A stretch of 64,000 nucleotides of DNA, from the NCBI GenBank assembly GCA_947175205.1, contig CAMWLS010000004.1, forward strand, positions 1 through 64,000. The letters run 5' to 3'. The notes under the pieces are model-generated. The model was given only the letters and a program-made list of their open reading frames with translations, searched no databases and had not been told where the DNA came from. The position numbers were made by a program, and so were the translations under genes. Positions 1 through 64,000 of this stretch are shown here, piece by piece. The stretch is from an uncultured Porphyromonadaceae bacterium. Its GTDB lineage: Bacteria > Bacteroidota > Bacteroidia > Bacteroidales > Muribaculaceae. Within the stretch, counting starts at the first letter, position 1, and the number at the start of each line of letters is the position of its first letter.

Positions 1-360
1 GCTGATCCGGGAGTAGCTATAACAGTTTCAACTGAGGGAATAGGAGGCGGAACGGATCCGGTGTGTGCAGTCTCTACATTAGCGATGTTTACCACTATAG
101 TTTCCTCTGTAATGTCAGGGCGCGGCAGCTCAGGAGCTGATCCGGGAGTATCTATAACAGTTTCATCTGAGGGAATAGGAGGCGGAACGGATCCGGTGTG
201 TGCAGTCTCTACATTAGCGATGTTTACCACTATAGTTTCCTCTGTAATGTCAGGGCGCGGCAGCTCAGGAGCTGATCCGGGAGTATCTATAACAGTTTCA
301 TCTGAGGGAATAGGAGGCGGAACGGCACCGTGGTGTTTGTTTCCGGACGGCACGGATTCT
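1..360. repeat. Tandem direct repeat, 135-bp period (units start at about 1, 136, 271)
   Basis: gctgatccgggagta(g/t)ctataacagtttca... recurs at 1, 136 and 271 nearly identically; 135 bp = 45 codons in frame. Confidence 0.95.
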
Positions 361-407
361 GAATGTGAGTCAGCAGGTGGTACAGGAGGTATATTTGGTG
401 TGCTCAT
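1..407 (-). CDS. Partial proline-rich protein with 45-aa tandem repeats (runs off the left edge)
   Basis: Manual minus-strand translation from ATG at 407: MSTPNIPPVPPADSHSESVPSGNKHHGAVPPPIPSDETVIDTPGSAPELPRPDITEETIVVNIANVETAHTGSVPPPIPSDETV... It is open to the window edge, so it is absent from the ORF track. ATG lies 2 nt after the stop of the upstream minus-strand ORF. Confidence 0.75.
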   Translation of the reverse strand, partial: MSTPNIPPVPPADSHSESVPSGNKHHGAVPPPIPSDETVIDTPGSAPELPRPDITEETIVVNIANVETAHTGSVPPPIPSDETVIDTPGSAPELPRPDITEETIVVNIANVETAHTGSVPPPIPSVETVIATPGS

Positions 408-409
408 GG

Positions 410-1387
410 TCAGTTGTTATAATAGATGTTGCGATATTCGTTCTCAGTATTGTTATTGGAATAGCTGTTACCGTACCAGTCAGTATAAGTAGAGGTCCAG
501 TTACGGTTACGGCGTATCCAGTTCCCATATTCATCATACTCATAATCAGAGTAAGAATATGTCTGGGGGCTTCCATAAGATGTTGAAACCGTGCTGGAGA
601 TAAGTTCGCCGTTATCGTTATACCTGAATGTGTAAGTGGTGTAGTCAGATGAGAGAGAGGTGACATTATTATGGCCTGCATCCCATCCTACGGTGTAAGA
701 CCCGTAAGAACCCAGAGAGGTGATGTAACCGTCAGCATCGCGCTCAGCATAGCTGTGGCGGGTGCTGTTCCCTTCTTCATCAAAAGAGTCATCAAAGTCA
801 TAAACGCCTCTGTAATGTGTAACAGAGCTTACGGGACCCTTAACGGCGTTGAATTTCTGGTCCGGGGTGCTGTGAGTTTTCATATACTCCATATATCCCT
901 GTCTCAACTTATTAAATTCTTCAGGAAGCTGGGCTATGGCATTACGGTCATTTTTCTCTTTCTTGGCATCGGCCTCATCCTGCGCTTCCTGAGCCGCCAG
1001 GGTGACACGTCTATGCTGAACTGAGAGAAAGTGAGACCCTACGGCGCAAGAGCCGGCAAGCACAGTGAGGACCAGCATTATGACTGAAGCCATCTTTATT
1101 TTAGAACTCTCATTACGCGCCAGGGACGCGCCTACGCATATGGCCGCTATTGCAATGGCCATAACAACTCCAAAGACTATCCAGCGGCTAACGCTTACAG
1201 ATGCAGCGGAGATGTTCTTGAACAGCAGGAATGATACCACCAGGGCGGCGGCCGTTCCCGCTAACATCAACAACAGTCCTATAATAAGTTTCAAGGGGGC
1301 AACCCTCAGGTTGCTCTCGCACACGGGGCAGTTACTCCATTCCGGAGAAACAGGATGACCGCAGTTGGGACATTCAGTCTTATTCAT
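410..1387 (-). CDS. Zinc-ribbon membrane protein with YD/RHS-like C-terminal segment
   Basis: 325-aa ORF; N-terminal CPNCGHPVSPEWSNCPVC zinc ribbon, hydrophobic segments, C-terminal Tyr-rich YDEYGNWIRRNRNW motif. Confidence 0.85.
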   Translation of the reverse strand: MNKTECPNCGHPVSPEWSNCPVCESNLRVAPLKLIIGLLLMLAGTAAALVVSFLLFKNISAASVSVSRWIVFGVVMAIAIAAICVGASLARNESSKIKMASVIMLVLTVLAGSCAVGSHFLSVQHRRVTLAAQEAQDEADAKKEKNDRNAIAQLPEEFNKLRQGYMEYMKTHSTPDQKFNAVKGPVSSVTHYRGVYDFDDSFDEEGNSTRHSYAERDADGYITSLGSYGSYTVGWDAGHNNVTSLSSDYTTYTFRYNDNGELISSTVSTSYGSPQTYSYSDYEYDEYGNWIRRNRNWTSTYTDWYGNSYSNNNTENEYRNIYYNN

Positions 1388-1547
1388 ATAAGAAAACAGG
1401 AAATATGATTAATGCTTATTCAATACGCAAATATAAATATATTTCCGTTATAAAACACAATGCAAGAGAAATATAAAAGGATTTGTTGTAAGGTAAGCAC
1501 GGCATAGCTCTTTAAAGCCTTTGTTGGCAGCTTGCTTATAAAAGCCA

Positions 1548-1580
1548 ACCTCCGGAAGGATAAAAATCCTCACGGAGGTT
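1548..1580. terminator. Hairpin, putative terminator
   Basis: AACCTCCG...CGGAGGTT with internal AGGAT/ATCCT, downstream of the minus-strand ORF 1656..2240. Confidence 0.6.
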
Positions 1581-1655
1581 GAGTTGTTATACAGTATTCA
1601 AATTACCTGGTGATTCAACAGGTATTCACTATTGTCTCTTTGTGAATATGAGAGC

Positions 1656-2240
1656 TTAATCCCATGCGTAATCGCCAAACTCCATTTGACCTTTCATAAT
1701 TATTTGTTTTATCATTCCTCTGCCATTGTATAATACAGCGTCAATTTGAGGTGAATGAACATTTAATTGAAAGTTGTCAGTGGTAAATGCCATTTCACAG
1801 GGGATGGTCATGCCTAATTGAGGGTTTTTAATATTACCTTCCCAGTGAACGCTTATATATCTTTCACCAGTGTTAGAATAACGTCCTTCTTTGAGTTCGT
1901 AGGTTCCACTTTTATCTTGCGTCCACTTTCCCTCAGATGGCAACGCATAATAAGATGTGTATCTACCGTTACTAAACTCAACTTTTATCCAACAACCGAT
2001 ATCTGAGTTGTCAAGATTCTCAGTGTAATGCCATACTGTGCCGTTAAGATTTCTTTTAACCTCATCAATGGTTTTAGCATTCTTTACCTCATCCTCAACG
2101 CTTATCACTTCTTGATAAATCGTATTATTTAATGAGACTGAGTCAGAGTCGGATTTATCAGTTGTGTTATTCCCGCTGTTGCATGAGAAGAATAATACAA
2201 CTGTAAATATGGATGTTATTTTGGTGAGGGCCCTATTCAT
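1656..2240 (-). CDS. Hypothetical lipoprotein (paralog of upstream neighbour)
   Basis: 194 aa; signal peptide ending FFSC-NSGNN; overlaps the adjacent gene by one base. Confidence 0.85.
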   Translation of the reverse strand: MNRALTKITSIFTVVLFFSCNSGNNTTDKSDSDSVSLNNTIYQEVISVEDEVKNAKTIDEVKRNLNGTVWHYTENLDNSDIGCWIKVEFSNGRYTSYYALPSEGKWTQDKSGTYELKEGRYSNTGERYISVHWEGNIKNPQLGMTIPCEMAFTTDNFQLNVHSPQIDAVLYNGRGMIKQIIMKGQMEFGDYAWD

Positions 2241-2821
2241 TATTCAGTGATTTGTTTTAATGGTATAGTGCCATCTACAGTAGCCCACTGTGCGTCTGGC
2301 TTACCTTTTCTAAACGCTAACATTGTAGGAACGGTAGACCAATCATCCTTATCTGCACCTTCTTCATATGCAGTTATAGTGAATGCGTTTTGTCCATCAA
2401 GATCCTTCCAAGAGTCTATGATTTCCACCATAGGCTCACCAACTTTGGAATCTTCACTAAAATCACTGTTGAGGTATGTCGTAGTGATGATTTTATTGTT
2501 GGTGATTTCAAATTTGAAATAAAAATCACCTCTTTGTCTTGTTGCTCCCCAAGTAGTGCCAGGAAGTTTGGATTTGAATTCAGAAAGAGAGGTTGCTCCT
2601 TTCCATTTTTTAGCTTCACGTTCAGCCTCAAGCCGTGCTTGTTCTTCTTTTTCTTTTTTAATGCGTTCAGCCTCTGCGTTAGCCTCTCGTATGGAGTCTT
2701 GCTTCTGTTGTTCCTGTTGAGCGGAATTATCTTGTCGGGTAGAGTTTCCTCCATTCCCATTACAAGAAGTCATTGCCATTGCTATTATGGCAATTAAAAT
2801 CGTTGTAAGAAAAATTTTCAT
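2240..2821 (-). CDS. Hypothetical lipoprotein
   Basis: 193 aa; MKIFLTTILIAIIAMAMTSC-NGNGG lipobox, charged KEKEEQARLEAE linker. Confidence 0.85.
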   Translation of the reverse strand: MKIFLTTILIAIIAMAMTSCNGNGGNSTRQDNSAQQEQQKQDSIREANAEAERIKKEKEEQARLEAEREAKKWKGATSLSEFKSKLPGTTWGATRQRGDFYFKFEITNNKIITTTYLNSDFSEDSKVGEPMVEIIDSWKDLDGQNAFTITAYEEGADKDDWSTVPTMLAFRKGKPDAQWATVDGTIPLKQITE

Positions 2822-2849
2822 ATTGTTTATGGTGTTGAATAATTGGCAA

Positions 2850-2868
2850 CGGCAAGCGCCGCTTGCCG
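2850..2868. promoter_or_regulatory. GC-rich hairpin between lipoprotein genes
   Basis: cggcaagcg-c-cgcttgccg, 9-bp perfect arms. Confidence 0.5.
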
Positions 2869-2883
2869 GTACTAATTACGATT

Positions 2884-3342
2884 TTACTTTATAGGAAGGG
2901 TGATTGTACCATTTACAGTGAAAGACTCATAACCTCTCATATCTTCAAATTTTGCGTTGTTGAATGAGATGGTTACATTCTTACTGTCTTTTGCTGTTAC
3001 TTTTACAGAAGTAGTGGAGGTGGGCATCCCGATAATTGCGTTATAGGTACTCCATGTAAGGGTAAAGTTTTCATCGGTGAGTGCTGTACCTTTTTCTACA
3101 TCATCCCAACTGTAAATTGAAAAATTGAGTTGATTGTCGTTGTTGTAAACAAGACAACTGTATTCACTACTGCTTACATTTGGCATAGCATTGGTGAACA
3201 CATACTTTTTGCCATCAATGGTGAGTTCCATTTTACCAGTTGAGGGGGCATTTGGTTCGTCATCGTCATCGCCACAACTGGTAAGGGCAAATGACATTGT
3301 GGCAAAGAGAGCCACAAATAAAAAGTAAAAATACTTTTTCAT
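2884..3342 (-). CDS. Lipoprotein with acidic export-type signal (SCGDDDDE)
   Basis: Start placed at internal Met: MKKYFYFLFVALFATMSFALTSCGDDDDEPN. The 22 aa upstream in the ORF track are unlikely to be coding. Confidence 0.85.
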   Translation of the reverse strand: MKKYFYFLFVALFATMSFALTSCGDDDDEPNAPSTGKMELTIDGKKYVFTNAMPNVSSSEYSCLVYNNDNQLNFSIYSWDDVEKGTALTDENFTLTWSTYNAIIGMPTSTTSVKVTAKDSKNVTISFNNAKFEDMRGYESFTVNGTITLPIK

Positions 3343-3404
3343 TTTGTTTTCCTCTGCACCTATGGCTCTACGATGCGTTTTGATTGTGAATGATTGGAAG
3401 CCAC

Positions 3405-3641
3405 ACAAGAAAGTGGAGCCAGTATTTCCACCTATCTTACTGGAGTGGCCCTAGGATAGCCAAGAATACAGATAAGTGAAACGGACTCCACTTTGACCGT
3501 ATATCATAGGGTATGATAATACAAGCCAAAGAGAGCATCTTTCACCTTCATTCTGTATTACATGGTTGAAATTTCCTAGGTTTCTCCAGTAGAATGAAGC
3601 GAAAACGCTTTCTATGTATGTCTACTCACCCTAATGGGTTT
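3405..3641 (-). ncRNA. Candidate structured 5' leader RNA (copy 1)
   Basis: Minus-strand nested helices: ACTGGAG/CTCCAGT, CCTAGGA/TCCTAGG, AATACAGA/TCTGTATT, GTGAAA/TTTCAC, apical TATCATA/TATGATA. Upstream TAACTTTG -7-like box at 3649-3656; precedes the lipoprotein start at 3342. Confidence 0.6.
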
Positions 3642-3695
3642 GCAGGTGCAAAGTTAGCAATTTTCTTTGAATGACACCCTCTATATATGGCTATT

Positions 3696-4201
3696 AACGC
3701 GAGTTCGGGATAATAATAGTACATCCCATCCCCAAGCGTACCTACACACTGACTCGGGCGGCCAAGATATGGTCGCCTTAAATTTTCAGTTTCTATCAGT
3801 TATTGCCAGAGGACAAGCTGGCCATTTGATTGGGGGATATCAAAGTTGAAGTTGACCATGGGCTTTGTTGTGAAGAAGCAATATGCTCCCATTGCGGCGA
3901 GCATATTCATCAGAAAGTTATGCACACTCCGATGGCGGGAATGTACAAGCTGCGCCACATTCTTTAGCATTTCGTTAATGGATTCTATGATACTTCTTTG
4001 CCATATCTTCTTCAAATTCTTTGCAGAAATCATCCGCAATACAGAAAATCTCAGTAACTTTACTCTCGGTAATCGTGATGAAGTATTTATTGTTTAGTTC
4101 CATTAAATTACTAATTATCAATGATATTACTAAAAGAATTGACAACTTTTTCAAGCTGCCGATTCAATTTTTTGTCGATGTTCTTATCCCGAACTCGCGT
4201 T
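3696..4201 (-). mobile_element. Internally deleted IS982-family element (MITE-like)
   Basis: Perfect 18-bp inverted repeats aacgcgagttcgggataa (3696-3713) and ttatcccgaactcgcgtt (4184-4201) flank N- and C-terminal transposase fragments. Confidence 0.75.
3800..4103 (-). pseudogene. IS982-family transposase remnant (N-term about 38 codons joined out of frame to C-term)
   Basis: N-term MELNNKYFITITESKVTEIFCIADDFCKEFEEDMAK from ATG 4103. C-term QRSIIESINEMLKNVAQLVHSRHRSVHNFLMNMLAAMGAYCFFTTKPMVNF resembles the IS982 IIESVND-LKN-xxxxHSRHRS-xxNF signature. Confidence 0.8.
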
Positions 4202-4314
4202 CTTTGCCATTGTTTTAAGGGTATGATTATTCTACTGACTAAACTACTGAAGTAATTGTATCTACCAAGCGTAGGGTACAATTTTAGGGTACAATTCGCC
4301 AAAACAGGTTAAAA

Positions 4315-4360
4315 AATCAACCACCTAACAATTAGCGATTTAGTTGTTAAGTGGCTGATT
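4315..4360 (-). terminator. Terminator downstream of guaA
   Basis: AATCA.CCAC.TAACAA / TTGTTA.GTGG.TGATT stem, followed on the minus strand by TTTTTT. Confidence 0.7.
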
Positions 4361-4406
4361 TATATGAATTAAAATAAAAATTATTCAGATAGTCAGAAGG
4401 GGTAAA

Positions 4407-5927
4407 TTATTCCCACTCTATAGTTGCCGGTGGTTTTGAAGATATGTCGTAGGTTACGCGGTTAACGCCACGGACGGTATTGATGATTTTATTGGATATA
4501 TTTGCAAGGAAATCATAAGGCAGATGTGCCCAGTCAGCGGTCATGGCGTCAGTTGAGGTTACGGCACGCAGTGCCACTGCACGTTCATAAGTGCGCTCAT
4601 CACCCATGACACCCACGCTCTGAACCGGAAGGAGGATTACGCCTGCCTGCCATACACTGTCATATAAACCGTATTCACGCAGTCCGGAGATAAAGATGTC
4701 ATCAGCATCCTGAAGTATGCGTACTTTCTCAGGAGTTATGTCACCCAGAATGCGTACCGCCAGACCGGGACCCGGGAACGGATGTCTTTTTATAAGGTGC
4801 TCCGGCATACCCAGTGAGCGGCCCACAGCACGCACCTCATCCTTGAAAAGGAGGCGGAGGGGCTCACACAGCTTCAAATTCATCTTTTCCGGCAGTCCGC
4901 CCACGTTATGGTGGCTCTTGATGGTGGTACCGGTAATGGACAGGCTTTCAATGCAGTCAGGATAAATGGTGCCCTGGGCCAGCCATTTTGCATCTTCAAT
5001 CTTGTGTGCTTCTTTATCAAAGACCTCAATGAAATCGCGCCCTATAATCTTGCGCTTCTGTTCAGGGTCAGTTACTCCCTCCAGATCCTTGAAGAATTTC
5101 TCTGAAGCGTCTACACCTATGACATTAAGCCCGAGGCCTTTATAATCATTCAGCACGTTCTGGAACTCATTCTTGCGCAGCATGCCGTGATCCACAAATA
5201 TACAAGTCAGGTTGTTACCTATGGCACGGTTAAGCAGCACGGCAGCCACGCTGGAGTCAACACCGCCACTCAGACCCAGGATTACGCGGTCATCACCCAG
5301 GGTGGCTCTGAGCTCCTTTACTGTGGATTCAATGAATGATTCAGCGCTCCAGTCACAGCGTGAACCGCAGATGTCAACAACAAAATTCCTCAGTAGTTGT
5401 GTACCGTCAGTACTGTGGTATACTTCAGGATGGAACTGTACGCCCCAGATTCTTTCATCCTGTACGCGGTATGCGGCGCAGGAGACGTCCTCTGTTGAGG
5501 CTATTATGCTGAAATTCTCCGGCAGCGCTGTGATGGTGTCACCATGACTCATCCATACCTGAGAGCCCACACTTATATTATTAAGCAGCGGGTCATCTGC
5601 CACAAATGTAAGATTTGCGCGGCCATACTCGCGTGAGTCAGCAGGTTCCACGGTGCCTCCGTTAAGGTAAGCCATCAGCTGTGCGCCGTAGCAGATGCCC
5701 AGAATGGGATATTTGCCGCGGAGTCCGTCCAGAGTTATTTTAAAAGAGCGTTCGTCGTAAACTGAAAACGGACTTCCGGAGAGGATAACACCTATTACAG
5801 AGTCATCTTCATAAGGAAACTTATTGTAAGGTACTATCTCACAGTAAGTGTTGAGCTCACGGACGCGACGACCTATCAGCTGGGTGGTCTGCGAACCGAA
5901 GTCAAGAATTATTATTTTTTCTTGCAT
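4407..5927 (-). CDS. guaA: GMP synthase (glutamine-hydrolysing)
   Basis: 506 aa; [60 protein letters not shown]-term [18 protein letters not shown]. Confidence 0.97.
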
Positions 5928-6082
5928 ACTAAGATGGTATGTGTGAAGTGTGATAATTTAGGCGCAAAAGTAATAAAAATTTGCGGATGGCCCAAATGAA
6001 TGGTATTTTAGGGACGGGCATACCGTATTTGAATTAAAATTTTTACCTTTGCATTCACAAAAATCAGTTTAGGGAGAAAACG

Positions 6083-7147
6083 ATGTCTAAAAGGTTGCTG
6101 TATACAACTGTTATGCTGTGCATGCTGTTCACTGTTGTGGCTGACATGTATGCCCGCCGTATCTCCTTTAATCTTGACTCTATTGCCGCCATGGGTAAGT
6201 TCCCCCGCTTCTGTGTGAACACTTACAGATGGGGTGACCATTTCTTCAATCCTTACGACAGCGTATATGTCAAGGGAACCGGGAAAAAATTCAATATTAA
6301 GATATCCACAGAGTCCTGGACGGATTACTACCATCTTAATTTCCCTCAGAAAGAATATATCACCATGGTCTCAGACCCCTGTACCTCACTGGGTGCGTAT
6401 CTGACCTATATGGCGGTGTCCGCCGGATATGATATAAATGTCAGCAAGATTTTCGGAGGCCCGGAGCAGGCCAGAAAACGTTTCAATTTCGGCTTCAATT
6501 GCAGCCTTTTCGCTGCTGAACTCAGTTTTGTGAGCAATGATGTCGGTACCCGTATAAAGCGTTTCGGGAACGAGGACCATCCTCTGCATCTGAGCCTCCC
6601 GTTCTTAGGCATCAATACCTCCAGCTGGTCCATTGACACATATTACTTCTTTAACCACAAGAAGTATAGCCAGGCCGCGGTATTTAACTTCAGTAAGATT
6701 CAGCGGCGCAGCCAGGGCTCATTCTACGCCGGTTTTTCATATTATAGGGATAAATATAATTTTGATTTTTCAGAATTACCTGATTACCTGAAGCTTCATC
6801 TGCCGGAGAACTGGATCAATTACCGTTACTCCGTTGCCACTGATAATTATGCCTTCAGACTGGGTTACGGATACAACTGGGTTCTGGGGCGCCACTGGGT
6901 TATAGGTGTTAGTGAAAGTCCCATAATAGGTCTTAAAAAGGGATTTATAAATCGTGAGACAGAGAATTTCTCATGCTCACTGTTTAACCGCTTCCGCGCC
7001 GGAGCTGTGTATAATCACGGTCCCTGGTTTCTGGGATTAGTAGGCAAAGCTGACGTAGGTCTGATATATGATGCGGAGACCACCATGACCACCGCCATAG
7101 TGAATTTTACAGCAAGCGTGGGTTACCGCTTTAATCTCTGGAAATAA
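6083..7147 (+). CDS. DUF4421-type outer-membrane protein
   Basis: 354 aa; signal peptide, NPYDSVYVKGTGKKFNIKISTESWTDYYHL pattern, beta-barrel-like C-term ending YRFNLWK. Confidence 0.75.
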   Translation: MSKRLLYTTVMLCMLFTVVADMYARRISFNLDSIAAMGKFPRFCVNTYRWGDHFFNPYDSVYVKGTGKKFNIKISTESWTDYYHLNFPQKEYITMVSDPCTSLGAYLTYMAVSAGYDINVSKIFGGPEQARKRFNFGFNCSLFAAELSFVSNDVGTRIKRFGNEDHPLHLSLPFLGINTSSWSIDTYYFFNHKKYSQAAVFNFSKIQRRSQGSFYAGFSYYRDKYNFDFSELPDYLKLHLPENWINYRYSVATDNYAFRLGYGYNWVLGRHWVIGVSESPIIGLKKGFINRETENFSCSLFNRFRAGAVYNHGPWFLGLVGKADVGLIYDAETTMTTAIVNFTASVGYRFNLWK

Positions 7148-7220
7148 GCGCCGTTTACGCTTCTGAAGCAGCCTTGCTGCGCGCGGTTATGATTTTTAGC
7201 CTCCCGCCGGCAATTTTTTT

Positions 7221-7251
7221 TTTGAGGAGTAAAAATAAAGTGTTACCTTTG
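7221..7251 (+). promoter_or_regulatory. Bacteroidota-type promoter of rplS (TTTG-N19-TACCTTTG)
   Basis: TTTG at 7221-7224 and TACCTTTG at 7244-7251. Confidence 0.75.
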
Positions 7252-7335
7252 CAGCTGGAAAATTCGTAATCTCTGGCAGGACGAGCAGCCTGCGTATATT
7301 GCGAGTATTGTTTAATTAATAGAGAAAACTTAAAA

Positions 7336-7701
7336 ATGGACTTGATTAAGATTGCCGAAGAGGCATTTGCATCAGGCAAGCAGCATGAAGAGTTTGTCCC
7401 CGGTGACACCATCACAGTAGCTTACCGTATTAAAGAAGGTAACAAGGAGCGTATCCAGCAGTACCGTGGTGTTGTTATACGTATTTCAGGTGAGGGCAAC
7501 AAGAAACGCTTTACAGTGCGTAAGATGAGTGATAACATTGGTGTGGAGCGTATTTTCCCCATTGAATCACCCTTCATTGAATCTATAACTGTTAACAAGC
7601 ATGGTAAAGTACGCCGTGCAAAACTTTATTATCTGCGTGGTCTCACCGGCAAGAAAGCTCGTATCAAAGAGCGCCGTGTGGTACGTAAAGAAGATAAGTA
7701 A
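7336..7701 (+). CDS. rplS: 50S ribosomal protein L19
   Basis: 121 aa; [58 protein letters not shown]. Confidence 0.97.
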
Positions 7702-7711
7702 TCAGCCAACA

Positions 7712-7755
7712 GATACAGAGAGAGCCGTGGTGATCACCACGGCTCTCTCTGTATC
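7712..7755. terminator. Perfect 44-bp palindrome, bidirectional terminator
   Basis: gatacagagagagccgtggtga|tcaccacggctctctctgtatc: 22-bp perfect arms, between convergent genes. Confidence 0.85.
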
Positions 7756-7774
7756 ATAATATGACGCAAGTAAT

Positions 7775-8107
7775 TTATTTCTTGTCTGTAGGATCCTGTT
7801 CCTTTCTGAACAGGCGCATCAGGAACCAGTCATAAGCCCATAAAACCAGTCCGCTGCCAAAGACGGCCACCAACACGGAGATTATAAAAGTCTGCATGGT
7901 GTTGTCTCCAATGGCAAAGAATGACATGCTTCCGCCGGCAATGGCACCAAGGGTGCTCATTATGACATCCAGCCACATCATGCGCCGTCCGCCCAGTGAC
8001 CTGGCGGCAACTACTCCCACCAGTATGCCCACGGCACACCAGCACAGCCACGGATAATAAGTCGTGACGGGAGAGATGTTGGATATATATAAGCTTAAAC
8101 TGTTCAT
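7775..8107 (-). CDS. Small membrane protein, GlsB/YeaQ/YmgE-like
   Basis: 110 aa, multiple TM; GILVGVVAARSLGG...DVIMSTLGAIAGGSM. Confidence 0.6.
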   Translation of the reverse strand: MNSLSLYISNISPVTTYYPWLCWCAVGILVGVVAARSLGGRRMMWLDVIMSTLGAIAGGSMSFFAIGDNTMQTFIISVLVAVFGSGLVLWAYDWFLMRLFRKEQDPTDKK

Positions 8108-8130
8108 AATGCTGTAAATCTTCAGTTCTA

Positions 8131-8337
8131 TTAATGTAACATATACGGGCTCATGAAAGCCACAACATCAGTGTTTCCTGTAAAGTCAGCCACTGTCAGC
8201 CATACCAGCAGAAGAATGATAAGAATCACCGCACCTATGGCCACCCACAGGCTGGTTTTGTTGCGGCGGCGGGGATTGTGGTTGCGGTATGCGTTTTCTG
8301 CGTGGTCGTTATGGCTCTTAAAAGTGTTGTTTGACAT
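8131..8337 (-). CDS. Small single-TM protein
   Basis: 68 aa; basic N-term, then LWVAIGAVILIILLLVWLTVADF. Confidence 0.6.
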   Translation of the reverse strand: MSNNTFKSHNDHAENAYRNHNPRRRNKTSLWVAIGAVILIILLLVWLTVADFTGNTDVVAFMSPYMLH

Positions 8338-8561
8338 TGTTGTAAATTTTATTTAGTGAATGAATAAGCGCCTGCTTCAGCAGGTGTGATGTGTTAATTT
8401 ATATTTAAAACATATCAGCCGTTCAAAAAGTTCTTATGGCCAATTAACTTTTTATGACCTGCCGCGTAATACTCTAAGCAAGAATGATTAAATTTGTGCT
8501 CAGAAATAACAAACACACTTATTTGTCGTATAATTAGTATTACGATACAGAAAATACTAAC

Positions 8562-9584
8562 ATGAAACTATTTGAAAAAATGACGGCAAATGCCGCCGCT
8601 CATCCCCAGAGAATAGTTCTTCCCGAAGGGACGGAGCCTCGTACTCTGACTGCAGCTGACCGCATCCTGGCGGAGGAACTTGCTCAAATAATTCTTATTG
8701 GTGATCCCGCTGAGATTCAGTCCATGGCTAAAGAGCTCAAGCTTGAAAATATCTCCAAGGCCACCGTGGTGAATCCCGCTGATGAAAAGGTTATAGACCG
8801 CTATGCACCGCTGTTCTTTGAACTCCGTAAAAAGAAAGGCATCACCATGGAACAAGCGCGTCTCACCACTTCCAACCCCCTCTATCTGGGTTGCCTGATG
8901 GTAAAGGCCGGTGATGCTGACGGTCAGGTGGCAGGAGCCATGAACACCACCGGTAACGTCCTCCGGGCTGCCTTTCAGGTAATTAAGACGCTCCCAGGCA
9001 TCAGTGTGGTTTCAGGAGCATTCCTGATGCTGCTGCCTGATAATTCACCCTTCGGAACAGACGGAATTCTTGTCTTTGCTGACTGTGCCGTGGTTCCTGA
9101 TCCCACTGCTGAGGAGCTGGCTCAGATAGCCATCAGCGCTGCACAGACAGCACGCGATATTGCCGGCATTGAGCCCCGTGTTGCGCTGCTCAGCTTCAGC
9201 ACTAAAGGCTCAGCTTCGCATCCCAGAGTGGATAAGGTGATTGAGGCTCTGAATATAGCCCAGTCCATGGACCCCACGCTCATCATTGACGGTGAGCTTC
9301 AGGCTGATGCTGCCATTGTGCCGTCAGTGGCCCAGACAAAGGCTCCCAACAGTCCCCTGAGCGGACGCGCAAATGTCCTTGTGTTCCCCTCTCTTGAAGT
9401 TGGCAATATAGCTTATAAGCTTGTTCAGCGTCTGGCAGGTGTTCAGGCGGTGGGCCCGGTGCTTCAGGGTCTGGCCGCTCCCGTAAATGACCTGTCACGC
9501 GGTGCGTTCCCGGAAGATATCTACAAAACCATTATTATGACCTGCAATCAGGCCATAGGACTTAAGAATAATACAGCAAAATGA
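8562..9584 (+). CDS. pta: Phosphate acetyltransferase
   Basis: 340 aa; RIVLPEGTEPRTLTAA, NVLVFPSLEVGNIAYKLVQRLAG; overlaps ackA. Confidence 0.96.
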   Translation: MKLFEKMTANAAAHPQRIVLPEGTEPRTLTAADRILAEELAQIILIGDPAEIQSMAKELKLENISKATVVNPADEKVIDRYAPLFFELRKKKGITMEQARLTTSNPLYLGCLMVKAGDADGQVAGAMNTTGNVLRAAFQVIKTLPGISVVSGAFLMLLPDNSPFGTDGILVFADCAVVPDPTAEELAQIAISAAQTARDIAGIEPRVALLSFSTKGSASHPRVDKVIEALNIAQSMDPTLIIDGELQADAAIVPSVAQTKAPNSPLSGRANVLVFPSLEVGNIAYKLVQRLAGVQAVGPVLQGLAAPVNDLSRGAFPEDIYKTIIMTCNQAIGLKNNTAK

Positions 9585-10783
9585 AAATTTTAGTCTTGAA
9601 CTCAGGCAGCAGTTCTGTCAAGTATAAACTCATTGATACAGACGGTGAGAAAACCCTCGCTGAAGGTGGCGTAGAAAAGATAGGCCTCCCTGACGGTTTC
9701 CTCAAATATAAGAAAGCTGACGGCAGCAAGGCCATCCTTGAGCTGGGTAAGACAGATCACAAGGGTGCTATTGAGGCCATTCTCAGAATACTCACTGATT
9801 CTGTGGAAGGTTGCATAAGCAGTTATGCAGAAATTGACGCTGTGGGTCACCGTCTGGTACATGGCGGAGACAAGTTTGCCTCATCAGTGCTCATCACTGA
9901 TAAGGTAAAGGAAATGGTGCGCCAGTGCTATCCTCTTGCTCCCCTGCATAATCCCGCCAATATGACCGGAGTTGAAGCCATGGAGGCCCTCCTGCCCGGT
10001 GTTCCGCAGGTGGGAGTGTTTGATACCGCATTCCACCAGACCATGCCCGCAAAAGCATACATGTACGCCCTTCCTTACCGCTTCTATAAGGAGGACGGTG
10101 TGCGCCGCTACGGTTTCCATGGAACCAGCCACAGATATGTTTCACAGCGCGTGTGTGAGATTCTTGGTGTTGACATTGCCTCTCAGCGCATCATAACTTG
10201 TCACGTAGGTAACGGCGGTTCTATTGCTGCCGTGGCTTATGGCAAGAGCATTGACACCTCCATGGGAATGACACCCACTGAAGGCCTAATGATGGGTACC
10301 CGCTGCGGAGACGTAGACCCGGGCGTGCTTACATATCTCATGGAAAAGCACGGCATGAGCGCACAAGACGTGCAGAATATGATTAATAAGGAAAGCGGTG
10401 TGGCCGGAGTCAGTGAGATATCAAGTGATATGCGTGAGATTGAGGCCGCTGTTAAAAACGGTGACCCAAGAGCCACACTCGCTCTGGACATGTATGAGCT
10501 CCGTATTCTCAAATATATAGGCGCATACGCCGCAGAGATGGGCGGTGTGGACATAATAGTATTCACCGGTGGCGTTGGTGAAAACCAGACCGGAGTCCGC
10601 GAGAATGTTTGCAAGCCACTCGGCTTCATGGGCGTGGAAATAGATAATGAACTCAATGCCCGCACACGTGGAACTGAGACTGTTATTTCCACTCCTGAAT
10701 CAAAGGTGAAGGTAGTGGTGGTTCCCACTGATGAGGAAGTTATGATAGCCCGTGACACCAGAGATATTGTAAACACCCTTTAA
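9581..10783 (+). CDS. ackA: Acetate kinase
   Basis: 400 aa; MKILVLNSGSSSVKYKL, GHRLVHGG, RYGFHGTSHRYV, CHVGNGGSIAAV. Confidence 0.97.
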   Translation: MKILVLNSGSSSVKYKLIDTDGEKTLAEGGVEKIGLPDGFLKYKKADGSKAILELGKTDHKGAIEAILRILTDSVEGCISSYAEIDAVGHRLVHGGDKFASSVLITDKVKEMVRQCYPLAPLHNPANMTGVEAMEALLPGVPQVGVFDTAFHQTMPAKAYMYALPYRFYKEDGVRRYGFHGTSHRYVSQRVCEILGVDIASQRIITCHVGNGGSIAAVAYGKSIDTSMGMTPTEGLMMGTRCGDVDPGVLTYLMEKHGMSAQDVQNMINKESGVAGVSEISSDMREIEAAVKNGDPRATLALDMYELRILKYIGAYAAEMGGVDIIVFTGGVGENQTGVRENVCKPLGFMGVEIDNELNARTRGTETVISTPESKVKVVVVPTDEEVMIARDTRDIVNTL

Positions 10784-10832
10784 GAGGCTAAATTTTTTAT
10801 GTGACTGTCTCTGAGACACATAAAGCACATAA

Positions 10833-10880
10833 GGCAGCTGTCGCATGCGCGGATAATACCCCCATGCGGCAGTTGTTTTA
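10833..10880 (+). terminator. Hairpin downstream of ackA
   Basis: ggcagctgtcgcatg ... catgcggcagttgtttta. Confidence 0.6.
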
Positions 10881-10948
10881 TAATTGACACAGAGATTTTT
10901 TTGTCAGGCACGTAATATTTAAAAAATAAACCTTATATTTGTAGAAAT

Positions 10949-11251
10949 TTGGAAAAAATGGCATCAGACCTACAGCAACAACTGCAGCGCGTGGGCGGTA
11001 AAACAAGACTGATAGCTGAGAGCTATGCCCGCCTGAAAGCTGAAAACATCCAGGCAAAGGAGGAAATAGGCTCACTGCGCGCACAGGTTTTGGCTTTGCA
11101 GTCACAGCTGGACAGTCTGAAGGTTGAGAATGAGTATCTGCGTGTGGTCAGCACCATAGTGCCTGAGCGCAAGGATCTCCTCAAGACCAAGGCCATGATT
11201 TCTGAATTGGTGCGGGAAATAGACCGCTGCATCCTCGACTTGAACGAATGA
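10949..11251 (+). CDS. Small coiled-coil protein upstream of zapA
   Basis: 100 aa, heptad-rich; ATGA-type overlap with zapA; alternative start at 10958. Confidence 0.75.
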   Translation: MEKMASDLQQQLQRVGGKTRLIAESYARLKAENIQAKEEIGSLRAQVLALQSQLDSLKVENEYLRVVSTIVPERKDLLKTKAMISELVREIDRCILDLNE

Positions 11252-11574
11252 TGCCACTGATGAATAGCCAGACTCAAGATAAAGAGCAACTTAACATAAC
11301 TGTCAAGATAGCAGATACTGAGCCCATCCATTTTACCGTGGCCCGGAAGGAAGAGGTGATATACCGTAAGGCGGAATATCACGTGAATCAGCTGTGGAAG
11401 AAATGGGCCGCTTCAGGACGTCACCAGTCAGCTGATGTGCTGGCACGTGTGGCTCTGGCCTTTGCGGAACTGTATTACCGCAAGGCGGATGCTCTGGAGA
11501 AGCAGGCTTCGCTGATAGATACCCTTGAAGCAGAGCTGGACGCCATCATTGCTGAGATCCTTCCGGAAAGCTGA
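11248..11574 (+). CDS. zapA: Cell division protein ZapA
   Basis: 108 aa; ITVKIADTEPIHFTVARKEEVIYRKAEYHVNQLW; coiled-coil C-term. Confidence 0.85.
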   Translation: MMPLMNSQTQDKEQLNITVKIADTEPIHFTVARKEEVIYRKAEYHVNQLWKKWAASGRHQSADVLARVALAFAELYYRKADALEKQASLIDTLEAELDAIIAEILPES

Positions 11575-11619
11575 TTCCCGGAAGTTGCCTTGGAGAAAGG
11601 CTTATTCATATATTTTGCC

Positions 11620-11755
11620 AAGCCCTGGAGTGGGTGGGCAGGTCTGATTAACCGCACACCGTAATAGAAACTCACAACTGAAATACGCTGTCATGTCTTA
11701 CCTTGACATACAGTGGATGGAAGTTAGAGCGCCTGTCACGGGAGTGCTTTTTTTG
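11620..11755 (+). ncRNA. Candidate 6S-like (ssrS) RNA
   Basis: About 230-nt non-coding gap between zapA and rny. CAGGtCTgatTAAC can pair with GTTAGAGcgCCTG; internal hairpin tgtcatgtcttaccttgaca; 3' hairpin agcgcctgtcacgggagtgct followed by T7. The zapA-ssrS linkage is known in Proteobacteria. Confidence 0.45.
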
Positions 11756-11806
11756 TTATTGTGAAACCTGAAATTATAAATATAAAATTCTTTAAATATT
11801 CATTAC

Positions 11807-13363
11807 ATGTTATTACTTGATATTTCTATACTGGGTTTGACCCTCACGGCAGTCATCGTGGCCGCTGTGGCGGTGGCAGTCACCCTTGCCATTCTGAAAT
11901 CCATGGCTTCATCTAAGGCCAAGACCATCATTGCTGAAGCACAGCGCGAGGCGGAAGATCTCAAACGTGAGAAAGTGATGGAGGGCCGTGAGGAGGCTCT
12001 GAACATAACTTCAGAGGCTGAGAAACAAGCCAATCAGCGTCTGTCCAAGGTGCAGAGCTCAGAGGCACGCATAAAGCAGCGTGAACTCCAGCTTAACCAG
12101 CAGCAGAGTGAGAACCAGCGCACCCGCAATGAGCTGGACGCTACACGTCAGACTCTGGATTCCAAGGAGCGCGCGCTTGAGGCCCGCCATCAGGAAGTGG
12201 AGCTCCTTCACCGTGAGGCCCAGCACCAGCTGGAGCACATTTCCGGTTTATCTTCTGAAGAAGCTAAGGAGAAACTCATTCAGTCTCTTAAAGATGAAGC
12301 CAAGACTGCCGCGGCCTCTTACATCAATGATATAATGGATGATGCCAGACTGACAGCAAACAAGGAAGCCAAACGTATTGTGGTTCAGACCATTCAGCGC
12401 GTGGCCACAGAAACAGCCATTGAAAACTCTGTGACAGTTTTCCATATTGACAGTGATGAGATTAAGGGCCGTATCATAGGACGCGAAGGCCGCAATATCC
12501 GTGCCCTTGAAGCTGCCACCGGGATAGAAATCATTGTGGATGACACCCCTGAGGCCATAGTCCTCTCAGGCTTTGACCCCGTCAGACGCGAGGTGGCACG
12601 CCTGGCACTGCATCAACTTGTGGCCGACGGACGTATCCATCCCGCGCGCATTGAGGAAGTTGTGGCCAAAGTCCGTAAGCAGATTGAGGAAGAAATAATT
12701 GAAACCGGTAAGCGTACCGCCATAGACCTTGGTATTCACGGACTGCATCCTGAACTCATCCGTCTGGTGGGTAAGATGAAATACCGTTCAAGTTACGGAC
12801 AGAACCTCCTCCAGCATTCACGTGAAACAGCAAACCTCTGTGCTATAATGGCAACAGAACTTGGCCTAAATCCCAAGAAAGCACGTCGTGCCGGTTTGCT
12901 CCATGACATAGGCAAGGTCCCTGATGAAGAGCCGGAATTACCCCATGCCCTTCTTGGTATGAAGATGGCTGAGAAGTATAAGGAAAAACCGGATATCTGT
13001 AATGCCATTGGCGCTCACCATGATGAGATAGAGCAGAATTCTCTGCTTGCACCCATAGTACAGGTGTGTGATGCCATATCAGGAGCTCGCCCGGGAGCCC
13101 GCCGTGAGATAGTGGAAGCTTACATAAAGCGTCTTAATGACCTTGAACAGCTGGCCCTCTCATATCCCGGAGTTATTAAGACATATGCCATCCAGGCGGG
13201 TAGGGAACTGCGCGTTATCGTAGGCGCGGATAAGATTGATGATGCTGAGGCTGAAAAGTTAAGCTCAGAAATAGCACGCCGTATTCAGGATGAAATGACT
13301 TATCCCGGTCAGGTAAAGATTACCGTTATCCGCGAAACCAGATCAGTTAGCTTTGCAAAGTAA
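11807..13363 (+). CDS. rny: Ribonuclease Y
   Basis: 518 aa; N-term TM, coiled coil, [40 protein letters not shown]. Confidence 0.97.
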
Positions 13364-13365
13364 GC

Positions 13366-14724
13366 ATGTCACAGGAAGTAAATCCAGATAATAACTTCAG
13401 TTCAAGGGAACTGATTCCAAGAGACGTTGTCCCTGAAAATGAAGTTAATGCTCCCTCTGAGGAAAATACGGCAGGGGGTGACCGGAGCGCCTGTTCATGC
13501 ACATGTAAAGGACGCACACTCTCAAGAGGAAAACTCCACTGCACCAACTGGCTGGCTGATGTGCCTGGCGCCTTCGCTGATTCAGAAATGGTGGAAGTGA
13601 TGTTCAAGAATACCCGTAAGGGCTATTATAAGAACTCGCAGAACATCCCCCTTGAGATAGGTGATATGGTTGCCGTGGAGGCCGCTCCGGGTCATGATAT
13701 AGGTGAGGTTACGCTTGTGGGGAAGCTGGTAGAGCAGCGCATGCGTAGGCTTAACCCCAAGGCTCTGGCAGAGGTCAAGCGTATCTTCCGTAAGGTACGT
13801 CCCGCTGATATGGAGAAATATCACGAGGCCCGCGCCCGTGAAAATGACACCATGATTCGCGCCCGCAAGATTGCTGAGGAACTAAATCTTAACATGAAGA
13901 TTGGCGATGTTGAATATCAGGGCGACGGAAACAAGGCCATTTTCTACTACATTGCTGATGAACGCGTTGATTTCAGGCAGCTGATAAAAGTCCTTGCAGA
14001 GACCTTCAAGGTGCGCATAGAGATGAAACAGATTGGCGCACGTCAGGAAGCCGGACGCATTGGTGGTATAGGTCCTTGCGGCCGCCCTCTGTGCTGCGCC
14101 TCCTGGATGACGAACTTCGTATCTGTGGCTACCAGCGCCGCGCGTTATCAGGACCTCTCACTTAATCCGCAGAAATTGGCCGGGCAGTGTGCCAAGCTCA
14201 AGTGCTGCCTGAATTTTGAAGTGGATGCTTATATGGAAAGCGTTAAAAGGCTTCCTGAAAAAAACATACGGCTTGAAACAGCTGATAATACATATTTCCA
14301 TTTCAAAACTGATGTCTTCAAGCGTGAGATTACGTATTCCACTGATAAGAACGTAGCCGCTAACCTGGTTACTATCTCTGCTGAACGCGCCTTTGAAGTC
14401 ATTCAGCTTAATAAGGCGGGAGAGAAGCCTCTGAAGCTTGAACCGGACGGGCATGAGAAGCCTGTGGAAAAGAAAGCGTTCGGTGATATTCTTGGTCAGG
14501 ATGATCTTACACGTTTTGATAAAAAGAAACGCTCCAAGAAAAAGAAACAGCGCCAGAAAGAGGAAGCTCCCTCAGATGAAAAGAGAAAAGAAAAGCCGGC
14601 TCATAATGTAGGGAAGGACGGAGAGAAAACCAGGCAGCGAAACAGAAATCGTCATCGGAATGGCGCTTCTCCAAATGCTAATACAGCAGATAATGAACAC
14701 AGCATCAGAGAAAAAGAGCAGTAA
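13366..14724 (+). CDS. ricT: PSP1/RicT (YaaT)-type protein
   Basis: 452 aa; ARQEAGRIGGIGPCGRPLCCASWMTNF, LAGQCAKLKCCLNFE; basic C-terminal tail. Confidence 0.88.
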   Translation: MSQEVNPDNNFSSRELIPRDVVPENEVNAPSEENTAGGDRSACSCTCKGRTLSRGKLHCTNWLADVPGAFADSEMVEVMFKNTRKGYYKNSQNIPLEIGDMVAVEAAPGHDIGEVTLVGKLVEQRMRRLNPKALAEVKRIFRKVRPADMEKYHEARARENDTMIRARKIAEELNLNMKIGDVEYQGDGNKAIFYYIADERVDFRQLIKVLAETFKVRIEMKQIGARQEAGRIGGIGPCGRPLCCASWMTNFVSVATSAARYQDLSLNPQKLAGQCAKLKCCLNFEVDAYMESVKRLPEKNIRLETADNTYFHFKTDVFKREITYSTDKNVAANLVTISAERAFEVIQLNKAGEKPLKLEPDGHEKPVEKKAFGDILGQDDLTRFDKKKRSKKKKQRQKEEAPSDEKRKEKPAHNVGKDGEKTRQRNRNRHRNGASPNANTADNEHSIREKEQ

Positions 14725-15208
14725 ACTTAAATCATATTGGCCTTTACTGGCCGTGATGGGAGTGCTTGCGCTCTCATCCTGCTCCCTGCGGCATAATGAT
14801 TATAGCGAATACTGTACCTTTGATAATAACGCCTGGGCGTATGATTCTGTCCTTACCTTCACTCCGGAGCTTAAGGATGATAGCGCACGGGGGTCGTTGG
14901 AGATTGCACTGCGGCATACTAATGCTTACCCGTATAGTAACATCTTCCTTGAGATTTCCTATCCCGTTGAATGTAGTCCGGACTCTGTATGTGTTAAATA
15001 TGATACCATAGAGGTGGAGCTCAGTGATGTTTACGGTAAATGGTATGGGAAGGGCTCGCGTCTGAGTTATCAGTTGCGTAAGCCGCTGGCCTCCGGCGTG
15101 ACTTTATATAATAAAAAGCCGGTGCAGGTGCGTCATCTTATGCGGGCTGACACCTTAAGGGAAATTGAACAGGTAGGATTGTTTTTTACTGAATATGGCA
15201 GACCCTAA
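14693..15208 (+). CDS. gldH: Gliding motility lipoprotein GldH-like
   Basis: Lipobox LALSSCS, YSNIFLEISYP, VYGKWYGKGSRLSYQLRKPL; start taken at MNTASEK, 33 nt into the ORF. Confidence 0.8.
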   Translation: MNTASEKKSSKLKSYWPLLAVMGVLALSSCSLRHNDYSEYCTFDNNAWAYDSVLTFTPELKDDSARGSLEIALRHTNAYPYSNIFLEISYPVECSPDSVCVKYDTIEVELSDVYGKWYGKGSRLSYQLRKPLASGVTLYNKKPVQVRHLMRADTLREIEQVGLFFTEYGRP

Positions 15209-15827
15209 AATTGACAGCATAATATTTGATATGGACGGAACCCTGTGGGATGCCGTTGACTCTTATGCCGCTGTGTGGAACAGGACCCTTGAAGAATGTG
15301 GTACAGACCGGCATGTCACACGTGAGGAGCTTCTGACACTAATGGGGAAACCGCTCCCGGTTATAAGCAGCGTTCTTCTGCCGGAAGGTATTGGAGTCAG
15401 TACAGAGGAATTTTACAGATTACTTACCGGATTTGAACTGGAAATGATACCGGTCATTGGAGGTAAACTTTATCCTCAGGTAGAGTCCACGCTGCAGTAT
15501 CTCAGCAAGAAATACCGTCTTTTTATGGCCAGCAACTGCGGCATAAACGGCCTGGATAATTTTCTGGCTTATACAGGTCTAACGCACTTTTTCCGGGATA
15601 CCATCACTTATGACCACACAGGTAAAGGGAAAGATTACAACATCACTCTCTTAGCCTCACGCCACGCACTGCGCCATCCTGTTTACGTGGGTGACACAGA
15701 GGGAGATTCCAGGGCCTCTGCGGCAGCCGGTGTCCCTTTTGTGTGGGCAAGATATGGCTTTGGTGAAAACGTTTCACGTGCTGATTATGTTATAGATAAG
15801 TTCTCTGATCTTGAAAAATTATTCTAA
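15195..15827 (+). CDS. HAD-family hydrolase (phosphoglycolate phosphatase-like)
   Basis: 210 aa; DSIIFDMDGTLWDAVDSYAAVW; VYVGDTEGDSRASAAAGVPFVW. Confidence 0.9.
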   Translation: MADPKIDSIIFDMDGTLWDAVDSYAAVWNRTLEECGTDRHVTREELLTLMGKPLPVISSVLLPEGIGVSTEEFYRLLTGFELEMIPVIGGKLYPQVESTLQYLSKKYRLFMASNCGINGLDNFLAYTGLTHFFRDTITYDHTGKGKDYNITLLASRHALRHPVYVGDTEGDSRASAAAGVPFVWARYGFGENVSRADYVIDKFSDLEKLF

Positions 15828-15832
15828 AAAAC

Positions 15833-17041
15833 ATGTGTAAAAAAGATACTGAGTTGCAGTTGCAACTGTTGGATAAAGAGGAACTTGGAAAACGTCTGAG
15901 CCGTATTAAAGCGGCCATGGAAGCCTGCGGACTGGATAGTATTCTTATTTCTGATAACGCAAATAAGTTTTATATCACAGGACGCGTGTTTAGCGGTTTC
16001 ATATACTATAATATTGCTGATCAGTGGCCTGTATATGCCGTAAAAAGGCCCACAGTGCTTCATGATAATCGCATGTGCACCATAAAGAAGCCTGAGAATC
16101 TGGCAGAGATACTTTATGACAGCACCCTGTGTAATGCCCCCACCAGGCTTGGTATGGAACTGAATTTATGCCCTTATTCACAGGTTCTGCGTATAGAAAA
16201 AGCATTGCCTGAAGTAACGGTGAAGGATGCTTCCGCTGTGATGCGTCAGGCACGTTCAGTGAAGACACCCCTGCAGGTGGTGCTCATGAAAGAGAGTGAG
16301 GAACGCATGACGCGTGTATATAAGGAAATCCCCGGACTGTACCGCCCCGGCATGTCTGACATAGAGCTTCAGATAGAAATAGAAAGAGCGCTCCGTCTGG
16401 AGGGTTGCCTGGGTCAGTTCCGTATCAGTGGTGATGAGATGGAGCTGTTCATGGGAAGCCTGCTGGTGGGTGAGAACAGTGATACTCCTTCACCTTATGA
16501 CTTTGCCATGGGTGGCGCGGGCATGCATCCGTCACTGCCCGTGGGAGCCGACGGCACACTTATCCGCCCCAATCAACCCGTAATGGTGGACATGAACGGA
16601 AACTTCAACGGTTACATGGTGGACATGACCCGCTGCTATGCTGACGGTGAGGTGCCTCAGACGGTTCTCAGTGCGCACCGTCTTTCATGTAAGATAGTTG
16701 CTGAGCTTACAGCCATGGCACGTCCCGGTGTAGAGGCAAAAGCTTTATATGAGCGGGCTTATGCAATGGCTGTTCAGGCCGGGCTTGAATCATATTTCAT
16801 GGGGCACAGGCAGCACGCCGGTTTTGTTGGCCATGGAATAGGTATAGAAGTGAATGAAGCGCCTGTCCTGGCTCCCCGCTCCCGGGATATACTTGAGGCC
16901 GGGAATACCATTGCCTTAGAACCCAAATTCGTACTCCCTGGACACGGTGCCGTGGGTATTGAGAACACCATTCTTGTAAAGGAGAGTGGACAGGCTGAAA
17001 CACTCACCACTTGTCCGGAAGATATTATACCTCTGAGTTAA
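15833..17041 (+). CDS. M24-family Xaa-Pro peptidase
   Basis: 402 aa; VMVDMNGNFNGYMVDMTR, HRQHAGFVGHGIGIEVNEAPVL, GNTIALEPKFVLPGHGAVGIENTILV. Confidence 0.9.
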   Translation: MCKKDTELQLQLLDKEELGKRLSRIKAAMEACGLDSILISDNANKFYITGRVFSGFIYYNIADQWPVYAVKRPTVLHDNRMCTIKKPENLAEILYDSTLCNAPTRLGMELNLCPYSQVLRIEKALPEVTVKDASAVMRQARSVKTPLQVVLMKESEERMTRVYKEIPGLYRPGMSDIELQIEIERALRLEGCLGQFRISGDEMELFMGSLLVGENSDTPSPYDFAMGGAGMHPSLPVGADGTLIRPNQPVMVDMNGNFNGYMVDMTRCYADGEVPQTVLSAHRLSCKIVAELTAMARPGVEAKALYERAYAMAVQAGLESYFMGHRQHAGFVGHGIGIEVNEAPVLAPRSRDILEAGNTIALEPKFVLPGHGAVGIENTILVKESGQAETLTTCPEDIIPLS

Positions 17042-17045
17042 ACTT

Positions 17046-18488
17046 ATGCAGTCTGATAATAAAAATTTCTCGCATCTGCTGTCTGACCCAATCTTCCGTA
17101 AGGTTGGCTCTGTGGCTGATTCATTGGAAATGCACTGCTATGTGGTGGGTGGTTATGTGCGTGACCTAATGTTGGGCTTGCAGAGTAAAGACATTGACTT
17201 TGTTACAGTAGGTTCCGGCATAGAACTTGCCGCTCAGGTTGCAAAGGCTTTAGGAAAAAACACCCATACCGCCTTTTATAAGAATTACGGTACGGCACAG
17301 GTACGCAAAGGCGCTCTTGAACTTGAGTTTGTGGGTGCCCGAAAAGAGTCATACAGGCGCGAGAGCCGTAACCCCATTGTTGAAGACGGCACTCTTGAGG
17401 AGGATATAGCCCGCAGAGATTTCACCATTAACGCCATGGCTCTGAGTGTTAATGAAAAGGACTTCGGGACGCTTGTGGACAACTTTCATGGAATGGAAGA
17501 CCTTGAGGCACGTATTATCCGCACACCCCTTGACCCTGACATCACATTCTCTGATGATCCTCTGCGCATGATGCGTGCTGTCAGGTTTGCGGCAAAACTC
17601 CAGTTTGAATTATACCCGGAGACTTTTGAGGCCATTAAACGTAATGCTGACCGTATAAGCATAATCTCCGTGGAAAGAATAACCACGGAACTTGTGAAGA
17701 TTATCCGCTCTCCCAAGCCCTCCGTAGGCTTCATTCTTATGCATCAGACAGGGCTTCTGAAGCATATCTTGCCTGAGGTGGAGGCTCTCCGTGGCGTGGA
17801 GGTGATTAACGGCCGCGGTCACAAGGACAACTTTTATCACACCATGCAGGTTCTTGACAGCGTGGCGGAGCGCTCTGACAATGAACTTCTGCGCTGGGCG
17901 GCACTTTTCCATGACATAGCAAAACCGGTCACCAAACGCTTTGAGCCGGGAGTGGGCTGGACATTCTATAATCACAATATTGTGGGAAGCAACATGCTTC
18001 CACGTATCTTCCAGAGACTCAAGTTGCCGCTGGGGCAGGAACTAAAGTACGTCAGAAAGCTTGTGGAACTGCACATGCGCCCCATAGCGCTGGTTGAAGA
18101 TGAGGTTACAGACAGTGCCGTGCGCCGTCTGATGAATTATGCTGAGGAAGCTCTGGATGACCTCATGATACTGGCCCGCGCAGATATAACCAGTAAAAAT
18201 CAGGAGAGGAAGCAGAGATTCCTGGACAACTTTGACCTTGTTGAAGAAAAATTTGTCCACATCCGTCAGGTTGACGCTGAACTGGCTTACCGTAATCCCA
18301 TAGACGGAAATGAGATTATGCACATCTTCGGCCTTAAAACCGGACCACTGGTAGGATACTTTACCGGCAACCTCAAACAGGCCATCAAAGACTGCCTCAT
18401 AGAAAACACCCGTGAGGCATCCCTTGAATACCTCTACAAACTCGCCCGCGATAAAAACATCCCCATCATAAACAAACCCCAAGACTAA
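17046..18488 (+). CDS. cca: CCA tRNA nucleotidyltransferase / HD domain
   Basis: 480 aa; CYVVGGYVRDLMLGLQSKDIDFV, RRDFTINAMAL, DDPLRMMRAVRFAA, HD: WAALFHDIAKPVTK. Confidence 0.92.
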   Translation: MQSDNKNFSHLLSDPIFRKVGSVADSLEMHCYVVGGYVRDLMLGLQSKDIDFVTVGSGIELAAQVAKALGKNTHTAFYKNYGTAQVRKGALELEFVGARKESYRRESRNPIVEDGTLEEDIARRDFTINAMALSVNEKDFGTLVDNFHGMEDLEARIIRTPLDPDITFSDDPLRMMRAVRFAAKLQFELYPETFEAIKRNADRISIISVERITTELVKIIRSPKPSVGFILMHQTGLLKHILPEVEALRGVEVINGRGHKDNFYHTMQVLDSVAERSDNELLRWAALFHDIAKPVTKRFEPGVGWTFYNHNIVGSNMLPRIFQRLKLPLGQELKYVRKLVELHMRPIALVEDEVTDSAVRRLMNYAEEALDDLMILARADITSKNQERKQRFLDNFDLVEEKFVHIRQVDAELAYRNPIDGNEIMHIFGLKTGPLVGYFTGNLKQAIKDCLIENTREASLEYLYKLARDKNIPIINKPQD

Positions 18489-18551
18489 AAACCATAATTT
18501 CAACTATACAAAAATCTCCTAATTTATAGACATTCCAATATAGACTTTTAT

Positions 18552-19481
18552 ATGTTGAATCTTGAAACTCTCACCCAAGAACATAATCTGCGTAAGGCAT
18601 GGCCTAACGAGGCTTCTGATTTTACTCCATGGCTCGCTGAGCATCTTGAATATATAGGAGATATTCTTGGTATGGAATTAGAACTTATTGAAAAGGAGTC
18701 TAAGGTAGGAGGATACTCTGCGGATATTTTAGCAAAAGAGGCAGATACTGAGAATTATGTAATTATAGAAAACCAGTTGGAAGACTCTAACCATTGCCAC
18801 CTTGGGCAATTAATTACATATGCTTCTGGTAAAAATGCAAAAGCTATCGTTTGGGTTGTAAAGAAAGCCCGCGAAGAGCACAGAAATGCAATTGATTGGC
18901 TTAATGAGAATACTGGTTCTCATTTGGGCTTTTATCTTTTGGAAATTGAACTTTGGTATATTGGAGATGCCTCTAAACTTGCACCAAAGTTCAATATTGT
19001 TGAGCAACCTAATGAATGGGCTAAGACAATAAAGCCTTCCGCTAACGCCTCTGATACTCAAGTTTTGCAACTTGACTTTTGGCAAGCTTTTAATGATTAT
19101 GCAAAATCAACATTATTTACGAAATCATTTAAGCTCCGGGCTGCAAAATCACACAATTGGTATGACTTGAGTGTTGGAGATAGCCGCTGTCATATTTGTA
19201 TTGAAGCTAAAAAGCAAAAAGGAGAAGCAACCGTAGGTATCTATATTCCAGAAGACAAAGATTTATATAACTCATTTAACTCTCATAAATTACAGCTTGC
19301 CGCTGCACTTGGTTGTAATGTATCGGAGATAGTATGGACTGGTTCCGACTCAAAGAAAGCCTCTCGGTTTTATCTCACAAAAGAAATTGATATGACAGAT
19401 ACAAATCAATGGCCCTCTATATTCAAATGGTATATCAGTAATAGTCTTGCTATTAAGAAATTTCTACCCACGATACTATAA
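18552..19481 (+). CDS. DUF4268 protein, PD-(D/E)XK nuclease-like N-term
   Basis: 309 aa; VGGYSADILAKE...YVIIENQLEDSNHCHLGQLITYASG matches a nuclease-like D..ExQ core. Confidence 0.75.
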   Translation: MLNLETLTQEHNLRKAWPNEASDFTPWLAEHLEYIGDILGMELELIEKESKVGGYSADILAKEADTENYVIIENQLEDSNHCHLGQLITYASGKNAKAIVWVVKKAREEHRNAIDWLNENTGSHLGFYLLEIELWYIGDASKLAPKFNIVEQPNEWAKTIKPSANASDTQVLQLDFWQAFNDYAKSTLFTKSFKLRAAKSHNWYDLSVGDSRCHICIEAKKQKGEATVGIYIPEDKDLYNSFNSHKLQLAAALGCNVSEIVWTGSDSKKASRFYLTKEIDMTDTNQWPSIFKWYISNSLAIKKFLPTIL

Positions 19482-19509
19482 AATTTTATTCTCACTTTTC
19501 TCTCCTATG

Positions 19510-19682
19510 ATATCCATGACGGATGTTCTTATTACAAAGGTTTTGGGAAAATCAAAGTGAACTTATAAATGGTTTTTCAGAGAGGGTAAATATATAGCGC
19601 GCCATGTTATGGTGGTAGTTATGCTCATAACGATATTACCGCTGTGATGCCAAATCCTGCTGAACATCTTACAAAAATATAG
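19510..19682 (+). pseudogene. Decayed coding remnants
   Basis: In-frame C-terminal-looking stretches YDIHDGCSYYKGFGKIKVNL* and SAPCYGGSYAHNDITAVMPNPAEHLTKI* (19596-19682), no starts. Confidence 0.35.
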
Positions 19683-19723
19683 GTAAGCGCTTTTAATATT
19701 GGTTTAGTAATTGAAACTCCTTT

Positions 19724-20581
19724 ATGTTTGAAAAGCAACGCCATAAAAATCCCGGTTTTGAATCTCTATATCAGAGAGCGGAAAAATGTATAAAATCTCA
19801 CCCGTATCTTCAGGATTTTTGTACTTATCTTCATAAAAACAAGCGTTTAGAGTGGCTGGAGACTTATATGCTTTATGGAGAAGTATTTTGGCTTGAATCA
19901 TTGTGCCGCAGGGAGTTTGATAAGAATTATCTCAATATCCAATTCCCTGAACTTGATGTATGGCAAGAAACTGACGGGGTGCCTCGGTACCTAAAGTATC
20001 ATCTGAGCAAGGTTTACGAACATCTCTGTGGCGGGTCTCATGACTCTGGACATAATTTCAATGAGTGGTATTTTACGAATTATCACCCTAAAATGCCTTT
20101 GCTTAAACTGAGTCGCGGCAAGCAGATTCTCCGTAAGTATGAACTTGCGTCTCTGATGATGGAGCTCAAATATGACCTTGAAAAACCCACAGAGGAAGAA
20201 AGGCGCATGGCTGAGGTTGCCAATGCTGTGACCGGTGAGCATACAGGTGGTGGAACGTGTCCTGAAAAAGTAATGTGCAAGGCTCTGAAATATGCTGAAG
20301 ATAACGGTCTTACAGTTGTACTTCAGTTTGATGCGGAGGATTGTATACATCCAAATTTTGGGTCAAAGGAGCATCCGGAATATATGGAAATTCGCCGGCA
20401 CGCACTCCGGCTGATTGAGGATAATCCCCATTTCAATGATGTTGTCATGACTTTTCATCGTGGAAACTATTTCAAGTTAATGGCCTTTAAAAGAGATGAG
20501 TCTTGCCCGCCCGGTATTAATAACATTATTGTTGTTAAAGATGGTGTGGCATCCTGGGGTAAAAGCAGGTTGCTAAGGTGA
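19724..20581 (+). CDS. Hypothetical protein
   Basis: 285-aa open frame with plausible codon usage; family not recognised. Confidence 0.75.
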   Translation: MFEKQRHKNPGFESLYQRAEKCIKSHPYLQDFCTYLHKNKRLEWLETYMLYGEVFWLESLCRREFDKNYLNIQFPELDVWQETDGVPRYLKYHLSKVYEHLCGGSHDSGHNFNEWYFTNYHPKMPLLKLSRGKQILRKYELASLMMELKYDLEKPTEEERRMAEVANAVTGEHTGGGTCPEKVMCKALKYAEDNGLTVVLQFDAEDCIHPNFGSKEHPEYMEIRRHALRLIEDNPHFNDVVMTFHRGNYFKLMAFKRDESCPPGINNIIVVKDGVASWGKSRLLR

Positions 20582-20752
20582 GTCCATTTCTTTGATGTTT
20601 TAATAAATAATTTTGAAATAACCGGATTGTGCCCTTGGTCAACCGGATAATGTTTGGTGCATAGCTGCTGCTAATACATATGCAAGCTGCGTTTTAACCT
20701 TTTTTGCGTTTGTTTATTTCTATGTGTCAGCATATTATCTTAACTTTGCACT

Positions 20753-21085
20753 ATGTATTACATAACCAAAAGACTTGAAATATCCGCATCGCACAGGTTG
20801 GAGCTGTCATACCCCAGCAAGTGCGCTTGTCTTCACGGCCACAACTGGATTATAACCGTGTACTGCAAAGCTGCCACACTTAACAGTGACGGTATGGTTA
20901 CGGATTTCACAGATATTAAACGCCTTATAAGTGATAAGCTGGATCACGCTAATTTAAATGAGGTATTGCCCTTTAACCCCACGGCTGAGAATATAGCCCG
21001 CTGGATATGTGATAATGTAGAGCATTGTTACAGAGTGGACGTACAGGAAAGTGAAGGTAATACAGCTTCCTATGAAAGAGACTGA
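20753..21085 (+). CDS. queD: 6-carboxytetrahydropterin synthase
   Basis: 110 aa; ISASHRLELSYPSKCACLHGHNWIITVYC, DFTDIKRLISDKLDHANLNEV. Confidence 0.92.
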   Translation: MYYITKRLEISASHRLELSYPSKCACLHGHNWIITVYCKAATLNSDGMVTDFTDIKRLISDKLDHANLNEVLPFNPTAENIARWICDNVEHCYRVDVQESEGNTASYERD

Positions 21086-21635
21086 TAAAAAATATAAGGT
21101 AAACGAGATTTTTTATTCTCTTCAGGCTGAAGGATATTATACCGGTACGCCCGCTGTGTTCCTGCGCTTTTCCGGATGTAACCGCAAGTGTAGTTTCTGC
21201 GACACAGACCACGAGGACGGAACTTATATGACCGCTGAGCAGATTGTGGACCAGTTGGCTCAGTTCCCCGCCAGACATCTTGTCTGTACCGGAGGCGAAC
21301 CCACACTTCAGCTGGACAGCCATCTGCTGCGGGCCATAAAGGCACATCACTTCTATGTACAGATAGAGACCAATGGCACTCTCCCGATTCCCGTTGAAGT
21401 GGATTGGATCACCTGCTCCCCAAAAACCGCACCCTACAATATAAACCGTATTGATGAACTCAAAGTGGTCTATCAGGGTCAGGATGTTGAGCCCCTTATA
21501 AAACTTTTACCGGCCGGTGTTTATTTCCTCCAGCCCTGTTCCGGTAATAATATACCCGAAACGGTACAATACATACTTGAACATCCGCACTGGAGACTGT
21601 CACTTCAGACGCATAAAATGATTGACATCAGATGA
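21072..21635 (+). CDS. queE: 7-carboxy-7-deazaguanine synthase (radical SAM)
   Basis: FYSLQAEGYYTGTPAVFLRFSGCNRKCSFCDTDH, VCTGGEPTLQ; start taken at MKETDKK. Confidence 0.92.
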   Translation: MKETDKKYKVNEIFYSLQAEGYYTGTPAVFLRFSGCNRKCSFCDTDHEDGTYMTAEQIVDQLAQFPARHLVCTGGEPTLQLDSHLLRAIKAHHFYVQIETNGTLPIPVEVDWITCSPKTAPYNINRIDELKVVYQGQDVEPLIKLLPAGVYFLQPCSGNNIPETVQYILEHPHWRLSLQTHKMIDIR

Positions 21636-22831
21636 GGGGTTTTATTACACTGGTAGGGGTGTTTCTAACTATTTTCAGCACTACTTTTACGGTTGCCGCG
21701 GCTTTAAATCCTACCCCCGGAAATGCTGATACAGTGGTGGAAATTGTAAACTTTTACCCGGGTCAGGATATCTATGAGCTTGAGGGTCACACAGTTCTGC
21801 GTATAATCACCCCGGAATCAGACCGTGCAGTAAGCTTTGGCACTTTTGATTTTAATCAGCCCAATTTTGTTTACCGTTTTGTAAAGGGAGAGACTGACTA
21901 CTGGGCTTCAGAGGCTCCATTTGGCTGGTTTGCAGAGGCTTATGCTCAGCAGGGACGGCGTATTGTAGCACACAGAATAAACCTGACCTCCGCCCAGAAA
22001 GCACGTCTTATTTATCTGACTGATAGTATTTTAAGACCGGAGAATCGCGTGTACCGCTATAACTATGTCAAGGATAACTGTGCCACGCGCCCTCTTGGAC
22101 TTATTGAGCAGGCTGCCGGGCATCAGATTACTCCGGGTAAGGCTCCTGATGGTGTTGATACTCAGACATTTAGGAGTATTATGAGGTATTATCACCGTGC
22201 TTATCCATGGTATCAGTTCGGCATAGACATTGCTTTAGGTTCAGGCATTGATTATCAGCTGAATGAGCACGAGAAGACCTTTGCCCCCGTAGTCTTTGAC
22301 GCACAGCTCCCTGATGCTACTCTTGGTGGAAGTCCCTTAGTGACAGATTCTTACGTGATATATGAAGGACTACCCGGAGGAGCAACAGAGGCCCCCACTC
22401 CATGGTATTTAACTCCTATGGCTGTTTTCACCGTCCTTACACTGGTTATTCTCTATGTGGTGTTCAATGACATCCGTAACAAACAAATCACAAGGTGGGC
22501 TGATACTCTGATGTTTAGTGCCTACGGCCTTGTGGGACTGTTACTTACATTCCTTATTTTTGTTTCCGTTCACGAAGCTACATCGCCAAATTATCTTTAC
22601 TTCTGGCTTAATCCACTGTGCCTGACCGTCCCGGCCTTAATATGGTTCAGAAACGGTAAGATTCAGACTGTATTGTCTGTCTATGAGGTACTTAACCTTG
22701 TGTCTGTTATATTCATGTGCGTTGCATGGGCGTTTCTGGGTCAGAGCGGTAACATAGCCTTTATCCCTCTGATTATTATTGATATAGCGCTTGGCGCCCG
22801 CTTCCTGTATGTGAGAAGAATAACAAAATAA
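21632..22831 (+). CDS. DUF4105 / Lnb-family membrane protein
   Basis: 399 aa; ELEGHTVLRI, FNQPNFVYRFVKGETDYW, NYVKDNCATRPLGLIE, C-terminal TM helices. Confidence 0.85.
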   Translation: MRGFITLVGVFLTIFSTTFTVAAALNPTPGNADTVVEIVNFYPGQDIYELEGHTVLRIITPESDRAVSFGTFDFNQPNFVYRFVKGETDYWASEAPFGWFAEAYAQQGRRIVAHRINLTSAQKARLIYLTDSILRPENRVYRYNYVKDNCATRPLGLIEQAAGHQITPGKAPDGVDTQTFRSIMRYYHRAYPWYQFGIDIALGSGIDYQLNEHEKTFAPVVFDAQLPDATLGGSPLVTDSYVIYEGLPGGATEAPTPWYLTPMAVFTVLTLVILYVVFNDIRNKQITRWADTLMFSAYGLVGLLLTFLIFVSVHEATSPNYLYFWLNPLCLTVPALIWFRNGKIQTVLSVYEVLNLVSVIFMCVAWAFLGQSGNIAFIPLIIIDIALGARFLYVRRITK

Positions 22832-24435
22832 TGAAAGAAGGACTAAAGACATACAACTCATGCCGTCTGTTTGCCGTTCTGGTGGCCTCTATGGCCATCA
22901 GCGTCTGTGCGCATGCAGACACTCCGCGGCTTTTCCTCAATATTGTAATTGAGGGTCTTGACTATGACCGTTTGCAGCAACTTATGCCTCATCTGGGCAA
23001 AAACGGATTCAGGCGTCTGGTGAATACAGGAGTTACCGTAGTATCAGCTGATTACGGTACACCTCTGGATAATACTGCAGCCATAGCCATGCTCATGACC
23101 GGAGCTGCTCCGTCAGCTAACGGCGTTGGCGCTGAAAAGGTTTTTGACCCGGTTACCGGCCGCTGTAATTCTGTTTTCAGCGATGACAAGGCCATGGGAA
23201 CTTATACCTCTGAGACCTTGTCCGGAAAGAATCTTCTGGTGAGCACGCTGGCAGATGAGGTGCGTATAGCGGGAGACGGCATTACATACGTTTACACTGT
23301 GGCGCCTGACGCCGCCGGGGCAATTGCCATATCCGGGCATGCAGTCAACAGCGCCCTGTGGATAGACAGTTATTCAGGTAACTGGGCAAGCTCCACATAT
23401 TATAAAGATGTACCCACGGCCATTGGAGCACGGAATAAACTTAGCCCGCTTACAAGCAGGCTGGACACCATAAGCTGGACACCCTCGCTTAAAAATACCA
23501 GATATGAGGGCATTCCAGAGGTGCTGACGCACTATCCATTCCGTTACACTTTCCCACGGACGGTAACTGACCGGATAGAGAACTTCAAGCGGTCCGCCAT
23601 GGTGAACCGGGAGGTTACGGATGTGGCTGCGGAGCTTATAGAACTCATGCATCTGGGTACGCATGAAGGGGTTGACATGGTTAATGTCATATATCGCCTT
23701 GACGGTTTCCGTGGCGGCAAGCAGGCCGATATGCGGTATGAGATGGCTGACAGCTATATTAAAGTGGATGCATGGCTTGGCAGTCTTATAACCGCCGCAG
23801 AAAGAAAGGCTCCCGGTGCCGTTGCAGTCATGGTGGCCGGAATACCTTCTCAGTCCGGAATGAGACGTGATGATGAACGCTGGCAGATACCGTCCGGTGA
23901 GTTCTCAACACGTCGCGCTTTATCACTCCTGAACGTTTACCTTATGGCAAAATTCGGTACCGGAGAGTGGATGAAAGCATACAATAACGGCTGGTTCTAC
24001 ATCAATAATGACTTGCTGTCACAGTCATCAGTAAACCCTGTACAGCTCAGAACCATGGCGGCCGAGTTCCTCTCCAGAATGGAGGGCGTGAAGGCGGTGT
24101 ATACACTGGACGACGTAATAGCCGGTAGGGCGGGTGATAATCCACAGGCATTGCGCCGCAATACTGTTGTCAGCCAGAGCGGAGATTTGTTAATTGAAAT
24201 ACTTCCGGGCTGGGAAATTAATGATGATGCGGCAATCTTGCCACAGACTGCAGCTGAGCAGCATGTGGCGCACCGTGATGTCCCCACCGTTGCTCCTGTA
24301 TTTATAATGGCGCCGGGCTTGTCAGCTGCTAAAATAGACACCCCCGTAGATGTCAGGGTGATAACCCCAACGGTATCGCGGATATTGCGAATCCGCTCAC
24401 CCAATGGCGCTTCTCTCCCTCCGTTAAGCTTATAG
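22831..24435 (+). CDS. Alkaline phosphatase superfamily protein
   Basis: 534 aa; IVIEGLDYDRLQQLMPHLGKNGFRRL, TAAIAMLMTGAAPSANGVGAEKVFD; signal peptide. Confidence 0.75.
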   Translation: MKEGLKTYNSCRLFAVLVASMAISVCAHADTPRLFLNIVIEGLDYDRLQQLMPHLGKNGFRRLVNTGVTVVSADYGTPLDNTAAIAMLMTGAAPSANGVGAEKVFDPVTGRCNSVFSDDKAMGTYTSETLSGKNLLVSTLADEVRIAGDGITYVYTVAPDAAGAIAISGHAVNSALWIDSYSGNWASSTYYKDVPTAIGARNKLSPLTSRLDTISWTPSLKNTRYEGIPEVLTHYPFRYTFPRTVTDRIENFKRSAMVNREVTDVAAELIELMHLGTHEGVDMVNVIYRLDGFRGGKQADMRYEMADSYIKVDAWLGSLITAAERKAPGAVAVMVAGIPSQSGMRRDDERWQIPSGEFSTRRALSLLNVYLMAKFGTGEWMKAYNNGWFYINNDLLSQSSVNPVQLRTMAAEFLSRMEGVKAVYTLDDVIAGRAGDNPQALRRNTVVSQSGDLLIEILPGWEINDDAAILPQTAAEQHVAHRDVPTVAPVFIMAPGLSAAKIDTPVDVRVITPTVSRILRIRSPNGASLPPLSL

Positions 24436-24665
24436 GATTTTTAAGAAACCATTTCACATTATTTCTTTAAGCTGCGCGGGGGCAGATTAAACTCCCTCAG
24501 CGGAGTCTTTTTCTGTCCGTATGAGTCATTGCATGAGCTAATTATTTATGGATTACGGCTAAGTTTTCCGTATATTTTCCGTAAATTTGCGGAACAAATG
24601 TAGCGGCTGTAATTTTACCGGCTGTAAATTATTGATAATAAACACTTTGAATATATAAAGGAGAT

Positions 24666-27600
24666 ATGTCACTTGTAAACATACTCAGTAAAATTTTTGG
24701 TAATAAGAGCCAGCGTGACCTCAAGGCCATAATGCCTGTGGTTAATCAGATAAACGCTCTTGGCCCTGAACTTAAGAATTTGACTAACGACCAGCTACGT
24801 GCACGCATAGATGCCGTACGCGCTGACATTGCTGCAGCAACAGCAGATGATGAGAAGGCCGTAGCTGAAATTAAAGAAGAAATAGAGAATCTGCCCTTTG
24901 ACCAGCGCCAGCCGCTGTGGGACCAGATAGACAAGCATGAGAAGAACATTCTGGATATTCTGGAAGACAAGCTGAATGAGCATCTTCCGGAAGTGTTTGC
25001 CACCATGCGTGAGACGGCTGCCAGATTTGCCGCTAATGAGGTTGTGGAGGTTACAGCCACTGACCTTGACCGCGAGCTGGCAGGTCAGAACAGAGACTTT
25101 GTAACCATAGAGGGAGACAAAGCATTATGGAAAAATACCTGGAGCGCAGGTGGAAACCCCATTACATGGGATATGGTCCACTATGACGTGCAGCTCATAG
25201 GCGGTATAGTACTGCATCAGGGTAAAATTGCTGAGATGGCTACCGGTGAGGGTAAAACCTTGGTGGCTACTCTTCCGGTTTTCCTACGCTCACTCTCTAA
25301 GCGTGGTGTACACGTGGTGACCGTGAATGATTACCTTTCAAAACGTGACTCAGAGTGGATGGGGCCTTTATATATGTTCCATGGCTCTACTGTGGACTGT
25401 ATAGATAAACATGACCCCAATACTCCCGAGCGCCGTGCGGCTTACAACTGTGATATAACTTTCGGTACCAACAATGAATTCGGTTTTGATTATCTTAGAG
25501 ATAACATGGCCATGTCACCGGAAGATATGGTGCAACGTAAGCACTATTACGCTATCGTGGATGAGGTGGACTCTGTGCTGATAGATGATGCGCGTACCCC
25601 GCTTATCATTTCAGGCCCTGTTGCCAAGGGAGATGATCAGTCATTTGACCAGTTTAATCCTCAGGTACGCAAGGTGGTGGAGGCGCAGCGCCGTCTGGTA
25701 ACCAAGATTTTATCTGATGCTAAGACCAAGCTTGCTTCAGAAGACAAGGAAGAGCGTAAGGAAGGTGCCATCCTCCTTTTCAGAGCATATAAGGGCTTGC
25801 CCAAGAACGGTGCTCTGATTAAGTTCCTGTCACAGGAAGGCATGAAGAATATCCTTCTGCAGACTGAAGCACATTATCTTCAGGATAATGCCCGCGAGAT
25901 GCCCTTTATCACTGACCCGCTGTATTTTGTTATAGATGAGAAGAACCGCAGTGTGGAACTTACTGATAAGGGTATTGATGAGCTTACCGGTAAGACAGAG
26001 GACCCTCAGTTCTTTGTGCTTCCGGACATTGCCGCTCAGCTTTCTGAGGCAGAAACCATTGCTGACCCTGCGGAGCGCGCAGCCCGTAAGGATGAGCTCA
26101 TGCAAAATTACGCCATTAAGACTGAGCGTGTACACACTGTAAATCAGCTGTTAAAAGCATACGCACTCTTTGATAAGGATGTGGAGTATGTGATAGACGA
26201 TAACAAAATCAAGATTGTGGATGAGCAGACCGGCCGTATCATGGAAGGTCGACGCTACAGTGATGGCCTTCATCAGGCTATAGAGGCTAAGGAAGGTGTT
26301 AAGGTGGAAGCAGCCACCCAGACCTTTGCCACCATTACGCTTCAGAATTATTTCCGTATGTATCACAAACTGGCAGGTATGACCGGTACTGCAGAAACAG
26401 AAGCGGGTGAGTTCTGGGACATCTACAAGCTGGATGTTGTTGCTATTCCCACTAACAGACCCGTGGCCCGTATAGACATGAATGACCGTGTCTATAAAAC
26501 CAAGAAAGAAAAATATGCGGCTGTAATAGAAGAGATAGTACGCCTGCGTGATATGGGACGTCCTGTCCTGGTGGGTACTACCTCAGTAGAAATTTCAGAA
26601 CTTCTGAAACGAATGTTGGATATGCGCCGTATAGACGCCCAGGTGCTGAATGCAAAACTGCATCAGCGTGAGGCAGAGGTTGTGGCGCAGGCCGGACGCA
26701 AGGGAATGGTAACCATTGCAACCAATATGGCCGGTCGTGGTACGGACATCAAGCTTACCCCGGAGGTTAAGGAAGCCGGAGGCCTGGCCATTATAGGTAC
26801 GGAGCGTCATGAATCCCGCCGTGTTGACCGTCAGCTTCGCGGTCGTTCAGGCCGTCAGGGTGACCCGGGTTCTTCTATATTCTTTGTGTCATTTGAGGAT
26901 CAGCTGATGCGTCTTTTTGCTACTGACTCAGTAATGAAGTGGCTTGACCGCTTTGGTCTCAAGGAAGGAGAACCCATTGAGCACAAAATGGTTAACAACG
27001 CCATAGAAAAGGCTCAGAAGCGTGTGGAGGAGAATAACTTTGGTATCCGCAAGCGCCTGCTGGAATATGATGATGTGATGAATAAGCAGCGTACATATAT
27101 ATATACGCGCCGTCATCATGCTCTTCAGGGAGAACGCATAGGCATAGATATTGCCAATATGCTTTATGATACTGTTGAGAACATGATTATTAACAATGAT
27201 GCTCCCTCCCAGTATCCTGACCTGGCACAGGACGCAATGCGCGTGCTAAGTATAGAGTTGCCTTTCACTGAGGAAGAGTATGCCAATATGAGTCGTGAAG
27301 AACGTATTGAACGGCTGCATGCAGCTGCTCAGGAGGCTTTTGACCGCCGTAATGACAGAATCCGTGAGGTGGCAATGCCGGTTATAAAGAATCTGGTTGA
27401 AAACGGTGACTATGTAGGCAAGATTATTGTACCCATCACAGACGGAAAACACAGATTCACCCTGCGTGTTGATCTTCAGGAGGCATACCGCACTGAATGT
27501 AAGTCCATCATAAAGGAGTGGCATAAAGGTCTGATGCTGGTATGCATAGATGAACTGTGGAAAGAACACTTACGTGAGCTGGATCAGCTCAGACAGTCAG

Positions 27601-28040
27601 TTCAGAATGCGTCATATGAGCAGAAAGATCCTCTGGTAATATATAAGGTTGAGTCATTCCACCTGTTTGAGAACATGCTGAATCAGCTCAATAACAAGGC
27701 TGTATCATCACTCATGCGAGCCCAGATACCTCTGCCTCCCAAGGAAAACCAGAGCGAAAGCGCCACTAACAGCTCTCAGTCTCAGCCACAGCAGGCTGCA
27801 TCCCCAAGGCAGGCTCCCGAACTGAAAGAGGCCGCTCCTGAAATGCCGCGTCAATACAATTATCGCGCCTCCAAGGCTGAACTCCCGGGCGAGGAAGCAC
27901 AGCGTCAGGCGGCATCCATGCCTCAGGGAGAACGTCCCAAACCCATGCCCATGAAGGCAGCTCCCAAGATTGGCCGCAATGACCCATGCCCATGCGGTTC
28001 CGGTAAGAAATATAAGAACTGTCACGGCAGAAATGCTTGA
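24666..28040 (+). CDS. secA: Preprotein translocase ATPase SecA
   Basis: 1124 aa; [35 protein letters not shown]-term [20 protein letters not shown]. Confidence 0.98.
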
Positions 28041-28056
28041 TAATAAATGACTTTTT

Positions 28057-28093
28057 AGAGGGTGCGTGAGAGTTAAATTCTTGCGCACCCTCT
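28057..28093 (+). terminator. Terminator hairpin after secA
   Basis: agagggtgcg ... cgcaccctct. Confidence 0.75.
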
Positions 28094-28130
28094 GAGTTAT
28101 AAATGTGTGCGTGAGCCGTATTCCTTGCTT

Positions 28131-29090
28131 ATGAAAGTAGTCATAGCTCCTGATAAATTTAGAGGTAGCCTTACTGCTGTGCAGGCTGCGGAGGCCATCA
28201 GGCGGGGTCTGGAATGTGCTTATCCGGAGGCTGAGACAGTTTTACTACCCATGGCTGACGGAGGTGAGGGGAGTGCAATGGCACTATTCGGACCTGATGT
28301 AAAGAAAGTGAGTCCTGGAATATGGCAGAGTACTGACGGCAAGGATTGTTGCGTGGTAAGCGCGGAAATCATAGGATATGACAATTCTGAACTTATGGCT
28401 TGTGGTATTCTTGAACGCAGCTCCCGTGCTCTTGGCGAAGCCATTGAAAATGCGCTTAAGCTGAGCAGGGGCACGGTGTACGTGTGCGTTGGCGGGACCT
28501 GTACATGTGATGCGGGTGAAGGTCTTCTGAAAATTCTAAGGCCCGGTTTTGCCGGACATGACAGGGTTATGGTGCTGAGTGACGTTGATGTGCCGCTGCT
28601 GTCATCTGACAGCCACCTTGATGCTCTCTCTTTTGTAGCGCAGAAAGGTGCGTCCGCGCTTGAAGCAACTGTTCTCAGAAAGCGTCTGGAAGAGACTCTT
28701 GCCAAATATCCGGACATGTCCCATTGCCGTTTCGGAGGTGCCGGCGGAGGTGTAGGCTTTGCTCTGCATGGAGTCTTAGGCTTGTGCGCATTTCCGGGCG
28801 CAGAGTATATTATTAACCGGCATGCAGATACCCTGAAAAGCGCTGAAATGATTATCAGCGGCGAGGGATGTATAGACGCTCAGACCACAGGAGGTAAGGT
28901 TGTATCTGCCCTTGAAAAGTTTGCTGACAATAAAGGAAAATCTTTTGTGGCCTTTGCCGGTAAGGTCTCCAATTCACTTGACGGCTCCCGATATATACAA
29001 GTCACGCCTGCCGGAGTAGGGCAAGCGTGGCGTAATGCTGTCAACGCGGCAGAGTACCTTGAGGCTGCCGTGAGGAATTATTTCTCGTAA
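28131..29090 (+). CDS. Glycerate kinase
   Basis: MKVVIAPDKFRGSLTAVQAAEAIRRGL, PMADGGEGSAMAL, GEGCIDAQTTGGKV. Confidence 0.92.
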   Translation: MKVVIAPDKFRGSLTAVQAAEAIRRGLECAYPEAETVLLPMADGGEGSAMALFGPDVKKVSPGIWQSTDGKDCCVVSAEIIGYDNSELMACGILERSSRALGEAIENALKLSRGTVYVCVGGTCTCDAGEGLLKILRPGFAGHDRVMVLSDVDVPLLSSDSHLDALSFVAQKGASALEATVLRKRLEETLAKYPDMSHCRFGGAGGGVGFALHGVLGLCAFPGAEYIINRHADTLKSAEMIISGEGCIDAQTTGGKVVSALEKFADNKGKSFVAFAGKVSNSLDGSRYIQVTPAGVGQAWRNAVNAAEYLEAAVRNYFS

Positions 29091-29971
29091 ATCTGTATGG
29101 TCCCGTCCTTAATGCCCCTGTCATAGATGTCATTCATCATCTTAGATTCAAAGGATTTACGGTGTGAGGCGTCCAGTATCTGCCTTATTTCTTCTGTTGC
29201 AATTTCCAGGGGGGCCGGGGCACCGCTTACTCTGTAGTCAGTTAATTTCAGGAGATAAAGGAAGCCACCTGATTCATCCTCAAATGTAGGATGTGAGGAA
29301 ACGAATTCATCCGCACTGCCAAAGTCATAAGGTATGCGGGCCTCAATCTGATTCCAGTCAATCCATTTGTCTCTGAAAAAGTCATAGTGTACGGCTGATT
29401 TCAGAACTTCTTTTTCCAGACGGTCAACGTCTTCAGGTCTGTTGGACTTGTACAGTTTCCGTATAATTTCAATGTTCTCTGCCTCAACGGGTACCTTGAG
29501 ATAAATGCCTCTTACGGCCGGTCTGGCAAGCGGAACCTCAGAACCGTGCTCTGAATAATATTCAGCAATTTCACTGTCTGTAGGTGTTGACAGTGACGTA
29601 CCGTCATATACTCTGCGGGCATATTCATAGCGGATGAGTTTATTTCTGTAATCTTCCGTCATACGGTCAATTTCCGAGAGATCTAGTTCCTGAGCCGCTA
29701 TGTGTGCCAGCATCTGGTTCTCCGCCCAGCGCTTTACATAAGCACTGACAAAGCTTACACTGTCTTCCCCTGTCAGAGCCGGAGGAATGGCGCCCTTTAG
29801 GGCTTGCATGGTGAGAACCTTATCCCCAACTTTTGCAAGTATATCACCATCTGAATCCTGTTTATCCTTTGAAGAACAGGAGTATAAACATAGACCGTAA
29901 ATGCAGACTGCCGCCAGGAGGCATCCGCGCGGCCTGATAAGTTTATGACTTTTATGACGCAGAATTCTCAT
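29078..29971 (-). CDS. SurA/PpiC-like periplasmic foldase lipoprotein
   Basis: 297 aa; lipobox LCLYSCSSKD; LAKVGDKVLTMQALKGAIP; adjacent to a PpiC gene. Confidence 0.7.
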   Translation of the reverse strand: MRILRHKSHKLIRPRGCLLAAVCIYGLCLYSCSSKDKQDSDGDILAKVGDKVLTMQALKGAIPPALTGEDSVSFVSAYVKRWAENQMLAHIAAQELDLSEIDRMTEDYRNKLIRYEYARRVYDGTSLSTPTDSEIAEYYSEHGSEVPLARPAVRGIYLKVPVEAENIEIIRKLYKSNRPEDVDRLEKEVLKSAVHYDFFRDKWIDWNQIEARIPYDFGSADEFVSSHPTFEDESGGFLYLLKLTDYRVSGAPAPLEIATEEIRQILDASHRKSFESKMMNDIYDRGIKDGTIQIYEK

Positions 29972-30003
29972 GGCGGCAGTCAGCAGCTGTTAAAGCTGTA
30001 ATT

Positions 30004-31938
30004 TTATTTACTGATACTCTCCAGTACTTTCTTGTTAATATTTACTTTGTAACGTGAGTGCAGGTCATCCAGCCAGCGCTTTTCAAGTTCATTCTGGTAA
30101 TCCGTAACCACAGCTCCACGTTCATCAGAGGCTTCCTCGGGCTGAGGAATTATACGGTCATAGACGGGAGCATAGAAGCCATAGCGGGTTGTTTCCATGG
30201 GCTTGGGACCTCCAAAACCAAGGTAGTCAGTGATGTTGTTTTCGCCCTTAGCAGCAATCACGCGCTCCACCTTAACCAGGCGCCCAAACTTGGCGCGTAT
30301 GTCCTCAACCGCAGCAGCGGGGTTTGAGGCATCAAGGGTTTTTGCATATTCCACGGCCTTGTCCAGATCCTCCTGAGTGTTGGCAAAAATGAGGACTGCC
30401 TTATATTTAGGAGCTGACCAATGATACTTATCGCGGTTAGCCTTGAAGTATTCTTCAAGACCGGCGCGGTCAGATGAGGCACGCTCCCATACATTGCGGT
30501 TTGAAATCTCATACATGAGCATACCGTCACGGTATTCATGCAGCAAGTTGCGGTAATCCTCATTAGTCTTGTCCAGATTCTCCAGCGCCAAGTCCAGTAC
30601 CTGAGCCTGCAGATGTGCCTCGGCAGCCTGACGGATGGCCTTGGCAACCTTTTCTGCATCAGCGTCAGCAGGAGCGGCCACGCTCCCCATGATGGTGCTC
30701 AGAGGAGTGCCTTTGCCGTTTACTTTAATGACAGGGGCATTCATTTTCTCCAGTTCACTTAATGCAGTCTCAAAGCTTCCGGCTTTGCGCACAGCGTTCT
30801 CTGCGCTTTTGATGGTTTTTTCTACCACCTGAGCCTTATACATGGCGCGGTAACGGTTCAGCACTGCCTGACGGGGGAGCAATGCACGTTCATCATTCTG
30901 AATAGCTTCCAGTAATTTAGGCTTCTGAACTTCAAAAGGTTCGCTGCTGCGGGCATCCAGTTTCTGAATTATATGGTACCCGAAAGCAGTGGCAAAGGGT
31001 TCAGAAATACCTCCAACAGGGAGAGCAAAGGCAACTGAATCAAATTCAGGTACCATAACTCCTGAACCAAACCAGCCGAGGTCACCTCCGCGGCGAGCTG
31101 ATCCGGGGTCCTGGCTCTCACGTCTTGCGGCATCTGCAAAATCATATGACGGGTCTAAAACGCGCTTGTAGATGGAGTCTATCTCGCGCTTTGCTTTAGC
31201 AACTCCGGCAGAATCCAGGTCTCTGGTAATTTTTAGGATATGGCGTGCATGAACTTCTCCACGTGACGGAGTGCGCTCATTCACCTTTATCAGGTGCCAG
31301 CCAAAACCGGAGTTTACCGGTTCTGAAATTTCACCAACCGGAGTGTTATAAGCCGCATCTTCAAAAGCCCAGGGATAACGTCCGGGAACCACTGTTCCCA
31401 TATCACCGCCTCTGACTGCAGATGGTTTATCAACAGAATACTCCTCAGCTACCGCTTCAAAAGTATTGGCACCGCTGATGATGACACCACGCAGGGAGTC
31501 AATCAAAGCGAGATTAGCATCAGAAGCTGTCACGCCGCGTCCCAGAGGAAGCATTATATGGCTTACTTTTACTGACTCTTTCTGATGTTCAAATGCTACC
31601 ATAGCAAGAGAATCTTCCACTGAACTGTCTTTCATATAGGGAGCTGCAAGGTCATTGCGGAACTTCTCATATTCCTCAAGGAAAGCAGCGGTTGTATCAA
31701 TGCCTGAATGGCGTGCATCAGCCACTTTGAGCTGATAATTGACAAACATATCCACGTAAGAATTAAGCGGCAGGGTGTCAGTGTGCTGGGCCTTATTCTT
31801 ATTGTAGAGATATTCAAATTCACTGACTGTGACGTCAGTGCCGTCAACAGTCATCAGAATCGGGTCAACGTTCTTGGATGCTCCCACTGCCAGAAGTGTG
31901 GCACCTATTACGGAGGCTGATACAAAAGTTTTTTTCAT
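30004..31938 (-). CDS. PpiC-type peptidyl-prolyl isomerase, two parvulin domains
   Basis: 644 aa; VSHIMLPLGRG...GGDMGTVVPGRYPWAFEDAAYNTPVGEISEPV and ARHILK...GGDLGWFGSGVMVPEFDSVAF. Confidence 0.92.
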   Translation of the reverse strand: MKKTFVSASVIGATLLAVGASKNVDPILMTVDGTDVTVSEFEYLYNKNKAQHTDTLPLNSYVDMFVNYQLKVADARHSGIDTTAAFLEEYEKFRNDLAAPYMKDSSVEDSLAMVAFEHQKESVKVSHIMLPLGRGVTASDANLALIDSLRGVIISGANTFEAVAEEYSVDKPSAVRGGDMGTVVPGRYPWAFEDAAYNTPVGEISEPVNSGFGWHLIKVNERTPSRGEVHARHILKITRDLDSAGVAKAKREIDSIYKRVLDPSYDFADAARRESQDPGSARRGGDLGWFGSGVMVPEFDSVAFALPVGGISEPFATAFGYHIIQKLDARSSEPFEVQKPKLLEAIQNDERALLPRQAVLNRYRAMYKAQVVEKTIKSAENAVRKAGSFETALSELEKMNAPVIKVNGKGTPLSTIMGSVAAPADADAEKVAKAIRQAAEAHLQAQVLDLALENLDKTNEDYRNLLHEYRDGMLMYEISNRNVWERASSDRAGLEEYFKANRDKYHWSAPKYKAVLIFANTQEDLDKAVEYAKTLDASNPAAAVEDIRAKFGRLVKVERVIAAKGENNITDYLGFGGPKPMETTRYGFYAPVYDRIIPQPEEASDERGAVVTDYQNELEKRWLDDLHSRYKVNINKKVLESISK

Positions 31939-32202
31939 ATATTACTGCTGTAGAGGCTTGTCCGGACTGTGGACTGTAGCCAAAAAAGGATAATAAATTC
32001 GGTAATTTTGGTGGGCCATAAGACACACTTAGGTATAAACGGAATGACGTGTTTTTTATTGTTAGAATCACGTGTAATTTTTATCTTCTTGAATTAGTAA
32101 TACTAGGAACGGGGCATAAGTTGGTGCAGGTAATATTTGATAATTCGGGGTAAAGAAATTAACTTTGCTGTGTGACTCAATATTTCCATTAATGAAATTA
32201 AG

Positions 32203-33411
32203 ATGTACCAGATAATTAATCACTTTACGGATGATGATTTATACAAGTTCACCATGTGCTGCGCTGTTATTGAAAATTATCCGCGCACGCAGGTGAAGTA
32301 TAAGTTTACTGACAGAGACCACATGGAATATCCGGCTGGTTTTGCGGCTGAACTGGAGCGTCAGATAGCTCTTCTTGAAACTGTGGTTATCACGGATGAG
32401 GAAATAGCATTTATGCGCCGTAAGTGTAATTATATTCCTGACTGGTTTTACAGTTTCCTGCGCGGATACAGGTATAACCGCACTCTGGTACGTGTCTCAC
32501 AGGATGAGCAGGGACACCTGGAAGTTGAGTTTGAAGGGTCCTGGAGTGATACTATACTCCTTGAAGTGAAGGTGCTGGCAATCATTTCCGAGTTGTATTA
32601 TGTTATGACCGGTCAGAACCTGAGCATGGATATGAATGACTTTTACCGGCGTTCATATGACAAGGGGCGGCGTCTGATTGAAGCCGGATGTGAGTTCAGT
32701 GATTTTGGAACGCGGCGCAGGGCTTCTTTTGAAGCTCAGAATACACTGGTCAGGGCCATGAAGGACTGTAATGGGTCTTTAACGGGCCCCGGACGCTTTG
32801 TTGGCACCAGTAACGTGTATCTGGCCATGAAACATGACCTGACTCCTCTGGGGACCATGGCTCATGAGTTTGTATGTGCCATAGCGGGAATGTACGGGCC
32901 GCAGATGGCTAACCATATAGCCATGCGCAAGTGGAGCAATACTTACCGTGGAGCACTGGGGACGTATCTCTATGATACGTATGGCTGGCGGATTTTCAGC
33001 CTGAATTTCTCTGAAGATTTCGCCAATATGTTTAAGGGCCTGAGAGTGGACAGTGGTGACAACATGGAACAGCTGCAGCTGATAGAAAGCAAATACCGTT
33101 CACTGGGCATAAATCCGGCTACAAAGCAGGTTATATTCAGCAATGCTCTGGATGTGGACAGGGCCATTCAGATTAATAATAAGGCTCAGGGCAGATGTAT
33201 TCCGTCGTTCGGTATAGGAACTCATTTCACCAATGACTTTCCCGGATGCAAACCGCGAAATATTGTAATAAAGCTGGTTGCCGTTAAAATCACGGAGTCA
33301 TGGCCTTTCTACTGCTCTACCTGCAAGCTCAGCGAGGATCATGGTAAATACACCGGTGATACTGAGACAGTCAAACGCTTTCTTGCGGCACTGCATATGG
33401 ACGGCATGTGA
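32203..33411 (+). CDS. pncB: Nicotinate phosphoribosyltransferase
   Basis: 402 aa; FTDDDLYKFTMCCAV, SDFGTRRRASFEAQ, VDSGDN. Confidence 0.93.
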   Translation: MYQIINHFTDDDLYKFTMCCAVIENYPRTQVKYKFTDRDHMEYPAGFAAELERQIALLETVVITDEEIAFMRRKCNYIPDWFYSFLRGYRYNRTLVRVSQDEQGHLEVEFEGSWSDTILLEVKVLAIISELYYVMTGQNLSMDMNDFYRRSYDKGRRLIEAGCEFSDFGTRRRASFEAQNTLVRAMKDCNGSLTGPGRFVGTSNVYLAMKHDLTPLGTMAHEFVCAIAGMYGPQMANHIAMRKWSNTYRGALGTYLYDTYGWRIFSLNFSEDFANMFKGLRVDSGDNMEQLQLIESKYRSLGINPATKQVIFSNALDVDRAIQINNKAQGRCIPSFGIGTHFTNDFPGCKPRNIVIKLVAVKITESWPFYCSTCKLSEDHGKYTGDTETVKRFLAALHMDGM

Positions 33412-33436
33412 TACTTCTGATTTAAATCAATATAAA

Positions 33437-33472
33437 CGGAGAGACCTTCCTGAATACAGGGATGTCTCTCCG
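33437..33472. terminator. Bidirectional hairpin terminator between pncB and guaB
   Basis: cggagagac ... gtctctccg, between convergent genes. Confidence 0.75.
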
Positions 33473-33507
33473 AAAAATATTTGTGTGTGGGGTTTTAATG
33501 CCGGAAC

Positions 33508-34998
<1,491 letters not shown>

Positions 34999-35118
34999 TT
35001 ACTTGGTTGAATTTTATTGCATGCAAAGATAAGCATTTTTTTCCGTTCCGCAAGCATCAAACTGCAAAAGCGGTGTAAAATCATAAAAACAGGGGGCTGG
35101 CGGAATTATAATATACAA

Positions 35119-35149
35119 CCCCGTTCTCCGGCTGGCAGCGGGAACGGGG
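35119..35149. terminator. Hairpin downstream of ribBA
   Basis: ccccgttc ... gaacgggg. Confidence 0.6.
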
Positions 35150-35170
35150 CGTTATGTTTTTAAAGTGCGG

Positions 35171-36403
35171 TCAGTCCACTTTATGAAGGTCGTGTCCCAT
35201 GCGGGTTTTCTTGGTGTGCATGTAGTAACGGTTATAGCTGTTGGGAGCCACCTCAATGGGTACATTCTCCACTACTTCCAGTCCATAGCCCTCCAGCCCC
35301 ACACGCTTGACGGGGTTATTGGTCATAAGGCGCATCTTGCGTATACCAAGATGATTGAGTATCTGGGCGCCTACGCCATAGTCACGCTCGTCAGCGCGAT
35401 GTCCCAGATGAAGGTTTGCCTCCACAGTATCCAGTCCTTCTTCCTGTAGCTTGTAAGCCTTGATTTTATCCATCAGTCCTATTCCGCGTCCTTCCTGATT
35501 AAGGTATATTACAGCGCCACGACCCTCTTTTTCAATCATCCGCAGGGCCTGATGAAGCTGCTCGCCGCAGTCACAGCGCTGGGATCCGAATATGTCACCG
35601 GTTGCGCAGGATGAGTGAACGCGTACCAGAACGGGGCTTCCGTCTGAAACATCCCCCTTAATGATGGCAATGTGTTCCAGGCCGTTGCTCTTCTGTCTGA
35701 AGGGTATGAGCCGGAAATGACCGTAGGCGGTGGGCATATCCACCTCCACGCCTTGCTCCACCAGTTTCTCATGCTCAAGGCGGTAAGCAATAAGGTCACG
35801 GATTGAAACCAGTTTCATCCCCCACTCATCAGCGCGTTTACGCAATTCCGGCAGACGGGCCATGGAGCCGTCATCGCTCATTATTTCCATCAGCGCCGCT
35901 GCCGGCTGAAGCCCTGCCAGACGCGCAAAGTCAACGCCTGCTTCTGTGTGTCCGGAACGTTTCAACACTCCGCCATCCTGGGCGTAGAGCGGATTGATAT
36001 GACCGGGACGGCCAAAGGTTTCAGGGGTTGACAGGGGGTTGGCCAGAGCACGAATGGTCTCGCATCTGTCATGGATGCTCACACCGGTACTGCATCCTTC
36101 TAACTTATCCACGGTTATGGTGAACGGAGTTCCAAGCATGGATGTATTATCATCCACCTGATGCGGTAGATTCAGACGCTTGCATGCATCAATGGTCATG
36201 GGAACGCACAGAACGCCGCGCGCATTCTTGAGCATGAAATTCACCTGCTCCGGAGTGATGAGCTCTGCGGACACAATAATGTCTCCTTCATTCTCGCGGT
36301 CTTCATCATCCACCACTATTATCATTTTACCATTGCGGAAATCTTCAATGGCTTCTTCTATCTTGTCAAGTTTTATGGCTGAGTCAGCTGTTTTCTGTAT
36401 CAT
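35171..36403 (-). CDS. ribBA: Bifunctional DHBP synthase / GTP cyclohydrolase II
   Basis: 410 aa; [54 protein letters not shown]. Confidence 0.95.
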
Positions 36404-38396
36404 GGGCTAATGGAAAGTCAGTTGTTTCAGATTCAATATTTTTATCTTGTTCCAGTGGAAATAACTCATGGAGTTTCTCTGTTACGTCATTCACCTGCAT
36501 TATGTTACGGCGGGTGATGTGGAAGGGGTAGCGGTTGAGCAGGCTGATGACCGTTGCGTCAGTGGTATTTGAAAGGTATTCCACCACATGGTTCATGGCC
36601 TCGTCCGCAGCTTTCAGTTTTACCGGTGTAAGCTTTCTGAATAAACGTGGTGTTTTACGCAGCTTTTCAGTGGGACCAGTCAAAGCCTGTGATAGACTCT
36701 CCAGAAGCGTACGGGCATGATCAGGAATTACGTCATTCATGATTACCTCCTTGAGCTCAAGACTGCGTTTGGGCTGCTTACCCATCAGCTTCTTCAACCA
36801 CAGTTTATATGCGTCTATATTAAATACTGAAGAGTCATTGGCGGCTTTCACAGTAAAGAAAATTCCTAATGGAAGAAGCACGGCGGTGCTTAGCCAGATA
36901 CCGCTCCATACCTCTAATTTGCCGTCACGTGCCATCTTATAGCCGGTGTTGTCTATCAGATAGTAAGTTATAAACAGAAGCACAGAAACCACCAAGGGCG
37001 TGCCCAGACCGCCTTTCTTTATTATGGCTCCCAGTGGTGCGCCAATAAAAAAGAAAATGATACAGGCTATGGAGAGGGTGAACTTCTTCTGCATCTCAAT
37101 GTCATGGCGCCTCATGGTTTTCTCCAGTTCCACCAATACAGTTTTGCGGAACTCGTATTCCTGTTTATGACGCTTTACCTTCTCCAGTGCTCCGCGTGTG
37201 TACTGCGCTTCCCGGTCCGGGGTTGGGGCGCGGAATACAGAGTCTAAATCTATGGTGGTGGCACCACTCAGCGCAGGCATGGGGTCAAACACCACGTTGA
37301 TGGTATCCAGATAACTCATAGGTGACACATACACGCCCGGACTTTCAGGGGCCATGGCGGCATCAGTCTGACTGACTTCTTTAGCTCTGGCGGCCGCCTG
37401 AAGTGTTCCTGTGGTAGACTCCGTCACACGCTGATGAGTTCCTGAGGTAGTGACTAATTCATAATCTGTAAGTCCCACCATGGGGGTCATACGTATCTGT
37501 TTTGCATAGGCATTACCCACACTGTCCACGCGGCGTGAGAGACTGTCAATACTTGACTGCAGTTGACTGATGTTTTTCCCCACATACTGGTTACGCATGG
37601 TCTGTTCATCCATGCGGTTAAGGTTCATGTCAAAGCTAAAATAGACATCCTTGGTGGTGAAATTTTCACGTCTGAAAGGCATGAACTGTGAGTTTCCGAA
37701 ACCGAAAGCATTACCTTTCAGGTTTTCAAACATCTCACCGCTGTAAAGCTGTAGCAGCAGATGGGTCTTGTCCTCTGTAAAGTTCAGTCTGGCGGAGTCA
37801 GCCAGGATAACGCGGGAATTATCCATTCCCTGGGTGACATCGTAGATTATGATATCATATAGAGTGCCGGTTTCCTGATTTTTGTGATTCACATACATGT
37901 TCATGTTAGGAATCTTATCATAGAATGATTTTTCAGGAATCTCAACCTCAGGTGATTTCTGACGGACAGAAAACATCAGTGTCCACATACGTGCCTGCGC
38001 CACCGGCAAGACATCATTCTGGAAGAAGAACGCGCCAACGGCTATCAGCAACATCAGCCACAGCAGTGGTCTCATGATACGGAAGAGTGAGACACCGGCA
38101 GCTTTCATGGCCGTAAGCTCAAAACTCTCGCCAAGATTTCCAAAAGTCATGATACTTGCCAGCAAGACCGCCAGAGGTAGCGCCGTGGGTATCATGGTCA
38201 GAGCAGCGTAAAAGAATAGTTCTCCTATCACGTCCATACCCAGACCTTTCCCCACAATGTCATCTACAAAACGCCACAGGAACTGCATCAGCACTATGAA
38301 CAGCACTATGAAGAATGTCATGGCAAACACCGGCAGGAACCGCTGCAGCATAAACGTATATAGACGTTTGACTATAACCATGCTGCAAAAATACAA
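36384..38396 (-). CDS. LptF/LptG-family (YjgP/YjgQ) permease
   Basis: 670 aa; N-term [35 protein letters not shown], internal soluble domain, C-term TM helices. Confidence 0.88.
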
Positions 38397-38407
38397 AAAA
38401 ATAAAAT

Positions 38408-38456
38408 ACGCTGACGGGGGCGTGTCCTTTAATTAAGACATTTCCACGTCAGCGTA
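38408..38456. terminator. Hairpin downstream of SulP gene
   Basis: tacgctgacg ... cgtcagcgta. Confidence 0.65.
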
Positions 38457-38502
38457 TGATTTATGCCGGAGCCGCGGAGGCTCTCAGTATCAGAATGTAA
38501 AT

Positions 38503-40203
38503 TTACATGCGCTTTTCCCGGAGGGCCTGTGCTATGTTGTTTGCCATCTTTACGGCCGGAACTATATTGTCGCAGATATGGTCTGAATCCATCAGTTTGT
38601 CTATTCCGGCGTGTTCCAGTGACTGACGAACATTCTCATTAACGCCGGAGAGAACCACATGAATTCCTTCCTTGTGTGATGAAGTGATAAGCAGTTCCAA
38701 ATTGTGGATTGCTGTGGCATCAATGAACGCTACTTTCCTCATGCGGATGATACGCACCAGCGGTTTCTCAGCCATGGAGCTGCGCATCATCTCATCAAAT
38801 TTGGTAGCTATGCCAAAGAAGAACGGACCGTCAATCTCATACACGCTCACGCCCTGTGCTACATTCAGGACTTCATGCTGAGTTAAGTCTGTTCCTTCTG
38901 CAACATCAAGTTGCTCGCTATAGACGCGGATGGACGTATTCTCCATGACGCGACGCATGAAGAGGACCACAGCCAGCAGCAGACCTATCTCAATGGCTAT
39001 GGTGAGGTCAAATACAACAGTCAGCAAGAAAGTAACCAGAAGCACTGATATGTCACTCTTAGGTGCATGGAAGATACCTATGATGGTACGCCAGCCGCTC
39101 ATGTTATATGCCACAACTATCAGGACCGCAGCCAGACAGGCCATGGGTACATAATTTATCAGAGGCATCAGGAAGAGGAATATCAACAGCAGAACCAGGG
39201 AGTGAACTATACCGGCAATGGGAGTACGTCCGCCATTGGTGATGTTAGTCATGGTTCGCGCAATGGCGCCTGTGACAGGTATTCCACCAAAGAAGGGAAC
39301 CACAACATTGGCTATACCCTGGCCTATAAGCTCTGTATTGCTGTTAGTATGCGAGCCGGTTACACCGTCAGCCACAGTGGCTGAAAGAAGGCTCTCTATG
39401 GCTCCCAGGACCGCAATTGTGAATGCTGATGGGAGCAGCATGTTTATGGTGGCCATGTTCAGCTCAAAACCGTGGGGTGCCGGTATGTCAGTGGCCATGG
39501 TGCCAAAGCGGTCTCCGATGGTTTCTACGCTGAAGCCACCCATAATCTTGATAATGTAAGTGCCGGCGGTTACAAGAATTATGGCCAGCAGGGCACCGGG
39601 GAGTTTCTTGTTTACCTTGGGGGCTAATATGATAATAAGCAGCGAAACCACGCCCACGCCAAGCGTGCTCCATGTAATGTTTCCCATGTTGCGGAAATAC
39701 ATTCCCCACTTGGGAATAAACTGTCCGGGGATGTTGCTCAGTCCCAAACCAAGAAAGTCATTTATCTGGGTGGAAAAGATGGTAAGGGCAATACCCGCGG
39801 TGAAACCCACCACAATAGGGTAAGGGATAAACTTGATTATGGTTCCCAGATGGAAAAGACCCATCAGAACCAGAATCAGACCTGCCATGACTGTTGCCAC
39901 AGCCAGCCCGTGAAGACCAAACTGAGCTATTATATTGTAGACAATAACTATGAAAGCTCCGGTGGGACCACCTATCTGGACTGAGTTACCTCCGAAAAAA
40001 GATACCAGGAAGCCACCTATGATGGCTGTTATAAGGCCTATTGTGGGACTCACACCGGACGCAATACCAAAGGCAATTGCCAGAGGGAGTGCCACTATAC
40101 CCACCACTATACCGGCTATGACGTCGTCCTTGAAACGCGACATTGTGTAATGACGCAGAGCCCCAAACAGCTTGGGGCGGAAATCAATTGTTCCTGAAAG
40201 CAT
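38503..40203 (-). CDS. SulP-family anion transporter with STAS domain
   Basis: 566 aa; DVIAGIVVGIVALPLAIAFGIASGVSPTIGL; C-term STAS with FIDATAIHNLE. Confidence 0.93.
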   Translation of the reverse strand: MLSGTIDFRPKLFGALRHYTMSRFKDDVIAGIVVGIVALPLAIAFGIASGVSPTIGLITAIIGGFLVSFFGGNSVQIGGPTGAFIVIVYNIIAQFGLHGLAVATVMAGLILVLMGLFHLGTIIKFIPYPIVVGFTAGIALTIFSTQINDFLGLGLSNIPGQFIPKWGMYFRNMGNITWSTLGVGVVSLLIIILAPKVNKKLPGALLAIILVTAGTYIIKIMGGFSVETIGDRFGTMATDIPAPHGFELNMATINMLLPSAFTIAVLGAIESLLSATVADGVTGSHTNSNTELIGQGIANVVVPFFGGIPVTGAIARTMTNITNGGRTPIAGIVHSLVLLLIFLFLMPLINYVPMACLAAVLIVVAYNMSGWRTIIGIFHAPKSDISVLLVTFLLTVVFDLTIAIEIGLLLAVVLFMRRVMENTSIRVYSEQLDVAEGTDLTQHEVLNVAQGVSVYEIDGPFFFGIATKFDEMMRSSMAEKPLVRIIRMRKVAFIDATAIHNLELLITSSHKEGIHVVLSGVNENVRQSLEHAGIDKLMDSDHICDNIVPAVKMANNIAQALREKRM

Positions 40204-40344
40204 AAAGTGCTCTAAATAAAATATATACCTAATGAAAACTTGTTATACTCGGTAATAAACGGCGCAAAGGTAGCTAAAAAGCTTTGAACATGCAAATGAA
40301 TGTTAACGGATGTTGGAGCAATACCTGTCATGTGGCTATCTCTC

Positions 40345-41826
40345 TCATTTTTTTCGCTTGAGCACCATGCCAGCTATTTCTTTCTGAATCTTGCTCCCCG
40401 CAGCTATGTTTGCACCCAGATAAACAGCTGAAAAGATTGTGAACCCTGAAAGGACCTTAAGCCATGCTGCATTAACAGTAAGCATGACCGGGTATGCCAC
40501 AGCGCAGGAAAGAAGTGTAAGAATAATATACGGAGCAAGATCTTTCAGAAGCGCCATAACGCTGTGCCCTGAAACACGTGAGGTGACCACCAGCGTTGCC
40601 ATGTAAGTGACCGCGGAACTGAAAACCTGGCCCCATAAAAGCAGTTCTAACCCGAAAACGGGGTTGGAGGGAGTGCTCATGTTGATGAAAGGCAGGGTAA
40701 TGAATAGTGCTACCAGTGCCACGGAGTCACGCAGAATTTCCAGCCGCAGTATGCTCTTGGAATTCCCTAAGGCCAGAATGTAATTATTATATAATGAGTT
40801 CAGGACCGTAAAGATACCCCGGAACAGCAAAAGTTGAAACAGTATTATCGAGGGGTCCCACTTGGTTCCGAAGAGCAAGTGGAAAATGGGGGTTGCCATC
40901 ACGGCAAGTCCGCACATGCAGGGAAACAAGAGATAAGCTGTAAAACGGTTCATCTTGGAGCACAGGCGCAGGTATCTCTCGCGGTCATCCTGAACTGCGG
41001 CAAGTACCGGAAGGAAAGATGAGGTCAGAACCTGGCTTATGGAGGTGATTCCCATTTTGCTCCATTTGTCTGCCTGTGTGTAATAACCTAAGGCTGACAT
41101 TCCGGCGCGGTTGCCAATGAAGAATGAGTAAATATTCAGGAATAGTGTGTTAAGAAAAGAGGTGCACATCATGCGCCAGCTCAGGCCCATGAAACCTTTT
41201 ATGACCTTTGCGCTGAAACGCAGTTCCGGAAGCCAGTGCCCGGTAACCCACAGGACGCCCGTTTTGACGGCTGAGATGGTCACAGCCTGCCATACTATGG
41301 CCCAGGGACCAAAACCTGCCACTGCAAGGTATATGCCGCATATGGCTCCCGCAATAAGGCCCAAAGTGTTTGAGACTGCCACCATGCGCACATGCATACG
41401 CTTCATCAGACGGTTTATCTGGACTATGGATGCCGCATTAAGTATCATGGAAAGGAACATTACCCTTGAGAGGGGTATCAGACGTTCATCACCCTCAAAA
41501 CAGTCAGCAATAAGTGGTGCTCCAAGATACAGCAGGACATAAAAGAATATGGACACAAAGATGTTGAACCACAGTACAGTGCTGTAATCTGTGTGTGTTG
41601 GTTCTTTCTTCTGAAGAAGAGCGTATGAGAATCCGCTGTCAACAAGTAATGATGCGAATGCCTGAAAAACCAGCACCGCACCCACCAGACCAAAATCAGC
41701 AGGGCTCAGGAGCCATGCAAGTACAATGCCCGTGACGGCGTATAGAATCTGAGTCAGCACCCTGTCTATCAGATTCCATTTCAGCGTTCCGGCTGTAAGC
41801 TTCTTAAGATTATCTTGTTCAGCCAT
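40345..41826 (-). CDS. Polysaccharide (lipopolysaccharide) flippase/translocase
   Basis: 493 aa multi-TM; LSPADFGLVGAVLVFQAFASLLVDSGFSYALLQKK. Confidence 0.88.
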   Translation of the reverse strand: MAEQDNLKKLTAGTLKWNLIDRVLTQILYAVTGIVLAWLLSPADFGLVGAVLVFQAFASLLVDSGFSYALLQKKEPTHTDYSTVLWFNIFVSIFFYVLLYLGAPLIADCFEGDERLIPLSRVMFLSMILNAASIVQINRLMKRMHVRMVAVSNTLGLIAGAICGIYLAVAGFGPWAIVWQAVTISAVKTGVLWVTGHWLPELRFSAKVIKGFMGLSWRMMCTSFLNTLFLNIYSFFIGNRAGMSALGYYTQADKWSKMGITSISQVLTSSFLPVLAAVQDDRERYLRLCSKMNRFTAYLLFPCMCGLAVMATPIFHLLFGTKWDPSIILFQLLLFRGIFTVLNSLYNNYILALGNSKSILRLEILRDSVALVALFITLPFINMSTPSNPVFGLELLLWGQVFSSAVTYMATLVVTSRVSGHSVMALLKDLAPYIILTLLSCAVAYPVMLTVNAAWLKVLSGFTIFSAVYLGANIAAGSKIQKEIAGMVLKRKK

Positions 41827-41846
41827 GGACGGTGAAGCTTTGGAAT

Positions 41847-42578
41847 TTATTTTACGTTCACCACCTTTACACCCAGTGTGCGGTTTATGATCTTGGCCGG
41901 ACTACCCGTGTAATAGACAGTTCCTGATCCGGCGCCATAAATTTTCAGGGTATTAAGTACATGGCAGTCAATGGGACCGGTGCCTATTATCCAGCAGGTG
42001 GCTTCTTCCACAGAGAGACCGTTGGCCTCAAAAGGTCCGGTACCTACGTTAGTAAGTTTGGCTTTGGTGGCTTTACCGTTTATTATCATGTGTCCGCAAC
42101 CCGTTGAGATGGATGCGTCCAGACGGTATGTGTCTATATTATTAAGAATCATGGTTCCGTTGCCAATCAGCTTACCCTGAAATCTTGAACCCGGAATTAT
42201 CCCGGTGACAGTAAGAGTGGAGTCAGATGAATTCTCAGCATATTCCAGGTTGCTGGAATATACCGTAAGGTCCGGAAGTTTACAACCCTGAGGAAGAGTG
42301 AGCACATCCACCTCTATGCGTAAGGTGTTCTTAGTGTTCTGACACATTATTTTGGATGCCACTTCTTTGTCACATGTAAACTTTACCACTCCATGTTCAG
42401 TTGCAGACGGAGTATAGGTTACATTAACCTTGCCCACCAGCTTAAGTTTGCTGAAATCGCCCACGTTAATACTGTAATCATCAGCTCTGCAAATCATGCC
42501 TGCGCACAGAGCAATGGCTGAGATAAAACAGCAGATAACGCGGTGCATGCCTGTTTTTACAAGTAAGTACTTATTCAT
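41847..42578 (-). CDS. DUF2807-like (GIN domain) protein
   Basis: 243 aa; signal peptide; NVGDFSKLKLVGKVNVTYTPS, GTGPIDCHVLNTLKIYGAGSGTVYY. Confidence 0.75.
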   Translation of the reverse strand: MNKYLLVKTGMHRVICCFISAIALCAGMICRADDYSINVGDFSKLKLVGKVNVTYTPSATEHGVVKFTCDKEVASKIMCQNTKNTLRIEVDVLTLPQGCKLPDLTVYSSNLEYAENSSDSTLTVTGIIPGSRFQGKLIGNGTMILNNIDTYRLDASISTGCGHMIINGKATKAKLTNVGTGPFEANGLSVEEATCWIIGTGPIDCHVLNTLKIYGAGSGTVYYTGSPAKIINRTLGVKVVNVK

Positions 42579-43356
42579 TATTAAGAAAAGCTTTTACAGT
42601 TTTAATATTATCAGTACGTCCGCGCAGGTCAGCTCCTGCGGTATCATGAATATCTATGGTACCGCTGCCGTATGCAGAGGCCTTTAATGTCTTGTTGCGC
42701 AGTGCTGAAGCATTTATTTTACCGCTGCCTCTGAGTGCCAGCATGGTACGCCCGGTACAGTTACCGCCCACTGTGACATTTCCGCTTCCGCTTAATGTGG
42801 CGCTTACATTTTTTGCAGCCACTGACGGAACTTTAATAGTCCCTGAACCGGTGTTTTCAAGGCTTATGGTTTCAGCGTCAGTATTCCCTTCCAGTTTAAT
42901 ATTTCCTGATCCGGTGAGGAAAACCCTGAGTGTGCGTGCAACTCCGTTAAAAAGCTCTATATTCCCTGACCCCGTGAGCATTACGTTGAGGTTTTGCGCC
43001 TCGTGCAGTCCGCTTACTGAAAGAGTGGCGCTTCCTGTCTGGCTGATTACGCGCATTACTGCCGGGGCGTAGACAGTCAGAGAAGTGCCGGGTGCGGGAG
43101 CCTGTCTGCTTTCATAACGTATGTTCAGCGCTGTTCCAGTATGTGAGAGTTTGAAATTGGAATAGTCAGCTTTAGGGCATGTGATAACAACCACCCCAAC
43201 GGAGTCAGGATGATATACCATTTTAGTATTTACAGCACCCGTAAGATAAAACTCATCATAATCCTTAACCTTCAGCGTGGTACGCTCCATTACTGATGCT
43301 CCGTGGGACACACAGAAGCCAAGCAGCATAAAAATAATCAGGAATGGTTTACGCAT
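42571..43356 (-). CDS. DUF2807 (GIN domain) protein
   Basis: Start taken at MRKPFLIIF; repeated LTGSGNI/LSGSGNV motifs. Confidence 0.8.
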   Translation of the reverse strand: MRKPFLIIFMLLGFCVSHGASVMERTTLKVKDYDEFYLTGAVNTKMVYHPDSVGVVVITCPKADYSNFKLSHTGTALNIRYESRQAPAPGTSLTVYAPAVMRVISQTGSATLSVSGLHEAQNLNVMLTGSGNIELFNGVARTLRVFLTGSGNIKLEGNTDAETISLENTGSGTIKVPSVAAKNVSATLSGSGNVTVGGNCTGRTMLALRGSGKINASALRNKTLKASAYGSGTIDIHDTAGADLRGRTDNIKTVKAFLNNE

Positions 43357-44335
43357 GTTTAGGTAAAATTTCATATTCTATCTTGTCAAGTATTTGCGTT
43401 AATGAGGCCAGGTCAGAGGCTCGGAGCATCTCAATTCTTGTGGGCCTGAAATCCGGAATACCCTTGAAAAGCGGTGAGGCTGCCAGATGACGTCTTATGT
43501 GAAGAATACCACGGTACTCATCTATCCTGTCAACGCTCTCTGAAATCTGACGTCTGAGCATTGCAAATTTCCGGGCTGTAGTGAGCTCCGGTTCACTATG
43601 CTGTCCCAGAGCGCGTTTGATATCGTGGAAAACCCAGGGAGCACCTATGCTGGCTCGTCCCACCATTATTCCGTCCACGCCGGTCTCAAACGCTTTTAAA
43701 GCGCTCTCCCCGTCAGTGATGTCACCATTTCCTATAACGGGAATCTTAAGTCTGGGATTAGCCTTCACGCGAGCTATCATTTCCCAGTCAGCTGAACCGG
43801 TGTACATCTGTGAGCGGGTGCGTCCGTGGACAGTCAGAGCCTGTATGCCGCAGTCCTGAAGCTGCTCTGCAAGGTTCACTATTATCTTGCTGTTATGGTC
43901 CCAGCCAAGACGGGTCTTCACCGTTACCGGCACTTTTACTGCTTTTACAATGGCACGTGTTATTTCCAACATCAGAGGAATGTTCCTTAACATTCCTGAT
44001 CCGGCGCCCTTCCCGGCAACTTTCTTTACGGGACAACCAAAGTTTATGTCAATCAGGTCAGGCCCCGCAGTTTCTACTATACGGGCGGCTTCTACCATTG
44101 ACTCCACGTCACGTCCGTAAATCTGTATGGCGGTGGGGCGTTCAGCGGGATTGATTTCCAGCTTTCTTGTAGTGGCGGCAATATTGCGGATAAGCGCATC
44201 AGCTGAAACAAACTCAGTATATGTCATGTCAGCACCGGCTTCCTTACAGATAAGCCTGAATGAAGCATCAGTGACATCCTCCATGGGTGCCAGCATCACA
44301 GGTCTCTCACCTAAATCAATATTACCTATGACCAT
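43349..44335 (-). CDS. dusB: tRNA-dihydrouridine synthase
   Basis: 328 aa; LAPMEDVTDASFRLICKEAGAD, DINFGCPVKKVAGKGAGSGML, VHGRTRSQMY. Confidence 0.93.
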   Translation of the reverse strand: MVIGNIDLGERPVMLAPMEDVTDASFRLICKEAGADMTYTEFVSADALIRNIAATTRKLEINPAERPTAIQIYGRDVESMVEAARIVETAGPDLIDINFGCPVKKVAGKGAGSGMLRNIPLMLEITRAIVKAVKVPVTVKTRLGWDHNSKIIVNLAEQLQDCGIQALTVHGRTRSQMYTGSADWEMIARVKANPRLKIPVIGNGDITDGESALKAFETGVDGIMVGRASIGAPWVFHDIKRALGQHSEPELTTARKFAMLRRQISESVDRIDEYRGILHIRRHLAASPLFKGIPDFRPTRIEMLRASDLASLTQILDKIEYEILPKHA

Positions 44336-44350
44336 ACCGTTGAAGCAGGA

Positions 44351-45127
44351 TTAGTTTTCCTCTGCTATGCATATCCTGCCTATCAGGAAGTAGGCCGGAT
44401 TATTCATTCCCCACTCCCCACTGTCAGATGATTCCATGGTGAACACCACGCGTTTTATATTATAGTTTCCCGGAATCATATACCAGTATTTGCAGATGTT
44501 TGTACCCTCTGCAAGGAGCCATGAGACCTCAGATACAGAACCGTCTGCTAACTCAAAATGTATATTTAATTTGCAGAAGTCACCGGTACTGAACGGGCGG
44601 CTGAAGGCAGAACCGTTCTTCATGGCATCATATCCCCACGCTGAATTGCTCACGTATAATGAAGGCATGGAAAATGGCTTGCCGTCCTTTCTCTCCATGT
44701 AGAGCGTGGGTCTGTAATCCGGATCAGTTGAATAGCTTTCCATTGCATCTGCACAAGCCACAAGATATGGTTCGCCCTCGCCGGATGAGCCCAGTGGCGT
44801 GACGGGTGCCCACTGGGCATCTGTCCAGTTCCCCGGGGCCTGGCTTACAGGCGCGCAGTTAGCGGGGCAGAATCCTTTCCATGACTTATATTCTATACCG
44901 TCCCACACCGTTACGTCTGCGCTGTGACTGAACACAAAGTCATCGCACAAAACCTCTTTGGCACTCGTGTCATAACATTTATTCCAGTAACCTTCTGCGT
45001 TGAGGGTGTTACCGTCCAGAATGTCCACTTCTTCGTACTCCACTTCGGGTTCATCATTATCACTGCAGGCAGTGAAGGCCACCCCTGCAATAGTAATGGC
45101 AAAGGCATAAAGCAAATTCTTTTTCAT
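44351..45127 (-). CDS. DUF4465-like lipoprotein
   Basis: 258 aa; FTACSDNDEPEVEYEE; YWNKCYDTSAKEV...GFCPANCAPV. Confidence 0.7.
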   Translation of the reverse strand: MKKNLLYAFAITIAGVAFTACSDNDEPEVEYEEVDILDGNTLNAEGYWNKCYDTSAKEVLCDDFVFSHSADVTVWDGIEYKSWKGFCPANCAPVSQAPGNWTDAQWAPVTPLGSSGEGEPYLVACADAMESYSTDPDYRPTLYMERKDGKPFSMPSLYVSNSAWGYDAMKNGSAFSRPFSTGDFCKLNIHFELADGSVSEVSWLLAEGTNICKYWYMIPGNYNIKRVVFTMESSDSGEWGMNNPAYFLIGRICIAEEN

Positions 45128-45152
45128 CTGTTATTTCAGTTTGGGAAGGAAC

Positions 45153-45725
45153 TTATTTTTCGTAATATACTATATCCTGTAAGCGGATATTGAAACGGAG
45201 GTTGGAGTAGGGCGGTATGTTTGAACTTGACAGAGATGCACCATATGCTGACTCATAAGGTATAATTACTTCTGCAGTATCCAGCACGCGCATATCTGTG
45301 ACTGCCATGGTCCATCCGCTGATAACGTTAGCACCGGTGAGCTTGGTACGGAATATTCCGGGCCCGTAAGTGGTATTTGAAGTTGAAGAGTCAAAAAGTG
45401 TGCCGTCATAAAGATAACCTTCATAACGCACATCCACTGTACTGGTGCTCAGTGGTTTAAGATTGCCCTCTGTCTCAGCACGGTCATTGAAATAATGAAT
45501 CAGCACATACGCGCCGGGGTTCCAGCTGGGAACTATCATTTTATAATAAGGTGTACCGTCTGCATTTGTGCGTGTCTGGAGTCGTTCAAGCCATGCGTTA
45601 TTCAGTTCACGGTTAGTCTTATACTTGTCCCATGCATCCTGCTCATCGTCATCAGAGCAGCCTGACGCCAGGAGAATCAGCCCGGTGGCCAGAAGGAGCA
45701 GGGGTATTATCCTGATTTTTTTCAT
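45153..45725 (-). CDS. FKBP-type peptidyl-prolyl isomerase lipoprotein
   Basis: 190 aa; ASGCSDDDEQDAWDK; VDVRYEGYLYDGTLFDSS, VIIPYESAYG, IPPYSNLRFNIRLQDI. Confidence 0.88.
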   Translation of the reverse strand: MKKIRIIPLLLLATGLILLASGCSDDDEQDAWDKYKTNRELNNAWLERLQTRTNADGTPYYKMIVPSWNPGAYVLIHYFNDRAETEGNLKPLSTSTVDVRYEGYLYDGTLFDSSTSNTTYGPGIFRTKLTGANVISGWTMAVTDMRVLDTAEVIIPYESAYGASLSSSNIPPYSNLRFNIRLQDIVYYEK

Positions 45726-45774
45726 GTCTTTATAATTAAGAGCCTGTTCTTAAAAAATATCGGAAAGTAAGGCT

Positions 45775-47319
45775 TTAAGAGAGCTTGCGCAGGAGAGAAG
45801 TCAGACTTACGCGGTCATGGATGAGACGGTGGAGGTCAGCCACATTAACACGGGTCTGCTCCATGGAGTCGCGTTCACGCAGTGTGACTGTGTTATCTTC
45901 CAGAGTCTGATGGTCCACGGTGATACAGAAAGGTGTGCCAATGGCATCCTGGCGGCGGTAACGCTTGCCTATACTGTCCTTCTCGTCATAGTGAGTGGCA
46001 AAATCAAATTTAAGGTCATTCACAATCTCGCGAGCCTTGTCAGGCAGACCATCCTTCTTCACCAGAGGCATTACGGCGCACTTTACAGGTGCCAGGGCTG
46101 CCGGCAGATGAAGTACCACGCGGGTGTCGCCTCCTTCAAGTGCCTGCTCCTCATAGCTTGAACACAGGACGCTCAGGAACATGCGGTCCACACCTATGGA
46201 TGTCTCTATTACGTAAGGTACAAAATTCTCTTTCAGTTCCGGATCAAAGTATTTAATATTCTTGCCGGAGAACTTCTCATGCTGTGAGAGGTCAAAATTT
46301 GTACGTGAGTGAATACCTTCCACTTCCTTGAACCCGAAAGGCATCTTGAATTCAATGTCAGTGGCAGCGTTTGCGTAGTGCGCCAGTTTCTCGTGGTCAT
46401 GGTAACGGTACTTGTCGTCACCCAGTCCCAGAGCCTTGTGCCAGCGCAGACGCCACTCTTTCCAGTAACGGAACCATTCCATTTCCTGACCGGGACGAAC
46501 AAAGAACTGCATCTCCATCTGCTCAAATTCTCTCATACGGAAAATAAACTGACGGGCAACAATCTCGTTACGGAAAGCCTTGCCTATCTGAGCTATGCCG
46601 AAGGGCAGACGCATGCGTCCCGTCTTCTGAACATTGAGATAATTGACAAATATACCCTGAGCGGTTTCAGGACGCAGGTACACAGTCATTGCTCCGTCTG
46701 CGGTAGAACCCATCTCAGTCTTGAACATGAGGTTAAACTGCCGCACTTCTGTCCAGTTACGTGTACCTGACACGGGGCATACTATTTCTTCATCCAGGAT
46801 AATCTGGCGGAGTTCATCCAGATTATTTGCGTTCATGGCCTCTGAGAAACGGTTGTGCAAAGCCTCACGCTTGGCAACATTCTCAGCCACGCGCTGATTA
46901 GTCTGGCGGAACATGGCCTCATCAAAGGAGTCACCAAAACGCTTACGGGCCTTGACAACTTCTTTTTCTATCTTCTCATCGTACTTTGCTATCTGTTCTT
47001 CTATGAGCACATCGGCACGGTAACGCTTCTTGCTGTCACGGTTATCAATAAGGGGGTCATTAAAAGCGTCCACGTGACCGGAAGCTTTCCAGATGGTGGG
47101 GTGCATAAAAATGGCGGAGTCTATGCCCACTATATTCTCATGAAGAAGTGTCATGGCATCCCACCAGTAGCGTTTGATGTTATTTTTCAGCTCCACACCG
47201 TTCTGTCCGTAATCATATACGGCGGAAAGGCCGTCATAAATCTCACTTGAAGGGAATACAAAACCATATTCTTTTGCGTGAGATACTATTTTCTTGAATA
47301 CATCATCTTGTTGTGCCAT
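45775..47319 (-). CDS. glyS: Glycine-tRNA ligase
   Basis: 514 aa; GFVFPSSEIYDGLSAVYDYGQNGVELKNNIK, YLRPETAQGIFVNY, RNEIVARQFIFRMREFEQMEMQFF. Confidence 0.96.
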   Translation of the reverse strand: MAQQDDVFKKIVSHAKEYGFVFPSSEIYDGLSAVYDYGQNGVELKNNIKRYWWDAMTLLHENIVGIDSAIFMHPTIWKASGHVDAFNDPLIDNRDSKKRYRADVLIEEQIAKYDEKIEKEVVKARKRFGDSFDEAMFRQTNQRVAENVAKREALHNRFSEAMNANNLDELRQIILDEEIVCPVSGTRNWTEVRQFNLMFKTEMGSTADGAMTVYLRPETAQGIFVNYLNVQKTGRMRLPFGIAQIGKAFRNEIVARQFIFRMREFEQMEMQFFVRPGQEMEWFRYWKEWRLRWHKALGLGDDKYRYHDHEKLAHYANAATDIEFKMPFGFKEVEGIHSRTNFDLSQHEKFSGKNIKYFDPELKENFVPYVIETSIGVDRMFLSVLCSSYEEQALEGGDTRVVLHLPAALAPVKCAVMPLVKKDGLPDKAREIVNDLKFDFATHYDEKDSIGKRYRRQDAIGTPFCITVDHQTLEDNTVTLRERDSMEQTRVNVADLHRLIHDRVSLTSLLRKLS

Positions 47320-47520
47320 GACGTTGATTGGTATATTTTTAAAGAGTGATTAATGCGGTTTCTTGTAAATGGTATAATTTCTGCAAAGTTAAGCATAATT
47401 TTTCTATTATATCTTCTTTACTGACTTTATTTGCGAGTCAGGCAAACAGATGCGTAGATCATTACCAAACATTAGCTCCCGTCCGGTTGTTTCACTTATA
47501 TAGTCCTTATTAATATTTAA

Positions 47521-48024
47521 ATGAAAAAGATAGTATTATTTCTTGCTATAGCCGTTTCTTTGGCCTTTAACACATCGGCTATGAGTTTGAAAGACGCGTT
47601 TAATGCCCTTTCAAATGTCCCCAACATTTCTGTCAGGTCTGACTATAACTTCCCCATTCTTGGACTTACTGAAAATGGAGAGTGTGCCGCGGCATTGAAT
47701 TTGAATGAGGCACAAATCCGGGAATCAGGAAATGCGGTATATACCATACTTAATCAGGTTCCACTGGCATGGATGATAAATGGTGGAAATAACAATCTTG
47801 CAGCTGCATTTATTTACGCCTCACCTGAAAGCACCAATGGTATTTATGAAGTGCTTATGGTGGTGATGGGTGGCAAATTAGGCGAGATAGCTATTGTCTA
47901 CGGAGGAATAGATAAAATGGCAAAGGATGCACTTCAGAATGCACCGTTAAAAATGGAAGCGGATAAGATTAGCATCCACGCAAGTCTGCCTAATGGCGAC
48001 ACCTATGACATTCAGACAGATTAG
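47521..48024 (+). CDS. Hypothetical secreted protein
   Basis: 167 aa with signal peptide; family not certain. Confidence 0.7.
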   Translation: MKKIVLFLAIAVSLAFNTSAMSLKDAFNALSNVPNISVRSDYNFPILGLTENGECAAALNLNEAQIRESGNAVYTILNQVPLAWMINGGNNNLAAAFIYASPESTNGIYEVLMVVMGGKLGEIAIVYGGIDKMAKDALQNAPLKMEADKISIHASLPNGDTYDIQTD

Positions 48025-48092
48025 CGAAAATATATAGACATAGTGCAAAAAAGCGCGAGCCTAAATAGGCACACTTATCTAATTACATTTCT

Positions 48093-48126
48093 TATATCGC
48101 GGTATATTAATTTATACCGCGATATA
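48093..48126. terminator. AT-rich hairpin (14-bp perfect arms, 6-nt loop)
   Basis: tatatcgcggtata-ttaatt-tataccgcgatata. Confidence 0.55.
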
Positions 48127-48255
48127 TTATATGACCGCTTCCGGACTCTGATTCTTCATAGTTGAAACTTTCGGCCTGAAAATTTGGACTTGCGCTTTCT
48201 AATAATTAAATTTGCGCATACTAATCCTAATATCTCTTAAATCCAACATTGAGTT

Positions 48256-49326
48256 ATGAAGAAACATAATTTTTATGCCGGTCCTTCTATTCTTAGTGAA
48301 TATACCATCCGGAACACAGTAGACGGAATTCTTGACTTTGCCGGTACGGGTCTGTCAGTACTTGAAATCTCACATCGCAGCAAGGAGTTTCAAGCAGTTA
48401 TTGACGGCGCATCTGAGTTAGTGAAAGAACTCCTTGACGTGCCTGAAGGCTTCTCTGTTCTGTGGCTGGGTGGAGGTGCTTCCATGCAGTTCTGCATGCT
48501 TCCCTTTAACCTGCTGAAGACTAAGGCGTCATATATTGATACCGGTACATGGGCTCATAATGCAATAAAGGAAGCCCGCTTCTTTGGTGATGTTGATGTG
48601 GTGGCCTCTTCAGAGGATGCAAATTATACATATATTCCCAAGAACTTTGTTGTCCCCGCTGACAGTGATTATTTCCACTATACATCTAACAACACCATTT
48701 ACGGAACAGAAATTAGACGCGATCCTGACGTGCCCGTTAAGATGGTGGCTGACATGAGTTCTGATATTTTCTCACGCCATATAGATTTTTCAAAGTATGA
48801 TGCCGTTTATGCCGGCGCTCAGAAGAATCTGGCACCTGCAGGTGTCACCATAGTTATAGTTCGTGACAGCGCTTTGGGGAATGTGGACCGTCCCATCCCC
48901 ACTATGCTGGATTACCGCACTCATATCAAGAAAGGCTCAATGTTCAATACTCCTCCCGTGCTTCCCATTTTTGCCGCATATCAGACACTGAAGTATTACA
49001 AGGAACTGGGCGGTATTGACACTCTTGAACGCATGGACCTTGAAAAAGCGGCCCTCCTTTATGACGCCATTGACAGCAGCCGTATCTTCCGCGGCACAGT
49101 GACTGACCCTGAAGACCGCTCCATCATGAACGTATGCTTTGTGATGAAGGATGAATATAAGGAGCTTGAGAAAGAATTTGTTGACTTTGCAGCAGAACGC
49201 GGCATAGTAGGCATCAAGGGTCACCGTTCAGTGGGTGGTTTCCGTGCTTCACTTTACAATGCTCTTCCCATTGAGAGCGTGCGCGTACTGGTTGACGCCA
49301 TGGATGAGTTCCAGGCTAAACATTAA
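48256..49326 (+). CDS. serC: Phosphoserine aminotransferase
   Basis: 356 aa; [64 protein letters not shown]. Confidence 0.96.
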
Positions 49327-49338
49327 TAGGGAACGGAT

Positions 49339-50256
49339 ATGAAAGTCTTAGTTGCCACAGAAAAGCCTTTTGCACCCGTGGCGGTGGAAGGCATACGCGC
49401 TGAAGTTGAAAAAGCAGGCGCTGAGCTGGTACTGCTGGAAAAATACACTGACCGCAGCCAGCTGCTGGAAGCTGTTGCTGACGCTGACGCTCTGATTGTC
49501 CGCAGTGACAAGGTTACTGCTGATGTTTTTGATGCAGCCCGGAATCTGAAAATAGTTGTCAGAGCCGGTGCAGGTTATGATAACATTGACCTTCAGGCTG
49601 CCACAGCTCACGGAGTCGTGGTGGAGAATACACCCGGTCAGAACTCAAATGCCGTTGCAGAACTGGCTTTGGGAATGATGGTGATGGCTGCAAGAAACAT
49701 GTATGATGGGACTTCCGGCACAGAGCTGAAAGGAAAGCGCCTGGGTATTCAGGCTTTCGGACAGGTGGGACGGAACGTGGCCCGTATAGCTTCCGGTTTT
49801 GGCATGGAAGTCAGTGCCGTGGACCCCTTCTGCCCGGCAGATGTAATGGTAGCTGCAGGCGTCCGTCCCGTAAAGGATGTGCCTGAACTCTATATAAATT
49901 CAGAGGTTGTTTCCATCAATATCCCGGCCACCCCTGAGACTGTACGCAGCATTGGTTATGACCTGATAACCTCCATGCCCAAAAAGGCTATTCTGGTTAA
50001 CACAGCGAGAAAAGAGGTGATAGATGAAGAAGGCCTGATGCGTGCCCTCGCTGACCGCTCGGACATCAAATATATGTCAGACATCCGCCCTGACTGTGCT
50101 GAAGAACTGCTGGAAAAATTCCCCGGCCGTGTGTTCTTTACCCCCAAAAAGATGGGGGCACAGACTGCAGAGGCTAATATCAACGCCGGTATTGCCGCTG
50201 CACGTCAGTGCATAGCCTTCCTCCGTGACGGCATTGACCGCTTCCGTGTGAACTGA
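49339..50256 (+). CDS. serA: D-3-phosphoglycerate dehydrogenase
   Basis: 305 aa; VVRAGAGYDNIDLQAATAHGVVVENTPGQNSNAVAEL; follows serC. Confidence 0.93.
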   Translation: MKVLVATEKPFAPVAVEGIRAEVEKAGAELVLLEKYTDRSQLLEAVADADALIVRSDKVTADVFDAARNLKIVVRAGAGYDNIDLQAATAHGVVVENTPGQNSNAVAELALGMMVMAARNMYDGTSGTELKGKRLGIQAFGQVGRNVARIASGFGMEVSAVDPFCPADVMVAAGVRPVKDVPELYINSEVVSINIPATPETVRSIGYDLITSMPKKAILVNTARKEVIDEEGLMRALADRSDIKYMSDIRPDCAEELLEKFPGRVFFTPKKMGAQTAEANINAGIAAARQCIAFLRDGIDRFRVN

Positions 50257-50332
50257 AATTAAGAGCCTTTTCTCTCATCTTTATGAATCTGCCTTTTTAA
50301 TGGCAGGTCCTAAGAGGATAGAGGCGTAAACC

Positions 50333-50383
50333 CTATAAAAGAGGGGAGCCCGATGAACTGCAACGGGCTCCCCTCTTTTATAG
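50333..50383. terminator. Bidirectional terminator, about 20-bp perfect stem
   Basis: ctataaaagaggggagcccg ... cgggctcccctcttttatag, between convergent serA and kinase genes. Confidence 0.85.
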
Positions 50384-50420
50384 TCTTTTCTCACAAATGA
50401 TTATTCACGGCGCCGTGTTT

Positions 50421-51602
50421 TTATTTGGAAGTCAGGGAGGTAAATTCTTCCGCGTAGTAGTTGCGGTCAGCTCTTGAACCGTCCGGAATCAGCCATATAC
50501 ATGCCGCAACGGCGGCTGCAATCAAAATTACAGCAGCTGAGATGGCTATGCGCCATTTGGTTTGCAGTCCGTCCGTTTCTTTTTCTTCCCGTACTTTCAG
50601 CTTTTCTACCACCGGAGGTGCGGGCTTGACTGAAGTTGTATCTTTAATATGAGACAGCCCCTTCTTGAAAGCCGCCATATCCTTGGTACGGTCCTTGGGG
50701 TGGGGAGCCAGGGCTGCCGTCAGGGTACTGATGGTTTTACGAGAAACCTTATACGCCTTTAATTCGTAGGCTATTTTATCCACATTAAGTTCACTGGCTT
50801 TGGGCGGTTTGCGGGTTGTGAGAAGGTAATAGGCCGTGGCGGCTGTAGCATAGACATCAGTCTGCGGAGAGAATTCTGTCAGTCCCAGATATTGCTCCAT
50901 GGGTGAGAACCCTTCAGATACGCCCTGCATATTAAATGTACTTGTCTGCTGGCCTTGTTCATTATAATGCTTGGAAAGCCCGAAGTCTATTAAGACAGGC
51001 CGTTCAGTACCGTCCACATTCTGCTGCAGCATTATATTTTCCGGTTTGACATCAAGGTGAGTAACATGATTGGCGTGAAGAAACTCCAGCGCATCAGCCA
51101 CAGGGATGAGTGACTGTGCCATTTCAGCTTCAGTCATGGGGCGTCCCAGCTCTTTGAGCTTTGTTGCCAGAGAGCCACCGGAAAGGAAATCCATAGAGTA
51201 ATAGGCCGTTCCGTTGGCCTCAAACACCTCATTCACCTTTATCACATTCTTGGGCTGTAGCCCCAGCCGTTTAAGCCTGTTTGCTTCTGTGATGAAATCT
51301 TTAAGTGATGCCTTATACCGCTGTGAGGCAGGCCCGGAATACTGCACCATAAAGGTAGTTACATCACGGATACAGTCGCTCTTGAGAAAATGCTCCTTAA
51401 GGGCCATGACAGTTGTGGGTCCACCGCTGTCAGGAACAAATGAAACTTTATATGTGATACCGAAACCTCCGGCACCTAACTTGGATATTACCGTATATGT
51501 ACCGGTGGCGGATTTAAGCTGTGTCCCGCTTTCAAGTGCGTAGTCTGACACCATCTGGGTTTCAGTGCCGCGAGGGTCTGTTATGTTTATTTCGGTCTCC
51601 AT
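50421..51602 (-). CDS. Ser/Thr protein kinase with C-terminal TM
   Basis: 393 aa; LGAGGFGITYKVSF, HVTHLDVKPENIMLQ, VLIDFGLSKHY, TQTDVYATAATAYYLLT; TM near C-term. Confidence 0.92.
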   Translation of the reverse strand: METEINITDPRGTETQMVSDYALESGTQLKSATGTYTVISKLGAGGFGITYKVSFVPDSGGPTTVMALKEHFLKSDCIRDVTTFMVQYSGPASQRYKASLKDFITEANRLKRLGLQPKNVIKVNEVFEANGTAYYSMDFLSGGSLATKLKELGRPMTEAEMAQSLIPVADALEFLHANHVTHLDVKPENIMLQQNVDGTERPVLIDFGLSKHYNEQGQQTSTFNMQGVSEGFSPMEQYLGLTEFSPQTDVYATAATAYYLLTTRKPPKASELNVDKIAYELKAYKVSRKTISTLTAALAPHPKDRTKDMAAFKKGLSHIKDTTSVKPAPPVVEKLKVREEKETDGLQTKWRIAISAAVILIAAAVAACIWLIPDGSRADRNYYAEEFTSLTSK

Positions 51603-51621
51603 TTCTCTGGTAAATTAGATA

Positions 51622-52137
51622 TCAACGTATACGCAGGGTCAGTCTAGTCTGTCCCAGATACAGGCTTTCTCCGTCACGTAATATTCCACAGGCTCCCGGG
51701 TCCTGAAAAATATCGTTACCTATTATTATGGGGTTCTTGGTCTTCAGTACCGTTATCTTCACATGCGGGTCTACATGGGGATGCCATTCCACCTGCGCAC
51801 ATCTTCTGCTGATGCGTGAATCACCTGTGATGTTGATATCGCTGGCCAGACGTGCGTCACATCTTCCAATTACACTGACACCCTCAGGAATCTCATACTC
51901 TGACCCGTCAGAAGCGCTGAACCAGGCTGACTGGGTTATTACCGGCTCAGCCGGCAAGTCCGGCTCTTGGCCCTCCACAAAAGCAGTCTGTGGCGTGGAG
52001 TTTATGTCAAAGACCACTGACATCTCATGACCGCAGCGCAGACACGTAACTACACCTGACTCTGTTGCCTCAGGCTTAACCAGAGTCAGTTTTTCATTAC
52101 ATGAAGGGCATACTATATTTACGGTAACCGTTTCCAT
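51622..52137 (-). CDS. Zinc-ribbon + FHA domain protein
   Basis: Start taken at METVTVNIVCPSCNEKL (cat 52135-52137). CPSC...CLRC ribbon; FHA-like VIGRCDARLASDINITGDSRISRRCAQVEWHP. Confidence 0.8.
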   Translation of the reverse strand: METVTVNIVCPSCNEKLTLVKPEATESGVVTCLRCGHEMSVVFDINSTPQTAFVEGQEPDLPAEPVITQSAWFSASDGSEYEIPEGVSVIGRCDARLASDINITGDSRISRRCAQVEWHPHVDPHVKITVLKTKNPIIIGNDIFQDPGACGILRDGESLYLGQTRLTLRIR

Positions 52138-52240
52138 TTCTTTGCAAATATAATAAAATTTAAAATATGCTACTTTATTTTTTGGTGGCAGAATAAATAA
52201 AATGTACTTTTGTGATAAAAACTTTCCCAACAGCAGCGCT

Positions 52241-55216
52241 ATGAATGAACAGGCTTTAAGCCAGTTATATCTTAAAGATACCGCCTTCCGCGACCTCATG
52301 CAGAGGCGCATTTTCAATGTCTTGCTCATTGCCTCGCCATATGATGCGTTCATGATGGAAGAGGACGGCCGCGTGGAGGAGCAGCTTTACTTTGAGTATG
52401 TTTCTCTGAATCTTAGCTCACCACCACGTGTCCAGCGCGTGTCCCACGTCCGCGAGGCCCTGGATGAATTGCGGCGCAAGCATTTTGACCTCATCATAGC
52501 CATGCCCGGAGTGGACCTCTCAGAGACCTTTGACGGCGCCGCTGAAATAAAAAAAGAATTCCCTGCCATTCCCATAGTGGTCCTGACGCCGTTCTCCAAG
52601 GAAGTCTCACGGCGTCTGATGCACGAGGACCTCAGCAATATAGATTATGTTTTCTCCTGGCTGGGGAACATGGACCTTCTGCTGGCCATCATCAAGCTTC
52701 TGGAGGATAAACTTAATATTGATGACATTGACCGCGTCGGGGTGCAGATGATACTTGTAGTGGAAGACTCTGTACGCTTTTATTCCTCAGTCCTACCGCA
52801 TATTTATAAATTCCTGCTCTCTCAGAGCGTTATTTTCTCCACTGAGGCACTGAATGAGCATGAGCAACGCCTGCGCATGCGCGGACGCCCCAAAGTAATG
52901 CTGGCGCGTGATTATGAAGAAGCCGTAGCACTCTATAATAAATACGGTGACCATTTCCTGGGTATAATTACTGACGTCTCATTCAAGCGTAACGGAGTAA
53001 AAGACCCGCAGGCCGGAATCAGATTTGCTGAGTATGTCCGTAGGCATGACCCGCATCTGCCCATCATTGTAGAATCTTCTGAAATAGAAAATGCCGGGCG
53101 GGTGGGGCACTTCGGCGGTGTCTTCATTGATAAGAACTCAAAAAAACTCCCGGTGGACCTGGGTGAGGCCATAAGCTATAATTTCGGTTTCGGTGATTTT
53201 GTTTTCCGTGATCCTAAGACAGGAGAAGAGATAATGCGTATAGCTGACCTCAAGGGCATGCAGAAACGCATCTTTGACGTCCCTGCTGACTCGCTATATT
53301 ACCACGCCAGGCGTAATGACATAAGCCGCTGGCTGTACTCACGCGCCCTCTTCCCCATTGCTGAGGTGATAAAGAAACATCACTTTAATGACCTTTCAGA
53401 AGCTGATGCGGTGAAACAGCTATTCTTTGAGCTGATAGTCAAATATCGCCGCATGAAAAACCGTGGCGTTGTGGCTGTCTTCAAGAAGGACCGCTTTGAC
53501 CATTATTCTAATTTTGCACGCATAGGACAGGGGTCACTTGGAGGCAAAGGCAGAGGCCTGGCATTTGTTGACTCCATAATAAAGAAAAATCCCGTTTGTG
53601 ATAACTTTGATGGAATGACCATTTCCATCCCCAGGACCGTGGTACTGTGTACGGACATCTTTGACGCCTTTATGGATCATAACCGTCTGTACCCGCTGGC
53701 ACTGAGCAATATACCTGACCACGAGATTCTCACCCATTTTCTGAACGCGCGCCTACCTGAGCATCTGGCTGAAGACTTCTTCGCACTCTTTGAAGTGGTT
53801 GACCGCCCCTTTGCGGTCCGCAGCTCCAGCTTGCTTGAAGACTCCCATTATCAGCCCTTTGCCGGCATTTACAGCACATACATGGTGCCATACTGTTCTG
53901 ACCCTTATGAGCGCCTGCGCATGCTCTCTGATGCCATCAAGGGTGTTTACGCCTCGGTCTTCTTTAAAGCCTCCAAGGCTTACATGACAGCCACGAGTAA
54001 TGTCATTGACCAGGAAAAAATGGCAGTCATAATTCAAGAAGTGGTTGGCGAGAATCATGACAGCTGGTATTTCCCCTCCTTCTCCGGCGTAGGCCGCTCT
54101 CTTAACTATTACCCTCTGGGCGATGAAAAGGCTGAAGATGGTGTTGCGGAGATTGCCATAGGTCTGGGTAAGTATATTGTAGACGGGGGGCTGAGCCTGC
54201 GTTTCAGCCCCTCTTACCCGGAACGCGCCCTGCAGGTCTCCACACTTGACCAGGCGCTGAAAAACACGCAGACTCACCTCTTTGCGCTCCCCGCAACGGA
54301 TGACGCTATCACCCAAGAGCTGACCCAGGATGACAGCTACAACCTCTCACGCCTTCCCGTACAGCAATTTGCAAACACCGGAGCCCTCAGATATATGGTA
54401 TCCACCTATGATGCCGCTGATGGCTACCTTAAAGATTACGAGGAAGGCCGCGGCCGCAGAGTGGTTACTTTTGCCAATATCCTCAGAGACCGTGCCGTTC
54501 CTCTTGCCAAGGCCGTTGGCTTCATGCTTGACAAGGGTCAGTCAGAGATGCAGCGCCCGGTGGAGATAGAATTTGCCGGTAACATTGAAAGTAATTTGTC
54601 AGGACCCGTGAAGGGACATATATATTGGCTCCAGATTCGCCCCATCATTGATAAGAAAGAGCTTGTGGATGACGCTTCACTTGACGTGCCCGAAGATACT
54701 CTTATCCTGCGTAGCAACACAGCCTTGGGCAATGGTAACATTGATTCCCTTGACACTGTGGTTTATGTCCGTCCTGAGAATTTTGACAGCACATATAACA
54801 GTGAGTTAGTGACTGAACTTGAGAAGCTTAACCGTGAATTTGCCGCGCAGGGCAGGAATTACATCCTGGTGGGTCCGGGCCGCTGGGGCTCAAGTGACCC
54901 CGCGCTGGGTATTCCCGTACATTGGTCTGATATCTCTCAGGCGCGCCTTATAGCTGAGAGCTCTCTGGACAATTACCGCATTGAGCCCAGCCAGGGAACT
55001 CACTTCTTCCATAATCTTACATCTTTCGGGGTAGGATACTTTACCATCACCCCCGGAGTGGACGGAGGATTTTATGATGTGGATTATCTTAACAGCCAGC
55101 CTGCCGAGTATGAAAGTGAACGTCTCAGGGTGGTCCGTTTCCAGGCCCCTCTGAGTGTGGCCATTAACGGCCGCAAAGGCTCAGGTATAGTGCAGAAACC
55201 AATTCTCCCTCAATAA
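52241..55216 (+). CDS. Receiver-like domains fused to PPDK_N/PEP-binding-type domain
   Basis: 991 aa from MNEQALSQ; receiver-like VLLIASPYDAFMMEE and ILVVEDSVRFYSSVLPHI; SLGGKGRGLAFVDSIIKK and FAVRSSSLLEDSHYQPFAGIYSTY. Confidence 0.8.
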   Translation: MNEQALSQLYLKDTAFRDLMQRRIFNVLLIASPYDAFMMEEDGRVEEQLYFEYVSLNLSSPPRVQRVSHVREALDELRRKHFDLIIAMPGVDLSETFDGAAEIKKEFPAIPIVVLTPFSKEVSRRLMHEDLSNIDYVFSWLGNMDLLLAIIKLLEDKLNIDDIDRVGVQMILVVEDSVRFYSSVLPHIYKFLLSQSVIFSTEALNEHEQRLRMRGRPKVMLARDYEEAVALYNKYGDHFLGIITDVSFKRNGVKDPQAGIRFAEYVRRHDPHLPIIVESSEIENAGRVGHFGGVFIDKNSKKLPVDLGEAISYNFGFGDFVFRDPKTGEEIMRIADLKGMQKRIFDVPADSLYYHARRNDISRWLYSRALFPIAEVIKKHHFNDLSEADAVKQLFFELIVKYRRMKNRGVVAVFKKDRFDHYSNFARIGQGSLGGKGRGLAFVDSIIKKNPVCDNFDGMTISIPRTVVLCTDIFDAFMDHNRLYPLALSNIPDHEILTHFLNARLPEHLAEDFFALFEVVDRPFAVRSSSLLEDSHYQPFAGIYSTYMVPYCSDPYERLRMLSDAIKGVYASVFFKASKAYMTATSNVIDQEKMAVIIQEVVGENHDSWYFPSFSGVGRSLNYYPLGDEKAEDGVAEIAIGLGKYIVDGGLSLRFSPSYPERALQVSTLDQALKNTQTHLFALPATDDAITQELTQDDSYNLSRLPVQQFANTGALRYMVSTYDAADGYLKDYEEGRGRRVVTFANILRDRAVPLAKAVGFMLDKGQSEMQRPVEIEFAGNIESNLSGPVKGHIYWLQIRPIIDKKELVDDASLDVPEDTLILRSNTALGNGNIDSLDTVVYVRPENFDSTYNSELVTELEKLNREFAAQGRNYILVGPGRWGSSDPALGIPVHWSDISQARLIAESSLDNYRIEPSQGTHFFHNLTSFGVGYFTITPGVDGGFYDVDYLNSQPAEYESERLRVVRFQAPLSVAINGRKGSGIVQKPILPQ

Positions 55217-55243
55217 TATTGACAACTATTATCTTCTCTCTCT

Positions 55244-56431
55244 ATGGGATTCTTCAAAAAAATACTTTATGCCTTCGGCGGTGGCGCTGATGTGTACACA
55301 GAGCAGGAAGAGGACGCTCTTCTGCTCTCAGATTCTCCGGAGGCTGAGGCCCCTGTTCAGCCAGCGACACAGCCGGTTCCGCAGCCCATGGAACATATCC
55401 CTGAGCTACATCCTGATATGGTTTTTGAGTCAGTGGTGAAGCTTTTTAATGATGCTCAGCCGGCTTTCATCAGGGACGCCCTGGACCCCCAGCGCCAGCG
55501 TCGTCTCATTTACGAGAGTCTGGAGCTGTCCATGCAGACATATCTTGACGGTCTGGGCAGTGCCGTGCGCAAGCACTGTGAACAGCAGTGGAGCGCGAAA
55601 GACGCTGAAATGAATCACCAGATGGAAGAGCTCAGGCAGCAGGCGCTTAAACTTGAGGAACAGAAAGCTGACCTCAAAGAAAAGCAACTGAGTGCTGACA
55701 GACAGAAAAGAGCGCTGACTGAGAGAGTGCATGACCTTGAGACACAACTCGGACGCCTTGAGGCAGAGCGTGAACAGTTTGAAATAGAAAACAAGAGCCT
55801 TATAAACAAGATTAAAGTGGCCCGTCTGGAAGGCAGTGACCCTGAACTGGTTAAGATTAATGCTGACTTACAGGCTGAAATGGACCGTCTGGTAACAGCC
55901 CTTGAACAGGCTCAGGATAAGAATGCCATAGCCCAGACCATGATGGATGACTTCAGGCAAAAGGCATCCAAGGCCCATGAGGAGGCGCACATGGCTGCCG
56001 TGGAACTGGAAAAAGCTCAGGCACGTATGGCGCAGATGGAGCAAGTGATTGAGGAAACACGCCCGCTGGTGGAGCTGTACGCGCATTCTGAAGAGATGCT
56101 CACCATGCGTGACAAGCGCATAACATCGCTGCAGGCTCAGGTGGATGACCTAACACAGGCACTGGACAATGCTCGTGCCGACCTTGAGAAAGCGCATGCT
56201 GAGCTTGATGATGCCCGCAAGGTTACTCCCGTGACTGATAATATATCTCCCGCCGAGCCTCCGGTTATTACAGACACCGCCCTTGCTGAGCTGGAACAGG
56301 CCTTTGAGGCCGGGTCATGGCATGCCGGTGAGTCAGTGGTAACATATCGTAAGAATAATAAGAAACCGCGCCGGCAGCGTTCTGATGGCTCAGATGGTGA
56401 AACTGATGAAAGACAGATGTCTCTGTTCTGA
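55244..56431 (+). CDS. Coiled-coil protein
   Basis: 395 aa; long heptad-rich central region. Confidence 0.75.
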   Translation: MGFFKKILYAFGGGADVYTEQEEDALLLSDSPEAEAPVQPATQPVPQPMEHIPELHPDMVFESVVKLFNDAQPAFIRDALDPQRQRRLIYESLELSMQTYLDGLGSAVRKHCEQQWSAKDAEMNHQMEELRQQALKLEEQKADLKEKQLSADRQKRALTERVHDLETQLGRLEAEREQFEIENKSLINKIKVARLEGSDPELVKINADLQAEMDRLVTALEQAQDKNAIAQTMMDDFRQKASKAHEEAHMAAVELEKAQARMAQMEQVIEETRPLVELYAHSEEMLTMRDKRITSLQAQVDDLTQALDNARADLEKAHAELDDARKVTPVTDNISPAEPPVITDTALAELEQAFEAGSWHAGESVVTYRKNNKKPRRQRSDGSDGETDERQMSLF

Positions 56432-56502
56432 GCCGTCGGGACTCCTTTACTACATTACATTTAATACTTTTAATACTTTGCTTTATTAATATACATTTGA
56501 AT

Positions 56503-58680
56503 ATGAAGAAATTAATCCTCTGCGGCACGCTGCTGGTGATGGCATACGGCTCTTATGCAGCATCGCCGGAGGTTACAGCCCTTAGCTCTTATTCTTATCC
56601 TGAGAACGTTCCTGCCGGTCCGGGACAGTACACATACATGCCAGACGGTGTTTCTTATGCTATGCTCAGTCCTGACGGTAAGGCAGTGGAACTCTACGAA
56701 CTCACCACCGGTAAAAAGACAGGTACCCTGGTGGATGTAAATAACACACGGGAAAATAAAATTGGAGTTATAGAGGGCTTTACAGTCAGCCCGGACGGTG
56801 GCCGTGTGCTCATATACACCGGACGTAAACCCATTTACCGCCGCAGTTTCTTTGCACAGTATTATGTTTATGAAGTACGCTCACGTCTGCTCCGGCCGCT
56901 GTCCACTTTCAGCTCACTGCAGCGCTCGCCTGTTTTCAGTCCTGACGGGCGTATGGTGGCGTTTGTAACGCCTGATAATAATATCAGATTGGCAAAGTTT
57001 GATTATAACACAGAGATTGCAGTCACTGAAGACGGAGCTGTAAACTCTGTAATAAATGGCGTTCCGGACTGGACTTATGAGGAGGAATTCAGCACCTCAT
57101 GCTCCATGACTTTCGCGCCAGATAATGCCACACTGTGTTTTATCCGTTATGATGAGAGCGCTGTGCCCACTTACACTCTCCCGGTGTATCAGGGTACCTG
57201 CGCTCCTAAGAACGAATATCAGTTTTACCCCGGCACATATTCATACAAGTATCCGGTGGCCGGAGAAACCAACAGCACCGTTACCGTACATGCATATGAT
57301 ATAGATAACCGCAAGACCATGGCGCTTACCCTGCCTGATTCTAATATTGAATATATTCCGCGCATCATATACGGACATTCAGCGGACGCGCTCCTGGTGG
57401 CAACCCTGAACCGAGACCAGAACCGCATGGAACTTTATTCCGTAAACCCCCGCAGCGGAATGGCAAAATCAGTCTTTGTAGAGGAAACCTCGGCCTGGGT
57501 TACACCTGAGACTTATGAGAATATAACCGCTGATGATAAAGGTTTTGTAGTTACATCCACCCGTACTGGCTATGCACACCTTTACCATTACAGTTATGCC
57601 GGAGCCCTTACACGCAGCATTACTTCAGGTGAATTTGACGTTACGGCTTATTATGGCGCTGATGCCGCAGGAAACTTTTATTATCAGGCCGCGGCGCCCT
57701 CGCCACTGGTGCGCAGTGTTTATAAAGTGGATGTAAAAGGAAAGGTAACGCCTCTGAGTGGGGAAGACGGCTGGGCTTCAGCAAACTTCACACCCGGATG
57801 CTCGCATGCCGTGGTCAGCTACAGTACTCCGCAGATGCCTCCGGTTTATACTCTGATATCCTCTGCCGGAAAGAACGTGCGTCTGCTGGAAGATAACGCC
57901 TCTTTTGCCGCTGAGGTCTTGCCGGAACTTGTTAATAAGGAATTCTTCACTTTTGAGAGTGAAGGTGTCACACTGAACGGTTACATCTTGCATGACAGCA
58001 GATTCACCGGAAAACGCCCCGTCATTATTTCTCAGTACAGCGGTCCCGGCTCTCAGAGCGTAAAAAAACAGTGGCAGTATGACTGGGAACAGTACTTTGC
58101 CTCTCAGGGTTACGTTATTGTTTGCGTTGACCCCCGTGGCACCGGTGGCCGTGGGCGGGCGTTTATGGATGTGGTGTATAAAAATCTGGGCTATTTTGAA
58201 ACCATTGACCTCTGTAATGCCGCACGCTATATTGCTGCTAAACCGTATGCTGATGCTGAACGTATTGGAATTTATGGATGGAGCTATGGCGGATACCAGG
58301 CCCTCATGTGCATCACGGCACCGGATACTCCTTTCACGGCTGCAGTTGCCATAGCCCCCGTGACTGACTGGCGCTTTTATGACACTGTTTATGCTGAGCG
58401 ATACATGCTCACACCGCGTCAGAATTATGAGGGATACCGCCTCTCCGCACCTCTTAACCGCACATCCGGCATCACTGCTCCGCTACTGATTATGACGGGC
58501 ACATCTGATGACAACGTGCACCCCGCTAACTCTCTCCAGTTCATGTCTCAGCTGCAGTCAGAAGGTATTCTGGCTGACTTTATGTCATTCCCTAATATGA
58601 ACCACAGTATCAACGGATGCAACGCCCGCTCAGTGGTTTACGGGCGCATGCTCCGTTTCTTTAATCAGAATCTGCGCTGA
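56503..58680 (+). CDS. S9 family dipeptidyl-peptidase IV-like serine peptidase
   Basis: IGIYGWSYGGYQALM, VAIAPVTDWRFYDTVYAERYM, SDDNVHPANSLQ, NMNHSI. Confidence 0.93.
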   Translation: MKKLILCGTLLVMAYGSYAASPEVTALSSYSYPENVPAGPGQYTYMPDGVSYAMLSPDGKAVELYELTTGKKTGTLVDVNNTRENKIGVIEGFTVSPDGGRVLIYTGRKPIYRRSFFAQYYVYEVRSRLLRPLSTFSSLQRSPVFSPDGRMVAFVTPDNNIRLAKFDYNTEIAVTEDGAVNSVINGVPDWTYEEEFSTSCSMTFAPDNATLCFIRYDESAVPTYTLPVYQGTCAPKNEYQFYPGTYSYKYPVAGETNSTVTVHAYDIDNRKTMALTLPDSNIEYIPRIIYGHSADALLVATLNRDQNRMELYSVNPRSGMAKSVFVEETSAWVTPETYENITADDKGFVVTSTRTGYAHLYHYSYAGALTRSITSGEFDVTAYYGADAAGNFYYQAAAPSPLVRSVYKVDVKGKVTPLSGEDGWASANFTPGCSHAVVSYSTPQMPPVYTLISSAGKNVRLLEDNASFAAEVLPELVNKEFFTFESEGVTLNGYILHDSRFTGKRPVIISQYSGPGSQSVKKQWQYDWEQYFASQGYVIVCVDPRGTGGRGRAFMDVVYKNLGYFETIDLCNAARYIAAKPYADAERIGIYGWSYGGYQALMCITAPDTPFTAAVAIAPVTDWRFYDTVYAERYMLTPRQNYEGYRLSAPLNRTSGITAPLLIMTGTSDDNVHPANSLQFMSQLQSEGILADFMSFPNMNHSINGCNARSVVYGRMLRFFNQNLR

Positions 58681-58698
58681 GGTTCCCGGTAGATAAAC

Positions 58699-58732
58699 GC
58701 GAGGCTCCTGACATCACTGTGGGGAGCCTCGC
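58699..58732. terminator. Bidirectional hairpin terminator
   Basis: gcgaggctcc ... ggagcctcgc, between convergent genes. Confidence 0.75.
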
Positions 58733-58766
58733 TGACTATGAATAACTGTTCTTTACTCCGCGCCTT

Positions 58767-60845
58767 TCATCTGCCGCCTGCCGTTGACTGGTCAGCATCG
58801 CCGCTGACGTTAATGAGTTTGTTGGCCTTGCGTTTCTGGCGTCCCCACTGGAGGTTATAATTGATACCTATGTATGGTATACGGAAGTTAGTGCGCATGT
58901 GACGCTCATTTGTGTTCCATTTACTGAGGTTTCTTGAACCCTGGTCATATCGGCCCAAAGGCATGAGACAACCGGCAGAAAAGCTCCATTGTTTCCAGTT
59001 GTATGATACGTCCACCAGGTTCATGTCCTCTCCCCATGAGATATTTTCGCCCCAGAGGTTGCGCTGGGCCCTCATATATTGGGCGGTGAGTGTCACACCC
59101 CAGTGACGTACCTGCAAGGTGGCATAGCCATACCAGTCACTGTTGGTGAGGTTATAACCTTTGCCACGCATACGCTCCGTGCGCCAGTCCAGATAACCGC
59201 TTAATACCATCCAGTCGGGCAGTATTTCAATCTGAGGAGAGAAGAAGAAAGAGAGGTTACGCAGTCCGCGGCTGTTCTCATACGTATTCACCAGCATGTC
59301 TTCCTGCCACTCAAAGAGCGGAGTGATGGCATTAGGTGAGGTGTATGCTCTGATGCCGAAAGTACCGTAAACGCGTGGAATCTGGAAATTATAGCTGAGC
59401 GTGAGCATGTAACTGTTGGATGTCTTCAGGTTGGGGTTGCCTATGCGCCACTGAATTGCGTCTATCTGTTGCGGAACGGGGTTGGACTCGGCTAAGGTAG
59501 GTGTTGACTGCCAGGAGACAAAGTTTAGGCGCAGTCCATGTTTTTGATTTATCCTGTAAGTCAGTGTTGTCTGTGGCCGGACGTTCCATGAGTGACTGCC
59601 GGAATTGTTCTCGCGGAAACGGAAATTGGTATATTGCGCTCCAATACCGGCGGTTACGGAGAAATTATTTATTCTGTGGAAGTATTCAGTGAAGAAATAA
59701 ACCTTATCTTGACGCTGATGAAATATCCGGCCATCCAAGTTCTCATATGTAGAGCGGTTGCGGTTTGCGGTATATGCGGCTCCGGCGGTCAGACGTGCTT
59801 TATTCCAATGCTTCATGTAGTCGGCCTCTATGGCGTAAAGCTGATTGCGGTCCTTGATGTTGGTGTGTACATCGGTCAGGAATGAATACGTGTCAGGCAT
59901 CTGCTCCACATAGTCTGAAAACGTACGCCCTATGTAATACTGGCTTTTGAAATCAACCACTAATGTCTGTTTACGGGACAAATGCTGTTCCCAGTAGGCT
60001 GACAAGTACGGACGCGACCCGCTGCTGCCGTTGTTGTCCGTTAGCAACACATCATGGCTGTTGATGTTAGATGACATTGTCCCGTAATAAACCTCATGGT
60101 TATGTGGTTTCAGGAAGCCTCCGGCCTCAACCACTATCACTGTGGTGTCCGGTTTTATGTAGTTGTATGAAGCCCAGACGTTTCCATAGGAATTATCAGC
60201 CTCGCCACCGCGTGAAGTTTCTTTACGGGTCAGTCTGTCTCCGTCAGGATAGGTGAATGTTTCTGTGTAGTCGCGGTGCACCTTCAGGTTTTCTGTCAGC
60301 TTGTAGTTGGCCCCCATTTCAAATTGTGAGGCTCCGGAATTTAGTTTTACGCTTGCATTGTATCTTCCGAAAGCCGTGGTGAGTCCCTGCATGGTATTCA
60401 CCATAAGGGAACCGCCCAGGGTGGGGTTGGTTACTATGAAATTCAGCACCTTTGTGGCGCTCTGGTATCTCAGTCCGGCATTCTCAATCCATTCCACTCT
60501 CTTAATGGTGGACGGCAGCAGGTTTTTCACCTGGTCAACGGTAACCTCGCGCCCGTTTATCCGCACCTGAACCGCTTCTCCTGATGATGTTATAGTGCCA
60601 AGAGCCTCTGTAACGGACAGTGATGGAATCATGAGGTTTGACAGAAGCTGGATGCCATTTTTTGCATTATCCACAGCGCTCTGGGAAGGATGATACACAT
60701 CCATGTCTGCCTTACGGATTACCTTTGGCGCCTGAATTACAAATTCCTGAAGCTCAAGCACCTGTGACGTGTCCGCGTCAGTCTGTTGTGCATGAGCGGC
60801 ACCCGCCGCTACGGTTGCTAATATTAATGTTGAAATAGCTTTCAT
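58767..60845 (-). CDS. TonB-dependent-receptor-type outer-membrane beta-barrel protein
   Basis: 692 aa; signal peptide, plug-like GEAVQVRINGREVTVDQVKNLLPSTIKRVEWIENAG, long barrel. Confidence 0.85.
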   Translation of the reverse strand: MKAISTLILATVAAGAAHAQQTDADTSQVLELQEFVIQAPKVIRKADMDVYHPSQSAVDNAKNGIQLLSNLMIPSLSVTEALGTITSSGEAVQVRINGREVTVDQVKNLLPSTIKRVEWIENAGLRYQSATKVLNFIVTNPTLGGSLMVNTMQGLTTAFGRYNASVKLNSGASQFEMGANYKLTENLKVHRDYTETFTYPDGDRLTRKETSRGGEADNSYGNVWASYNYIKPDTTVIVVEAGGFLKPHNHEVYYGTMSSNINSHDVLLTDNNGSSGSRPYLSAYWEQHLSRKQTLVVDFKSQYYIGRTFSDYVEQMPDTYSFLTDVHTNIKDRNQLYAIEADYMKHWNKARLTAGAAYTANRNRSTYENLDGRIFHQRQDKVYFFTEYFHRINNFSVTAGIGAQYTNFRFRENNSGSHSWNVRPQTTLTYRINQKHGLRLNFVSWQSTPTLAESNPVPQQIDAIQWRIGNPNLKTSNSYMLTLSYNFQIPRVYGTFGIRAYTSPNAITPLFEWQEDMLVNTYENSRGLRNLSFFFSPQIEILPDWMVLSGYLDWRTERMRGKGYNLTNSDWYGYATLQVRHWGVTLTAQYMRAQRNLWGENISWGEDMNLVDVSYNWKQWSFSAGCLMPLGRYDQGSRNLSKWNTNERHMRTNFRIPYIGINYNLQWGRQKRKANKLINVSGDADQSTAGGR

Positions 60846-60895
60846 ATGGGAGTATGTGATTAATTGGTTTGTAAATATTCAGAATACCGTCCGGC

Positions 60896-60955
60896 TCAGA
60901 TAATGAAAATTACCAGAAAAGTCAGAATCAGGATGATATATTCCTGTATGCTCAT
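60896..60955 (-). CDS. Candidate 19-aa hydrophobic membrane peptide
   Basis: Manual translation: MSIQEYIILILTFLVIFII*. Downstream of a TAACTTTG box and palindrome; too short for the ORF track. Confidence 0.45.
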   Translation of the reverse strand: MSIQEYIILILTFLVIFII

Positions 60956-61012
60956 ATAATTAGTTTTTTATGAAATATAGCTTTGAGTGAAGAATCTCTA
61001 TTTTAGACTCTG

Positions 61013-61020
61013 CAAAGTTA
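61013..61020 (-). promoter_or_regulatory. -7 promoter box (TAACTTTG, minus strand)
   Basis: caaagtta on plus strand, upstream of the 19-aa ORF and receptor. Confidence 0.55.
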
Positions 61021-61043
61021 TTCTGACACACCGGTCTGTACCA

Positions 61044-61057
61044 TACCCAAAAGGGTA
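61044..61057. promoter_or_regulatory. Candidate regulator operator TACCC-AAAA-GGGTA
   Basis: Perfect 5-bp inverted repeat with 4-nt spacer, centred about 34 nt upstream of the -7 box. Confidence 0.5.
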
Positions 61058-61102
61058 CGATTGCAATTATAAGATGCAAATAAAGTTGATTCTGTGACGC
61101 CC

Positions 61103-61876
61103 TTACAGCATTTTATTATTGGTGGCCGCTACAATAGCCTCAGAAATATTACTGACATCAAGCTTTTCAAAAATCTGTTTGCGGTATTTCTTGATAGTTT
61201 CAGGGGAAAGACACATCTTGTCCGCAATCTCTGTCATGGTAAGCCCCTGAATGGACAGGGTGATAACAGTTTTCTCCCCATCAGTCAGCATGGGTACGGA
61301 GCTTTTCATCCAGCGGCGTGTAACCCTGTTATATTCATAATACTCATCTGAACCCACATGGTGGATTTCTATGTGACCGGCCTCTGTATGGTTAGAAGGA
61401 GATACCACGCATAGCGCAAGCCATATACGTCCGTCAGAAGTCAGTGCCAGCGGTGTTAGTTTGTGATGAATCAGAACCGGACGCTTATCCTTAAGTACAT
61501 GAAAATCATACTGAATATACCATTCCCTTTTATCTCCCGCAGGGATATTATTAAAGAACTCAAAGCCGGCACGGTTGAATTCCAGCAGCATTTTCTGTTC
61601 ATTCTCAGGGACATATTCCAGATAGAATCTGTAACTCAGTTCCAGCATTTTCTCCGGAGAAAGACCGCAAAGTATTAGCGAATTCCGGGATACATAAACA
61701 AACTTCTTTCTGAAATAATCTATGATATAAATACTCTGATAAGTAGAACGGGAGAAAGCATCTGCGGTAGATATATATTCCTCCACCGGGCCATAGTCCA
61801 GCTCCTCAGAAAGTTTTACTTCGTTCTCCGGAATGAAGAAGTCTTCAACCCTATTTTGTGTCATACCCTGTTTCAA
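61103..61876 (-). CDS. LuxR-type transcriptional regulator (PAS-like N-term, HTH C-term)
   Basis: 257 aa; C-term LTDGEKTVITLSIQGLTMTEIADKMCLSPETIKKYRKQIFEKLDVSNISEAI. Confidence 0.9.
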   Translation of the reverse strand: MKQGMTQNRVEDFFIPENEVKLSEELDYGPVEEYISTADAFSRSTYQSIYIIDYFRKKFVYVSRNSLILCGLSPEKMLELSYRFYLEYVPENEQKMLLEFNRAGFEFFNNIPAGDKREWYIQYDFHVLKDKRPVLIHHKLTPLALTSDGRIWLALCVVSPSNHTEAGHIEIHHVGSDEYYEYNRVTRRWMKSSVPMLTDGEKTVITLSIQGLTMTEIADKMCLSPETIKKYRKQIFEKLDVSNISEAIVAATNNKML

Positions 61877-61904
61877 AATAAAATACGTGAGCTAACTTTG
61901 CCAC

Positions 61905-62040
61905 GTCTTAACTTGAAGGGCGTAGGATCCCGATTGTACTCAGATGTGGTTGACAGCAGCCCACGCTATGCGGGTAAAGCCGCCATGCCATCTTTGAGTA
62001 CTGGTGAAAATTTCCTACGTTTTCAAGTTCAAGATTAGCA
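61905..62040 (-). ncRNA. Candidate structured 5' leader RNA (copy 2)
   Basis: Minus-strand helices AACTTGAA/TTCAAGTT, CGTAGGA/TCCTACG, GTACTCA/TGAGTAC, AGATG/CATCT. Shares the TAGGAAATTTyMACCA loop with copy 1; precedes the LuxR start at 61876. Confidence 0.6.
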
Positions 62041-62095
62041 TCACGCTTCATGATTTTCCAAAATGTCGCGGAACGGTATAGACCCTTTCCGCAAG

Positions 62096-62103
62096 CAAAG
62101 ATA
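62096..62103 (-). promoter_or_regulatory. -7 promoter box (TATCTTTG) upstream of LuxR leader
   Basis: caaagata on plus strand. Confidence 0.55.
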
Positions 62104-62363
62104 CAAAAATTTTTTGATATCCGCGTTCATTTCATTGATTTACCAACCCCACGCACATCACTTATGACTTATATGAGACTTACATTGCATATGAAGCATA
62201 CGTCATATGCGTCATATGCGTCATATAAGACGCATTTCCCCGCTTCTTCTCCATACCCCCCCCCTGGAGCTCTCTCCGCACGGTCATCCCCGCTTACCAT
62301 AACTCCCGCGCTTCCCATAACACCTATAAGTCACCTCATCTCTAATCAAAATTTGAGAATTGT

Positions 62364-62394
62364 TTTGTTTATCCGAAAAAAATGATTACCTTTG
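62364..62394 (+). promoter_or_regulatory. Promoter of rpsP (TTTG-N19-TACCTTTG)
   Basis: TTTG 62364-62367, TACCTTTG 62387-62394. Confidence 0.75.
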
Positions 62395-62453
62395 CCGCGC
62401 AAAACGGCACGAGATGCCGTACAGTCAATACAAAACCAAAAATTTATTTTAAA

Positions 62454-62993
62454 ATGGCAACTAAAATCAGATTACAGCGTCATGGTCGTAAGAACTATGC
62501 GTTTTATCCCATTGTAATCGCAGACAGCAGGGCACCACGAGATGGTAAATTCATTGAACGGATTGGTTCATACAACCCGAACACCAATCCTGCTACAATC
62601 ACACTTAACTTCGAGCGGGCTTTGTATTGGGTAAATGTTGGCGCACAGCCCACTGACACCGTACGTACCATTCTTTCTAATGAAGGTGTGCTTCTGATGA
62701 AGCACCTCCAGGGTGGTGTTCGCAAGGGTGCTTTTGATGAAGCTGAGGCTCAGCGCCGCTTTGATGCCTGGAAAGCTACTAAGGATGCTAAAGCAGAGAA
62801 ATTCAAGGTAGCTATGGCTGATAAGAAAGAAATTGCAGCCAAGGAACGTCTGGAAGCCGAACAGGCTAAGAATCAGGCCAAGGCTGAACTGGTGGCTAAG
62901 AAGAAAGCAGAAATTGCTGCCGCTAAAGCTGAAGCTGAAGCTGCCGCAGCCCCTGCTGAAGAAGAAGCCGCCGCTGAGGAAGCTGCTGAATAA
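62454..62993 (+). CDS. rpsP: 30S ribosomal protein S16 with long Ala/Lys/Glu C-terminal extension
   Basis: Start at [42 protein letters not shown]; the 24 upstream ORF codons are leader. Confidence 0.96.
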
Positions 62994-63071
62994 GAATGTC
63001 TTCCTCATGGGCGTGAATAACACCGCTTAATTCACGGTTTATGACGCCCGTGCTTCATGGCTTAACTGTTA

Positions 63072-63106
63072 AGAGGGTGTGTTAGCTCAGCGCTAACGCA
63101 CCCTCT
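63072..63106 (+). terminator. Terminator hairpin after rpsP
   Basis: agagggtgtgttagc-tcag-cgctaacgcaccctct. Confidence 0.75.
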
Positions 63107-63159
63107 ACGCATTATAATTTAATACTTTTCTCTCAGGCTTTTTATACCAACTTGTAATC

Positions 63160-64000
63160 ATGAAGAAATTTCAGGAGTACACATCCTTCAATCTTGCCGA
63201 TATAAACCGTCAGGTGCTTGATGACTGGAATCGCACGGGCCTCTTTGAACAGAGCATGAAGGTCCGCGAGGGAGCACCATCTTTTGTTTTTTATGAGGGC
63301 CCCCCTTCTGCTAATGGAATGCCCGGTATTCACCATGTAATGGCACGTACCATTAAAGATATTTTCTGTCGCTATAAAACCATGAAGGGATTCCATGTAA
63401 AGCGTAAAGCCGGCTGGGACACCCACGGTCTCCCTGTGGAATTAGGTGTGGAAAAGACTCTTGGAATTACTAAAGAGGATATAGGTAAGAAAATCAGCGT
63501 GGATGATTATAATGCCGCGTGCCGCCGTGAGGTCCTCAAGTACACCAAGGAGTGGACTTCTCTTACTAACTCCATGGGTTACTGGGTGGACCTGGATAAC
63601 CCATACATCACTTATGACAACCGCTACATAGAGAGTGTGTGGTGGCTTCTGTCACAGTTATACAAGAATAATTACCTCTATAAAGGATATACCATCCAGC
63701 CCTATTCTCCAGCTGCCGGTACAGGTCTCAGTACCCATGAACTCAACCAGCCTGGCTGCTACCGTGACGTAAAGGACACTACATGTATAGCCCAGTTTGA
63801 GCTTACTGATGCAATAGAAGCCATGCAGGGCTGGGGTAAACCCGTTATTCTGGCATGGACCACCACACCGTGGACTCTGCCCTCCAATACTGCCCTCTGC
63901 GTAGGCCCCAATATCACTTACGTAGTGGTGCGTACATATAACCCTTACTCAGGAGAACCCATCACTACAGTTGTTGCTCAGGATTTGCTGTCCTCTGTCT
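63160..64000 (+). CDS. ileS: Isoleucine-tRNA ligase, 5' part (runs off the right edge)
   Basis: Manual translation: MKKFQEYTSFNLADINRQVLDDWNRTGLFEQSMKVREGAPSFVFYEGPPSANGMPGIHHVMARTIKD; open to the window end. Confidence 0.95.
   Translation, partial: MKKFQEYTSFNLADINRQVLDDWNRTGLFEQSMKVREGAPSFVFYEGPPSANGMPGIHHVMARTIKDIFCRYKTMKGFHVKRKAGWDTHGLPVELGVEKTLGITKEDIGKKISVDDYNAACRREVLKYTKEWTSLTNSMGYWVDLDNPYITYDNRYIESVWWLLSQLYKNNYLYKGYTIQPYSPAAGTGLSTHELNQPGCYRDVKDTTCIAQFELTDAIEAMQGWGKPVILAWTTTPWTLPSNTALCVGPNITYVVVRTYNPYSGEPITTVVAQDLLSSV

Follow-up and report, generated by a model that had tools for sequence, protein, structure and literature searches.

A widespread structured leader RNA of Bacteroidota with mutually exclusive helices, possibly a transcription attenuator of exchangeable genes

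Introduction

Among transcription-terminating riboswitches and attenuator leaders, the purine and cobalamin riboswitches are the structural analogues of the RNA reported here. The RNA resembles such leaders in its promoter-proximal position, its multi-arm junction with a kissing loop, its exclusive helices, one of them before a U tract, and the gene directly downstream. It differs in that its sequence and layout are unrelated to any Rfam class, its alternative stem crosses the junction helices, its cargo genes are many and unrelated, and no ligand is known. The capsule leaders of Bacteroides, which are acted on by the NusG-type UpxY antiterminators, are a further parallel: they too are long 5' leaders of surface genes with control by termination, a likeness drawn without sequence comparison. 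Whether our RNA might have a protein partner, as the capsule leaders have UpxY, is speculation from this analogy.

DUF805b RNA (RF02914) and DUF805 RNA (RF03081), of clan CL00115, likewise occur in Bacteroidota before start codons, and in some genomes they lie physically beside our RNA (loci L115, L120, L128, L163 and L176). They are separate elements of 35-68 nt, situated 3' of it, and L163 has both in tandem. At L163 (544-702) and L120 (1719-1913) the large RNA, DUF805b RNA and DUF805 RNA stand serially ahead of one gene. We scanned the window (the whole 64,000-nt stretch of DNA analysed here, from an uncultured Porphyromonadaceae bacterium) and its relatives with Rfam 15 at gathering and loose thresholds, and no family was found over the RNA itself. 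The same scans returned only tRNAs, DUF805/DUF805b neighbours and sub-threshold chance matches; no window copy reached the DUF805 or DUF805b gathering threshold. None of the open-access papers examined described the RNA; a prior description of the DNA motif is not excluded, subscription papers being mostly uncovered.

Recombinase-associated acquired interbacterial defence (rAID) loci comprise a tyrosine recombinase, then short co-oriented genes of low GC, together with 'conserved intergenic sequence motifs' (PMC12247911). The layout of a recombinase followed by low-GC genes is matched by the close subfamily of our RNA. By contrast, the RNA is widespread in other gene contexts too, and no immunity function has been shown for its cargo. 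It could be what lies behind the rAID intergenic motifs; no comparison with a reference locus was made.

Results

The leader studied (copy 1) occupies 3343-3645 on the minus strand, core and tail together, and runs approximately from the transcription start to the start codon of a lipoprotein gene. A promoter -7 element of the Bacteroidota TAnnTTTG type, TAACTTTG (3649-3656), about 300 nt of leader and the lipoprotein gene follow one another in that order on this strand, as the original prediction had described for the upstream box and the lipoprotein start some 300 nt downstream. The covariance model matched 3351-3649 with 278.6 bits, and the leader end was 8 nt short of the gene. The gene (2884-3342, minus strand, ATG at 3342) encodes 152 aa and heads a low-GC run that continues at 2240-2821 and 1656-2240. 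Folding of copy 1 gave an energy z of -5.3, and none of 100 shuffles was as low.

From the 5' end, the RNA comprises H1, H2, the 5' strand of helix A, H3 with one side of the kissing interaction KL1 in its loop, the P4 5' strand, the P5/H6 arm, and the 5' strands of PK2 and P8. These are followed by the P4 3' strand, H7 with the other side of KL1, the helix A and P8 3' strands, the PK3 5' strand with the PK2 3' strand, a U-rich tract, H9 with the partner of PK3 in its loop, and the AUG. H3, the P4 arm and H7 meet at a four-way junction closed by helix A. The 7 bp between the loops of H3 and H7, KL1, are best read as a loop-loop kiss. All coordinates that follow for copy 1 are on the minus strand. 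Helix A pairs TACTGGAG (3584-3591) with CTCCAGTA (3438-3445), with a swap control z of 35.3 and double changes in 8/8 pairs. H3 (3568-3584) carries CCTAGGA (3574-3580), the KL1 5' strand, and H7 (TGGC..GCCA, 3446-3462) carries TCCTAGG (3450-3456), the 3' strand; KL1 had a swap z of 20.7, and H7 rests on the swap control and covariation. P4 joins AATACAGA (3552-3559) to TCTGTATT (3465-3472), with a swap z of 35.4, 92% of cells paired and double changes in 6/7 pairs.

The helices A (3584-3590/3439-3445), KL1 and P4 had all been proposed beforehand as a nested set; they were present at these positions and covaried. P5 (3540-3545/3476-3481), seen in the sequence as a continuation of the H6 arm, and the top of H6 (3502-3518), also proposed, were likewise present, and H6 covaried. 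At the 5' end the prediction fared unevenly. The inner hairpin H2, GAAAGCG-TTTT-CGCTTC (3596-3612), was conserved in homolog alignments. The stem AGTAGA...TCTACT thought to enclose it was paired in only 61% of homolog cells and is thus not conserved. H1, the 5' hairpin TGCAAACCC/GGGTGAGTA (3623-3644), was paired in 75% of homolog cells, with up to five pair types per position.

Within the arm, the H6 5' strand CTTTGGC (3525-3531) forms an antiterminator-like hairpin (swap z 12.7; 97.6% paired) with GTCAAAG (3491-3497), which is common to PK2 according to the swap control, covariation and shared-strand tests. PK2 itself pairs two 9-mers, AAAGTGGAG (3486-3494) and CTCCACTTT (3410-3418), with a swap z of 11.3 and 92% paired, and is followed by the tract CTTGTGTG (3402-3409), weakly U-rich in copy 1 and U5-U8 in many homologs. 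P8, TTTCACTTATCT (3470-3481) with AGATAGGTGGAA (3426-3437), crosses helix A and P4 (swap z 16.4; 85.6% paired). PK3 joins TGGCTC (3416-3421) to the loop GAGCCA (3363-3368) of H9, a covarying hairpin GCATC..GGTGC (3356-3376) before the start codon; PK3 had a z of 12.2, 95% pairing and double changes in 5/6 pairs. We also considered whether DUF805b RNA was simply the 3' hairpin of this RNA and rejected it: locus L182 bears H9 and a DUF805b-type element separately, and in L163 DUF805b lies beyond the RNA.

Pairing was assessed in 30 homologs aligned by sequence alone. The 40 pairs of A, KL1, P4, H6, PK2 and P8 were 92.8% paired, compared with 80.0% after shuffling and 36-42% when slid by 1-3 columns. 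Double-changed cells in these pairs numbered 159 against 50.5 in shuffled data, a count that none of 500 shuffles reached. H9 and PK3 were 93.5% paired, with 22 double changes where shuffling led us to expect 4.2. Cells of KL1 were about 98% paired and included the variants CCTAGGA/TCCTAGG, CTTCGAC/GTCGAAG and CTTGGAC/GTCCAAG. In a swap test, which needs no column alignment and drew its windows from the covariance model alignment of 102 distinct copies, own strands outpaired swapped strands in 7/7 helices (z 11-35; 0/5000); helices A, KL1, P8, PK2 and PK3 were absent from the model that set those windows. The 9-nt long-range pairing that had been predicted, PK2, showed compensatory changes, with 0/500 shuffles and 0/5000 partner swaps. 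G-U pairs outnumbered A-C mismatches in the best-aligned helices, by 42 to 5 in H6 and 23 to 5 in PK2, a bias that speaks for a function of the transcribed strand as RNA. That this is a family of structured RNAs acting in cis seems to us hardly in doubt.

Homologs were sought with two covariance models, R1 (built from 30 members) and R2 (from 37 divergent members). In 68 of 395 Bacteroidales genomes, spread over 42 genera, R1 found at least one copy, and a single genome had as many as 13. For R2, 300 genomes were sampled across the phylum Bacteroidota; 31 of these gave a match, three of them outside the class. E-values are rough, calibration having been short; distant families nevertheless scored 80-100 bits, far above background. 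Leader DNA was also detected across genera of the source family, and a pattern search located the leader in Xylanibacter muris, Palleniella muris and several Muribaculaceae MAGs. Of 102 family members, 66 had TAnnTTTG where the RNA starts (shuffled mean 4.3). BLAST of copy 1 against plasmids and phages gave no match, and the core leader pattern was not found in viral contigs; one 16-mer was present in three contigs, with no further similarity to the leader there.

The source genome itself holds about eight copies: seven found by R2 at E below 1e-3 and, as the eighth, a second copy within the window. Contig C2 carries a close relative of copy 1, 78% identical to it in DNA, before a lipoprotein gene that is nearly the same. 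Window copy 2 spans 61880-62103 on the minus strand and was matched by R1 at 61825-62096 (minus strand, E 6.9e-5) and by R2 (E 0.0018). The region 61905-62040 had been put forward as a second copy; it is indeed a homolog, but a divergent one, encoded on the minus strand, and the minus-strand match rules out a separate plus-strand hairpin. On that strand, copy 2 has a promoter TATCTTTG (62096-62103), helix A (62022-62028/61911-61917), H3/KL1 with the kiss CGTAGGA/TCCTACG (62013-62019/61921-61927), P4 (61995-62001/61936-61942) and P8 (61942-61949/61901-61908). PK2 pairs GCGTGGGC with GCTCACGT (61959-61966/61885-61892) and has a U-rich tract. H1 and H2 are also present; H9 was looked for in the copy 2 sequence and none was seen. 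The ORF headed by copy 2 (61103-61876, minus strand) is a LuxR-like regulator by inspection, without a domain search.

A co-directional ORF followed 117 of 121 copies, its start lying a median of 13 nt past the modelled RNA end. By a simple hydrophobicity rule, 72% of leader targets were signal-like compared with 41% of neighbouring genes (p 3.5e-6). The commonest target domains were BspA-type repeats, outer-membrane barrels, zinc ribbons, T9SS tails and fimbrillins; Pfam, NCBIfam and PADLOC searches of the downstream genes revealed no common pathway and no defence family. The leader heads exchangeable cargo that is mostly exported or of the envelope. Divergent copies in the source genome also precede P-loop and helix-turn-helix-like ORFs. 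The P-loop-like ORFs (MKASAIYGEQNAGKST... and MRKMKICIFVKGASNRGKTTT...) lie at L222 and L225, on contigs C9 and C51, and differ from the surface cargo; of these two leader copies, that on C51 is weak (E 0.025). Three distant members of the family (L206, L207 and L213) stand about 200 nt ahead of an ORF resembling a SusC/TonB receptor. A conserved leader peptide was rejected on inspection, since short reading frames differ among copies.

Leader and cargo recombine. Between copy 1 and its C2 relative the leaders were 78% and the genes about 99% identical, with three CDS mismatches. The window and genome G062 shared 97% leader identity ahead of different genes, and a genome of another genus (G141) had a leader 91% and a lipoprotein 46% identical to those of the window. 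In the close subfamily the RNA lies directly behind a tyrosine recombinase of about 195 aa and heads one to four short low-GC genes; it was at that place in 4/4 genomes with an integrase at least 85% identical. Our criterion for the rAID layout was two or more co-directional genes of less than 41% GC with a tyrosine recombinase upstream of them. The C2 copy and G062 met this criterion and G141 nearly did (GC 0.36-0.41); window copy 1, which has no adjoining recombinase, failed it. One genome (G266) holds three RNAs in a single 16.5-kb array, each ahead of a run of short genes. This array, L185 (contig C5, 1191-15327), is low in GC, consists of small lipoprotein and zinc-ribbon genes and is a candidate for acquired defence.

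Copy 1 sits near the guaA 3' end, between an inverted-repeat element (3687-4210) and its cargo. This 524-bp element, between guaA and the leader, has 30-nt imperfect terminal inverted repeats and the core ACGCGAGTTCGGGATAA, and looks like an IS remnant or MITE. An exact match to a transposon end would have refuted the prediction; the terminal repeats (3687-3716 and 4181-4210) lie outside the RNA, and homologs without that flank occur in many genera. In G191 the RNA also follows guaA. RNA and cargo lie directly 3' of guaA in two genera (L192 of G191, 12352-14390; window, 3343-5927), which suggests an insertion hot spot. At the start of contig C4, the window contains 135-bp tandem repeats (1-336).

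Two partners were found for the 3' strand of the P5/H6 arm, the 5' half of that arm at a z of 12.0 and the tail at a z of 14.3, and the control pairing of the arm 5' half with the tail gave a z of 0.4. In 94 of 102 copies the two best helices of the shared strand had nucleotides in common (median 7 nt). In the divergent group (n=37), PK2 reused a median of 7 nt of H6, and at least 5 nt in 37/37. H6 is GCUCACG/CGUGGGC in that group, and the tail repeats its 5' strand as GUCCCACG followed by UUUUUU; H6 and PK2 therefore exclude each other there. A run of at least four U followed PK2 in 64% of copies against 16% background. The layout is that of an antiterminator/terminator pair. It had been left open whether the long-range pairing was a pseudoknot or a switch. 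The pairing is conserved and competes with the hairpin for the same strand, so that a switch fits better than a static pseudoknot, and we hold switching by the shared strand to be probable.

Discussion

The wider expectation of a structured regulatory leader was borne out by folding and by the phylum-wide homologs: the main helices covary and nearly every copy opens a promoter-gene unit; ligand, transcription and termination are not shown. Features of an attenuator leader are met, namely a covarying structured 5' leader and mutually exclusive helices tied to a U tract. We lean towards transcription attenuation as the output, an inference made without transcript or termination data. In the proposed mechanism, formation of the junction and the P5/H6 arm would block P8/PK2, RNA polymerase would read through and the gene would be on; if P8/PK2 formed ahead of the U tract, transcription would stop. 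Once polymerase has read through, the H9 loop and the freed strand would form PK3, and this pairing beside the start codon may tune translation. The position of PK3 downstream of the U tract suggests an additional role in the full-length mRNA. A metabolite, an ion, a protein such as a NusG-type factor, temperature or transcription speed might bias the choice between states.

Some observations sit less easily with termination. P8/PK2 closes a loop of about 50-70 nt, above the usual size for an intrinsic terminator, and the tract of copy 1, CTTTCTTGTG, is weaker than those of many homologs. Nested energy models placed the junction state about 13 kcal/mol lower in 101 of 102 copies, suggesting that the terminator state is not the equilibrium default. 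It must then win kinetically or with help, or both pairings partly coexist as a pseudoknot. The lack of a common pathway among the cargo genes also speaks against the attenuator reading.

The leader could instead be static or act at the level of translation, the whole fold, including P8 and a short PK2, forming a pseudoknot that either stabilises the mRNA or, by way of H9/PK3, gates the start codon, without transcription being stopped. PK3 and H9 covary beside the start codon, as such a leader would have it, and the overlap between P8/PK2 and A/P4 is small (median 4 nt), so that trimmed forms could coexist. However, this reading requires neither the full H6-PK2 overlap of the divergent group nor a conserved U tract, and copy 2 appears to lack H9; we think it unlikely, without setting it aside. 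A promoter of its own, followed some 235-245 nt later by a U-rich tract, would also suit a stand-alone small RNA that ends at the tract and acts in trans, downstream genes being reached by read-through only. This is made very improbable by the conservation of H9/PK3 beyond the tract, by the short and regular spacing to a co-directional start codon and by the presence in one genome of up to 13 different copies ahead of different genes.

The link to a recombinase in the close subfamily and the shuffling of leaders and cargo raise another explanation, that the element works as folded DNA, an integron attC-like hairpin or attachment site for the linked enzyme. We find this barely credible: RNA structure is what revealed the phylum-wide copies, and these precede genes that have a promoter of their own and lie outside recombinase modules, G-U is favoured over A-C, and in the source genome the H9 motif is limited to the two close leader copies and never occurs elsewhere. 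A self-cleaving or splicing ribozyme ahead of mobile genes might be suspected from the complex fold, with its kissing loops and a P4/P8 crossing that recalls the P3/P7 crossing of group I introns. Yet no Rfam ribozyme or intron family matched any scanned copy, there is no splice-site logic, and helix A pairs a segment whose equivalent in group I introns is single-stranded, which leaves scant room for this idea.

We therefore favour, with only modest confidence, a cis-acting 5' leader RNA that controls the following gene or short gene run by transcription attenuation; neither ligand binding nor termination has been shown. More tentative, and to be doubted at present, is the broader proposal of a new phylum-wide class of Bacteroidota switch RNA, in which a kissing-loop four-way junction and a crossing attenuator helix would answer one common signal and serve as a portable control module for horizontally exchanged surface and interbacterial-defence genes. 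The predictions concerning the shared strand, the terminator and compensatory mutants are directly testable in cultured strains. An elaborate RNA that reaches a dozen copies per genome in a dominant gut phylum and has no counterpart in Rfam 15 would rank among the larger uncharacterised classes of cis-acting RNA. If a common signal is sensed, it would explain how acquired surface and defence genes are switched on in Bacteroidota without a shared protein regulator.

Follow-up and report, generated by a model that had tools for sequence, protein, structure and literature searches.

The window analyzed here, the whole 64,000-nucleotide stretch at the start of contig CAMWLS010000004.1 from an uncultured Porphyromonadaceae bacterium, had been predicted to carry on its minus strand two copies of a structured RNA, each upstream of a gene. 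This raises the question of whether the two copies represent an RNA class and, if so, what such an RNA could do in front of its genes. The helices proposed for copy 2 and listed as P0, P1, and P2 in Table 1 were all present in the sequence, as was the apical hairpin (61960 to 61974). A fourth helix (61989 to 61993 with 61942 to 61946, minus strand) had been drawn with limits that were slightly off, because base 61942 is already used by P2. The 5' string GGAAATTTYMACCA common to both copies was not significant alone in the window (3 matches versus 2.1 expected) and became significant with its paired 3' partner and the homologs. When folding was compared with that of dinucleotide shuffles, z was -4.1 for copy 2 and -6.9 for copy 1, and none of 200 shuffles was as good in either case.

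Table 1. Positions of the RNA copies, their parts, and the adjacent genes in the window
Feature	Position	Strand	Basis or remark
Copy 2 RNA core	61883..62053	-	Covariance-model match, 138.1 bits; one of the four model seeds
Copy 2 -7 promoter box, Bacteroidetes type, TATCTTTG	62096..62103	-	Read in the sequence
Copy 2 5' hairpin A (GCGGAA / TTCCGC)	62068..62092	-	At the expected transcript start
Copy 2 P0, 62022-62029 with 61910-61917	61910..62029	-	Sequence and folding; covaries in homologs
Copy 2 P1, CGTAGGA 62013-62019 with TCCTACG 61921-61927	61921..62019	-	98.5% of cells paired in homologs
Copy 2 P2, GTACTCA 61995-62001 with TGAGTAC 61936-61942	61936..62001	-	Sequence and homolog alignment
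Copy 2 H1 alternative helix, about 62028-62043 with 61983-61998	61983..62043	-	Covariation; predicted in the 5' half alone
Copy 2 PB alternative hairpin, 62020-62026 with 62004-62010	62004..62026	-	Covariation and prediction; loop is the P1 5' strand
Copy 2 P3 apical hairpin, conserved ATAGCGTGGGCTG	61953..61983	-	Homolog alignment
Copy 2 3' bulge region, with GTTAGCT 61890-61896	61885..61906	-	In most homologs, place of the strand contacting the pre-AUG hairpin
LuxR-type (GerE) regulator	61103..61864	-	Likely start ATG 61864, 18 nt past the copy 2 RNA
Copy 1 RNA, long apical subtype	3411..3615	-	33.3 bits in the covariance-model search
Copy 1 contact, TGGCTC 3416-3421 with GAGCCA 3363-3368	3363..3421	-	Directly 5' of the ATG at 3342
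152-aa lipoprotein-like gene downstream of copy 1	2884..3342	-	Start ATG 3342

The original observation of two RNA copies is an understatement. A pattern search identified a third copy in the host's own genome, with arms that differ and still pair. A search of 198 genomes of the host's family added more true homologs as soon as a match to the 3' partner was demanded. The covariance search that the original prediction had proposed was run with a model built from four short-type copies, copy 2 of the window among them. Of 247 family genomes, 184 had matches, as did 27 of the 30 genera; copy numbers reached nine per genome, with six in the host's own genome. In a sample of the order, 47 of 198 genomes and 39 of 151 genera had matches, while in a sample of the phylum (248 genomes) the only matches outside the order were in three genomes, all of the same class. 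Plasmid matches were found in Bacteroides, Phocaeicola, Parabacteroides, and Prevotella. Scanning public genomes for a 16-mer pattern yielded little but chance matches; the single true homolog, L110, is from a Porphyromonadaceae metagenome bin. Strict patterns matched five viral contigs, and a phage origin is not indicated. In several fragmented assemblies among the order-level matches (G391 C5:387-549 and C6:389-553, G418, G262, and G292), the RNA is located near contig ends, which looks as if repeated copies of it broke the assembly.

Rfam 15 at its curated thresholds gave no match in the window. Around copy 2 nothing was found even at E values of up to 10, and at the RNA in homologous loci nothing exceeded chance level. 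No paper containing the consensus strings was found in the literature searched, although an earlier unnamed survey listing is not excluded, as the alignments of PMC8040213 and doi 10.1093/nar/gkx699 were not compared. The RNA thus appears to be a widespread, undescribed class of a dominant gut order, insofar as there is no Rfam family and no paper was found in this search. The proposal of a structured RNA class outside Rfam is borne out by this result together with strong covariation.

For the covariation analysis, 98 distinct homologs were aligned with MAFFT, blind to all proposed structures. Seven helices were supported (P0, P1, P2, PA, P3, H1, and PB): one P0 pair shows all four Watson-Crick types, three P1 pairs are swapped together in 12 sequences, both sides change at 7 of the 10 P2 pairs, and H1 and PB also covary. 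The P1 and P2 arm swaps between the two window copies, originally read as compensatory change, are real and are confirmed in these homologs. When the partners were slid, the paired fraction dropped from 91% to about 40 to 50%; shuffle tests on this alignment are inflated by relatedness. Covariation support was weak for P6, a local terminal hairpin and possible terminator, and many copies have a U-rich stretch past the last helix. Summed over the helices, there were 742 G-U pairs versus 138 A-C mismatches, and selection therefore acts on the RNA of the transcribed gene strand. Two outcomes that would have refuted the original prediction, exact dispersed repeats without covariation and inverted repeats of a mobile element, did not materialize.

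The position of the RNA is as constrained as might be expected of the gene leader that had been predicted. The TAnnTTTG box noted upstream of copy 2 was found (Table 1), and 112 of the 127 homologous loci have such a box at 40 to 80 nt from the RNA on its upstream side, with 90 hits in the 40-to-49 bin alone, compared with 13 hits in all far-upstream control windows together. A co-directional ATG follows the RNA in 127 of 133 loci at a median distance of 52 nt (interquartile range, 47 to 57 nt). The near-fixed spacing to both the promoter box and the ATG indicates that the element is the whole leader, from the probable transcript start to the start codon, and spans some 265 nt between promoter and AUG. 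It is consequently larger than originally drawn: its first part is a hairpin immediately behind the promoter box, and a further hairpin shortly 5' of the ATG closes it in most homologs. In 92% of the loci, the 50 nt preceding the RNA are better folded than shuffled sequence. Two criteria for a riboswitch, a location in the 5' leader of the gene and a conserved structure backed by covariation, are fulfilled. An upstream short reading frame starting at the AUG in GUUAUGC was considered and rejected, as its length and frame vary across the homologs (judged by eye) and one subtype has GUUUUGC. Upstream of the copy 2 promoter, at 62165 to 62235, the window contains short tandem repeats that are imperfect (GCATATGAC-like) as well as nine consecutive G residues, followed by a gene divergent from the LuxR gene that encodes a ribosomal protein S16 of 203 aa with a long Ala/Glu/Lys-rich C-terminal extension (62382 to 62993).

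Two further features, the alternative helices and a loop-loop contact, had been missed. The 3' bulge of the RNA is complementary to the loop of the hairpin directly before the AUG, with a score of 16.48 for the real pairs versus 12.92 (standard deviation, 0.23) for permuted pairs and about 11 in coding-region windows. The stem of this hairpin, formed by the bases flanking the loop, scored 11.2 versus 7.6 and is more common than at control positions. The contacting strands are exchanged as pairs among homologs, as in CAGUUCC:GGAACUG, CAGCCC:GGGCUG, UGUCCC:GGGACA, and GUUGGCU:AGCCAAC. Copy 1 of the window retains the contact, whereas for the bulge strand of copy 2 no good partner hairpin was found; the kissing hairpin is missing from both LuxR-linked copies and from some other copies.

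The LuxR-type regulator that had been given as the context of copy 2 proved to be incidental. Homologs of it occur in 29 of 119 genomes of the family, and among 30 LuxR loci retrieved the RNA is present at one alone, that of the window itself, so that a specific link was rejected; a second LuxR locus with the RNA (L179) was found separately. In both LuxR-linked copies the pre-AUG hairpin is absent and the gene starts 11 to 18 nt past the RNA, so that the window's LuxR copy is atypical for the class. The 127 downstream proteins fall into 80 unrelated clusters, and most were flagged as exported proteins or lipoproteins by a simple hydrophobicity rule. Others are LuxR and cyclic-nucleotide-binding (Crp-like) regulators, YccF, TrkA, a RecD-like ATPase, an aminoglycoside adenylyltransferase-like protein, DarT, and the beta-lactamase MUN-1. 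The largest downstream family, found at 14 loci, consists of small exported proteins that share a G-I-P-(I/V)-(E/D)-G motif and are not clearly annotated (loci named for it, L182 to L187, L200 to L204, L213, L256, L264, and L282). Searches of Pfam, NCBIfam, PADLOC, and PHROGs revealed no common function of the downstream proteins, and no pathway shared by these genes that would point to a ligand was found.

Unrelated genes are preceded by cores that are 97 to 100% identical, mostly with unrelated DNA upstream. Similarity among these near-identical copies starts near the transcript start and fades past the last helix, so that the leader acts like an exchangeable module. Some copies sit on mobilizable elements, and a MobV-type gene lies directly upstream at four loci with differing cargo (L186, L201, L203, and Bacteroides uniformis pBUN1). 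On pBUN1, the leader precedes blaMUN-1 directly downstream of mobV (L231:2501-3630). A gene for a tyrosine-recombinase-like protein of 195 aa that lacks an N-terminal domain is located directly upstream of the long-subtype RNA at three loci (L121:783-1370, L110:6182-6769, and L163:1651-2238), and in L110 this gene sits within an integrated element adjoining guaA. Copy 1 of the window also adjoins guaA but lacks the recombinase-like gene.

We favor the reading, at a probability of roughly 55%, that the RNA is a bistable cis-acting 5' leader class of Bacteroidales that controls translation; its regulated refolding, its translational output, and control by a ligand or protein are all inferred. 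H1 and PB cannot all form together with P0 and P2, because their bases overlap. Both folds covary, and folding is predicted, in the absence of expression data, to be sequential. For the 5' half by itself, the predicted fold is H1 plus PB (PB in 90% and H1 in 62% of the sequences), whereas the full-length RNA is predicted to form a rod (P0-P1-P2) in all sequences, with a mean difference of 17 kcal/mol in favor of the rod. In the mechanism we infer, the first half would fold locally as H1 plus PB. Once the 3' half is transcribed, its UCCUACG would pair with the PB loop CGUAGGA, a natural toehold because it is the P1 5' strand, and the RNA would refold to the rod. A ligand or protein may set the balance between the folds, which would make or break the contact beside the AUG and so set translation of the accessory gene. 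The signal could be one common to many genes, e.g., a second messenger, which would explain the presence of the same leader on dozens of unrelated genes. Against a switch, the rod is by prediction about 17 kcal/mol more stable, and H1 could be a mere folding intermediate; the switch model rests on computation without expression, probing, or ligand data. The copies without a kissing hairpin, and the lack of a pathway common to the downstream genes that would suggest a ligand, also count against it. A tentative possibility is a riboswitch-like class that senses a Bacteroidales-wide signal (a second messenger or stress metabolite) and spreads as a leader cassette, bringing new cargo, including resistance and defense genes, under one control.

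Somewhat more doubtful is a leader that acts on translation or elongation by binding a protein (an RNA-binding protein or an antitermination factor) instead of a small ligand. Its several copies before unrelated genes, its large conserved structure, in which the apical loop is also conserved, and the U-rich stretch past the last helix in many copies would suit such a role, but no partner gene travels with the RNA, and the near-fixed distance to the AUG favors translation over elongation. The conservation of the whole leader from transcript start to AUG, and its use by unrelated cargo genes of mobilizable elements, could also reflect a constitutive leader that stabilizes mRNA or recruits ribosomes, without switching, in bacteria in which Shine-Dalgarno pairing matters little. 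We regard this as unlikely, given that two mutually exclusive folds covary and a passive leader would have no use for both. A separate small RNA that acts in trans and has its terminator before a gene only by chance, for which the own promoter, the 5' hairpin, and the U-rich 3' flank of many copies could be cited, is very improbable in view of the co-directional start codon (127 of 133 loci; transcript ends are inferred) and the covarying contact across the gap to the pre-AUG hairpin. Equally improbable is that the element merely resembles an RNA and is a site of DNA recombination or a mobile repeat (attC-like or MITE): near-identical cores precede unrelated genes, with a tyrosine recombinase-like gene beside loci of the copies 1-3 type and MobV beside others, but the one-strand G-U bias, the near-fixed spacing to promoter and ATG, the pre-AUG contact, and the lack of sharp insertion ends all oppose it.

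With a translation-controlling leader class of this kind, accessory and mobile-element genes would form a regulon held together by a common leader and not by a common protein family. Bacteroidales rely little on Shine-Dalgarno pairing, and the class opens the testable question of how leader structure controls translation under these circumstances. A second question is how Bacteroidales bring foreign genes under control.

Some systems already described resemble the RNA in part. The Bacteroides thetaiotaomicron transcriptome of 2020 has unusually long 5' untranslated regions on 13.5% of mRNAs, only about 2% of which contain a putative riboswitch (PMC7366714), and this leaves room for such a class. 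A candidate-RNA survey from 2010 gives other Bacteroidetes motifs (PMC2864571). A microbiome survey from 2021 lists thousands of RNA candidates, which are likewise computational, with some in Bacteroidetes and near gene starts; those described in its text are 38 to 139 nt long, unlike the present RNA, and overlap is not excluded (PMC8040213). Bacteroidales-1 (RF01693), of about 180 nt, is also a conserved structured RNA of the same genomes. However, it is single copy, one per genome and at places other than the loci of the present multicopy RNA, which its model does not match. Integron attC sites are likewise palindromic folded elements with variable arms beside varying cargo genes, but the present RNA lies 5' of the gene in one orientation with its own promoter, shows G-U pairs on the RNA strand, and is without an integrase at most loci, and an attC identity was rejected on these grounds. 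Cyclic di-GMP (GEMM) riboswitches are also present more than once per genome, on mobile elements as well, and precede diverse genes, of which many encode exported proteins and some encode regulators. The present RNA shares these properties in broad outline. It differs from GEMM in having no sequence or structure match (Rfam negative), in being much larger, and in contacting a hairpin before the AUG.
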